The notes beneath the pieces are model-generated. The model saw only the letters and a list, made by a program, of their open reading frames with translations. It was not told where the DNA came from and ran no database searches. 41,083 nucleotides of DNA, from positions 10,139-51,221 of the forward strand of contig PCTW01000033.1 of assembly GCA_002786715.1 (NCBI GenBank), in the 5' to 3' direction. Positions 1-41,083 of this stretch are shown here, one piece after another (positions within the stretch are counted from its first letter, which is position 1; every line of letters begins with the position of its first letter). The position numbers and the translations under genes were made by a program. Source of the stretch: Bdellovibrio sp. CG22_combo_CG10-13_8_21_14_all_39_27. GTDB lineage: Bacteria; Bdellovibrionota; Bacteriovoracia; Bacteriovoracales; Bacteriovoracaceae.

Positions 1-224
1 TTTTGGTCTTTAGATTTGGAGGAGAGCAACGCTACCTTGAAAAACGTGGACATCCACGAATGAGAGCACGTCATATGCCTTTTCCGATAGGAAAGCTAGA
101 GCGAGATCAATGGTTGTATTGTATGGATTTAGCTTTGAAGAAAATGAATTTTGACAGCGAACTCGAAGATTTTATTTTCGTTTTTTTCGTCGAGTTCGCT
201 GATAAAATGCGGAACAAGGATTAA
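1..224 (+). CDS. Truncated hemoglobin, group II (C-terminal part; 5' end outside window)
   Basis: Only the last ~73 codons are present; the reading frame is open to the window edge, so the start lies upstream. The stretch RARHMPFPIG followed by ERDQWLYCMD matches the end of helix F through helix G of group II (TrHbO-like) globins: the His of RARH is the expected proximal heme ligand, and the Trp of RDQW is the conserved G8 Trp that defines group II. These small cytoplasmic heme proteins bind oxygen or NO and are linked to oxidative or nitrosative stress. Heme pocket residues of the N-terminal half (helices B and E) cannot be checked here. The gene stops five bases before the convergent small gene at 229, with no hairpin between them. 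Confidence 0.85.
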   Translation, partial: LVFRFGGEQRYLEKRGHPRMRARHMPFPIGKLERDQWLYCMDLALKKMNFDSELEDFIFVFFVEFADKMRNKD

Positions 225-228
225 TTTT

Positions 229-477
229 TTAAGCAGCTTTTTTCCAAGGGAAAGCGACACTTTGAAATTCTAAATGATCAGGAAGTGATTCTTCAACTAA
301 GCATTCAAAGTCATATTCCGTAAGTCCATCCATTTGGGCAAATTTCCAAACCTTCTCTAGTTTCTGATTGAAGAGCATGTGATCGAAGCGACCATTATGT
401 TCTGATTCTAACCAAATACCATGTACTTCTTCTTTGTATTGATTAATGAAGGTTTCTTTAAAATTATCGCGATCCAT
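229..477 (-). CDS. Small hypothetical protein, 82 aa
   Basis: I do not recognise this protein. It is an acidic, soluble-looking 82-residue chain with no signal peptide or membrane segment, rich in aromatic residues (several Trp, Phe and His). The start is well supported: on the minus strand AAGGAG lies about 6 bases before the ATG. It is convergent to the globin and divergent from the gene at 648. A real gene is likely from the ribosome-binding site and full use of the available space, but its function is unknown. Confidence 0.6.
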   Translation of the reverse strand: MDRDNFKETFINQYKEEVHGIWLESEHNGRFDHMLFNQKLEKVWKFAQMDGLTEYDFECLVEESLPDHLEFQSVAFPWKKAA

Positions 478-647
478 TTTTGCTCCTTGGCTTAAAAGAT
501 TAAAATCTGTTCGGTTCTAGGATTCAAAATCTTGATTAAAAAAGATGGATATTAAATAATTTTTAGGAGTTTCCTTTAAATATTGATCTGTTTTCACCGA
601 TAGGTTGGTTAACTCAAGGCTTTTAAAAAGAATGAGGAAGGGTGTGT

Positions 648-887
648 ATGTGCGATGTTTGTCGTTTAGAGAATAAAAACTCAATTTTAAGTAATGGGGA
701 TAAACCTAATAACGGCTCTAAGCTTTACCGTGTGTATTTAGGAAAAATAGCGAGCGTCAACTTGTGTCATCTGCATGGAATTGAACTTTTCTGTGTTGGA
801 GAATCACGTTTTCTTGCCAGCCATATTGAGCTGGCGATTGACCTAGGTGAAAATAGAAATCGCTATATTCAAACTTCTTATTTTTAA
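648..887 (+). CDS. Small Cys/His protein (possible zinc-binding), 79 aa
   Basis: Unrecognised small protein. It begins MCDVC and later has a NLCHLHG segment, so a CxxC pair and a CHxH pair are about 40 residues apart, a spacing that could bind one zinc ion; this is inference. A GTG six bases earlier is in frame, but the ATG at 648 sits 6 bases after GAGGAAGG and is the better start. The stop overlaps the start of the NUDIX gene (TAATG), so the two are probably translationally coupled. A similar small CxxC protein next to a housekeeping enzyme may be regulatory, but nothing in the sequence proves it. Confidence 0.6.
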   Translation: MCDVCRLENKNSILSNGDKPNNGSKLYRVYLGKIASVNLCHLHGIELFCVGESRFLASHIELAIDLGENRNRYIQTSYF

Positions 888-1558
888 TGAATGAATTACT
901 TTTAGTTCTCAAAGAAAAACTTAAAAACACTTTTGATCATCCAGAAGGTCATCTTTATAAAAAGCAGGCGAGTGTCTCAATTATTATTTCACAACAGGAT
1001 AGTGAATTTAAAATCCTTTTCATTAAGAGAGTCACGCATCCGCTTGATCCTTGGTCTGGGCACATGGCCTTTCCCGGTGGGCATCTCGATATAGGAAGCG
1101 AAAATTCCCTCGAAGCAGCCATGCGAGAAGCTAGAGAAGAAGTGGGTTTGAATCTTTGTCAATTTGGAGAGTACTTAGGAAGTCTCGATGATTTTCAAGT
1201 CCACTTTAAAGGTGTTCCCCAAAGCTTCATCATTTACCCGCATGTCTTTTTTCTCAATCCAGAAGCGGTTAATCAGGTTGTTCCGGATGAAAGCGAAGTG
1301 GCCTCATATTTCTGGATCAATCTCGACCATTTCAATCAAAGCCAGAATATGAAGCCATATCATTATCAAATTGGAAATCAGGTGGTTGAACTTCCAAGTT
1401 TTGAATTCCAAGAGGAGTTCATCTGGGGCATTACCTATATGATCATGATGGATCTTTTTCAAAAGCTTGAAGGCTTAAAATTGCCACAAAAAAAAGGCAA
1501 TCTTCATTTACAAGCAAATCATTGGATTCATTACCCTTTGTATCCTGCCAAGAAGTAA
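887..1558 (+). CDS. NUDIX hydrolase, CoA pyrophosphatase (NudL)-like
   Basis: 223-residue cytoplasmic protein. Residues 64-88 carry the Nudix box (GGHLDIG, then REAREEVGL), with the one-residue insertion after the first Gly that is common in the NudL/CoAse group. The preceding LFIKR and WSGHMAFPGG correspond to the UPF0035 motif that marks coenzyme A pyrophosphatases. Family members split CoA and its thioesters into 4'-phosphopantetheine and 3',5'-ADP using Mg ions held by the Glu residues of the box. Its ATG overlaps the stop of the small Cys/His gene, so both belong to one transcript, followed by a short AT-rich hairpin. The substrate is predicted from motifs only; another nucleoside diphosphate derivative is possible. 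Confidence 0.85.
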   Translation: MNELLLVLKEKLKNTFDHPEGHLYKKQASVSIIISQQDSEFKILFIKRVTHPLDPWSGHMAFPGGHLDIGSENSLEAAMREAREEVGLNLCQFGEYLGSLDDFQVHFKGVPQSFIIYPHVFFLNPEAVNQVVPDESEVASYFWINLDHFNQSQNMKPYHYQIGNQVVELPSFEFQEEFIWGITYMIMMDLFQKLEGLKLPQKKGNLHLQANHWIHYPLYPAKK

Positions 1559-1573
1559 AAACCTAAGGTTTTT
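1557..1573 (+). terminator. Short hairpin after the NUDIX gene
   Basis: AAAAACC, loop TAA, GGTTTTT directly after the NUDIX stop codon. The stem is perfect over 7 pairs but mostly A-T, and its own 3' arm supplies the T run, so it may be a weak intrinsic terminator, possibly working in both directions. Confidence 0.4.
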
Positions 1574-1611
1574 CATGAATTAACCGATTAGCCCTTAGTA
1601 TAGGTTGGGTA

Positions 1612-2475
1612 ATGAAGAGATTAATATTTTTTATATTCACTGCTATTTTGTTCGGGTCATGCGTGAGTATGCCACCAGATTATCAAGAACAAGTTGTGGG
1701 AGAACACAGTCCAAAAGAATTGGAGATGATTCGCCAATTCAATCAAGAACCGCAATATTTCAAGAAAAGCAAAATCCCAACTGCCGATGAAGTTAATGAA
1801 ATGATCGATGAATCAGTGTCATCTCCATCGGATTGTGTAGAGGGAGTTTCTGCTGACGAAATTAATTCGGGATTAAACGTACCCGCTGCTGATAATAAAA
1901 ACCTTTCAAGTCTAGATGTTCCTAATCCAGAGGAAGTCCTTAAACCATTAGGGCCCATTCCTGATCCAGGAGGAAGAGTCAATTTTGAGTTACCGGATCC
2001 TGGAACTGAAAACACAAAGATTCTTACTGCAGGTTATTATCGTTATTCAGATGAAGATCGAAAAGTATTTGGTACAGCTCGAACTGTTTGGAGACTTCAA
2101 GCAGCTGGTAAAATTCTTGCGAAAAAAGGTATTGCGATGGCCGTTGGAGATATGTCGAGTCGTGGCGGTAGAACAAGCGGTCACGCTGAACACCAAGGTG
2201 GAAATGATGTCGACTTAAGATTAGTTGGTAAGCGTGGTGTTGGTAATGCCTGCACGGTGAATAATAGCTCTTGCTACGATAGGGAAAAAACTTTTGAGAT
2301 GATTAAGACTCTGATTGATATGGACCCAGGACAATTTGATAAGGTTTTGATAAATGATTCAACACTGAGAGCTCAGATTAATTCTTACGCTCGCGAAAAA
2401 TACGGAATTCGAAACGCGGCAAGATCTTGTAAAGGGCATGACAATCACGTCCATTTTAGTTGGAAGGGCGGATGA
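1612..2475 (+). CDS. MepA-like (M74) murein endopeptidase lipoprotein
   Basis: 287 residues. The N-terminus (Lys-Arg, hydrophobic stretch, LFGSC) is a lipoprotein signal with the lipidated Cys at 17. Residues 20-135 are a low-complexity, Pro/Glu/Asp-rich linker. The C-terminal half has the MepA signature: GDMSSRGG (179-186), then SGHAEHQGGNDVD (189-201), and a final GHDNHVHF (275-282). In family M74, His and Asp of the HxxHxxGxDxD block and a His of the final HxH motif bind zinc, and the enzyme cuts the D-Ala-meso-DAP cross-links of peptidoglycan. Membrane anchoring is unusual, as E. coli MepA is a free periplasmic protein. The stop codon overlaps the start of the next exported protein (ATGA), implying coupling. 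Ordinary cell-wall turnover or predation are both possible uses. Confidence 0.85.
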   Translation: MKRLIFFIFTAILFGSCVSMPPDYQEQVVGEHSPKELEMIRQFNQEPQYFKKSKIPTADEVNEMIDESVSSPSDCVEGVSADEINSGLNVPAADNKNLSSLDVPNPEEVLKPLGPIPDPGGRVNFELPDPGTENTKILTAGYYRYSDEDRKVFGTARTVWRLQAAGKILAKKGIAMAVGDMSSRGGRTSGHAEHQGGNDVDLRLVGKRGVGNACTVNNSSCYDREKTFEMIKTLIDMDPGQFDKVLINDSTLRAQINSYAREKYGIRNAARSCKGHDNHVHFSWKGG

Positions 2476-3014
2476 AAAAATTATTGATGACATCCATTCT
2501 ACTTATCTTAAGTTTCGGCAGCTTTGCCTCAGATTCATGTAAGATTGATAATAAGGCGTTTTATCTTGTCGGCCAGAAAGGTATTAAAGACTGGGATAAT
2601 AAACTCAATAAACTAGTCGAAAGGTTTCCCAAAGTAAAAGTACTTACAAGTGACTATCAAGAAAAAATGAACTTGTTTGCAAAAGTAAAAGGAAATTGCC
2701 CTCAGGCTGGGAATCTTCAGGTAGATGTCTATCGACTTATTGGTAAGCGAAGCTTTGCAGGTGAGAATGAAAACAAGCATGAAAATCATGGTGCCATTAA
2801 TCAAGGTGAATGGGAAAAGAAAGCAGGTATTTCTATTGTAGATAAGATTTCAATCGAAAAGGGTGAAATTGGTGTCTTTAACATTCCTGTTAGACAATTA
2901 ATGGAAGAAGATATCGGTAAGGACAATCACGTATGGCAGTTAAAATTTGTCTTTAAAGGTGATCTCAACCCTAGTCCGACTGTTATCATAGTCGAAACTC
3001 CGCTATTACACTAA
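2472..3014 (+). CDS. Exported protein of unknown function, coupled to the MepA-like gene
   Basis: 180 residues with a clear Sec signal peptide (MKKLLMTSILLILSFGSFAS) cut after about residue 20. The start is the ATG in the ATGA overlap with the upstream stop, preceded by GGAAGGGCGG; a TTG four codons earlier is less likely. The mature part has two Cys (SDSCKID and GNCPQ) that could form a disulfide, and ends in a hydrophobic beta-like segment (PTVIIVETPLL). No family recognised. Coupling to a murein endopeptidase suggests a shared periplasmic role, for example as a partner or inhibitor. It overlaps the convergent CBS gene by four bases at the stop codons. Confidence 0.7.
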   Translation: MKKLLMTSILLILSFGSFASDSCKIDNKAFYLVGQKGIKDWDNKLNKLVERFPKVKVLTSDYQEKMNLFAKVKGNCPQAGNLQVDVYRLIGKRSFAGENENKHENHGAINQGEWEKKAGISIVDKISIEKGEIGVFNIPVRQLMEEDIGKDNHVWQLKFVFKGDLNPSPTVIIVETPLLH

Positions 3015-3538
3015 TACTGAAACTTTCCATCCACGACGGCCTTTAAAACATCCACTCGGCTGACAATTCCGTTGAGTTTTAAGTCATCATCTAATACAGG
3101 AAGGGCCGATATTTGTTCTCTGACGAGAACGCGAGAGAGATCGCGAGCATCAGTGTCGTAGGTGCAAGCGACAACAATATGAGACATGATGTCTTGAATA
3201 GCAATTAAGGAAAAAAGCTTATTGTCTTCCACTTTGAGAAGATCTCGGTCAGAAAGCTGACCTACTAATTTTTCTTGATCATTGAGAATAGGGATATGGT
3301 GAATGCGATGTTTTTGCAGGAGTTGCATCGCTTTTTCTAAGCTATCAGAGGGTTTGAGGGTGAATACATTTCGCGACATGATTTCAAGAGCAAAGAGCCT
3401 TTTGTTGGCATGATGTTCGATTGGTTTTTTCTGATCACCATGGGCAAGGGTTTTATCTAATCTTGGATTGGGATCATGTGATAAATAATCAAAATGATGA
3501 GCATTCGTTTGGCCATTTAAAACCATATAAAAAGGCAT
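3011..3538 (-). CDS. Protein with a CBS-domain pair
   Basis: 175 residues, soluble. A ~50-residue N-terminal extension is followed by two CBS motifs: the first around IMSRNVFTLKPSDSLEKA with HIPILNDQEKLVG and SDRDLL, the second around IMSHIVVA with ISALPVLDDDLKLNG and VSRVDVLKAV. A Bateman module of this kind binds adenine nucleotides or SAM and senses energy state. No catalytic domain is fused, so it probably acts on a partner. AAGGAGATTCC stands directly before the ATG, supporting the start. Its TAG stop overlaps the TAA stop of the convergent exported protein within four bases. Confidence 0.85.
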   Translation of the reverse strand: MPFYMVLNGQTNAHHFDYLSHDPNPRLDKTLAHGDQKKPIEHHANKRLFALEIMSRNVFTLKPSDSLEKAMQLLQKHRIHHIPILNDQEKLVGQLSDRDLLKVEDNKLFSLIAIQDIMSHIVVACTYDTDARDLSRVLVREQISALPVLDDDLKLNGIVSRVDVLKAVVDGKFQY

Positions 3539-3585
3539 GGAATCTCCTTGATCCCTTTATTTTACCTCAATATGAGAATTTTTGG

Positions 3586-4017
3586 CTACTGAAGTGAGCA
3601 AGAACTTTTAAAGGTCATGCCACCTTTGATTCTTAAAGATGAGTCCAATACTCCAGGATAATCTAAAAGAATATTCGCCACTTCAAGAAGAGCGTCGTTT
3701 TGATTCTTGGCCATGGTTAATTGGTAAAATGGCTTTTGAGTAAACTCAGATTCGATATACTTAAGATTTGATTTCATATTGGCCACAGTAAGCTGGCTCG
3801 ATTGGGCGCTAAAACCTGCCGGTGTGATGGTGAATTCAAACTGGCTGGATTCAACAACATATTTTCCCTCTTCATTTTTAGAAGCGACAACTGTGCCAGA
3901 ACCTTCAAAACGATTGAGGGTTTGAATCTGAGGAGCAGAACACACAATACTAAATTCTTCGGCTTGTACGGCTGAGATGAAAAGGAACGCGAGCGAAAGT
4001 ATATGTAATTTTTTCAT
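3586..4017 (-). CDS. Exported protein of unknown function, 143 aa
   Basis: Signal peptide MKKLHILSLAFLFISAVQA, predicted cut before EEFS. The frame is open 63 bases further upstream, but the ATG at 4017 is preferred because the signal peptide begins there and AGGA lies about 8 bases before it. The mature chain alternates polar and hydrophobic residues in beta-strand fashion. It has a Cys near each end (SIVCSAPQ and SSCSLQ) that may form a disulfide closing the domain. I do not recognise a family. It is transcribed away from the transglutaminase gene, and the 220-base spacer between them must hold both promoters. Confidence 0.65.
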   Translation of the reverse strand: MKKLHILSLAFLFISAVQAEEFSIVCSAPQIQTLNRFEGSGTVVASKNEEGKYVVESSQFEFTITPAGFSAQSSQLTVANMKSNLKYIESEFTQKPFYQLTMAKNQNDALLEVANILLDYPGVLDSSLRIKGGMTFKSSCSLQ

Positions 4018-4237
4018 TGAAGTCGTCCTATTAAGCCTAAGTTTATAAGTCTTTATACTCAAATTAGGACCAAAAACCAAGGGAACTATGAAATATTGCC
4101 ACCCTGTTAGAAAATAAGACGGTTCGGTCTAGGTGAACAGTAAAAATTTCAAGCTTGTACAAGGAATACCATCACGGCTCCCAAATTGAGCTATATTGCG
4201 TCTAAATTCATTTAACCGTTCTCGGAGGGAGAATCCT

Positions 4238-5731
4238 ATGAAAAAGCCAATAGCATGGCGATTAGCCGTATTAAGTACAACGATGTGGACATCTTTAGTC
4301 ATGGCCCAATCTCATCAAAATGCAGAACTAGGACAGTTCTTACAAGAGTTTCATCAGAACCCATCTCAAGTAATGGACCAATTGCCAGCTAAGACGGCCA
4401 AGCAAGCAAGCTTGTTTAACCAGTCTGATAAAGAAGATAATCAATTCGTAGCAAAGAAAGATTTAAACCGCGCCCAAGTTCTTCAAGTTCAAGGCCGCGC
4501 AGGAATGCAATATAATGACCTCGCTGAAAACCTCGTTGATAACGGTCGTGATCTCATCAGTAATCTAGGTGAAATGGATGAGAAGGAACTTCAAAAGGCC
4601 CAATTGGCCGAAAGTCCATGGTCTGATGATTATTGGGCCATTGCCAAAGGCATTTTAGGTTCACGTTATGCTGATCCAGATAAGAATGAAACTTTTGATT
4701 GGAAAGACAATTTCGAATTTACAAAAACTAATCCAGTTACAGATTATATTACTAATGGAAATATTGATTATTTATCTCCATCAGAAAAATACGATCTTCT
4801 TATGGGTGATGAGAATTACACATTAACGAAGAAAATGTGGGCCGAAGGAAAAAGCTATTATGATCAATCTGGAAAGGTCGAAGATTGGATGGGAATCTGT
4901 CACGGTTGGGCTCCAGCAGCCTACATGGTAGAGCGTCCAACCAATTCAGTTAAAGTTAAAGACGTAACAGGAAAGCATGAAATTACTTTCTTCCCATCGG
5001 ATTTGAAAGCCTTAAGTTCACTTCTTTGGGCCAATGGAAGAACAAACTCTAACTTTATCGGTGGTCGTTGTAATGCAAAGAATCCTGCTAAAGATAGAGC
5101 AACAGGACGTGTAACCGATCAGGAATGTTTTGATACAAACCCTGGCTCTTGGCATAAGGCCGTTGTTAACCAAATTGGTGTAAGCAAGCGTTCATTTGTT
5201 ATCGATGCAACTTATGATTACGAGGTTTGGAATCAACCCGTTTTCGCTTACAGCTACAGATACTTTAACGTCGAAACTGGTGAAACAGCGACAACTTACG
5301 ATAAAGCGGTGATTAAGCTTGCTGATTTCTCAAAAGATAAATTTAAAGATTTCAGAGACTCAAAGACGAAGAAAATTGTTGGTGTTGAAATGAGACTTGA
5401 ATATGTTGTGGAAACTCAACCATCACATAGCAAGACAGACAGCTCAAATAGAGACGCAACAAACACTGCTCTTTACCGTTATGACCTAGAGCTCGATGCC
5501 AAAGGAAATATTGTCGGTGGTGAATGGTATTCAAATGCCCACCCAGATTTCTTGTGGACTCCACCAGTTGGTGAAAAAGTAAGAACATCTGTTGATCGTT
5601 ACATGAACGGGAAGACTCTTGAAGACGTTGTGACCAAAGGTTCAAGATTTAGTCCAAGAACTTCGGCTCAAGGATTACCACTACCATTGGTTATCGAAAA
5701 ATTGATTAAAGAATCACGCACTGAAAAATAA
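4238..5731 (+). CDS. Secreted transglutaminase of the GP42/TGase-elicitor type with a Pep-13-like motif
   Basis: 497 residues after a Sec signal (MKKPIAWRLAVLSTTMW to about residue 25, VMAQ). GGAGGGA 8 bases before the ATG fixes the start; 14 further upstream codons are not needed. The centre carries the features of the oomycete elicitor transglutaminases (Pfam TGase_elicitor): catalytic Cys221 in GICHGWAPAA, likely His306 in GSWHKAVVN and Asp323 in FVIDATYD. Immediately after comes VWNQPV at residues 330-335, the invariant core of Pep-13, the surface peptide of Phytophthora GP42 recognised by plants. Such enzymes are Ca-dependent, have a papain-like triad and cross-link Gln to Lys side chains. 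The N-terminal ~180 residues may act as a pro-region, as in GP42. Homologs outside oomycetes are known from marine Vibrio. A strong terminator follows. Confidence 0.8.
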   Translation: MKKPIAWRLAVLSTTMWTSLVMAQSHQNAELGQFLQEFHQNPSQVMDQLPAKTAKQASLFNQSDKEDNQFVAKKDLNRAQVLQVQGRAGMQYNDLAENLVDNGRDLISNLGEMDEKELQKAQLAESPWSDDYWAIAKGILGSRYADPDKNETFDWKDNFEFTKTNPVTDYITNGNIDYLSPSEKYDLLMGDENYTLTKKMWAEGKSYYDQSGKVEDWMGICHGWAPAAYMVERPTNSVKVKDVTGKHEITFFPSDLKALSSLLWANGRTNSNFIGGRCNAKNPAKDRATGRVTDQECFDTNPGSWHKAVVNQIGVSKRSFVIDATYDYEVWNQPVFAYSYRYFNVETGETATTYDKAVIKLADFSKDKFKDFRDSKTKKIVGVEMRLEYVVETQPSHSKTDSSNRDATNTALYRYDLELDAKGNIVGGEWYSNAHPDFLWTPPVGEKVRTSVDRYMNGKTLEDVVTKGSRFSPRTSAQGLPLPLVIEKLIKESRTEK

Positions 5732-5740
5732 TTTTGGATG

Positions 5741-5769
5741 AAGGTCCCTTCGGGGACCTTCTTTTTTTT
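5741..5769 (+). terminator. Strong intrinsic terminator after the transglutaminase gene
   Basis: AAGGTCCC, tetraloop TTCG, GGGACCTT (5741-5760), then C and eight T. The 8-base-pair stem is perfect with a very stable UUCG loop. The last T of the run is immediately followed by the ATG of the clostripain-like gene, so terminator and start codon touch. Confidence 0.92.
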
Positions 5770-7416
5770 ATGCTAAAACTGCTCGCGATCTTATTACTCT
5801 TTCAAATTTCAGAGGTCTCAGCTCGACCTTCATGGGCTCCTTTGGTCTCTTGCCAAAAAGCTTGGAGTCATCTTAAAGAATCAGGTCTTGATAAATATCA
5901 ATTTGAAACAGATTCACAAATAACCGAACAGGGAAACATCGGTTATCAAAAATATAAAAAACGCGTTAACAGAGATAATTGTTCTAATAAATGGACTGTC
6001 CTCATTTATATGGCCGCAGATAATGATTTGTCGGCATACTCCTTTTGGGATCTCTATGAAATGGAGAGAAAAATCAAAGGTGAGCTCAATCTTGGAGCTA
6101 GCGGTGATGATATCGACGTTATCGTTGAATGGGATAATAAAAAACGCAATGGTTTGAGAAGAATGCATATCTTTCAATCCGATAAAGAGTATGATTCGTC
6201 ATTAACGAAATCCGATTTTGAAGACATGTCGGAGAAAGAGATTCTCTCTCCCATCGTACAGCTTCTTCCCGAAGTCGGTCCAGGTTCCGAGCGAGATCAA
6301 TCGAAGCGTTTTCAATCTTTTCTCCAATGGGGAGTAGAGAATTATCCCTCAGATCACTATATGGTGATTGTCTGGGGGCATGGGGAAGGCTTTATTGGTC
6401 AACATTATGAGCGAAGAATGCGTTGGGAACAAATGCAAAATAATTCTCGCCGCCATGAACGTTCACGATTGTTATTGCGGGAAGATGTACGTCTAGAATT
6501 AGGTCAAGGAGCTGATCGTCCTTCAAATTATCCCGTTGATAAAGTTTTTGGAGGAGTTGCCTTTGATTATTCAGAAATGTCTTTTTTGGATATTCCTACG
6601 ACTAGTAAAATTATCGATAATCTTGTTGAGTGGACTCTCGAAGGCCAAAAGATAGACATTCTGGGTTTTGATGCTTGCTTGATGCAATCACTCGAAGTTT
6701 CAAGTCAGTTTATTTCAAATTCAAACTTTATGTTCGGATCTACACAAGTCCAAAATTATTTGGGTCTTCCTTACAGAAGCTTGATTGATCAACTTCACAC
6801 TGGAAAAAGTACAAGTGAGATGGCCTTTGAAATCCCAACCTTGATTGAGAAATCTTTTAGAGAGGGTTATCAAGGCGCGATCGATCCCGAGGGACAGAAA
6901 ACGTTTACAGCTTCTTCGTTTAACTTAGAAGCTTTGAAATATGAACTTCTTCCGGCATTAGATGATATGTCGCAAGCTCTGATGGATTATCTCAAAGAAG
7001 ATTCAATGCGAGTTATCGATCTTAATTTTATTCTTGAACAGAATGAAGCTTTTCAAGGTGAGACCAGAGATGTCGGCGTCTTTCTTGGTGCCATTTTAAA
7101 GCTTCTCTATCTTGAAAAAGAATCCAATGGCGAAACAGAGACGATGTATGAATTGCACGGTGAAATCATAAAGAGTTTGTCCATTCTTCATCAAATGACA
7201 CTCTCGCGTGCTTATGGCGATCTTTATACAACTCAGGTTGGTCGTGAGGCTCAAACCTATCTTTTGGGCTACTTTAAAGGTCTGGGAGTTTGGATTCCTC
7301 GCAACGCTGAACAGTTTGAGCATCGCAAGAAGGAATTTGAGCAAAGTCTGCTCTGGCAGTCGGTTCCAAAGTGGGGCCAAGTGCTTGAAATGATATATAC
7401 CGAGCCAGAGCTGTGA
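5770..7416 (+). CDS. Secreted clostripain-family (C11) cysteine peptidase
   Basis: 548 residues from ATG 5770, which opens a signal peptide (MLKLLAILLLFQISEVSA). The family signature is plain: WTVLIYMAADNDLS near residue 75, then YMVIVWGHGEG with the catalytic His204, then ILGFDACLMQS with the catalytic Cys303. C11 peptidases (clan CD) usually cleave after Arg or Lys and are often self-activated. The start is unusual. The T run of the upstream terminator ends at the A of the ATG, so no ribosome-binding site fits between. The frame stays open upstream to a TTG at 5734, which would encode the terminator hairpin itself as DEGPFGDLLFF. Expression by read-through, or a start inside the hairpin, are both possible. 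With the transglutaminase it makes a pair of secreted protein-modifying enzymes. Confidence 0.88.
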   Translation: MLKLLAILLLFQISEVSARPSWAPLVSCQKAWSHLKESGLDKYQFETDSQITEQGNIGYQKYKKRVNRDNCSNKWTVLIYMAADNDLSAYSFWDLYEMERKIKGELNLGASGDDIDVIVEWDNKKRNGLRRMHIFQSDKEYDSSLTKSDFEDMSEKEILSPIVQLLPEVGPGSERDQSKRFQSFLQWGVENYPSDHYMVIVWGHGEGFIGQHYERRMRWEQMQNNSRRHERSRLLLREDVRLELGQGADRPSNYPVDKVFGGVAFDYSEMSFLDIPTTSKIIDNLVEWTLEGQKIDILGFDACLMQSLEVSSQFISNSNFMFGSTQVQNYLGLPYRSLIDQLHTGKSTSEMAFEIPTLIEKSFREGYQGAIDPEGQKTFTASSFNLEALKYELLPALDDMSQALMDYLKEDSMRVIDLNFILEQNEAFQGETRDVGVFLGAILKLLYLEKESNGETETMYELHGEIIKSLSILHQMTLSRAYGDLYTTQVGREAQTYLLGYFKGLGVWIPRNAEQFEHRKKEFEQSLLWQSVPKWGQVLEMIYTEPEL

Positions 7417-7475
7417 TTTGCCAAAGGACCCCTTTTATCATTAATATTCAGAAAAACTTCTTAAGGGGATGAACC

Positions 7476-8396
7476 ATGTGGAATTCAGATATTGAGACGA
7501 CATCAGTTCATGAAAAAAAAGTTCCGGCCTGGCAGAAATTAAAAAATCTAATGCTCTCAAATGCCATTGAGGGATATCGAAATCATTCTCAAAAACTTAA
7601 TGCCTATTCTCTCGTTTACCTTTGGGTGGATCAAGAAGGTAACCCTTTCAAAAGTGCGATCAATTCAGAGGATGTTGAAAGCTACTCGATTTTCTCTTCA
7701 GAGCATATGGCCCTTCGTGTACAACGTCCTTATTCATGGGATGAAACTCAACAAAATAAAGTTGATGGCGCCCGCATTAAAGATGTAACTCTTAAAATGA
7801 TTATGCTCGGCGAACTCGTCGATTGGATTGCTCATCTTGAGAGCAAACCTCAAAGTATAAAAGTCAATCCGATCTTGGTGAAGATGAAGGAAGGAGTGGA
7901 GCCACTTTATTATTGCGAAGAAGTTCTTTTTACTCCCGTCTTTGACCAGTTTACCAAAAAATATTTGCTTACAGATCCAAATCAAGCCAAAGCTTTGTTG
8001 GCCTTATCAACTCAAGATCAAGAACGATTTGGCATTGAGCTTAATTTTTATATGTTAAGCTCTCGCGCCTGGCCTGAAGAGCGAGATATGAGAGAAGAAC
8101 TTCTTCAACTTAAACTTGAAGAAATGGTTTTCATGTTGCCACGAATTCCGATGAAACGTGGTTCAGGAAGCTTCTTAGTTGTTATTTTGAATCTCGACAA
8201 TCAATGGGAAGAGTCAGCTTTTATTCGCGACTATAAAACATTTGATGAGTATTCTGATATTGTATTCGTTACTTCTTCGTTAAAAATCATGACAGGAAAA
8301 TTAGAAGAGATTCCTTACGATGGTTCGACCATCGATACCATTTTTTTACCATTGATTAGATGGCAGTCTCGCAAGCAATTTCTTCACAGACACTGA
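7476..8396 (+). CDS. Hypothetical cytoplasmic protein, 306 aa
   Basis: No family recognised. No signal peptide or membrane helix; the chain is mixed alpha/beta with several Trp and acidic patches, and ends in a basic RWQSRKQFLHRH. AAGGGGA eight bases before the ATG supports the start. It lies 59 bases after the clostripain-like gene on the same strand, with no clear terminator between, so co-transcription is possible. The last 13 bases overlap the convergent exported protein's coding end. Function unknown. Confidence 0.7.
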   Translation: MWNSDIETTSVHEKKVPAWQKLKNLMLSNAIEGYRNHSQKLNAYSLVYLWVDQEGNPFKSAINSEDVESYSIFSSEHMALRVQRPYSWDETQQNKVDGARIKDVTLKMIMLGELVDWIAHLESKPQSIKVNPILVKMKEGVEPLYYCEEVLFTPVFDQFTKKYLLTDPNQAKALLALSTQDQERFGIELNFYMLSSRAWPEERDMREELLQLKLEEMVFMLPRIPMKRGSGSFLVVILNLDNQWEESAFIRDYKTFDEYSDIVFVTSSLKIMTGKLEEIPYDGSTIDTIFLPLIRWQSRKQFLHRH

Positions 8397-8743
8397 TCAA
8401 GTTCTAAATTGATATCGTAAGTTTGTTTTTCGAGATCAAGGCTGAGGCAAAAATCTCGGCCTTCGTTGCTATATTCTACAGTTTTATGAGAGAGATAATC
8501 GCATCTCTCTTCTGACACAGGGATTCCCCACTGATGTGTCCATTGTTCACCTTCTCTAACATAACCATGAACTCCATTGATGAAACTTTGGCAATCGGCA
8601 ACGATTTTTACATCAGGATTACTAGTGACAATTTCAATTTGAAAATCAAAACCTTCGATATGCTGGAAATCTTGAACTAAAAACTTAATTTCGGGAGTTA
8701 ATAACTCACCAAAAATAAAAAACATGCCAAGCCACTTCTTCAT
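8384..8743 (-). CDS. Small exported protein of unknown function, 119 aa
   Basis: Begins MKKWLGMFFIFGELLTP, a short signal-like hydrophobic segment without a clear cleavage site. Four Cys follow (DCQSF, ERCDY, DFCLS and the C-terminal DQCL), consistent with two disulfides in the periplasm. AAGAGG lies a few bases upstream of the ATG. The coding end overlaps the convergent 306-residue gene by 13 bases, with both stops read on opposite strands. Function unknown. Confidence 0.6.
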   Translation of the reverse strand: MKKWLGMFFIFGELLTPEIKFLVQDFQHIEGFDFQIEIVTSNPDVKIVADCQSFINGVHGYVREGEQWTHQWGIPVSEERCDYLSHKTVEYSNEGRDFCLSLDLEKQTYDINLELDQCL

Positions 8744-8781
8744 AACCGACCTCTTCTTCTTTAAAGATAATTGATTTGATG

Positions 8782-8787
8782 TATACT
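8782..8787 (+). promoter_or_regulatory. Possible -10 box of the Mpo1-like gene
   Basis: TATACT stands 35 bases before the ATG at 8823, inside a short AT-rich divergent spacer. No convincing -35 box is seen 16-18 bases upstream, so this is a weak prediction. Confidence 0.3.
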
Positions 8788-8822
8788 TTTACTAACTGAG
8801 ATCATCTTTTAAGGAAATTTTT

Positions 8823-9242
8823 ATGAGAACTTTATCAGAATGGCTAGAGAAGTATGCTGAGTCACATCAAAATAGAACAAACAAAATGATTCATAATGTT
8901 TGTGTTCCCGCGATCATGATTTCTCTCGTAGGACTTCTGCATCATTTTACAAGAATCGACTACTTATCTCTTGGAACTTTAGTAACTGTGATCACAATCG
9001 CTTTTTACGCTAGATTAAGTCTTAAGCTTCTCCCGGTCATGATACCGGTTTTTCTCGTTATGTGGGGAATTCTTTTTTGGGTACAAGATTACAATGGGAT
9101 TCACTGGCTTTGGCTCGCAATCTTTATCCTCGCCTGGATCGGACAATTTATAGGGCACAAAATCGAAGGTAAAAAGCCATCATTCTTCGATGATTTGGCC
9201 TTTTTATTAATCGGACCTGTTTGGGTATTTTATAAGCCTTGA
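8823..9242 (+). CDS. Mpo1-like (DUF962) membrane protein
   Basis: 139 residues, mostly hydrophobic, with about four membrane segments. The family hallmarks are present: an N-terminal WLEKYAESHQNRTNKMIHN with two His, and a C-terminal WIGQFIGHKIEGKKPSFF, then LLIGPVWVFY. The yeast member Mpo1 is an Fe(II)-dependent dioxygenase that shortens 2-hydroxy fatty acids by one carbon, using the conserved His residues. Bacterial relatives are untested in most cases, so a role in lipid alpha-oxidation is inference from family. AAGGAAAT precedes the ATG. The last 13 bases overlap the convergent end of ptsI. Confidence 0.85.
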   Translation: MRTLSEWLEKYAESHQNRTNKMIHNVCVPAIMISLVGLLHHFTRIDYLSLGTLVTVITIAFYARLSLKLLPVMIPVFLVMWGILFWVQDYNGIHWLWLAIFILAWIGQFIGHKIEGKKPSFFDDLAFLLIGPVWVFYKP

Positions 9243-10942
9243 AAGGACTTGAGTTGCGATTGAACCTCTTCAGAAGTTCTACAGCTTAAAACTTTACTCA
9301 CCAAATTCTGACAATCTTTAAAATTTAATGAACGAATCAACTTTCTTGAACCGAGTATATGAGACGGGCTCATTGAAAATTCTTGTAGTCCACATCCCAC
9401 CAAAAAGGGAACAATCAAAGGCATATGGGACATTGATCCACACATCGCACTTTTAAGTCCAGCTTCATTGGCCTTTGTGATGGCCAAATGAATGAGCCTT
9501 AAAAGACCAGGATTATAGGGGTTGTAAAGTTTCTCGATTTTACCATTCATGCGATCTACGGCGCAGGTATACTGAGTAAGATCGTTGGTTCCAATTGAAA
9601 TAAAATCGATGAGTTCAGCATAAGTATCGACCATCATCGCAGCAGAGGGAATCTCAATCATAATGCCGATCTTAATATCTTTGGCGAATGAAATACTTTT
9701 GTGAGTCAACTCTTCTTGGCATTCTTTTAAAATGACTTTTGCTTGAGCGATTTCTTCATAGCTTGAAATCATCGGAAACATAATTCCTAAATGACCATGC
9801 ACTGATGCTCTTAGTAGGGCCCTTAATTGAGTTTTGAAAAGTTCGACGTCATCTAAGCAAATGCGAATAGCGCGATAGCCTAAGAAGGGGTTTTCTTCCT
9901 CTGGGACATGCAGATAGGGGAGCTTCTTATCTCCTCCGATATCGAGAGTTCTAATGATACAAAATTTTCCATTCAATGAAGAGAGTACTTTTGAATAAGC
10001 TTCAAATTGCTCATCTTCAGTAGGCATGGTCTTTCTATCCATAAAGACAAATTCTGTTCGATAGAGTCCGACTGCTTCAGCATCATTTTCGATTAAGCTA
10101 TCAACATCATTTGGAGTACCAATATTGCCGGCGAGTTCAACCTTATAATGATCAATTGTTTCCGAAGATAGTCCGCGAAAGACCTCGAGCTCTTTGCGTT
10201 TTTGATCGAGTTCTTTTTGTTTTAAAAGGGCCTTTTCTAATGTTTTTGAATCAGGATTAATCCAATATTGGCCAGTTTCACCATCAATCAAGATTTTGTC
10301 ACCTTCATTGATAGATTGTGTGGCATGCTCTGTTCCAACAATGGCGGGAATTCCAAGTGTTCTCGCCATAATTGCCGAATGAGATGTTTTTCCGCCAATA
10401 TCTGTAATGAACCCAAGAACTTTCTTTTTATTCATAGTGGCGGTTTGACTTGGAGTTAAGTCTCTCGCAACAATGACGACTTCTTCATCAATAAGTGAAA
10501 GGTCGTGAATTTTAAAACCGAGAATATGGGAGAGGACGCGATCAGAGACATCTCTTATGTCTGCAGCTCTCTCTTTCATATAATCGTCTTCCATAGACTC
10601 AAACATCGCAACAAACTGTTGTGAAACATTAACAAATGCTGATTCAGCACAAATTTTCTGTTCATTAATTTGAGTTTGGACTTGGCCAATCCATTCTGGA
10701 TCTTGCAAAAGCATAATATGAGAATCAAAGATTTGTGCTTTTTCTTCACCTAGGCTTTCAAGTGTGATGGTGCGAATTTTTTCAAGTTCAAGAATACTTG
10801 TTTCAAGTGCTTGTCCAAGTTTCTTAAGCTCTGCTTCAGGTTGGGCGACTTTTCTTTCAACAACTTCTAAGTCGTGACCTACGAAGAGGTAAGCCTTTCC
10901 GTAAGCAATGCCTTCAGAAGCTCCAAGTCCAAGTCGTTCCAT
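9230..10942 (-). CDS. ptsI: PTS enzyme I (phosphoenolpyruvate-protein phosphotransferase)
   Basis: 570 residues, normal for the family. The N-terminal domain has GGKTSHSAIMARTLGIPA with the phosphorylated His188; the TIM-barrel domain shows LYRTEFVFMDR, GTNDLTQYT and CGSMSHMPLIVPFLVG, the PEP- and Mg-binding elements. It moves phosphate from PEP to HPr in the cytoplasm. It is the third gene of the operon, 12 bases after ptsH, with the purine-rich AGAGAGAG as its ribosome-binding site. One Cys lies in the CGSM motif, as expected for the catalytic acid. Its end overlaps the Mpo1-like gene by 13 bases. Confidence 0.97.
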   Translation of the reverse strand: MERLGLGASEGIAYGKAYLFVGHDLEVVERKVAQPEAELKKLGQALETSILELEKIRTITLESLGEEKAQIFDSHIMLLQDPEWIGQVQTQINEQKICAESAFVNVSQQFVAMFESMEDDYMKERAADIRDVSDRVLSHILGFKIHDLSLIDEEVVIVARDLTPSQTATMNKKKVLGFITDIGGKTSHSAIMARTLGIPAIVGTEHATQSINEGDKILIDGETGQYWINPDSKTLEKALLKQKELDQKRKELEVFRGLSSETIDHYKVELAGNIGTPNDVDSLIENDAEAVGLYRTEFVFMDRKTMPTEDEQFEAYSKVLSSLNGKFCIIRTLDIGGDKKLPYLHVPEEENPFLGYRAIRICLDDVELFKTQLRALLRASVHGHLGIMFPMISSYEEIAQAKVILKECQEELTHKSISFAKDIKIGIMIEIPSAAMMVDTYAELIDFISIGTNDLTQYTCAVDRMNGKIEKLYNPYNPGLLRLIHLAITKANEAGLKSAMCGSMSHMPLIVPFLVGCGLQEFSMSPSHILGSRKLIRSLNFKDCQNLVSKVLSCRTSEEVQSQLKSFQGL

Positions 10943-10954
10943 ATTCTCTCTCTC

Positions 10955-11224
10955 TTAGTGCAGATTGAATTTGTTGTTAATGAGCTCTTCAATTTTAGTG
11001 ATAGCTTCAGAAGCATCTTCACCAGTAACTTTTAAAGTAAACTCAGCATTATAAGTAAGCCCTGAGGTCATTAAGCTCATGATTGATTTTGCATTTAATG
11101 TTTTGCCATTGAATTCAATTTCAATTTGAGATTTATAGGCTGCAGCAGCTTTTGCAAGTACTCCTGCTGGGCGAGCATGCAGGCCTTCTTCATTTAAGAT
11201 TTTTAGCGTTGTCATTTTTTCCAT
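10955..11224 (-). CDS. ptsH: PTS phosphocarrier protein HPr
   Basis: 89 residues. His16 in EEGLHARPAGVLAK is the site phosphorylated by enzyme I. Ser47 in NAKSIMSLM matches the regulatory Ser46 region that HPr kinase modifies in Gram-positives and some proteobacteria; no hprK is in this window. AAGGAA five bases before the first ATG supports this start over the Met three residues later. It sits between the EIICBA gene and ptsI, giving a complete sugar-to-PEP relay in one operon. Confidence 0.97.
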   Translation of the reverse strand: MEKMTTLKILNEEGLHARPAGVLAKAAAAYKSQIEIEFNGKTLNAKSIMSLMTSGLTYNAEFTLKVTGEDASEAITKIEELINNKFNLH

Positions 11225-11238
11225 TGCAAATTCCTTGG

Positions 11239-13206
11239 CTAGTTAAGTTCAATATTGAAGAGGTCTTGTTGTGAATCAACATGTCCCTTCGCCAAAATTT
11301 GTATTTTCTTTACAGTGTCCATATTTGTGATTACGACCGGTGTAACATCACTCTTGGCACGGCTTCTGATAAGATCAAGATCAAACTCAAGAAGCTTGTC
11401 GCCAGCTTTGATTTCATCGCCGTTCTTGACGAAAGCTGTAAAACCTTCGCCATTCATTTTCACAGTATCGAGTCCTACATGAATGAGAATTTCAGAGCCA
11501 CCTTCTGTCATTAATCCTACGGCGTGATTTGTTCTAAACACTTGAACGACTTTTCCTGCGATAGGTGAATAGAGAATTCCTTCAGAAGGTTTAATCGCAA
11601 CACCATCACCAAGTAGTCTTTCCGCAAAAGTGGCATCTGGAACTTGGTCGATTGAAATGATCTCTCCTTTCATCGGAGATTTCAACGTAAGTGTTTTTGC
11701 CCCGTGAGCAGCGACAATTCCCGCTTTAGGCGAAGGGGTGCTCGCAACGACTTTTTGACCTTTCATCAGACCCTTGATTTGATCTTTTAAGATATCTGAT
11801 TCTACACCGAAGATAACTTGATAGTTACGGCCAGTGTTCATCATGCCGGCAGCGCCGATGGCTTTTAAACGAGCACCATCAACGAGATTAGTATCTTTTA
11901 CTGTTAAACGAAGACGTGTGATACAAGCATCAATTGCTTCAATGTTTGGAGTTCCGCCAAGAGCAGCAAGGACTGCCGCCGCTTTTTCTCCAGCTGGCAC
12001 TGCTTCAGTGGCGTCATCTAAACTTTCAGTTTCTCTTCCTGGTGTTTTGAAATCGAAAAGTCCAATCAACCAGTAGAAAGAAGTAAAATAAACAAGTCCT
12101 ACCAGAGGACCAACAATAGTCCATAAGTAGATATGATTCTTTTGATTAAAGAAACCAACGACAAAATCGATGATTGATGCAGAGAAAGTATAGCCTAAGT
12201 GAATATCAAAAAATCCAGTAAGCAAGCCAGAGCAGAAGGCTGCAAGAACATGAAAGATATAAAGGAGAGGAGCTACGAAAATAAAGGCAAACTCAATAGG
12301 CTCTGTAATACCTGTGATGATTGAAGTCAGTGCGGCTGACAGCATGACACCGCCAATCGCTTTTCTTTTGTTTTTTGGAGCTCTTAAGTACATTGCCAAA
12401 CAAGCCGCTGGTAATCCAAATAACATGATTGGGAATTCTGACGCCATAAATCTTCCAGCATTTGGGTCACCTGCAAAGAAGCGTGCTGATTCACCTTTGA
12501 CGACTTGACCAGTAGAAGTGATGAATTGACCAAATTCAAAAAGGAATGGTGGATAATAAACGTGGTGAAGACCAACTGGAATAAGGAGTCGTTTTCCAGC
12601 GGCATAAAAAGCAGGTCCTAGTGCAGAACCCATAATGTAAGTACCAAAATGATTAATTGCTGCTTGGATAGGTGGCCAAACGAAACCTAATAAAATACCG
12701 ACAAGAATAGCCGCCGCAGCTGTGATGATTGGAACAAGTCTCTTTCCTGAGAAGAATCCGAGTACTGGATGTAATTTGGTTTGATGAAAACGTGCATAAA
12801 GATTAGCGGAGAGAAGACCCATGATAATTCCGCCAAAAACGCCAGTATTGATCGCAAGTTCTAGACCACGAGTTTCGCCCATGACTTTAAGAACGTTGAC
12901 TAAAGTAAAATAACCAACAGCTGACGCGAGTCCTGCAACTCCTGCACCGCCTGTAAAGCCGATCGCTACACCAATCGCAAAAACCACTGGTAATTGTTCA
13001 AAAATGGCCAAGCCACCTGAGTACATAATATTACCAATAGCGTGAATGAGAGTATTAGTTACGACACTTTCATGCATGGTTGCATCTTGAACAATTCGAC
13101 CAAGCGCTACTAGTAAACCTGCAGCAGGTAGTACTGAAACAGGCATCATTAACGATTGACCAACTTTTTGCAAAATAGAAAATAGGCGACTACTAGTCGA
13201 GTTCAT
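11239..13206 (-). CDS. PTS permease EIICBA, glucose/N-acetylglucosamine family
   Basis: 655 residues with three domains in the NagE/PtsG order. The EIIC part (1 to ~395) has many membrane helices and the IPVGLHHVYYPPF motif. EIIB (~410-490) has the phosphorylated Cys428 in DACITRLRL. EIIA (~510-655) has NHAVGLM and the active His576 in LIHVGLDTV. The length and fusion order match E. coli NagE (IICBA), so N-acetylglucosamine or glucose is the likely sugar; which one cannot be decided from motifs. It is the first gene of the ptsH-ptsI operon. Its leader is odd: the ribosome-binding position is a run of eight G that could slip in replication. No nagA or nagB lies nearby. Confidence 0.93.
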   Translation of the reverse strand: MNSTSSRLFSILQKVGQSLMMPVSVLPAAGLLVALGRIVQDATMHESVVTNTLIHAIGNIMYSGGLAIFEQLPVVFAIGVAIGFTGGAGVAGLASAVGYFTLVNVLKVMGETRGLELAINTGVFGGIIMGLLSANLYARFHQTKLHPVLGFFSGKRLVPIITAAAAILVGILLGFVWPPIQAAINHFGTYIMGSALGPAFYAAGKRLLIPVGLHHVYYPPFLFEFGQFITSTGQVVKGESARFFAGDPNAGRFMASEFPIMLFGLPAACLAMYLRAPKNKRKAIGGVMLSAALTSIITGITEPIEFAFIFVAPLLYIFHVLAAFCSGLLTGFFDIHLGYTFSASIIDFVVGFFNQKNHIYLWTIVGPLVGLVYFTSFYWLIGLFDFKTPGRETESLDDATEAVPAGEKAAAVLAALGGTPNIEAIDACITRLRLTVKDTNLVDGARLKAIGAAGMMNTGRNYQVIFGVESDILKDQIKGLMKGQKVVASTPSPKAGIVAAHGAKTLTLKSPMKGEIISIDQVPDATFAERLLGDGVAIKPSEGILYSPIAGKVVQVFRTNHAVGLMTEGGSEILIHVGLDTVKMNGEGFTAFVKNGDEIKAGDKLLEFDLDLIRSRAKSDVTPVVITNMDTVKKIQILAKGHVDSQQDLFNIELN

Positions 13207-13212
13207 GAAAAT

Positions 13213-13220
13213 CCCCCCCC
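13213..13220 (-). promoter_or_regulatory. G8 homopolymer at the ribosome-binding position of the EIICBA gene
   Basis: The plus strand shows eight C at 13213-13220, so the mRNA reads GGGGGGGG followed by ATTTTC and the ATG. No other Shine-Dalgarno-like sequence is near, so the G run must serve as the ribosome-binding site. Its length could vary by slippage and change spacing or strength. Confidence 0.6.
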
Positions 13221-13404
13221 GGGTGTCAATTGAAATGACGAAATCTTGTCTTTGAAGCCACCGGACTTTAACAAACCGTGAACTTTATGACTATCAAGAA
13301 ATTCGCTTTATTGACTCGGTGCGCCCGATGACTTTTCATGACTTTACGAGTGGTATCGTTTGTAGTCACAATAGGGTCATTAAAATTAGTCGAGGATTCG
13401 CATT

Positions 13405-13929
13405 ATGATCTTAATAAAACAGCTCTTAGGTCTGCTTAAGCTTCTCAATTCAGAGACAGGAACAAACCAAATTGCAGCTGGAGTGGCACTGGGATTTATT
13501 CTAGGTCAATCTCCCATGCTCTCTCTTCAAGCAATTGCTGTCTTTGTATTGATTTTCTTTTTTAGAATTCAAATGGGGGCGGCCTTTTTGTCCGCCGCTT
13601 TTTTTAAACTTTTGGGCTTGGCCTTAGTCCCACTTTATGCTTCGCTTGGTGAATGGGTTTTAACCATGCCATCACTCGAGTCCCTTTTTACAACTTTCTA
13701 CAATATGCCACTCATTCCTTTAACTCGATTTAATAATACAGTTGTAATGGGTTCTGGTCTTCTAGGCTTTCTGCTCTTTCCGGTTATTTTTCTTCTGACC
13801 AAAATTCTTGTTTCAAAATATCGCAAATTAATTGTTGAAAGGTTTCAAGAAACAAAGATTTGGAAAATGTGGAAGGCTTCGGCCATTTATAAACTCTACT
13901 TTAACTATGAGAAGCTCTATGGAAGATAA
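13405..13929 (+). CDS. TIGR03546-family membrane protein (DUF2062-like)
   Basis: 174 residues, about three to four hydrophobic segments after an N-terminal amphipathic KQLLGLLKLLNSETGTNQIAAG. The GVALGFILGQSPM motif and overall length match the conserved family TIGR03546, related to DUF2062. It is followed, with overlap, by a TIGR03545 protein, the partner normally found next to it. Function of the pair is not established; the pairing suggests an inner-membrane complex. The gene is divergent from the PTS operon, with a 198-base spacer that contains TTGACT and an AAGTCATGAAAAGTCAT repeat on the other strand. Confidence 0.75.
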   Translation: MILIKQLLGLLKLLNSETGTNQIAAGVALGFILGQSPMLSLQAIAVFVLIFFFRIQMGAAFLSAAFFKLLGLALVPLYASLGEWVLTMPSLESLFTTFYNMPLIPLTRFNNTVVMGSGLLGFLLFPVIFLLTKILVSKYRKLIVERFQETKIWKMWKASAIYKLYFNYEKLYGR

Positions 13930-15838
13930 AAAAAACGAAAAGAAAAAAGTCATAAAGAAAAAAGGACCAATTCGTTTTGAAGCAATAATTCCTTTTGTCG
14001 TCATGGTGGTTTTAGTCGGGCTTTATACTAAGTTCTTTCTCGACACGCACCTTCGTTTAGGAATGGAGAAAGTTGGAGGAATTGTTCACGGAGCTGAAGT
14101 CGATATCGCTGAAGTGAATACCTCTTTCATCAATGGCAATTTTGAGATTAAAGGAATTGAAGTCACTAACAAAGAGCAGCCCGAATTAAATCTTATTCAA
14201 ATTGGCAAAGTGGGAATGGGGATGTCTTGGGACGCCCTTCTCAGAGGAAAAATTCTTATTCCTAATGCAGGGATCGAAGGCATAGCCTTAAATCACAAAC
14301 GCAAAAACGTAGGTGAAGTCTATCCCCAAAAAGCACCAGATGCTCAACCTAGCGCTGCTGGTAAAATTGCTTCCGAAGCCAAGAATAGAGTGCTTGATCA
14401 ATCTAAAGAAGAGTTTGAAGGAAATGTTCTAGGAGATGTCGCTACTGTTTTAGAAGGGACGGATGCTAAAGATCAAGTTCAAAATATTCGCGGTGATCTT
14501 GCTTCTGAAAAAAGAGTTGATGAATTAGAAAAACTTTTAAAAGACAAAGAAAAAGAATGGGCCCAAAGAGCTGATCAGCTCAAAGATAAAGAAGAGCTCA
14601 AGGCCTTACAAGCAAAACTGAAGGGAATTAAGATTGATAAGAAAAAGCCATGGGAAGCCTTAAAACAGGCAAAGGTCGTTACAGATGAAATTAAAAATAA
14701 AGTGAATCAAATAAAGAATTCTGGTCGTGATTTAAAGAATGATATTAATTATTTTAAAAATTCAATCGCTGAGATTGATAATCTGGTTAAAAAAGATCTG
14801 CAAGATCTTCAATCTAGAGTCAAACTACCAGAGCTCGATCCAGCGAGTTTCGCAAAAAAACTTTTGGGAAATATGTTTCGAGAGAAGATGGGAGAGACTA
14901 TGAAGTATGTCGATCTTGCTCGCAAGTATATGCCACCGCCAAAAGATAAGTCCAAAGAGGAACCAAAGGTTGATGTGGCCAAAGAGCTGAGCAAACGCGG
15001 CCGATTGATTAAATTTCCTATCACGACTGGTTATCCACTCTTTTGGTTAAAAGAAGCGAAAGTTTCAGTTGTCGGAGAAGACACATTTTCGGGGTCATTA
15101 ACGAATGTGACAACCGCTCCTTCTTTTATCAAGAAGCCAGCCATTTTTGAAGCAAAGGGAGATCTTAAAAAGGAGAATATTCAAGGAATCAATTTAAAAA
15201 TTACGATGGATCACGTGACAAGTATTCCTAAAGAGAAATTGGAAATCAATGTCGCAAGTGTACCAACTCCTGCTCGCGTTCTTTCAAAGAGTCCAAGTGC
15301 TCAATTAACTTTAAAAGAAGGACGGGCCACGAGCCGTTTCTCCGCATCGATCTCTGGCGAAAATGCTGAAGTCATGTGGAACTCGCGGACCATGAAACCC
15401 GAATTTGATGTTGCCGCAAAAAATGAGCGTATGACAAAAATTCTTCAATCTGTGACAGCTTCACTACCTGAGCTAACTCTTAATGCTCAAGCGGTTGGCC
15501 AATTGTCATCTTTGAAATGGACTGTGAATTCTAATCTTGGCACTGAATTCTCTCGCGCAATTAAGCAAGAACTTGGCAATCAAGTTGAGTTAGCAAAAGC
15601 AGAGCTTAAGCAAAAGATCGATGCGAAGATTGGACCTAAAAAAGAGAAGCTTTTAGGCGAGTACAATAAACTCAAAGGTAAATTAGACGGTTTGCTCTCT
15701 AAAAATGAAAAAGAGGCCGACTCCGCTTCCTCCGATGCCGAAAATTCGGCCAAAGCAGCGGCTCCGACTCCTGCTAATAAAGTTGAAGAAGTTAAGGACG
15801 ATTTACTTAAAAAATTAAAGAAAAAAATAAAGTTTTAA
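13919..15838 (+). CDS. TIGR03545-family membrane-anchored coiled-coil protein
   Basis: 639 residues. I choose ATG 13919, inside the end of the previous gene, because GAGAAG lies just upstream; another ATG four codons earlier is possible. A very basic N-terminus (KKNEKKKVIKKKG) precedes one membrane helix (about residues 18-40), so most of the protein faces the periplasm. Residues ~50-110 resemble the N-terminal AsmA-like beta region. Residues ~150-310 are highly charged coiled coil. The ~330-560 part is beta-rich, and the Lys/Ala-rich tail ends KKLKKKIKF. Known as a conserved partner of TIGR03546 proteins. An AsmA-like fold would fit lipid transport or outer-membrane quality control, but that is inference. 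Confidence 0.75.
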   Translation: MEDKKNEKKKVIKKKGPIRFEAIIPFVVMVVLVGLYTKFFLDTHLRLGMEKVGGIVHGAEVDIAEVNTSFINGNFEIKGIEVTNKEQPELNLIQIGKVGMGMSWDALLRGKILIPNAGIEGIALNHKRKNVGEVYPQKAPDAQPSAAGKIASEAKNRVLDQSKEEFEGNVLGDVATVLEGTDAKDQVQNIRGDLASEKRVDELEKLLKDKEKEWAQRADQLKDKEELKALQAKLKGIKIDKKKPWEALKQAKVVTDEIKNKVNQIKNSGRDLKNDINYFKNSIAEIDNLVKKDLQDLQSRVKLPELDPASFAKKLLGNMFREKMGETMKYVDLARKYMPPPKDKSKEEPKVDVAKELSKRGRLIKFPITTGYPLFWLKEAKVSVVGEDTFSGSLTNVTTAPSFIKKPAIFEAKGDLKKENIQGINLKITMDHVTSIPKEKLEINVASVPTPARVLSKSPSAQLTLKEGRATSRFSASISGENAEVMWNSRTMKPEFDVAAKNERMTKILQSVTASLPELTLNAQAVGQLSSLKWTVNSNLGTEFSRAIKQELGNQVELAKAELKQKIDAKIGPKKEKLLGEYNKLKGKLDGLLSKNEKEADSASSDAENSAKAAAPTPANKVEEVKDDLLKKLKKKIKF

Positions 15839-15841
15839 ATT

Positions 15842-16276
15842 ATGGAAACAAATCTCACTTGGAAAAAAAACCAACTCCAATTTTCTTCAGAGACCAGAGG
15901 ACATTTGGTAAATATGGATACACCTGAAAGTACCAATCAAATTGGCCCTTCGCCAAAGGAGTTGGTCTTGCAAGGCTTAGCAGGTTGTTCCGCTATGGAT
16001 GTCATCTCTATTTTAGAAAAGATGAGGCAGCCTGTTGAAGAGTTTACTATTAAGGCCACGACTGACCTTACTGATGATCACCCAAGGGTTTTCACTAATC
16101 TGAAAATGATTTTTGAGCTCAAAGGAAGTCTCGATCCAGAGAAGTGCAAAAAATCGGTGGAGTATTCTCTTACAAAATATTGTGGAGTCGCAGCGATGCT
16201 ATCAAAGGTAACACCTGTTCAATTTGAACTAACATTGAATGGTGCTTTAATTGATTCAGGAATTGCTAGATTTTAA
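15842..16276 (+). CDS. OsmC-family peroxiredoxin-like protein
   Basis: 144 residues. The two family cysteines are present: Cys49 in LQGLAGCSAMDV and Cys114 in LTKYCGVAAML, the pair that reduces organic peroxides in OsmC/Ohr proteins. The PSPKELVLQGLAGC context is closer to the YhfA/OsmC-like branch than to Ohr. Cytoplasmic. It starts three bases after the TIGR03545 gene stops and is probably translated from the same mRNA. The TAA stop overlaps the TTA (stop on the other strand) of the convergent lysozyme-fold gene. Confidence 0.9.
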   Translation: METNLTWKKNQLQFSSETRGHLVNMDTPESTNQIGPSPKELVLQGLAGCSAMDVISILEKMRQPVEEFTIKATTDLTDDHPRVFTNLKMIFELKGSLDPEKCKKSVEYSLTKYCGVAAMLSKVTPVQFELTLNGALIDSGIARF

Positions 16277-17016
16277 AATTTGCAGGCTGAAAATTCTCGA
16301 ATCAAGCTACCAGCATCTCCGCCTTTTTTCTGTCGAAAATTTGCCCAGTAAGAACTCGATCCTGAGCCATAGAGCTTTCCATTTGATTTGTATTCGCCTT
16401 CCTTACCTAACATCAATTCTGAAAGAATATCTAATCCACATTTAATGTTATTGGTAGCATCAGCAACCGATTTTACTTTGCAATTTGGACCTCTCCAACT
16501 TCTACTTGATTTTGCTTCGGGTAATTGGAGTAAACCAACTGCGACACCATCTGTAGCACGAGAATTTCTGCTAGAGGCTTTGCAAGTGGATTCATCCCAA
16601 GCCAAAGAAGCCAAAGTCCAAACCCAAAAATGCTTTTTCTGTCTAAAGGTGAGAGTGTTCCAATTGGGACAAATTCCACCGGGTCCCGTCATACCCGGTC
16701 GATCTTTTTTAAACATATGAGATTGGGGGCCTAAATTATCCAAATAGGTTTCAGCAACAGTTCCCCACGGGCCATAGGCACCATTTCGATGAATAAAATC
16801 AGTGCAATCTGCATCCGAATCAAAAAAACTAAGAGTAAGTCCTTGCAGATCATGATTGCAAGATAAGCAAGGGCGATTGATTTGTGGACCACCTTTAACT
16901 GCTGGGTCGGTCAACACGTTCAAATTGGGTGGACGAACCTTTGGCTTTGTCTCTGCTTGGGCCACCAAAGTAAACAAAGTCATAAAGAAAAGGATTAAAG
17001 CTTTTTGTAAGTACAT
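16273..17016 (-). CDS. Exported lysozyme-fold protein, possible lytic transglycosylase
   Basis: 247 residues with a signal peptide (MYLQKALILFFMTLFTLVAQA). A Cys-rich N-terminal part (PCLSC, ADC, GGIC) leads to a segment shaped like a soluble-lytic-transglycosylase core: TLASLAWDESTC with the candidate catalytic Glu142, GVAVGLLQLP matching the family's GLMQ element, and NIKCGLDILSEL matching its N-x-x-x-G-x-x-x-L helix. Eight Cys suggest several disulfides. It probably cleaves the glycan strands of peptidoglycan. GAAGGAGGAG directly precedes the ATG, which lies inside the end of the upstream exported gene (22-base overlap), so the two form an operon. The family match is by motif only. Confidence 0.65.
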   Translation of the reverse strand: MYLQKALILFFMTLFTLVAQAETKPKVRPPNLNVLTDPAVKGGPQINRPCLSCNHDLQGLTLSFFDSDADCTDFIHRNGAYGPWGTVAETYLDNLGPQSHMFKKDRPGMTGPGGICPNWNTLTFRQKKHFWVWTLASLAWDESTCKASSRNSRATDGVAVGLLQLPEAKSSRSWRGPNCKVKSVADATNNIKCGLDILSELMLGKEGEYKSNGKLYGSGSSSYWANFRQKKGGDAGSLIREFSACKF

Positions 17017-17438
17017 AGCTCCTCCTTCACTTTTTTGTTTTGATCAATTCCCGTTTTTCTCAATTGTATTGAGCCGTCATTTTTCTTAGTGACTTCAATG
17101 GTGAGTTCTCCATTTTCATTTGTTTTGGGGCAGTCACTCCTCGTTTCAATTCTTTTTACATGATTTCCACTGCGATCATACTTAAACTGGTAGTGACAGC
17201 CTTCAGGCACATCTTCTTTGACTACGCTTGGCCCCTGCAGTTCAAGAGCAACATCTTGTCCAAAAAAAAGAATGGTGCTCTTATCATCATTAATAAAATG
17301 AAGAGTTCGTTCTTCACAGTCAATTTTATCTGACTTGTATTGGCCCTCGACAAAGCCTAGTTGAGACTTTGACTCTTTAGCGAGGACTTGTGAGGAGTTT
17401 AAGATAAATACGAAAAAAGAGATGATTATAGTCTTCAT
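16995..17438 (-). CDS. Exported protein of unknown function, 147 aa
   Basis: Signal peptide MKTIIISFFVFILNSSQVLA. An ATG three codons upstream (MIVMKT) is also possible, and neither has a clear ribosome-binding site. The mature part is charged and beta-rich with four Cys (DCEER, EGCHY, SDCPK, ELCTY), likely two disulfides. Its coding end contains the ribosome-binding site and start of the lysozyme-fold gene, so the two are co-translated, and it could be an inhibitor or partner of that enzyme. No family recognised. Confidence 0.65.
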   Translation of the reverse strand: MKTIIISFFVFILNSSQVLAKESKSQLGFVEGQYKSDKIDCEERTLHFINDDKSTILFFGQDVALELQGPSVVKEDVPEGCHYQFKYDRSGNHVKRIETRSDCPKTNENGELTIEVTKKNDGSIQLRKTGIDQNKKVKEELCTYKKL

Positions 17439-17518
17439 GACTATCATGATAGAAAACTAATGTTCGAATAGAAATAGTAGGCAATTTTGCCAATCAATAA
17501 TTAGTTGAACAAAACGCT

Positions 17519-18295
17519 TTAGTTTCCGCAAACGGTGTTTATTTTCTTAATGGCATTCTTGTAGTTGAGAACGCGAAGATCATTAGCAGGTAAAGATAAT
17601 TGAAAACCTGAACAATTTAAGAATTCAGGAAAATACTGAACTTTGAATGTTTCTCTTTCGCCTTCATTGGCAATTGCTACCGCCAACTTTGAAGCTGTAA
17701 TGTAAGAAGTTAATGGTAAAACACCTTCACTAATCAATGATAAAAGTGGCTCTAATGCCGTTACGAAAGCTGTTTGATCGGCTTCAATCGCATTGGGATA
17801 GACGTAGTGGATATAAGTATTGAATTTAATTTCTGGATAAAGATCCATGGCTTCTCTATAAATAACGCTATCTCTTTCTCCGTTATCACCAAAGAAGATG
17901 ATTTCATCTGGTTTTTCGGTTTCGATGATTTTTTTAATATTAATAATTTTATGTTCTTCTTTGGATTCTTTAGACTTTAAAATAATTTTGCCGGCAGGAT
18001 ACTTATTAACTGCAATAAATTTAGTATGACTTCTTTTCATTAAAAATTCTGGTGCATTACTTAGGTAGTAAAAGCTACTCACTTTTTTCTGCTTCGCTAT
18101 TTCATTGAGAAGCTCAGGCATGCCTGCAAATGTAATTTTGGTCATGAAAGCTCTCGAGACTTGTCCACCTAGTGCTTTTACATGGGCCATTTTAAGCGTG
18201 TCATCGATATCCGAAATCACAATGGTCTTGGCAAAGACCGGTGATAAAAGGGAAAAAGTAATCGCTAAAAAGGCAGTCAAAGTTGATTTTTTCAT
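17519..18295 (-). CDS. Exported App1-like (DUF2183) phosphatase
   Basis: 258 residues from the ATG that opens a signal peptide (MKKSTLTAFLAITFSLLSPVFA). The frame is open 37 codons further upstream, but that part looks non-coding. HAD-type motifs follow at once: VISDIDDTLKM with Asp29 and Asp31-32, then FYYLSNAPEF, KSKESKEEHK, and IIFFGDNGERDSVIY. This DIDDT / SN / GDNGERD set is that of the App1 (yeast Mg-dependent phosphatidate phosphatase) and DUF2183 family. Family members dephosphorylate phosphatidate or related phospholipid headgroups. Bacterial exported members may act on host or prey lipids, which is speculation. It is divergent from the nitrilase-type gene across a 135-base spacer with two inverted repeats. 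Confidence 0.8.
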   Translation of the reverse strand: MKKSTLTAFLAITFSLLSPVFAKTIVISDIDDTLKMAHVKALGGQVSRAFMTKITFAGMPELLNEIAKQKKVSSFYYLSNAPEFLMKRSHTKFIAVNKYPAGKIILKSKESKEEHKIINIKKIIETEKPDEIIFFGDNGERDSVIYREAMDLYPEIKFNTYIHYVYPNAIEADQTAFVTALEPLLSLISEGVLPLTSYITASKLAVAIANEGERETFKVQYFPEFLNCSGFQLSLPANDLRVLNYKNAIKKINTVCGN

Positions 18296-18371
18296 ATCTC
18301 GAACTATAGCTCCTGAAATCGTTTTTGTGGGCAAATGGGTAAAATTTATAAGGAATTCCCGCTTTTTTACA

Positions 18372-18405
18372 CCTAAATACGCTTTTAGGCTATGGTGGGC
18401 CACCA
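18372..18405. promoter_or_regulatory. Two inverted repeats between the App1-like and nitrilase genes
   Basis: CCTAAA, 6 bases, TTTAGG (18372-18389) and TGGTGG, one base, CCACCA (18393-18405). Both are perfect and adjacent, about 25-60 bases before the nitrilase gene's start. They may be an operator or a leader hairpin; no regulator is known. Confidence 0.4.
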
Positions 18406-18430
18406 CTCAATTGAATTTCTTGGAGGGATT

Positions 18431-19315
18431 ATGAAAATCGCTACGTTAGGGCTTATGGCAGTCCTTTTTTCTGGAAGCCTGATAGCATCAGAATTAAAAC
18501 CAATTAAAGAAGTCTTCGAACCAAAAGGTAAGTTTTCAACAAAAACTCATATGAAAGTGGCCGTAGTTCAATGGGCCCCTGATGCCTCTGCTCCGTTGGG
18601 CTCTAAGCAGGCTGCAGAGAGATTTAAGGAAAGCAATCGCCAAGTGCTAGAGGATTTTATCCGTGAAGCCGCCAGTAATGGTGCAAAAATGGTAGTAACG
18701 CCAGAATTTGGAACTGTTGGTTATCCTGATATTCCAGAGCTTCCATCTGAAGATGATAACTTTAGAACTCGCGAAGATGTCGCTCCTTACGTTGAAACAG
18801 ACAAAGGAACAACGGCCAAGAGATTTTCTTCTTTGGCAAAAGAGCTCAAAGTTTACATTCATGTAGGAATGGCCGAAGTAGATGCAAAAACAAAAAATTA
18901 CCACAATACTGTTTTAGTTTTTGATCCTGCAGGAAAGCTTGCAGCGAAATATCGCAAATCTCATCTTTATCAACAAGAAGATAACTATCTTGTTCCTGGT
19001 GACAAAATTTCAACTTATCAATCGCCAGTTGGAAAAGTGGGCATGATTATTTGCTCTGACGTTTATGGCTCATTTCCAATGAATGATTATTCTCGTGAAA
19101 AAGTTGATGTCTTGGCCCTTTCAACTTCGTGGGCCCAGTCCAATACAGGTTGGGGTTATTTCACAGATGGCGCCAAGTGGGTTGATGCTTACTTGCTCGC
19201 TGCAAATCAAAACTATTACCCTGACTCTGGTGTGATTAACCCAGATGGCTCTGGTCAGTCACATATCCGTCAAACAACGGGAGTTGCTTACGGTTATTTG
19301 CCACTTAAAAAGTAA
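18431..19315 (+). CDS. Exported carbon-nitrogen hydrolase (nitrilase superfamily)
   Basis: 294 residues. GGAGGG precedes ATG 18431, which opens a signal peptide (MKIATLGLMAVLFSGSLIAS). The Glu-Lys-Cys triad is intact: Glu92 in VVTPEFGTVGYPD, Lys176 in AAKYRKSHLYQQ, Cys208 in MIICSDVYGS. These enzymes hydrolyse nitriles or amides through a thioester on the Cys; most are cytoplasmic. Export with the folded alpha-beta-beta-alpha fold is found in the biotinidase/vanin group, and EDVAPYVE here faintly recalls it. The substrate is unknown; an amide released from degraded prey or medium fits. It is followed by a strong bidirectional terminator. Confidence 0.85.
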   Translation: MKIATLGLMAVLFSGSLIASELKPIKEVFEPKGKFSTKTHMKVAVVQWAPDASAPLGSKQAAERFKESNRQVLEDFIREAASNGAKMVVTPEFGTVGYPDIPELPSEDDNFRTREDVAPYVETDKGTTAKRFSSLAKELKVYIHVGMAEVDAKTKNYHNTVLVFDPAGKLAAKYRKSHLYQQEDNYLVPGDKISTYQSPVGKVGMIICSDVYGSFPMNDYSREKVDVLALSTSWAQSNTGWGYFTDGAKWVDAYLLAANQNYYPDSGVINPDGSGQSHIRQTTGVAYGYLPLKK

Positions 19316-19323
19316 AAAAAGTG

Positions 19324-19349
19324 AAGGCCTCGGAAGAGGCCTTTCTTTT
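19324..19349. terminator. Bidirectional intrinsic terminator between convergent genes
   Basis: AAGGCCTC, loop GGAA, GAGGCCTT (19324-19343), followed by TCTTTT on the plus strand. The A-rich stretch just before the stem gives a T run on the minus strand. It serves both the nitrilase gene and the P1-type hydrolase gene, whose stop lies at the right end. Confidence 0.88.
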
Positions 19350-20349
19350 ATTCAAATATTCCTAGGATTGCTTGATTAAGAAGATCCCCGGCCAATACTC
19401 CAACATCAGAAACATCCATTCCTTTTGGAAGATCAACTTCATCAGTAGTGAAAGCGAAGAGTGAGTCACCATCACTTGGCGTATGAAAGGGTTGAATTTT
19501 TGAGCCCATATTCGTATGAGACATCGCTGCGACTCTTTCAAGATCATTACGTGACAACTTGGCATTCGTTATAACAGCGGTAATTGTAGTGTTACCATTT
19601 GGCACTTCTGAATCAAGATTTGCTTCTAAATTCATTTTCAATTTCTCAGCAACTGAAATACGTACTCCAGTCTTTGGATCTTTTGATCCAGCAATAATTT
19701 CGCCCTTTTCATTGACGATGTTTCCAAGAGCATTAACGACAGTGACGACAAAGATTTTGATTCCTTTCCATTCTCCAAATGCCGCTCCCTGACCAGAGAG
19801 TTCAGACCATTCTCTGCCAAAGTACTTACCGACTGTGACGTTGGCTCCGCCACCGGCGCGACCAATGGTGATGACATTTTTTTTACGGGCTGCAAAGGCT
19901 TTTTCGCCTAAGGCTTTGTCTGGATAAAGTGCATTTTCTCTTTTTGCAAAATCATAAACAATTGCCGCAGGAACCGCTGGGATCGAGCTAAAATGAGTGG
20001 GGTTCGATCTCATTTTCATTAATGAGTGAACAACTCCATCGGCGGCTTCCAAACCATAGGTAGAGCCTCCGGCGAGAACGACAGCGTCAGCGGTTCCCCA
20101 AGTATTATTGGAAGCAAGAGATGAAGATTCACGAACGGCCGCTGCTCCACCGCGAATATCAACAGCTCCCTTCGCTCCATTCGGAAAGTAGACGACTGTG
20201 CAACCTGTTGGACCCTGAGGATACTCCGCAGTTCCAATTTCGATCGAGTCAAAATCAAATTTAAGGGGTCGTGTTTGCGACTGTACTGGTTGTGTCATGA
20301 GATAACCTACGAGAATTGCAGTAGAGAATAGGATTAGTGGGATTTTCAT
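19348..20349 (-). CDS. Exported P1/S58-family self-processing aminopeptidase or amidase
   Basis: 333 residues with an N-terminal hydrophobic signal (PLILFSTAILVGYLM then QPVQSQ). Motifs follow the DmpA/NylC family: GCTVVYFPNGAKGAVDIRGG, then VVLAGGSTYGLEAADG, GRAGGGANVTVGK and NALGNI. Then PNGNTTITAVITN, where autocleavage between Asn253 and Thr254 would free the Thr as the catalytic nucleophile, as in NylC. HTNMG and TPSDGDSLFAFTT follow. The family cleaves beta-peptides, D-amino-acid dipeptides or 6-aminohexanoate oligomers. Cytoplasmic forms are usual, so the signal peptide is notable. It follows the 168-residue gene by 21 bases and is likely third in the regulator operon. Confidence 0.85.
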   Translation of the reverse strand: MKIPLILFSTAILVGYLMTQPVQSQTRPLKFDFDSIEIGTAEYPQGPTGCTVVYFPNGAKGAVDIRGGAAAVRESSSLASNNTWGTADAVVLAGGSTYGLEAADGVVHSLMKMRSNPTHFSSIPAVPAAIVYDFAKRENALYPDKALGEKAFAARKKNVITIGRAGGGANVTVGKYFGREWSELSGQGAAFGEWKGIKIFVVTVVNALGNIVNEKGEIIAGSKDPKTGVRISVAEKLKMNLEANLDSEVPNGNTTITAVITNAKLSRNDLERVAAMSHTNMGSKIQPFHTPSDGDSLFAFTTDEVDLPKGMDVSDVGVLAGDLLNQAILGIFE

Positions 20350-20370
20350 CCCACTATAAAATGAAATTTA

Positions 20371-20877
20371 TTAAAACTCGTCAAGGACTACTCGGCCACC
20401 GCCGCCAAGAAAGATGTCATTTGATCTTAAAGTCCCATTATTCGCCCCAGGAATTTGAACTCGAGGCACAAGAATAGGATTATTTTGTCCAGGCAATCTC
20501 AAACCATTTGAAGGGACAGAAGTAAAACCTCCAACTGATGAATCATTAAAACGAATTTCATGCGGGAAAGCTCCAAAAAGATCTACAAAGCTCTTTGTAT
20601 CAATGATTTTTCCTGTTTGAGTTTCAATATCAAGAATATTATTAGTTGTGAGATCGAGATTTAACAGCTGTTTCTCATTTACTGATAAACCTTTGATTTT
20701 ATCTTCTGAAGTCTTCATTTTTGATAACAATTCAGATGATATATCAACTTTACCATGAGATTCAGTACCAATTGATTTGATTGTTTTAAAATCTATATCG
20801 ACAAGTTTAACAATCTCCAGCGCCATTGCCGAATGAGCGAAGAGACTCAAAGAGATCATCATTATAAACCTTTTCAT
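20371..20877 (-). CDS. Exported protein of unknown function, coupled to a TIGR02147-like regulator
   Basis: 168 residues. Signal peptide MKRFIMMISLSLFAHSAMA; no Cys at the cut site, so not a lipoprotein. The mature part is short-helical and polar (ELLSKMKTSEDKIKGLSV) and then Gly/Asn/Pro-rich, ending LGGGGRVVLDEF. Its ATG overlaps the regulator's TGA stop (ATGA). No family recognised. The pairing of a cytoplasmic HTH protein with an exported one in one operon suggests the exported protein is tied to the same regulated system as the divergent operon. Confidence 0.7.
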   Translation of the reverse strand: MKRFIMMISLSLFAHSAMALEIVKLVDIDFKTIKSIGTESHGKVDISSELLSKMKTSEDKIKGLSVNEKQLLNLDLTTNNILDIETQTGKIIDTKSFVDLFGAFPHEIRFNDSSVGGFTSVPSNGLRLPGQNNPILVPRVQIPGANNGTLRSNDIFLGGGGRVVLDEF

Positions 20878-21695
20878 TGTAGTAGCTCCTGCGAATCTAT
20901 ATTAAATTTATTATCAACTTTTACATCATCAAAAATTAACCCGAGGCAAACGACTTCTTCCTCGCCTTGATTATCTCCGTGATCAAAATCCATAAGAGAA
21001 ATCATTTTATCTTTAAGCTCAGGACCAATACATCCCTTTGTGAGAATATCTATAACTACTAAGCGAGTGGTATTAAGAATATTGTAAACCTGAGTACGTT
21101 TAGTTTTATCCACTTTTGTAGCAGCGAAAAATACTTGATTGCGCATTTTTCCCATGTTTGATGTTTTGTGAAATTGAAGAGCATTCTTTATACAATCTTT
21201 CACGGTGGGAATATCAAGTTGCTCCCCATCAACCAAAAGAACCAACTTATCATCATCAAGTCTTAACACTTCTAAATCAATTAACTCTTGAATTCTATTT
21301 AAACCTTCTGTTCCATGATCTCGGGTGTATTGAGATAATGAAAGACTTTTATTTTTTGCTAAAATGAGGATGTCAAAATAGCGAGGATTCTTAAGTAAGT
21401 TTTGAAAAGAACCTAAAACATAAGGAAATTTTTTAACGTCAAAGTTGAGATTCTCAAGTTTCTGATTAGAATAGTAACCTTGTAGAATTTTTCCAACATC
21501 ATCTGTCTTACCTATGATCTGGCAAATTTTCCAAATCTCTTCAACAGATGGGGTGCGTTTGCCATTGATTGTTCGAGAAAATGTGGCTTTAGTCATTCCT
21601 AACAAATCGCTCATATAACGATGGTTATAAACTTGAGGGCGATTCTTCTCTTGAAGAAATGCCTCAATATTTTCTTTTAAAACGTCATGACTCAT
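20874..21695 (-). CDS. HTH transcription regulator, TIGR02147/DUF4423-like
   Basis: 273 residues, soluble. Residues ~20-50 form an XRE-type helix-turn-helix (YMSDLLGMTKATFSRTING, with KRTPSVEEIWKICQIIG). A second region near 110-140 (SLSQYTRDHGTEG, RIQELIDLEVLRLD) reads as a winged helix. This two-part plan is that of the TIGR02147 proteins common in Fibrobacter and Bdellovibrio, though the match is from architecture only. It lies divergent from the five-gene envelope operon, with two TGTTTC/GAAACA dyads in the spacer, so it is the natural candidate to control that operon and itself. Its stop overlaps the next start. Confidence 0.65.
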   Translation of the reverse strand: MSHDVLKENIEAFLQEKNRPQVYNHRYMSDLLGMTKATFSRTINGKRTPSVEEIWKICQIIGKTDDVGKILQGYYSNQKLENLNFDVKKFPYVLGSFQNLLKNPRYFDILILAKNKSLSLSQYTRDHGTEGLNRIQELIDLEVLRLDDDKLVLLVDGEQLDIPTVKDCIKNALQFHKTSNMGKMRNQVFFAATKVDKTKRTQVYNILNTTRLVVIDILTKGCIGPELKDKMISLMDFDHGDNQGEEEVVCLGLIFDDVKVDNKFNIDSQELLQ

Positions 21696-21817
21696 TCGTT
21701 AAAAATCCCTGTTGCCTCAAAGTACGCTTTTTTACGTTATAATGTTGCCGTTTTCAACCCTTCATACCAGCGATGAGCACTTTCTTACTATGAAATTTTT
21801 ACAATTCTTTGAGTATG

Positions 21818-21836
21818 TGTTTCAGAGGCTGAAACA
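21818..21836. promoter_or_regulatory. Dyad 1: TGTTTC-N7-GAAACA
   Basis: TGTTTC and GAAACA are perfect inverted halves around AGAGGCT, which itself continues the pairing (AG/CT). Likely operator for the divergent HTH regulator; also able to form a hairpin in RNA. Confidence 0.5.
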
Positions 21837-21850
21837 ACTCGTTCTCGTAA

Positions 21851-21867
21851 GTCTCTGAAGTGTCTCT
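21851..21867 (+). repeat. Direct repeat GTCTCT-N5-GTCTCT
   Basis: Two identical six-base units start 11 bases apart, one helical turn, as in tandem activator sites. They lie 18-35 bases before a CATAAA or TACATA box that might be the -10 of the envelope operon. Confidence 0.35.
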
Positions 21868-21904
21868 CCTAAATATATCCCATACATAAAAACCTAGAGT
21901 TAGG

Positions 21905-21922
21905 TGTTTCAATGAAGAAACA
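21905..21922. promoter_or_regulatory. Dyad 2: TGTTTC-N6-GAAACA
   Basis: Same half-sites as dyad 1 with a spacer one base shorter, 87 bases to the right. Identical halves in both make a common binding protein plausible. Lies about 100 bases before ATG 22023. Confidence 0.5.
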
Positions 21923-22022
21923 ACAAATGGGATGGGTGCTTTTTTCAATAAAAAAATTGTGACAGAACCCGCCCACCCAATTGGAACTGATTTTAACTTT
22001 AATTTTTTAAACGGAGAATTTT

Positions 22023-23630
22023 ATGAAAATGAAACTTTTAACATTCGCAGTGGGACTGGTCTTCAGTCACAATGCTTTCTCTTTACCGACTCTTTATCCA
22101 ATGAACGAAACTTTACTGAGCACTATCGTCAATACGACGAATTCGAACTTGGTAGCTGATTCTGTTGATCAACATGTTATCTACGTGATGCCTCCAAACT
22201 CAGCATATTCATTTGTAAATGGCCTTCATTCAATCACGGCCAATATTGGTTTTTGCCAAGAAATGGGTAATTTACAAACTTATAGCCGTGACATCAGCGC
22301 CAAGATTGCTTCGCTAACTATGTTAAGCGAAGAACGATTTAAAATTTATGAACAAAAAAATGCCCAGTTGAAAGAAGCTCGGTTACAACTCGCACAATAT
22401 GCTGTTGCAAATGACATGAATGAATTGGTTGAACTTGATGATAAATTATCTGCAACCGAAAGAAAAATTAGCAAAGTTTTAGAAGATTCTCAATCTTGCA
22501 CCCAATTCTGCAGTGATTTGAGAACCGAATATAAAGAGTTGCGAAAAATTCGCAGTGAGCTCAAGCAAAAAAGAGGAGAACTCGCGGATCGTTTTGATAG
22601 TCGTATACAAAAGTACACAAAACATCAGCGAAAAGTTGAAGCTTTAGTAGAAGACTTAAAGGCTTCTCGTGAAGCCTGGCAATCTTTACAAGATACGCTT
22701 ATGGAGAATCAAAGCAATTTTGTAAAAATGTATAAAATCTATGGCGAATTAGAAGGTGCTTTGGCCCATGTTAAATTCACAAGTAATTGGGATCAAAATA
22801 TTGCGTCATTAAGACAGCAAAATGCAGGTTTTGATTTTAAAAAAATTGAGACCAAGAATACAGTTATAACATCTAATATTGCAGATGTTAAAAGCCTTCC
22901 ACGTTCTGGTGCTATTTTAGGATATATGATTGGTGGTGCTTATGAAGAAGGCAAGTTGTCTCTTCCATCTTATCCAGAAGAATTGTCCGGAAACATTCGA
23001 TTGAGTTTAATTGGAGCTTGTCCTGTTCTACATCCTGACTATTTTGACATCAATTTACCAAATGGCTCAGATCAAATGCGCTATGGGCTTACTGTTGCGT
23101 ATGATTATCCCTCAGCTTTTACGACTCGCGTACAAATGAAATACAACATGCATAAGATGTATCAAAAAATTGTGTCTTCGGGATCTCGAGGCGGTTTTTT
23201 TAGACGTCGTAGCTGGACAAGTGTGGAGGAAAGAACAGAGTTTAAAGATTCATTTCGTGTGGAATGGCTTGAGCAAGATGCATCGAACCGACTTACCGAT
23301 GAAGAAAAAGCAGATCTAGAAAAAGACATGAGAAATAGTATTTTTGCCCGACTAGCAGCGATTGGTCTTCCTGCTGCAGCCAACGCTGGTCAGTTAGTCG
23401 TCCCAACTCCTGGCGCTTCTGGTGCTATCGTCTTATCAAATGCTTTAAAGAAACAATGTCCAGGCAACACCTATTGTATTGCAGGTTCAGTGGCCCTTGA
23501 TGTTCTTGATTCGATCTTTGGCAGTTCTTCTGCTTCCGCATCTTATAGAAATATTCAAGATGCAGATATGTCGGAAGAGTGGTCAAGAACTCTTGTGAGC
23601 TACAAACCATGGGTAACGACTTACAACTAA
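22023..23630 (+). CDS. Exported coiled-coil protein, first gene of an envelope operon
   Basis: 535 residues. Signal peptide MKMKLLTFAVGLVFSHNAFS; ACGGAGA before the ATG. Residues ~95-235 are a long charged coiled coil with a CTQFC pair (Cys159 and 163). Residues ~290-400 are beta-like, with GAILGYMIGGAYEEG, then SGNIRLSLIGACPVLHP and a basic RGGFFRRRSW. The C-terminal ~100 residues hold a small hydrophobic Ala/Gly segment (GLPAAANAG, PGASGAIVL) and a CPGNTYC motif. No family recognised. The coiled coil suggests a structural or bridging role in the periplasm or on the cell surface, possibly as an oligomer. It leads four more exported genes. Confidence 0.75.
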   Translation: MKMKLLTFAVGLVFSHNAFSLPTLYPMNETLLSTIVNTTNSNLVADSVDQHVIYVMPPNSAYSFVNGLHSITANIGFCQEMGNLQTYSRDISAKIASLTMLSEERFKIYEQKNAQLKEARLQLAQYAVANDMNELVELDDKLSATERKISKVLEDSQSCTQFCSDLRTEYKELRKIRSELKQKRGELADRFDSRIQKYTKHQRKVEALVEDLKASREAWQSLQDTLMENQSNFVKMYKIYGELEGALAHVKFTSNWDQNIASLRQQNAGFDFKKIETKNTVITSNIADVKSLPRSGAILGYMIGGAYEEGKLSLPSYPEELSGNIRLSLIGACPVLHPDYFDINLPNGSDQMRYGLTVAYDYPSAFTTRVQMKYNMHKMYQKIVSSGSRGGFFRRRSWTSVEERTEFKDSFRVEWLEQDASNRLTDEEKADLEKDMRNSIFARLAAIGLPAAANAGQLVVPTPGASGAIVLSNALKKQCPGNTYCIAGSVALDVLDSIFGSSSASASYRNIQDADMSEEWSRTLVSYKPWVTTYN

Positions 23631-23657
23631 TTTTAATATTTTATAAACGGAGTCTCT

Positions 23658-24605
23658 ATGAAAATATTATTTCTTTTAATCTTAATGATACCAATTTCCG
23701 CTTTTTCTCAAGTTTCTACCACTGCTTCGGCGGTGGTGGAAACACCTTTTTGGCAAGCGCCTGTGGCCAAAGAACTTTTTCTGACAATCGAATTTCCAAA
23801 TACGATGTTGTTAGATAAAGCATGTAAAAACTTTAAAATTGAAATGAATCAACTCAAAGATGAAGGATTTAGTAGGTTTAATCAAAAGTATATTGATCGT
23901 CTACGAAATAAACCAATTGTCTTTGATGGAGAGCATTCATCTTTTGAAGAGTCATTTTTAATTAAGTCAGCGGGAGAATTTCAAGTTGAATTGGTTGGAA
24001 ATACAAATTCATCAAAAAAGTTACTTCCTTATTTTAGCAACCTTACGTCAATCCAGAGATTAGTTATCAATGGTTCAGAAAAGTTTACTTTTAAATCTCA
24101 AGAAGACTCCATGGCGAGAATTGTAGAAATGTTTAATCTTGAGGTTGAACAACCTTATCTTGAAGTATCTCAAAACAAGGAATTGATACTAAGAGTAAAA
24201 ACTATGGACATGGCTTGTGATCTTTTAGATTCGAAAATTCAACTTCAAAGTGAAGTAAAGAGTGAAGTTCGTTTGGCCAAAGATAGAATTAAGGAAATTG
24301 AAAACTTCTATCAGTTTAATTTACTTGAAAAATTTTCAAATGTCATGAAGAAGAAAATCTCTCTTAATCAAAAAGCCTTGCTTTTGGGTTATCGCTTAAG
24401 TGAAAGTTATCAAAACGAAATTAACGAAAATGATAGAGAACTTCTAGAAACAGGATTTCTTGATTTAATGAACCTCATCGTCGATCCATCAACACTTAAG
24501 CCAAGTCAATACTTGTACATGGCCGATGATCGATATTTCGTTAACTCAACTCTTTATAGTACGCCTGCTACCGTTACTGTTAAGTTCGGATTGGAGTCAT
24601 TATGA
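23658..24605 (+). CDS. Exported protein of unknown function, second gene of the envelope operon
   Basis: 315 residues. Signal peptide MKILFLLILMIPISAFS; ACGGAG before the start resembles the first gene's site. The early mature region has FWQAPVAKELFLTIEFP and a Cys (DKACKNF); a second Cys is in MDMACDLLDSK. The middle is alternating beta-like, the region ~190-230 is charged helix (SEVKSEVRLAKDRIKEIE), and the end is TPATVTVKFGLESL. No family recognised. Its ATGA overlaps the next gene's start, so the next product is translated in step with it. Confidence 0.7.
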   Translation: MKILFLLILMIPISAFSQVSTTASAVVETPFWQAPVAKELFLTIEFPNTMLLDKACKNFKIEMNQLKDEGFSRFNQKYIDRLRNKPIVFDGEHSSFEESFLIKSAGEFQVELVGNTNSSKKLLPYFSNLTSIQRLVINGSEKFTFKSQEDSMARIVEMFNLEVEQPYLEVSQNKELILRVKTMDMACDLLDSKIQLQSEVKSEVRLAKDRIKEIENFYQFNLLEKFSNVMKKKISLNQKALLLGYRLSESYQNEINENDRELLETGFLDLMNLIVDPSTLKPSQYLYMADDRYFVNSTLYSTPATVTVKFGLESL

Positions 24606-25000
24606 GAAAGTTCTTTTTTGCGTTAATCCTTGTTTCCGTTGGTATTTATTTTTATAAACAAGATGAAAAGATTATGTTCATTGCTCCAAAATCTCTTCAA
24701 GTGACAACAAGCAATGATAAAAGCATGCAAAATAAAATTCTCGAGGCATCAGTTCGAGCAGAGAGCTGGAGTTCTATCGAAAAGCGTGTCTCTGCTCTGG
24801 ATAATAAAGATGAGGTATCAGATAGAATCAAATTGATTGATTCCTTACTCGAAAGTAAACAGCTCGTGAGTAAGGTTAATAGTCAGCAGGCGAAAGAGAC
24901 CGAATTGATTGCTTTTACCGAGTTCGTAAGAGAGCGTTCATTGCTTTATAAAAGAATAATTGAGATGGAATTGAGTAAAATAGAGAAGGAGGAACTATGA
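24602..25000 (+). CDS. Small protein with N-terminal membrane anchor, third gene of the envelope operon
   Basis: 132 residues. MRKFFFALILVSVGIYFY is a single hydrophobic segment with no clear cut site, so it is either an uncleaved anchor or a signal peptide. The rest is a polar alpha-helical chain (KLIDSLLESKQLVSKVN) that may pair with the coiled coil of the first gene's product. It overlaps both neighbours by four bases (ATGA at each end), so its amount should follow theirs. Unknown family. Confidence 0.65.
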   Translation: MRKFFFALILVSVGIYFYKQDEKIMFIAPKSLQVTTSNDKSMQNKILEASVRAESWSSIEKRVSALDNKDEVSDRIKLIDSLLESKQLVSKVNSQQAKETELIAFTEFVRERSLLYKRIIEMELSKIEKEEL

Positions 25001-25632
25001 GATTTTTTTTGATCCCATCGATGCTTCTGCTTCCTCTTGCTTTTTCTTGCGTCAAGAACATTGATAAGAGTGCCATGAGTATCAACACAAATGATGAAGA
25101 GAGGGTAGAGCTTCTGCAACATTGTGAAGAGCTCGAGTCAAAGGGAGATATTCTCGATCAATTGAACGATATAAAGCAATTAATGGGGGACTTATTTGAT
25201 CTCTTAGAAGATTTAAAAGCGGATGATGACTTTACTGAAGCCATTAAAATTTCAAAAAGAATAAATCTTTTAATAACTGAGGTTCAATCCAAGCTCGAAC
25301 CTCAGTTTACCACGGCAAGATGGAATTATGAGGTTCAGTGGAAAATTGATAGAACTGACTTTAATGATTTGTTAGGTGCTCAATTTCAGAGAGGCTTTAA
25401 AATAACAAAATTCATACCTAAATCGGCGACTTTTCTCGGAAGAGAAAACGATGAGATGCTTGGAAAATTGAAGATTAGGCAAGATGGAAATCGTCTCTTC
25501 TTTACGTTTGAATCGATAGGAAGTTCGCTGGAATTGTGTCAGCTAAATAGAACAAGGATGATGGTCATTGAAGTACATTATAAGAATCTTGTGAATCATA
25601 ACTTTCGCAGATTTAATCTAATTTCGAGGTGA
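24997..25632 (+). CDS. Lipoprotein of unknown function, fourth gene of the envelope operon
   Basis: 211 residues. The signal MRFFLIPSMLLLPLAFSC is a lipobox ending at Cys18 (LAFSC). The first part of the mature chain is acidic helix (QLNDIKQLMGDLFDLLEDL), the second part from about residue 100 is beta-rich with aromatic residues (ARWNYEVQWKIDR, RLFFTFES). Cys residues at CEEL and ELCQL. GAGGAGG lies before the ATG, which overlaps the previous stop. Probably anchored in the outer membrane, as it has VK rather than Asp after the Cys, but this rule is approximate. Confidence 0.7.
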   Translation: MRFFLIPSMLLLPLAFSCVKNIDKSAMSINTNDEERVELLQHCEELESKGDILDQLNDIKQLMGDLFDLLEDLKADDDFTEAIKISKRINLLITEVQSKLEPQFTTARWNYEVQWKIDRTDFNDLLGAQFQRGFKITKFIPKSATFLGRENDEMLGKLKIRQDGNRLFFTFESIGSSLELCQLNRTRMMVIEVHYKNLVNHNFRRFNLISR

Positions 25633-25636
25633 ATGT

Positions 25637-25876
25637 ATGAGAATTCTTTTTAATTATATTTTAGCGGTACTATTTATGTTGAACATTGCTTCTTGTGGTA
25701 AAAAGGGGGGAGAGGAAAATGTTGGAGGATTGCCTCCTGCTCAAGTCGGCCAAGATCAAAATAATTGTGACATTAAAATTTCTGGTAAAGAAACATTATC
25801 TCAATTCATGATTATAGGAATGTTGGCAGCTGATTGCGGGATTGGAGAAGAACAAATATTGGGACTTGCTCCTTAG
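25637..25876 (+). CDS. Small lipoprotein, fifth gene of the envelope operon
   Basis: 79 residues. Signal MRILFNYILAVLFMLNIASC with lipobox IASC at Cys20, then GKKGGEENVGGLPPAQ, a short flexible linker, and a C-terminal helix with two more Cys (NNCDIK and ADCGIG). It begins 5 bases after the previous stop. Its size and lipid anchor fit an entericidin-like or assembly lipoprotein, but I recognise no family. Its stop overlaps that of the convergent 756-residue lipoprotein by four bases. Confidence 0.65.
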   Translation: MRILFNYILAVLFMLNIASCGKKGGEENVGGLPPAQVGQDQNNCDIKISGKETLSQFMIIGMLAADCGIGEEQILGLAP

Positions 25877-28143
25877 TGGAGATCAAAGTCCCATTCAAAA
25901 TTCTTTTTGTTATCTAATCTGCTTTTGAGAGCATCTTCTAGTGAGTCATTTGTCATATAAACGGCAAATGGAGAGCGCTCTTCAGGTGCAGCTGCTGTTA
26001 ACCAATTACTCCACCAACCTGGATTGGTATGAACTTCATTTGATTTTTTGGCACCGGCCAGTTCATAAATGGTAGTCTTTTTCTGACCGACGGGGGCTGT
26101 ACAAATCCAGCTTGTACAATTATGACCAGTGTTATTACCTTTCACTCTATTGTTGGTTAAAGAGCCATTTGTTGCTCTCAAACCTGAGCCATCATAATCA
26201 AAGTCTCCAACGACTTTGTCCCCATCTTTCATCCCGTTATCAATATAAGTACGAAGATTAAGATGCTCTTCTGGTTTTAAAAAAAGAAATGACTCTAATC
26301 TTTCTCCGCTAGGGAAACGATAGTCGCTTGGGTCAACTGATCCAATATAATCAAGAGTATGGTTTCCAACTCTCGAATAGAGGTGGCCAGCTCTCTCTCC
26401 AAGAGGGAATGAAACTGCGTCGTATGAAAAATATTGATAATATGTTCTTAAAAGTTTTCCTTTTTGAGCTTCATCTAAACCTTCAAGAGAAATGGCCAAT
26501 ACTGATTTCTTGGAAGACTTAGAATTTAATTTAAAGGTAACGCCTTCAACGACTTTAACATTTCTAGGGTAGAGAGCAGCAAATTCTTTCATTCTTGCTA
26601 TTGGATCTCCCGTTTTCATTGTTTCCGGAAAAAATTCTTTAAGAGGTCCCGCCTTGACAGCAATATCTTTAATTAACTTGCTATAGTCTTCAGCATCTTG
26701 CCCTTTAGATAGCAGTCGTTCTTCCATTTCGACAAAAGCATTTCGCAATCGCGACTCTTCGGCGAAAGTAACCAGTGCTCCTTGAACTTTAATGGCTGCT
26801 TGATTTGTGTCGATACCACCATCGCGATGAGATTTCATGATTTGCTTTATTTGTTCGAGGTAACGAGTTTGTGCCTCTTTGACTGTTTGATCCAACTCTT
26901 TGTTTGACATCAAGCGAGTGTGTAGCGACCAATCCCTTAAGGGCCATGAAAAATTCTTGGCCACTTCAAGAGTTGCTATTTCGTCAGCGTTATAATCAAT
27001 TCCTGGCTTTGCTTTATTCGGGAAAACTTTCTTCAATTCAGCTTGCACGTACTTTGGAAAAAGTTCAAAGGTGGAGTCAGCATCAAATGGTTTAAGCGCT
27101 GACATCGCAGCAAAATCGGCACGATCATCCATTAAATGATAAGTACTTCTGAGGACTTTGTTAAAAAGTAAGTTGAATTTATTATGAGCATCTCGAACTT
27201 CAACGACCACTCGATCTGGAGATGCGATATCTGGACGGTATGCCGTTCCTCCAAAATATTTGAAAGATGCGTCCGACCCTGATACAAATTCTTTAGCTTC
27301 AACATCATACATTTCCCCGTCAGCATTGGCCTTGAGGTACTGTTTAAGTTTGGCGTATTTTCTTTTGTTCATTGGCCCTAAAAAGGGATGCTCAAAGCTT
27401 CGAGCGACTCTTCTGTCTTGACTCTCTAGCCAGCGGTCATTGCCTAGAATGAGTTTTTCAAAAGCATCATAATCACTATAGAAAGAGAGGTAGCCCATAT
27501 TGCGTTTATAGACTTCAGAAGATTCTTCAGTTTCTAGGAAGAAGGCTTTTCGGGGCACTGAAATTGTTGCTTGCATTGAACCTGCACCCATATTTTTATT
27601 TATGGTGTTCACAACCTTGTACCATTCTTCCAGACTGTCATAGGGTGGAAGTACTATTTCAATATTACCTGTCTCGTCTCTGATGAGTCTCTTTGGTAGG
27701 AAGCTAAATTCCTTTGTTCTATTGACGAGAATTAATCCTCCCTCTTCTCTGTAGGAAGGGAAAACGTCTTTTATATGATCTTTTACCCATTGAACTTTTT
27801 GAGCTTTTGAAAGTGATTCCCATTGAGTTTTTGAAATAAGAGAGCGATCCGGAGCATAAAACTTTAAGAGATCTCCAATCTCATCCAATGTATATTCTGA
27901 TTCAAAGCCATATTGGAGATGATTTTTTCCTGCTTTTCTGAATCCTTTTGGGTATCTCTTTGTCGGTTTGAGATCCTTTAGCATTCTCACTGTTTTAAAC
28001 TCGAGAACTTCTTCCAGAAGACTTTGGCAATTTGCTGCTGGTGCATTCACGCTTTGCGGAGTTCTTCCAAATCGATTGGATGAACATGCTCCTAGCCAAA
28101 GAAGCATTGTCAAAATGAAGATGTTGGTTTTCTTGAGTAACAT
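25873..28143 (-). CDS. Large lipoprotein: amidoligase-like domain plus possible NlpC/P60-LRAT-like cysteine domain
   Basis: 756 residues. Lipobox LGAC ends at Cys20. The first half recalls the amidoligase (COOH-NH2 ligase, glutamine-synthetase-like) fold: HLQYGFESEYTL (75-86), then GNIEIVLPPYDSLEEWYKVV (159-178), GSMQATISVP in the place of the family's GxHxH strand, and later VVVEVRDAH. The metal His residues are replaced, so ligase activity is doubtful. The C-terminus has GHLYSRVGNHTLDYIG (586-601) and NCTSWICTAP from 675, the His-then-Asn-Cys order of circularly permuted papain-like domains (LRAT, YiiX). If right, Cys676 and His587 or 595 are catalytic. All domain calls are from eye reading. 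It follows the PilZ gene by 3 bases. Confidence 0.6.
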   Translation of the reverse strand: MLLKKTNIFILTMLLWLGACSSNRFGRTPQSVNAPAANCQSLLEEVLEFKTVRMLKDLKPTKRYPKGFRKAGKNHLQYGFESEYTLDEIGDLLKFYAPDRSLISKTQWESLSKAQKVQWVKDHIKDVFPSYREEGGLILVNRTKEFSFLPKRLIRDETGNIEIVLPPYDSLEEWYKVVNTINKNMGAGSMQATISVPRKAFFLETEESSEVYKRNMGYLSFYSDYDAFEKLILGNDRWLESQDRRVARSFEHPFLGPMNKRKYAKLKQYLKANADGEMYDVEAKEFVSGSDASFKYFGGTAYRPDIASPDRVVVEVRDAHNKFNLLFNKVLRSTYHLMDDRADFAAMSALKPFDADSTFELFPKYVQAELKKVFPNKAKPGIDYNADEIATLEVAKNFSWPLRDWSLHTRLMSNKELDQTVKEAQTRYLEQIKQIMKSHRDGGIDTNQAAIKVQGALVTFAEESRLRNAFVEMEERLLSKGQDAEDYSKLIKDIAVKAGPLKEFFPETMKTGDPIARMKEFAALYPRNVKVVEGVTFKLNSKSSKKSVLAISLEGLDEAQKGKLLRTYYQYFSYDAVSFPLGERAGHLYSRVGNHTLDYIGSVDPSDYRFPSGERLESFLFLKPEEHLNLRTYIDNGMKDGDKVVGDFDYDGSGLRATNGSLTNNRVKGNNTGHNCTSWICTAPVGQKKTTIYELAGAKKSNEVHTNPGWWSNWLTAAAPEERSPFAVYMTNDSLEDALKSRLDNKKNFEWDFDLH

Positions 28144-28146
28144 AAG

Positions 28147-28860
28147 CTAGTCCTTATTAAATTTTACGCCAATCTTAAAAGTTTCAAACTCTTCTTCCAT
28201 TTGCCTAATCGCAACAACTGTTCCTGATAATTTTTGAGGTAAGGGCTTACCGTCAACGGCAGAAACAAAAATTTTATCATTCTGGAGAAATTCAGCAGGG
28301 TCATTGGCGCGAAAACCCATTCCCCCCTTACTAATATCGTAAAGTCCATACATTTGAGCAGGTGAAAGAGTTCCATCTTTTTCAACTCTTTCAATTGAAA
28401 CTAATTGTCCATCATTGGCAGTTTTGCGAGGAGCTGTTCTTTCAGTAAGATGAGATTCTTCATTTTCCTTTTCAACAATAGATAATTTGCTTGCGAGCTC
28501 TTCACTTAGAATATTTAAATGAAGGGGAGTTGAAATTATCAAAAAATCAGAGCCTAGTTCTCTGGCCGTCACTTTGCATGCAATATTTCTGGACTGTGAA
28601 AAAAGATACATCTCTTCTTTTTCGCGAAGTCTAAAGCCTCGTGAATTATTTGGAACGAAGTAGATCATTTTTTTAAGGGGATCAAATTTTTTGATGATGG
28701 CAAAATGAACTGGTCTGAAACCATTTTCATCTTTTTTCTGTTGCCATACCCATAGCTTCTCTTTGGTCTTAGCAAACAATCGAAAAAGGTCGATAATTTC
28801 CATATCGTCTTTAATGAATTTTCGCTCTTCTATTGCTTCAATTTTTTTGGCCACACCCAT
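28147..28860 (-). CDS. PilZ-domain c-di-GMP receptor
   Basis: 237 residues from ATG 28860. An earlier in-frame start would run through the divergent gene's leader and encode an unlikely N-terminus; a clear ribosome-binding site is lacking. Residues 20-130 are an N-terminal beta domain like that before PilZ in YcgR-type proteins. The PilZ domain then shows RxxxR (RTAPR, 141-145) and DxSxxG (DISKGG, 175-180), the complete c-di-GMP signature. It is upstream of, and probably co-transcribed with, the large lipoprotein, so second-messenger control of that envelope protein is possible. No cyclase or phosphodiesterase is in the window. Confidence 0.8.
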   Translation of the reverse strand: MGVAKKIEAIEERKFIKDDMEIIDLFRLFAKTKEKLWVWQQKKDENGFRPVHFAIIKKFDPLKKMIYFVPNNSRGFRLREKEEMYLFSQSRNIACKVTARELGSDFLIISTPLHLNILSEELASKLSIVEKENEESHLTERTAPRKTANDGQLVSIERVEKDGTLSPAQMYGLYDISKGGMGFRANDPAEFLQNDKIFVSAVDGKPLPQKLSGTVVAIRQMEEEFETFKIGVKFNKD

Positions 28861-28910
28861 GCCAACATATCGGATATAATGATAAATTATTGAGCAAAAG
28901 GAAGAGAATA

Positions 28911-29171
28911 ATGAACTATTATCTAGATTATGATACTCGCCGAAAGTGCTATTATTTGGCGCCATTTAAGGTTGTGAAAGGACAAGCTCATTTGATTCGG
29001 TTTGATAAGCGATTTGAAGCCGACAACTATCTAAAACTACTTAATTCAGGAAAGGCCATGGGGCCTTTAGCTGATTCTGAAAATTTCTTTGTCATTGAAG
29101 AAATAGTTGAGAAAAATGGTGCCGTAAAAATATTCAGCCTCAAAAAAAAGCCCGCTTTAAGCGGGCTTTAG
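28911..29171 (+). CDS. Small hypothetical protein, 86 aa
   Basis: Start ATG 28911 is well supported by AAGGAAGAG just upstream. The chain reads as a small alpha/beta domain (MNYYLDYDTRRKCYYLAPF, RFDKRFEADNYLKLL). It may be a relative of small DUF-type proteins, but I cannot name one. It is divergent from the PilZ gene and convergent with sodB. Its last codons (KPALSGL and stop) are made by the sodB terminator stem, so the same bases code for protein on one strand and end transcription on the other. Confidence 0.6.
   Translation: MNYYLDYDTRRKCYYLAPFKVVKGQAHLIRFDKRFEADNYLKLLNSGKAMGPLADSENFFVIEEIVEKNGAVKIFSLKKKPALSGL
29147..29169 (-). terminator. Intrinsic terminator of sodB (inside the convergent coding end)
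   Basis: AAAGCCCGC, loop TTTAA, GCGGGCTTT. Read on the minus strand the stem is followed by a run of eight T, an ideal terminator for sodB. On the plus strand the stem overlaps the stop codon of the 86-residue gene and is followed by A-rich, not T-rich, sequence. Confidence 0.9.
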
Positions 29172-29176
29172 AAAAA

Positions 29177-29749
29177 CTAAACTTGTGAATTTACGAATTC
29201 CCAATTGACGAAGCCCCACCACTTTTCAATATATCCTGCGCGAGCATTGCGGTGATCAATATAGTAAGCGTGTTCCCAAACATCGAGAGTGAGTAGAGGT
29301 TTTTGACCAGCAGTTAATGGACATCCAGCATTTGAAGTATTAACAATTTCTACTCCGCTATTTGTCTTAACAAGCCAAGTCCAGCCTGAACCAAAGTTAG
29401 TCGTTGCTGACTTTGTAAACTCTTCCTTAAATTTGTCGAATGAGCCCCATTTTTGGTTGATTAAATTAGATACTTCACCAGATGGAGTCTTGCTTGACTT
29501 TGGAGTCATGCAATTCCAGTAAAAAGTATGATTCCAAACTTGAGCTGCATTGTTGAAAATTCCGCCTGAAGATTTTTTAATGATGTCTTCAAGAGAAAGT
29601 TCAGCAAACTCAGTACCTGGAATAAGTTTGTTTAAATTATCAACGTAAGCTTTGTGGTGCTTGCCGTGGTGAAACTCTAGAGTTTCAGGTGAAATAAGAC
29701 CAGTGAGAGAATCTTTAGGCCAAGGTAGTTCTGGAAGTTTATGCTCCAT
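29177..29749 (-). CDS. sodB: Superoxide dismutase, Fe type
   Basis: 190 residues. Metal ligands are in place: His27 (LEFHHGKHHKAYV), His74 (AAQVWNHTFYW), and Asp156 and His160 (LDVWEHAYYIDHRNARAGYI). Gln70 in NNAAQVWNH is the placement typical of Fe-SodB rather than Mn-SOD. It dismutates superoxide in the cytoplasm. AAGGAGATC supports the start and a good promoter lies upstream. With the globin at the left end it is the second oxidative-stress function in the window. Confidence 0.97.
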   Translation of the reverse strand: MEHKLPELPWPKDSLTGLISPETLEFHHGKHHKAYVDNLNKLIPGTEFAELSLEDIIKKSSGGIFNNAAQVWNHTFYWNCMTPKSSKTPSGEVSNLINQKWGSFDKFKEEFTKSATTNFGSGWTWLVKTNSGVEIVNTSNAGCPLTAGQKPLLTLDVWEHAYYIDHRNARAGYIEKWWGFVNWEFVNSQV

Positions 29750-29795
29750 GTTGATCTCCTTATTAAAAGTAAAAAGTTAATTTTGAACGTGTTGC

Positions 29796-29824
29796 AGTTT
29801 AGGCGAGAACTCTATCCCTTGCAA
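29796..29824 (-). promoter_or_regulatory. Predicted sigma-70 promoter of sodB
   Basis: On the minus strand TTGCAA, 17 bases, TAAACT. Both boxes match four of six consensus positions with ideal spacing. It lies about 45-75 bases before the sodB ATG. Confidence 0.5.
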
Positions 29825-29944
29825 GTCTCAGTCTGTTTTGTGCACTGAATAGCTTTAGACAAGTATTTTGCAAAAAAAGAATGATGAAAAATGAGCATTC
29901 ACCTGTTAGCATTTGTGCAAATCATAATGCACAAGGAAGGCATA

Positions 29945-30943
29945 TTGAAGCTTCTCACTCTAGTATTGTGCTGTGCAATTTTTGTAAGTTGTTCAGGACT
30001 CAAATCAAAAAGAATTAATCAAAAAAGTGATTCTTCGCAGTCATTTGGCTCAATCCCAGACTGGATAACAAATCCGGGCGAGAATTGTCCACCATCACGG
30101 CTGTGTGCCGTTGGTGAGGCGACTGGAATGATGCAAGCAGAGGCGAAGGCCCGTGAAGAATTAGCGAAAATTTTTGCCACTCGAATCACAGCAACGACAA
30201 CAGTCATTACTGAATCTCAATCGACGACGAGATCTGATGTTGTATCGGGAAACGTATCTCAGGAAATGGGACAAAATTTAAAAGAAGTGACTGACCAAGT
30301 TCTTGAAGGTGTTGAAATCGAAAAAGTTTATAATGGTTCTGAATCAGTATTTGCTTTTGCCGTTTTAAATAAGAGAAAGGCTGCGGACATTTTAGAATCA
30401 AAAATGTCATTGATTGATAAAGACATTGAGTCTTTGTACAAAAGAGGTCGTCGCGCAGATATTGCAAAAGCGATCAAATTATCAAAATCTAAAAGCGAAT
30501 TGAATCAACGTCACGAATTTTTAGTCGGTTCGAAATACGCCGGACCGGTTTCTCTTTCTCAATTGTTTTCCAAAAGAAGAGAGCTCGGAGTTAAAGATGT
30601 AAAGCTTAAACTTGATTTCACTTCATTTAATAACAAAACTGAAATTAAAGAGATTATTAGTACTCAATTAATTGGTAGCGATTATAAAGTCGTTAAAAGT
30701 GGTGAACATTTTAAAGTCAAAGCAGAAGTAACAACTTCAAAAGAATATTTGAATGTGGAAGGATTTGAAAAGCATAACTTTCAGCTTGTTGTGAAGAGCT
30801 ATAATCAGCAAAATGAGAAAGTCGGAGCATTAAATTTTTCAGTTTCAGCTCTCGGAAGAGATTTTGACCAATGTTATAGCGAAGCCCTAACCGCAATAAG
30901 AGATTATATTGAAAATCATCTTGATGAATTAAATATGGATTAA
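29945..30943 (+). CDS. LPP20-like lipoprotein, first gene of a cell-wall lipoprotein operon
   Basis: 332 residues. The preferred start is TTG 29945: AAGGAAGG lies 4 bases before it and it opens the signal (LKLLTLVLCCAIFVSC). ATG 29927 in the same frame is the alternative. Cys17 of the TTG form is the lipidation site. The mature part has the LPP20 signature: IPDWITNPGENC, LCAVGEATG, QAEAKAREELAKIF, then a helix with SQEMGQNLKEVTDQVLEG and FAFAVLNKRKAADIL. LPP20-like proteins are outer-membrane lipoproteins in Helicobacter and relatives (FlgP-like). It starts a run of five same-strand genes spaced 8-24 bases apart. Confidence 0.8.
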   Translation: MKLLTLVLCCAIFVSCSGLKSKRINQKSDSSQSFGSIPDWITNPGENCPPSRLCAVGEATGMMQAEAKAREELAKIFATRITATTTVITESQSTTRSDVVSGNVSQEMGQNLKEVTDQVLEGVEIEKVYNGSESVFAFAVLNKRKAADILESKMSLIDKDIESLYKRGRRADIAKAIKLSKSKSELNQRHEFLVGSKYAGPVSLSQLFSKRRELGVKDVKLKLDFTSFNNKTEIKEIISTQLIGSDYKVVKSGEHFKVKAEVTTSKEYLNVEGFEKHNFQLVVKSYNQQNEKVGALNFSVSALGRDFDQCYSEALTAIRDYIENHLDELNMD

Positions 30944-30957
30944 TAAAAGGAGAATTT

Positions 30958-31647
30958 ATGAAAAAAATTCTAATGGGAATTTTACTGGTTACTCTCGTAG
31001 GCTGCTCATCTAAAAAAGATTTAAATCGCGATCTCGAAGAGAGAGAGAATAAAGATATTCAACGAGACTTCGTTGTCATCGATGCTTCATCGCCGACACG
31101 TTTTGGTTGGATAGAAGATCCTGAGGCTTGGGCCCATCAGAATGGTCGCGATCTTGAAAAATTTAGATATTTTGCTTTCGAAACTGAACCTAAAGTTTCA
31201 CGTGAAATCGCTTGTGACCTAGCGAAAGCGCAAGTGAGATCGGACATCGCGGGAGAGATTGCGACTTTCATTGATAAGCAACTTGCAGTTTCAAAAGAAG
31301 GTGACTCTTCAATTGATGAGAACAATCCCAATGTAAAGGCCCTTCGTGAGTATACGGAAACGACTCTTGCAGAAAAAATAATGAGCTTGGTTCATGGCGC
31401 AGAAATATCGAAGACATATTGGGAAAAAAGACGTTATCAAGAAAAATTAGGAGCGAAAAAAGATTTCACTGCCTACACTTGTGCCGTTTTTATTCGCATG
31501 GACAGCAAGCGCTTGGCGACAGCGGTTAATGAAGCTGCGAATCACGTGATCAATAAGGCAGACGATCCTGAAACAAAAGAAAATGTAAAAAATGCTTTAA
31601 AAAATGCCTCTGAAAATTTTATTAAAGCAAAAGCCGGTGAAATTTAA
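30958..31647 (+). CDS. Second LPP20-like lipoprotein
   Basis: 229 residues. Signal MKKILMGILLVTLVGC with Cys16 lipidated. The mature chain begins SSKKDLNRDLEERENKD, then a diverged LPP20 pattern: WIEDPEAWAHQNGR, FRYFAFETEP, REIACDLAKAQVRSDIAGEIAT, and a helical end (NAANHVINKADD-like). AAAAGGAGAATTT precedes the ATG, 14 bases after the previous stop. It is probably a partner of, or paralog to, the first LPP20-like protein; only the pattern, not long identity, links them. Confidence 0.7.
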   Translation: MKKILMGILLVTLVGCSSKKDLNRDLEERENKDIQRDFVVIDASSPTRFGWIEDPEAWAHQNGRDLEKFRYFAFETEPKVSREIACDLAKAQVRSDIAGEIATFIDKQLAVSKEGDSSIDENNPNVKALREYTETTLAEKIMSLVHGAEISKTYWEKRRYQEKLGAKKDFTAYTCAVFIRMDSKRLATAVNEAANHVINKADDPETKENVKNALKNASENFIKAKAGEI

Positions 31648-31671
31648 TTAAAAACGATAAGGAGTATTTAT

Positions 31672-32283
31672 ATGAAAAAATTAGTTGTAGTTTCAATGAT
31701 GGCCATGTTTGTACTAAGTAGTTGCGGTGGATTCAAAGCCAAAAGAGTTGATTCTCAAGAGTCTGATGAAAAGGCTTTAGAGATTACTGATAAGTGGGTC
31801 CAAGGGGACACTGAAAGATCTGTTCGTGAAATCGTAAAACAAATGAATGAACATAAAGGTTTCAAACGCTTTTTACGTGAACATGGAACGACTCCAAAGA
31901 TTTTTGTAGGAGAAGTTCAAAACCTTACTTCAGAAGCATATTTCCCAATCAATGAGATCAATGATGAGTTCTTAAATGAGCTTTCGCAAAGTGGGGATTT
32001 CGTTCTCGTTGACGCTGCTGCGAGAGAAAATATCTTGAAAGAAATGACATACCAAAATGATGGAATGGTTGACCCAAAAACGGCTAAGAAGATTGGCAAG
32101 CAAATTGGTGCAGATCTGATGATTTTTGGTAATGTTTCAATGAAGCCTGAGTCTCGTGGCGGAAAAACGATTAAGCAGTATTCGGTCAACATTCGTATGA
32201 CTGATATTGAGAGAGCAGTGGAAGTGATGAGAGCTAGAACTAAACTTGATAAATTTTCCGAACAAAGCAAGATGGGCTGGTAA
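31672..32283 (+). CDS. LpoB-like penicillin-binding-protein activator lipoprotein
   Basis: 203 residues. Lipobox VLSSC at Cys18; then a linker (GGFKAKRVDSQES). The folded part has the LpoB/COG3417 layout: KIFVGEVQNLTSEAYFP, FLNELSQSGDFVLVDA, YQNDGMVDPKTAKKIGKQIG, ADLMIFGNVSM, KQYSVNIRMTDIERA. E. coli LpoB spans the periplasm from the outer membrane to switch on PBP1B. No PBP gene is in the window. Signal and adjacent LPP20 and COG3014 genes recur in other Gram-negatives, so this cluster probably works in outer-membrane-controlled wall synthesis. Confidence 0.85.
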   Translation: MKKLVVVSMMAMFVLSSCGGFKAKRVDSQESDEKALEITDKWVQGDTERSVREIVKQMNEHKGFKRFLREHGTTPKIFVGEVQNLTSEAYFPINEINDEFLNELSQSGDFVLVDAAARENILKEMTYQNDGMVDPKTAKKIGKQIGADLMIFGNVSMKPESRGGKTIKQYSVNIRMTDIERAVEVMRARTKLDKFSEQSKMGW

Positions 32284-32291
32284 TTATTTAA

Positions 32292-34034
32292 ATGATGTTA
32301 AAAAAGCTAACTTATTTTTTAATCTTAGTACTCGTCACAAGTTGTGCGAGTACTGGATTAAAAGAACGAGCTGACCTTCGAAAATTTATAGAGCAAAAGC
32401 AATTTGACCAAGCTTTAAAATTTGTTGAAACGAATGACTTTTTTAAAGAGGAACGAAGCCACTTGCTCTATTTCTTAGAAAAAGGCTTAATCCATCATTA
32501 CAAGGGAAATTATTTTCAATCAGCTGAAGCCTTAACTCAGGCCAAAGATTTATCCGACAAATTGTATACAAAAAGCCTTTCAAGTTCCGCCAAGACAGCT
32601 ATTACTAATGATTCCTATGACGTTTATTACGGTGAGAAATATGAACGCTCATTGATTCACTACTATTTATCCCTCAATCATTTACTACTCTTTCAGCAGG
32701 GGAAATACGAAGCCTACAGCCTTCAAGAAGGTGAAGTCGCAAAACAAATTCCTGAGAAAATATTGTCAGATAAAGAAAAAAAGGAAGAACTATATAGAGC
32801 TCGAGCAGAAGTCCTCGCTTGGGATAGTTTCTTGTCGACGATTAGAAAAGAGAGAGCTGGTGAAACTGTTTTTAAAGATGATCTCTTAGCAAAAATGTTC
32901 GGTGCATTTATTCATGAAACAGTGGGGACGCGAGCCGATATGCAAATCGCTTTGAGTCTCTATGTTGATGCTTATAACCTCCTTTTCCAAAATTATAATC
33001 GTTATCCAACTATGAACTTTTTGTCTTCAAAATTTCAAGATGATTTTTCAAAAATTCCTTCAATGGATAAAACAGCTATCAAGTTAAAGTATGTCAGTCC
33101 GACCTCTTTTCAAACTGAACTGATCGCCTACATTCAATTGAAAGTTTTAACACTTGCCCAAAAATATCGCGCTAATGAATGGAACAAATATACAAAGGCC
33201 CTCGATATTCCAAAGGCGATTCAAGATAAAGCTCGCTCACAAAAGCAGAATCACAATATAGGAATTGTCTTGCATCAGGGACTTATTCCAGCAAAAGTTC
33301 CAGATAAACATTATTACGGTCTAGAGCAGGCCTTACGAGATCCCAATGCAAGTAACGGCGTAAAAGCTGCTGCGGCCATCGGACACTTAGTGCTAACTGT
33401 TTTTGCCGCTGAAAAGTTAGGGCTAATGCCTCCTCCTGGAAATTATAATCCTGTACAGGCGCATGTCGGCTTAAACGTTGCTTCTATTGCAGCCGAGAAA
33501 GTCGCTTTTGCCTTTGAATTGCCCAAAATTGAAAATCGCCCTTTGAGCTGGCGTTATCAAGTAAGAGTTTTAGATCATTCCGGAAAAGAAGTTTTTTCAA
33601 ATCCTCTGGTCGTTTCGGAACCGCTTGGAGATGTCGCATCTGAAGGGGTTGCTGAGCACGCACGTTCGACCTTTGTTCGAACTGGCTTAAGAACAGCGGG
33701 AAAACATCTGGCCGCCATTGCCGCTAGTTATGGGACTTATAAGGCAATGGAGAAGAGTGGAGAGTTCTTCGCAAAAACGGCTGCCATTGTTCAATACATC
33801 GGCGCAAGCAAAGGCATCGAAGCGAGCGAACAAGCTGATACTCGTTTTTGGAGTACATTGCCGGAAAGTATTCGTTTGAACGATTTTTATGTCCCAAAAG
33901 GGGATTATAAATTAGAGATTTATCGCTTCACCATTGATGGCGAGTTCAATTCGACCACGGCCCAAAAACTTTTAGAACAAGCTTTAAATGTGGACAGTAA
34001 CGAACAGAAAAAAGTTATATGCCTAAGCCTTTAA
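32292..34034 (+). CDS. COG3014-like lipoprotein
   Basis: 580 residues. The signal MMLKKLTYFLILVLVTSC ends at Cys18. The first ~250 mature residues are helical and TPR-like (LRKFIEQKQFDQALKFVETN, ALTQAKDLSDKLY, RSLIHYYLSLNHLLLFQQG). The C-terminal half has a Gly/Ala-rich hydrophobic stretch (VKAAAAIGHLVLTVFAAEKL) and a beta-like end. This resembles COG3014, uncharacterised proteins that sit next to lpoB-like genes, which fits its place 8 bases after the LpoB-like gene. Function is unestablished; a scaffold for the LpoB partner is inference. Confidence 0.75.
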   Translation: MMLKKLTYFLILVLVTSCASTGLKERADLRKFIEQKQFDQALKFVETNDFFKEERSHLLYFLEKGLIHHYKGNYFQSAEALTQAKDLSDKLYTKSLSSSAKTAITNDSYDVYYGEKYERSLIHYYLSLNHLLLFQQGKYEAYSLQEGEVAKQIPEKILSDKEKKEELYRARAEVLAWDSFLSTIRKERAGETVFKDDLLAKMFGAFIHETVGTRADMQIALSLYVDAYNLLFQNYNRYPTMNFLSSKFQDDFSKIPSMDKTAIKLKYVSPTSFQTELIAYIQLKVLTLAQKYRANEWNKYTKALDIPKAIQDKARSQKQNHNIGIVLHQGLIPAKVPDKHYYGLEQALRDPNASNGVKAAAAIGHLVLTVFAAEKLGLMPPPGNYNPVQAHVGLNVASIAAEKVAFAFELPKIENRPLSWRYQVRVLDHSGKEVFSNPLVVSEPLGDVASEGVAEHARSTFVRTGLRTAGKHLAAIAASYGTYKAMEKSGEFFAKTAAIVQYIGASKGIEASEQADTRFWSTLPESIRLNDFYVPKGDYKLEIYRFTIDGEFNSTTAQKLLEQALNVDSNEQKKVICLSL

Positions 34035-34053
34035 TTCTATGTATCATTAAATC

Positions 34054-35211
34054 ATGACTGGTTTACTTTCTCTTTTAAAAGATTCTTTCCGTGACATTTT
34101 TCATCGACCCGAGGGGAATACTTCTTCTCTCGATGGGTTAAGGGCCTTAGCCATTCTTTTGGTTTTAGGCATGCATACAAATGAATTTTTTCTTCATCGA
34201 AATTTGCATTTGTCTGTACTTAATCAATTGCCCCCATTTAAAGGGGGATGGGTTGGCGTTCCGCTTTTCTTTGTTTTAAGTGGGTACTTGATCGGCGGTC
34301 AAATTTGGAAAGAGTACTTGCAGAGCGGTACTTTAAAATTTGGCAGATTTGTCCTGAGAAGAGGGTTTAGAATATGGCCTTTATATTATTTTTTGGCGTG
34401 TTTCTTTTTTTTCTTTAAAATTGGTGGAGAGAAAAGTCTTAATGGTTTTATCTCAAATCTTTTATTTCTCAGCAATTACTGTTTTGACAATGGTCCAATC
34501 TTTGGAGCTTGGAGTATTTCTACAGAGGAACATTTCTATATTCTTACTCCAATGATTCTCCTTTCCTGCCTTTATTTTTTTGGCAAGAGAGATCTGAAAT
34601 TCTTTCGTAAAATAATGATTATAAGTTTTTTCTTTCCCTTAGCTGCACGATATGTGACTTGGAATTTTATATTAAATTTAAAAGAATTCGAATTGAATCC
34701 CTACATGTTAAATATTTATCGTCCCATTCATACCAATAGTGAGGGGTTGATCATTGGGATGTTTATCGCCAACTTAAAAATGGATACCTCATTTAATTGG
34801 AACCAATTAATGAAGAGGAAATGGCCCCTTTTAATTTGTGCATTAGTTTTAATGTCTCTGTCTTATTCCTCAAAAGTTTATTTTAATTTTTCTGGTATTG
34901 CCCTTGGCTTTGGGGCCCTGCTTTTTATTTGTCTGGATGATAAGAATCTTATTTCTAAGTTTTTCTCCTTGAAGTTTTTTTACCCCATTTCTAAAACTAG
35001 TTTTGCTATATATTTAGTTCATATATATTTGATCAACTATTCTTTTAATTATGCTCTTTCCCAAAACTGGTTTGATCAATTTCAAATACTCTCGCCCTTA
35101 TTAGGTTTTGGCTTAGTCACAGTGAGCTCTTTTATTGTCTCTGTGGGTCTTTATGTCGTTCTTGAAAGGCCTTTTCTTAAACTTCGAAATAAAATGGTCA
35201 AGTACAGCTAA
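34054..35211 (+). CDS. Acyltransferase-3 family integral membrane protein
   Basis: 385 residues with about ten membrane helices. The N-terminal SSLDGLRALAILLVLGMHTNEFF, VPLFFVLSGYLI, and FVLRRGFRIWPLYY are the OafA/YrhL-type acyltransferase-3 motifs, with the catalytic His in MHTN. GAWSISTEEHFYIL is the next conserved loop. Such enzymes move acetyl or other acyl groups from CoA to sugars of LPS, peptidoglycan or surface polymers. No SGNH domain is fused. No strong ribosome-binding site is seen. It follows the COG3014 gene by 19 bases and may be co-transcribed, which hints at acylation of cell-wall or surface glycans. Confidence 0.88.
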   Translation: MTGLLSLLKDSFRDIFHRPEGNTSSLDGLRALAILLVLGMHTNEFFLHRNLHLSVLNQLPPFKGGWVGVPLFFVLSGYLIGGQIWKEYLQSGTLKFGRFVLRRGFRIWPLYYFLACFFFFFKIGGEKSLNGFISNLLFLSNYCFDNGPIFGAWSISTEEHFYILTPMILLSCLYFFGKRDLKFFRKIMIISFFFPLAARYVTWNFILNLKEFELNPYMLNIYRPIHTNSEGLIIGMFIANLKMDTSFNWNQLMKRKWPLLICALVLMSLSYSSKVYFNFSGIALGFGALLFICLDDKNLISKFFSLKFFYPISKTSFAIYLVHIYLINYSFNYALSQNWFDQFQILSPLLGFGLVTVSSFIVSVGLYVVLERPFLKLRNKMVKYS

Positions 35212-35291
35212 TTCGTTCGGCAAAATTATCCTTAAAAGGCTGATAGCTAACTTTTTTTCTCACTCATCACAATTAATTCCGAAGAGCTTTC

Positions 35292-36263
35292 ATGGCGAAA
35301 GTTCTTCTTATTTCTCTCTTTTTTTTCAATTCTTTTCAGAGCGTTTTTGCGACTTCAAAAACTCTATCAGTTGATATGCCGAATCCTAATCGTCGCTGGA
35401 CAGAACTTCATCGCGATGAAGCTGAAGCGATAAAGCTCTTAGTCGAAATGCTCACCGTCTCAAAAACTGGTGAAAAAGTTATAATGAAAGCTCAAGAAAA
35501 AGCCAGGGAACAAAGTGAGACACTTTGGGACATTTTGAAAGGAGGCGATGGCTCCTTAACAGATACCACGTTGGTTCGTCGCTTTTCACCAAGTCGACCG
35601 GATCAAATGGTGTACGAGTCCAAATCTAAAGTTTTTATCAACCGTCGGCTCTCAATCAAAGATGCGCTTCTCGATATGGCCCATGAAATGACTCATTTTG
35701 CTTTTAGAAAACCATTTAATCCTTATCAAGATAATTTTTCAGCGAAGCAATTTGTCGTTTCAACAGTTGAAGGAAGGGGTGGAGAAGTTGATGCTTTTTT
35801 AGTTGAGTGTAAAGTTCTTCAAGAACTTTTTCCAACTGATGGAAAAAGAAATTCCCATTGCGATCGGGTGAGAGATCAAAAGAAAAAGATTTTATCCAAA
35901 GATGTTGGAGTTAAAGAATTCTACAGAATTGGAAAGTACATCGATGATTTTCATAAGCAAGCGCGTGAACTTGGGATTGCTAAAGAAGATTTATCGTTAG
36001 TCAGCGATGATGACGCTATGTTTATCAGCTCGGCTTATTCTTTGCCTTATCCTCTTGCAGCGCTCTATGAATATCAAAGTATTATGGGCAGGGCCTGTCA
36101 AAATGATTCGAAGCGGCTGGCGATTATGCGCGAGCGTTCAAATTTAGGAAGTTTGGGTCGTAGTCCAGCGTCTGATTCTTATGGAAAACTAGAAAAAAGC
36201 TATCGATCTCGTTGCCAGCTTTTTGATTCAACCAACTTGCGTGCTTCAGGTTTGAGTCATTAA
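35292..36263 (+). CDS. Exported HEMTH metallopeptidase-like protein
   Basis: 323 residues with a signal peptide (MAKVLLISLFFFNSFQSVFA). DALLDMAHEMTHFAF carries HExxH (His131, Glu132, His135), the zincin motif. GRGGEVDAFLVECK follows about 30 residues later, where Glu165 could be the third zinc ligand as in gluzincins. Four Cys (VECKVL, HCDRV, ACQND, RCQLF) suggest disulfides. No named family is recognised, so call it a predicted metallopeptidase. GAAGAGC sits before the ATG. It is 80 bases after the acyltransferase and has its own promoter or weak read-through; a small hairpin follows. Confidence 0.65.
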   Translation: MAKVLLISLFFFNSFQSVFATSKTLSVDMPNPNRRWTELHRDEAEAIKLLVEMLTVSKTGEKVIMKAQEKAREQSETLWDILKGGDGSLTDTTLVRRFSPSRPDQMVYESKSKVFINRRLSIKDALLDMAHEMTHFAFRKPFNPYQDNFSAKQFVVSTVEGRGGEVDAFLVECKVLQELFPTDGKRNSHCDRVRDQKKKILSKDVGVKEFYRIGKYIDDFHKQARELGIAKEDLSLVSDDDAMFISSAYSLPYPLAALYEYQSIMGRACQNDSKRLAIMRERSNLGSLGRSPASDSYGKLEKSYRSRCQLFDSTNLRASGLSH

Positions 36264-36273
36264 AAAAGACTCA
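36253..36273 (+). terminator. Weak hairpin after the metallopeptidase-like gene
   Basis: TGAGTC, 9-base A-rich loop, GACTCA overlapping the stop codon, then TTTATATTTAA. The six-pair stem is small and the loop large, so terminator strength is doubtful. Confidence 0.3.
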
Positions 36274-36336
36274 TTTATATTTAATCTTTGTCCAAATGCC
36301 ACAACGTATTATGTCGCAAATGTCCTAGTTCTTTCG

Positions 36337-36364
36337 TTGACTTAAATGAATGAAAAGGTAAAAA
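36337..36364 (+). promoter_or_regulatory. Predicted promoter of the nuoBCDI operon
   Basis: TTGACT (five of six to the -35 consensus), 16 bases, TAAAAA (weak -10). It is 50-75 bases before the nuoB ATG in the 150-base spacer; AAAGGA next to the ATG is the ribosome-binding site. Confidence 0.42.
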
Positions 36365-36413
36365 TAAAGCTGCACATTTTTAAGCATAATTAACAGCGTT
36401 TAAAGGACTCTTC

Positions 36414-36896
36414 ATGCAAGACAGCGTGGTTCTTATGAGACTTGACGACTTCTTTAATTGGGGTCGGAAAAATTCCCTATGGCCGATGACATTCGGTCTA
36501 GCTTGTTGCGCGATCGAAATGATGGCAACAGGTGCAGCTAAGTACGATCTTGAACGATTCGGATGTGGAGCTTTCATGGCCACTCCTCGTCGCGCAGATT
36601 TAATGATCGTCGCTGGTACCGTCACTCTCAAGATGGCCACTAGAATTAAAACTCTTTATGAACAAATGGCTGAGCCAAAGTATGTAATCTCTATGGGCTC
36701 ATGTGCGAACAAAGGCGGACCTTACTGGCAACATGGTTATCACGTTCTAAAAGGCGTTGATGAAATTGTGCCCGTTGATGTTTACGTTCCAGGTTGCCCT
36801 CCGAGACCAGAAGCTTTAATTGAAGGATTAATGACCCTTCAAAAGAAAATTGCCAATGAGAGACTTCTTCGCAACAAGTGGGTGAAGCATGCATAA
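36414..36896 (+). CDS. nuoB: NADH-quinone oxidoreductase subunit B
   Basis: 160 residues. [22 protein letters not shown] and PGCPPRPE provide the four Cys ligands of the N2 cluster, which passes electrons to quinone. [12 protein letters not shown] is the family block between them. It forms the Q module with NuoC and NuoD on the cytoplasmic side of the inner membrane. The usual preceding gene nuoA is absent; an exported metallopeptidase-like gene lies upstream instead. The last 8 bases overlap nuoC. Confidence 0.97.
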
Positions 36897-37482
36897 TGAA
36901 GTTGCTTCTTTTTTAAATAGCTCAGTTAGTGGAAGCCAAGCGACAGCTGTCATAGCTGAACTTGGTGATAGTACTGTCTTTGTTGATTCATCTAAAATTT
37001 TAGAAGTGTGTAAAGCCCTTCGCCACTCTCAGTGGGATTTCAATGTTCTTCAAGTTATCACTGGTTGTGATTATCCTGATCGCATTGAAGTGAGTTATAT
37101 TCTTGCCAGCTTTACTCAAAATCACGAACTCATTTTGAAAACCAAACTTCCAAGAACCAATCCAGAACTTGAATCTGTGGTTTCAATTTGGAAAGCGGCC
37201 AATTTTCAAGAGCGTGAATGCTACGACATGTTCGGTGTGGTTTTTAAAAATCATCCGGACTTGAGAAGAATCCTATGTCCAGATGATTGGCAAGGATTTC
37301 CACTGCGTAAAGATTATGTCGTTCAAGAAAAATATTTAGATATGACCGTCAATCCTGCTCACAAAATCAATTCTGGTGATTTCTTTTTCTACAAAGAAAT
37401 TCAACAGAAAATGGGTGACCCTAAGAAAGTTACTTTTAGTTGGAAGGGAAGCGGCGACGACACTGAGACGGCAGAGGCATAA
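36889..37482 (+). CDS. nuoC: NADH-quinone oxidoreductase subunit C
   Basis: 197 residues. The 30-kDa subunit signature [20 protein letters not shown] followed by [18 protein letters not shown] is intact. It is not fused to NuoD, unlike E. coli NuoCD. The N-terminal part (residues 1-90) is diverged but of normal size. Start overlaps nuoB and the stop lies two bases before nuoD, so translation is coupled. Confidence 0.95.
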
Positions 37483-37484
37483 TT

Positions 37485-38633
37485 ATGGAATATTTTTTAG
37501 ATATCAATAAAGAGCAAGAACAACTCAAAACAAATCTGATGACCATGAACATGGGTCCTCAGCACCCTGCTACTCACGGTGTTTTGAGAGTTGAAATTAA
37601 GACCGATTCAGAAGTCGTGGCCCAAGCCATTCCTCATCTCGGTTATCTTCACCGCTGCATGGAAAAGCACTGTGAGCATCTCGATTTCAGAGGGGTTATT
37701 CCTTTCTGTGATCGCATGGATTATCTCGCTGCCATGAACATGGAGTGGGGGTATTGTTTAACAGTTGAAAAGCTTTTAGGCACTGAAGTTCCGGTGCGCG
37801 CACAGTATATTCGTACTATCGTGGCTGAGATGCAGCGAATTGCTTCTCATCTTATGTTCTTTGGTACTTATGCCATCGATCTTGGAGCTTTCACTCCGTT
37901 TCTCTATGCTTTCCAAGACAGAGAATTCATCTTGAGAATTTTTGAAGAGCTCTCTGGTGCTCGTCTTCTTTATAATTATATTTGGCTTGGTGGTGTTTGG
38001 AATGACATCAATGATGATCAACTTCAACGGATCAGTAATTGGATAGAAGAAATGGAAGAGAGCATGAAGAAGTATCATGCGCTTGTTGGGGAAAACAAAA
38101 TTTTCATCGAAAGAACTGCCAATGTTGGCGTGATAGATAAAGAGATGGCCTTTGATTACGGTGCGACTGGACCAGTGCTAAGAGGTTCTGGTGTCGATTG
38201 GGATCTTCGTAAAACTCGTCCCTATGGCATGTACGAAAAATTTGATTTTAATACCGTAGTCGGAAAAGGCGAGAAGGGAAGAGTTGGTGATTGCTGGGAT
38301 CGCTACTATGTTCGCGTCTTTGAAATCTTTGAATCGCTTAAGATCCTTCGTCAGTGTCTAGAGGGAATAGAAGCTGGACCAGTAATCGGTAAGGTCTCTA
38401 AGATCGTTAAGCCTGCTCCTGCAGAAATTTTCTTAAGAACAGAATGTCCACGTGGAGAACTTGGTTACCATCTGATTACAGATGGCTCTAAGAAGCCTTA
38501 TCGCTTAAAGGTGAAGTCTTCATGTTTTACCCATGTATCTATGTTGCCTGATATCGGACCAGGTCAGTTGATCGCTGATTTTGTAGCTAGTATTGGTTCT
38601 ATTGATATCGTTTTAGGTGAGGTTGACCGATGA
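37485..38633 (+). CDS. nuoD: NADH-quinone oxidoreductase subunit D
   Basis: 382 residues, the usual 49-kDa subunit length. MNMGPQHPATHGVLR, HLGYLHRCMEKHCEH, GDCWDRYYVR and TECPRGELGYHL are family motifs. His and Tyr of the quinone pocket lie in the first block. The four Cys that bind Ni-Fe in hydrogenase large subunits are not kept as such, so this is complex I and not a hydrogenase. Its stop overlaps nuoI in ATGA. Confidence 0.97.
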   Translation: MEYFLDINKEQEQLKTNLMTMNMGPQHPATHGVLRVEIKTDSEVVAQAIPHLGYLHRCMEKHCEHLDFRGVIPFCDRMDYLAAMNMEWGYCLTVEKLLGTEVPVRAQYIRTIVAEMQRIASHLMFFGTYAIDLGAFTPFLYAFQDREFILRIFEELSGARLLYNYIWLGGVWNDINDDQLQRISNWIEEMEESMKKYHALVGENKIFIERTANVGVIDKEMAFDYGATGPVLRGSGVDWDLRKTRPYGMYEKFDFNTVVGKGEKGRVGDCWDRYYVRVFEIFESLKILRQCLEGIEAGPVIGKVSKIVKPAPAEIFLRTECPRGELGYHLITDGSKKPYRLKVKSSCFTHVSMLPDIGPGQLIADFVASIGSIDIVLGEVDR

Positions 38634-39163
38634 GTACACATCATACCCCTGAGCATTTACATTCACACTTGGAAGATACTCTAACAGTTGGTAAGTGGTT
38701 CCAAAACATTTGGGATGCTATAAGAACAACCTATAAAGGCATGATGATTACTTTTCGTTATGTTTGGGGAGTTAAGCCTGTCACGATAGAGTATCCGGAA
38801 GTAAGAGAAGTTCTTCCTGAGAATTCACGTTCACGTTTATTCAATGATGTTGATAATTGTATTTCATGTATGCAATGCGCGGATGCTTGTCCGGTGGATT
38901 GTATTTACATTACAGCTGTACGTCGTGATAAAGAAGCCCCTGCTATTAAGACAGATGATGGGACTCCGTTGAAGTTGGATCTTAAGCAATACACTATTGA
39001 TACGGCCCTCTGTTGTTACTGTGGGCTCTGTACAGAAGCTTGTCCGACTGAGTGTTTAACTCACACGACAGATTTCGAATATTCTCAATATACACTTTCA
39101 CAGATGAAGTATAATTACCTCGCTCCAGATATCAGAGCTTGGAAACACAGAATCGTTAAGTAG
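38630..39163 (+). CDS. nuoI: NADH-quinone oxidoreductase subunit I
   Basis: 177 residues. Two 4Fe-4S motifs: CISCMQCADACPVDC and CCYCGLCTEACPTEC, each CxxCxxCxxxCP. They hold clusters N6a and N6b, which link the NADH side to N2. The N-terminus has a His-rich start (STHHTPEHLHSH), unlike typical NuoI, followed by the expected amphipathic region. It follows nuoD directly, so nuoE, nuoF, nuoG and nuoH are missing from this place. Confidence 0.96.
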   Translation: MSTHHTPEHLHSHLEDTLTVGKWFQNIWDAIRTTYKGMMITFRYVWGVKPVTIEYPEVREVLPENSRSRLFNDVDNCISCMQCADACPVDCIYITAVRRDKEAPAIKTDDGTPLKLDLKQYTIDTALCCYCGLCTEACPTECLTHTTDFEYSQYTLSQMKYNYLAPDIRAWKHRIVK

Positions 39164-39168
39164 AATTT

Positions 39169-39588
39169 ATGAAAAAATCAGCAGAAGAAAAACTCAAGAG
39201 TATCCAGGAAATGACCGTAGATGAATTTGCTACTCCCTGTAATGTTTGGGCCGAGTCGAATACTGGAATAGCTGAACTAAATAAGCTCATGATCGAAAAT
39301 GGAATACGCCATCTGCCAATTATTCAGAATGAAAGAATGCTGGGAATTGTCTCAGATCGTGATATTCGTAATTTAGAAGCAAGTATGCCATTGAGGGCCT
39401 CGGATATCATGAGTGAAGCCCCTTTCGAAGTAAATTCAGGAGCTTTGCTTTCTGATGTTGTTTTGGAAATGAGCGCACGCAAGCTTGGTTCTGTCTTGGT
39501 GTTCAACCCTGAAGATCGCACCTATAGTATTTTCACATCGATAGATGCTCTCAACTGTCTCAATGAAATTCTTCGAGATATGGTTTAA
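39169..39588 (+). CDS. CBS-domain pair protein at the end of the nuo cluster
   Basis: 139 residues, soluble. First CBS: TVDEFATPCNVW, RHLPIIQNERMLGIVSDRDI. Second: ASDIMSEAPFEVN, then KLGSVLVFNPEDRTYSIFTS. Such domains bind AMP, ATP or similar. It starts five bases after nuoI stops, so it is probably on the same mRNA, where a nucleotide sensor might tune respiration. It is the second stand-alone CBS protein in the window. No close repeat of the one at 3011 is visible. Confidence 0.85.
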   Translation: MKKSAEEKLKSIQEMTVDEFATPCNVWAESNTGIAELNKLMIENGIRHLPIIQNERMLGIVSDRDIRNLEASMPLRASDIMSEAPFEVNSGALLSDVVLEMSARKLGSVLVFNPEDRTYSIFTSIDALNCLNEILRDMV

Positions 39589-39689
39589 ATAACTGATTCT
39601 TCACTAAAGCTTTAATTATTTTGTTTTTTTAAACTCAAAATCTGACAATTATCATCACTGTTGACATCTAAATCAGCCGATAATGAGCT

Positions 39690-41083
39690 ATGGAAGAGAA
39701 GGGTAAAGGCACATGGTCTTTAGATATTCGCTCAGGCAAATTGGTCTGGGATTCTATTACTAAAAAAATTCATGAAGTCTCTGAAGACTTTGTCCCCATT
39801 CTTGAAGAGGCAATACTCTTTTATCGTGAAGATTACAGAGGAATTGTTGCCCAAAATGTTCAATCAATTCTGGATACAGGCGAAGCGTGGGACACGATCT
39901 CCTGCCTTGTTACAGCAAAGGGTCATCATGTTTGGGTTCGATCCGTAGGCTTTGTTGTCGAATACGAAAATCAAAAACCTGTTAAAATTGCAGGATCATT
40001 TTATGATTGTGGTGAAGAACTTACGGATTTGAAACTTAGAAATAATCAATCGGACTTTCTCAATTCCATTGCAGCCATTTCTCTTACAGATACTGAAGGA
40101 AAAATAAAGCAAGTCAATTCGATCATGTTAAAGGCTTCAGGCTATACCGAAAACGAGTTGCTTGGAGAAGATCATCGTTTGTTTAATTCGGGTCATCATT
40201 CGAAAGAATTTTTTCATGATTTATGGAATACAATCCTAAGTGGGAACGTTTGGCATGGTGAAATTTTAAACAAGGCAAAAGACGGAAGTCTCATTTGGTT
40301 TGATACTCATATACAACCGATTACAGATCAAGATGGAACATTATTAGAGTTTCTCTCTATTCGATTCGATGTGACAGAGAAGAAAATGAGAGAAGAGAAA
40401 GACCGCCAGATGTATTCACTTTTAACCATTGGAGAAAACTCGGTCAGCATTTTACATGAAGTCATGAACCCTTTGAGTATTATTTCTGCTAAATTAGAAT
40501 TGCTCAAGAGAGAGGCTCGTCGCATTGAGAATAACGAACATTTTAATCGCCATATCTTTGGAATGGAAAATAGTGTGAAAAGGATTACTCAGATTTTTCA
40601 AGACATGCGAGGAATGCTCAATGGAGAAGGTCAATTTTCTCAATTCAAAATTAATGATGTTTTAGAAAAAGTAAAAGGCTTCATGATGATGAAGCTTCTC
40701 AAAAATAAAATGCAGCTTATTATAAGTGGTGATCTTGGCCTTCAGTATTATGGAAATGATGGTTATGTGATGCAAATTCTCCTTAATCTCATCAATAATG
40801 CGATTGATGCCAATGTTGATAGAGAAGAAAAATGGATAGAGATTTCAATTATAGATATTGATAATAGCGAGATTTTAATATCTGTTATTGATTCGGGATT
40901 AGGAATTCCTAAAGCATCACGGGCAAAGATTTTTGAGCCACTATTTTCTACTAAAAAGAAGGTCGGAGGTACTGGGCTTGGGCTATCTTTGTCGAAACAA
41001 CTTGCCCAAACAATGAATGGAGAATTGATTTATAATTCAAATTCTGAAAATACGCGATTTGATTTAATTCTAAAGAAATTTGA
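39690..41083 (+). CDS. PAS-domain sensor histidine kinase (last codons outside window)
   Basis: 464 residues are present and the frame runs off the window end at LILKKF, so only a few codons are missing. No membrane helix is seen, so it is cytoplasmic. The N-terminal ~110 residues read as a PAS-like domain (WSLDIRSGKLVWD, ITKKIHEVSEDFVP). A second PAS follows (SLTDTEGKIKQVN, SGYTENELLGEDHR, ending SIRFDVTEKK). The H-box is SILHEVMNPLSIIS with His256. Then the ATPase: N box NLINNAIDAN, DSGLGIP, FEPLFSTKK, GGTGLGLSLSK. Its start is fixed because a TGA stop lies 4-6 bases upstream in frame. No response regulator is in the window. It sits 101 bases after the CBS gene. Confidence 0.9.
   Translation, partial: MEEKGKGTWSLDIRSGKLVWDSITKKIHEVSEDFVPILEEAILFYREDYRGIVAQNVQSILDTGEAWDTISCLVTAKGHHVWVRSVGFVVEYENQKPVKIAGSFYDCGEELTDLKLRNNQSDFLNSIAAISLTDTEGKIKQVNSIMLKASGYTENELLGEDHRLFNSGHHSKEFFHDLWNTILSGNVWHGEILNKAKDGSLIWFDTHIQPITDQDGTLLEFLSIRFDVTEKKMREEKDRQMYSLLTIGENSVSILHEVMNPLSIISAKLELLKREARRIENNEHFNRHIFGMENSVKRITQIFQDMRGMLNGEGQFSQFKINDVLEKVKGFMMMKLLKNKMQLIISGDLGLQYYGNDGYVMQILLNLINNAIDANVDREEKWIEISIIDIDNSEILISVIDSGLGIPKASRAKIFEPLFSTKKKVGGTGLGLSLSKQLAQTMNGELIYNSNSENTRFDLILKKF

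Follow-up and report, generated by a model that had tools for sequence, protein, structure and literature searches.

What does a transglutaminase (TGase) of the type of Phytophthora sojae GP42 do in a bacterium of the Bdellovibrionota, why does its gene stand directly ahead of one for a clostripain-like (C11) peptidase, and how is it related to the oomycete enzyme? Here we address these questions for a locus in a 41,083-nucleotide stretch of DNA, hereafter the window, which comes from a genome of 4.08 Mb that is 99.8% complete. We propose that the two genes encode a secreted TGase zymogen and its dedicated Arg/Lys-specific C11 activator, a reading to which we give a probability of about 0.62 and in which the cleavage step is deduced from comparative evidence.

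Results

Domain, fold and active site of the transglutaminase

The open reading frame is complete, begins with ATG and encodes a protein of 497 amino acids (Table 1) that, judged by its domain, is a typical member of an enzyme family already known. The PF16683 profile (TGase_elicitor) scores 148 bits against a Pfam gathering cut-off of 25, phmmer aligns the protein with GP42 (PDB entry 3TW5) at E 5.3e-29, and NCBIfam holds no model for it. The AlphaFold model (mean pLDDT 86.6, pTM 0.85) has 3TW5 as its sole significant match in the PDB, with a TM-score of 0.68 by target length. In the phmmer alignment, Cys221 (in WMGICHGWAP) lies opposite the Ser that replaces the native Cys in crystal 3TW5 (C290S), and His306 (NPGSWHK) and Asp323 (VIDATYDY) lie opposite a His and an Asp. 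The original prediction had named this protein a GP42-type TGase with Cys221, His306 and Asp323 in the GP42 order and VWNQPV at residues 330-335; the profile search bears out the membership, each residue is found where it was placed, and the modelled fold agrees with that of GP42. Transglutaminase chemistry is accordingly the activity that we would expect of it.

The full Pep-13 element is absent, as only its first six of 13 residues are kept in a row: VWNQPV is followed by FAYSYRY, and the aligned segment of GP42 is VWNQPVRGFKV. Since VWNQP characterises the TGase_elicitor family as a whole, its presence implies no special link to plants. The N terminus, read by inspection, has the pattern of a signal peptide (KK, a hydrophobic stretch, then VMA/Q), which suggests that the protein is secreted. 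A second TGase copy, 42% identical, is encoded elsewhere in the same genome. At 1612-2475 the window encodes a lipoprotein-like protein whose match to murein endopeptidase M74 is borderline (25.1 bits, cut-off 25).

Table 1. Features of the TGase-C11 locus in window coordinates; a slash marks a predicted cut.
Feature	Position	Strand	Basis
Shine-Dalgarno GGAGGG	4224..4229	+	sequence; precedes TGase ATG
GP42-type transglutaminase (TGase_elicitor), 497 aa	4238..5731	+	PF16683 E 4.1e-43; PDB fold 3TW5 E 3.8e-20
Predicted Sec signal peptide, residues 1-23 (VMA/QS)	4238..4306	+	sequence inspection
Pro-region, residues 24-87 (64 residues)	4307..4498	+	AlphaFold2: helix 25-46, disordered 51-84
Predicted activation site Q85-G86-R87/A88-G89	4490..4504	+	G[RK] comparison and conservation
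TGase_elicitor domain, residues 113-444	4574..5569	+	Pfam profile
Catalytic Cys221 (predicted)	4898..4900	+	invariant in 37 aligned relatives; faces GP42 C290S
Catalytic His306 (predicted)	5153..5155	+	invariant in 37 aligned relatives
Catalytic Asp323 (predicted)	5204..5206	+	at least 90% conserved in 37 aligned relatives
Pep-13 core VWNQPV, residues 330-335	5225..5242	+	sequence
Terminator-like hairpin, 9-bp stem, UUCG loop, then T8	5740..5769	+	between TGase and C11, directly before C11 ATG
Clostripain-like C11 peptidase, 548 aa: His204, Asp301-Ala-Cys303	5770..7416	+	PF03415 E 6.2e-25; HGEG and DAC; PDB clostripain relatives
C11 linker (10 Arg) from catalytic His to catalytic Cys	6382..6672	+	candidate self-processing region, by clostripain/PmC11 analogy

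A conserved gene pair

A TGase gene followed immediately and on the same strand by a C11 gene was found in 47 genomes, which represent 15 families of Bdellovibrionota, so the suggested secreted, protein-modifying pair recurs well beyond the window; the reversed order, C11 before TGase, never occurs across these 47 paired genomes. Within the class of the window, Bacteriovoracia, every genome with a C11 match at E<1e-10 (23 of 23) carries a TGase gene immediately 5' of the C11 gene and in the same orientation, counting one genome (G030) in which the pair is split over two contig ends, L138 and L139, whose coding pieces fit. In most pairs the genes are 1-11 nt apart or overlap. Another 16 C11 genes have no adjoining TGase; several of them are shorter, generic ones, and C11s of the paired type occur without a TGase nearby at L174, L175, L177, L182 and L183. 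In the genome of the first of these (G223:C70), no PF16683 match was found. At two loci, L145 and L147, a second, divergent TGase without the G-R site stands directly behind the TGase-C11 pair.

The C11 protein of the window has a signal-like N terminus of its own and is predicted to be secreted as well. The D-x-C element, which includes the S1 Asp, is present in all 47 partner C11s. The enzyme concerned in Choi et al. is reportedly a C11 enzyme.

The two genes of the window are separated by a terminator-like hairpin (-17.4 kcal/mol, z -3.5). The same layout, with a stem sequence that differs each time, recurs at L113, L115 and L140 and in a weaker form at L139, and the hairpin of the window and its closest kin may set the ratio of the two products, with the protease below the TGase. 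We considered this terminator as an argument against the pair but set the objection aside, because only the nearest relatives have it and the genes of other pairs mostly abut or overlap. The next gene after C11 (7476-8396) encodes a 306-aa protein without a Pfam match. It has a counterpart of 48% identity after the pair in both L113 and L115 and is possibly a third member of the module.

The predicted cleavage site

Paired TGases share a common pattern in the pro-region, a Gly followed by Arg or Lys and then by Ala, Ser or another residue, ahead of D.AENLVD. The G[RK] dipeptide is present in the pro-region of 40 of 43 C11-paired TGases and in 2 of 55 unpaired ones (Fisher p 2e-21, a value that ignores ancestry). 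Both exceptions, L233 and L238, come from genomes with an unlinked C11; so does a further TGase with G[RK], L234, which lies at a contig edge and was excluded from the unpaired count. In nine genomes that hold both kinds, G[RK] is present in the paired copy and absent from the unpaired copy. The P2 Gly, P1 Arg/Lys and P1' Ala are the positions of highest information in the stretch, with 4.0, 3.6 and 3.5 bits. P1 is Arg in 33 of 43 paired versus 5 of 55 unpaired TGases, and 19 of the 55 unpaired proteins have a basic residue at this position, often Lys; hence cutting at a basic residue may be older than C11 pairing or be due to other proteases. Moreover, pairing is clustered on the TGase tree, with about six changes and only two independent contrasts on supported branches, and shared ancestry could therefore explain part of the association between motif and pairing.

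The modelled structure gives a second line of evidence that is independent of the motif comparison, namely a boundary between disorder and order. Residues 51-84 are the sole long disordered stretch of the model (pLDDT<50), and Gly86-Arg87/Ala88 opens the folded part.

Proposed mechanism and alternative readings

We propose that the first gene encodes a GP42-family TGase zymogen with a signal peptide, a 64-residue pro-region made of a helix and a flexible linker, and a papain-like core, and that the second encodes its activator, a cysteine protease that resembles clostripain and belongs to the C11 family with its Arg/Lys specificity. Both proteins would be exported, and C11 probably matures itself in its Arg-rich linker. 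It would then cut the TGase once after Arg87 (QG-R/AG) and release the pro-region, which presumably inhibits the TGase until that cut. The mature enzyme would crosslink extracellular proteins through Gln and Lys. The Bdellovibrionota are a predator-rich phylum, and the targets might be either the cell's own envelope or, in predatory members, the prey.

There is precedent for both halves of this scheme; the combination of a TGase with a C11 peptidase is new as far as we found in the literature. Clostripain, whose S1 site contains Asp229, is specific for Arg and needs a linker that lies between two Arg sites to be taken out (PMC11296011), and PmC11 accepts either Arg or Lys in P1 and cuts itself between KLK and A (PMC4850288); the S1 Asp of C11 enzymes stands two residues before the Cys (PMC4850288, PMC11296011). 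The C11 protein of the window resembles both in its His, the Cys of D-A-C and the Arg-rich linker between them, but differs in a long N-terminal extension and in its conserved place directly behind a TGase. On the side of the TGase, the enzyme of Streptomyces mobaraensis is a secreted proenzyme whose N-terminal pro-region is removed by the protease TAMEP (PMC9052465), and we propose that the window pair works alike, although the enzymes are unrelated: here the TGase belongs to the GP42 family, the activator is a C11 cysteine protease encoded beside it, and the proposed cut follows Arg or Lys.

Three other readings have to be weighed against the zymogen and its activator. Neighbouring genes of an operon often share a task without processing one another, and the two enzymes might simply be secreted side by side to act on outside protein such as prey or debris, with another protease maturing the G-R/K site. 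The Lys found there in many unpaired TGases would suit such co-secretion; we nevertheless regard it as unlikely, since G[RK][AS] tracks C11 pairing even within genomes and where the pair is unlinked, and the Arg or Lys in P1 is what C11 enzymes accept. It is less likely still that GRA..ND.AENLVD serves a TGase subfamily as a structural or docking motif, kept by descent and holding no cleavage site. The clustering of pairing on the tree and the conservation of the following D.AENLVD are what such a motif would produce, but conservation peaks on G-R/K-A itself, which in the model stands precisely where the disordered linker stops, and the swaps between Arg and Lys retain the charge, as expected of a protease site.

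The third reading concerns chemistry: the bacterial GP42-like domain might be a papain-like protease or a deamidase and not a crosslinking enzyme. The GP42 core is papain-like, a Cys-His-Asp triad also occurs in proteases, and TGase-like domains of bacterial toxins may be peptidases (PMC3482391). Against these points stands the best match in both sequence and fold, which is to the one enzyme of the TGase_elicitor family that has been reported as a Ca-dependent transglutaminase (PMC9879208), and we consider the alternative improbable, to about the same degree as mere co-secretion. Should the zymogen-activator reading hold, a large uncharacterised family of bacterial TGases gains a partner and a switch testable at a single residue. 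It also suggests a route by which Bdellovibrionota may harden or modify extracellular proteins, and biotechnology could make use of a two-enzyme crosslinking system that activates itself.

Family range and the relatives of GP42

Relatives of GP42 are described, in PMC4915311 citing Reiss 2011, as limited to oomycetes and some Vibrio. The range given in the original prediction, oomycetes with a few marine Vibrio, agrees with that literature and is outdated in view of the genomes searched here: TGase_elicitor matches occur in 208 of 369 Bdellovibrionota genomes (up to 17 copies), including 94 of 129 in the class of the window (at most 17 matches per genome), and in 45 of 189 Myxococcota genomes, and were absent from all 14 control genomes. 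In the Bacteriovoracia genera g36, g43, g45 and g21/g22 the family is expanded, and the genomes of many members have between about 5 and 17 matches each. A search of phage records and viral contigs yielded no relative of the TGase and hence no sign of phage origin, and a plasmid search yielded a single one, from Vibrio.

To place GP42 we used a tree of 90 sequences that contains one oomycete and one Vibrio protein, its bacterial members being the best matches to L003. GP42 falls within a Myxococcota-rich group of 54 sequences (support 99/96), and the Vibrio protein falls inside the clade of the window TGase (100/99). A clade joining GP42 with the Vibrio protein is rejected (AU p=0.0004), a grouping of GP42 together with the entire window clade is borderline (p 0.056), and a position of the Vibrio protein as sister to the window clade, instead of inside it, is not rejected (p 0.16). 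GP42 shares 44-48% identity with proteins of the Myxococcota group, its best match in the tree set being L073 at 48%, versus 29% with the Vibrio owensii plasmid homologue and about 30-34% with the window TGase.

The window TGase shares with GP42 (3TW5, PF16683) the domain, the fold, the order of Cys, His and Asp and VWNQPV, but differs in this low identity, in the absence of Pep-13 past VWNQPV, in its bacterial pro-region with the GRA site and in its C11 partner gene. The Vibrio owensii plasmid TGase (NZ_CP025798, WP_233902700) belongs to the same clade as the window enzyme, with 43% identity, but has a C-terminal ricin-type lectin domain, no C11 nearby, and PRVS in place of GRAG. At the 80 loci inspected for the Vibrio protein and the closest bacterial relatives of GP42, no C11 gene lies within 5 kb.

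The window TGase is no close relative of GP42, and the question of gene transfer between bacteria and oomycetes that had been raised for this locus should better be redirected to Myxococcota and oomycetes. A passage from an oomycete into the lineage of the window is highly improbable: the two share the family and the Pep-13 core, but in Bdellovibrionota and Myxococcota the family is widespread and deeply rooted, and GP42 is nested in the bacterial tree apart from the window clade. The double statement that Bdellovibrionota hold a conserved zymogen/activator pair for extracellular crosslinking, made of a GP42-type TGase and a clostripain, and that oomycete GP42 came from Myxococcota-type bacteria and not from Vibrio is one that we hold tentatively, at slightly less than even odds. 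The probable bacterial relatives of this classic elicitor of plant immunity would then be sought among Myxococcota and no longer in Vibrio. Our literature search returned no paper that links transglutaminase with Phytophthora and Nannocystis, and none that links it with Bdellovibrio and oomycetes or with a relevant predatory context.

Two metagenome-assembled genomes of the window's class encode, at L003 (G059:C42) and L004 (G058:C80), open frames of 1,100+ aa with PKD repeats, a GP42-like domain and PPC domains; this PKD-TGase-PPC protein is 44.5% identical to GP42 (42-45% for the GP42-like domain). A myxobacterial protein, L037 from the Polyangiaceae genome JAPYTK010000197, also metagenome-assembled, has VWNQPVRGYKV, which is nearly the Pep-13 core of Phytophthora.
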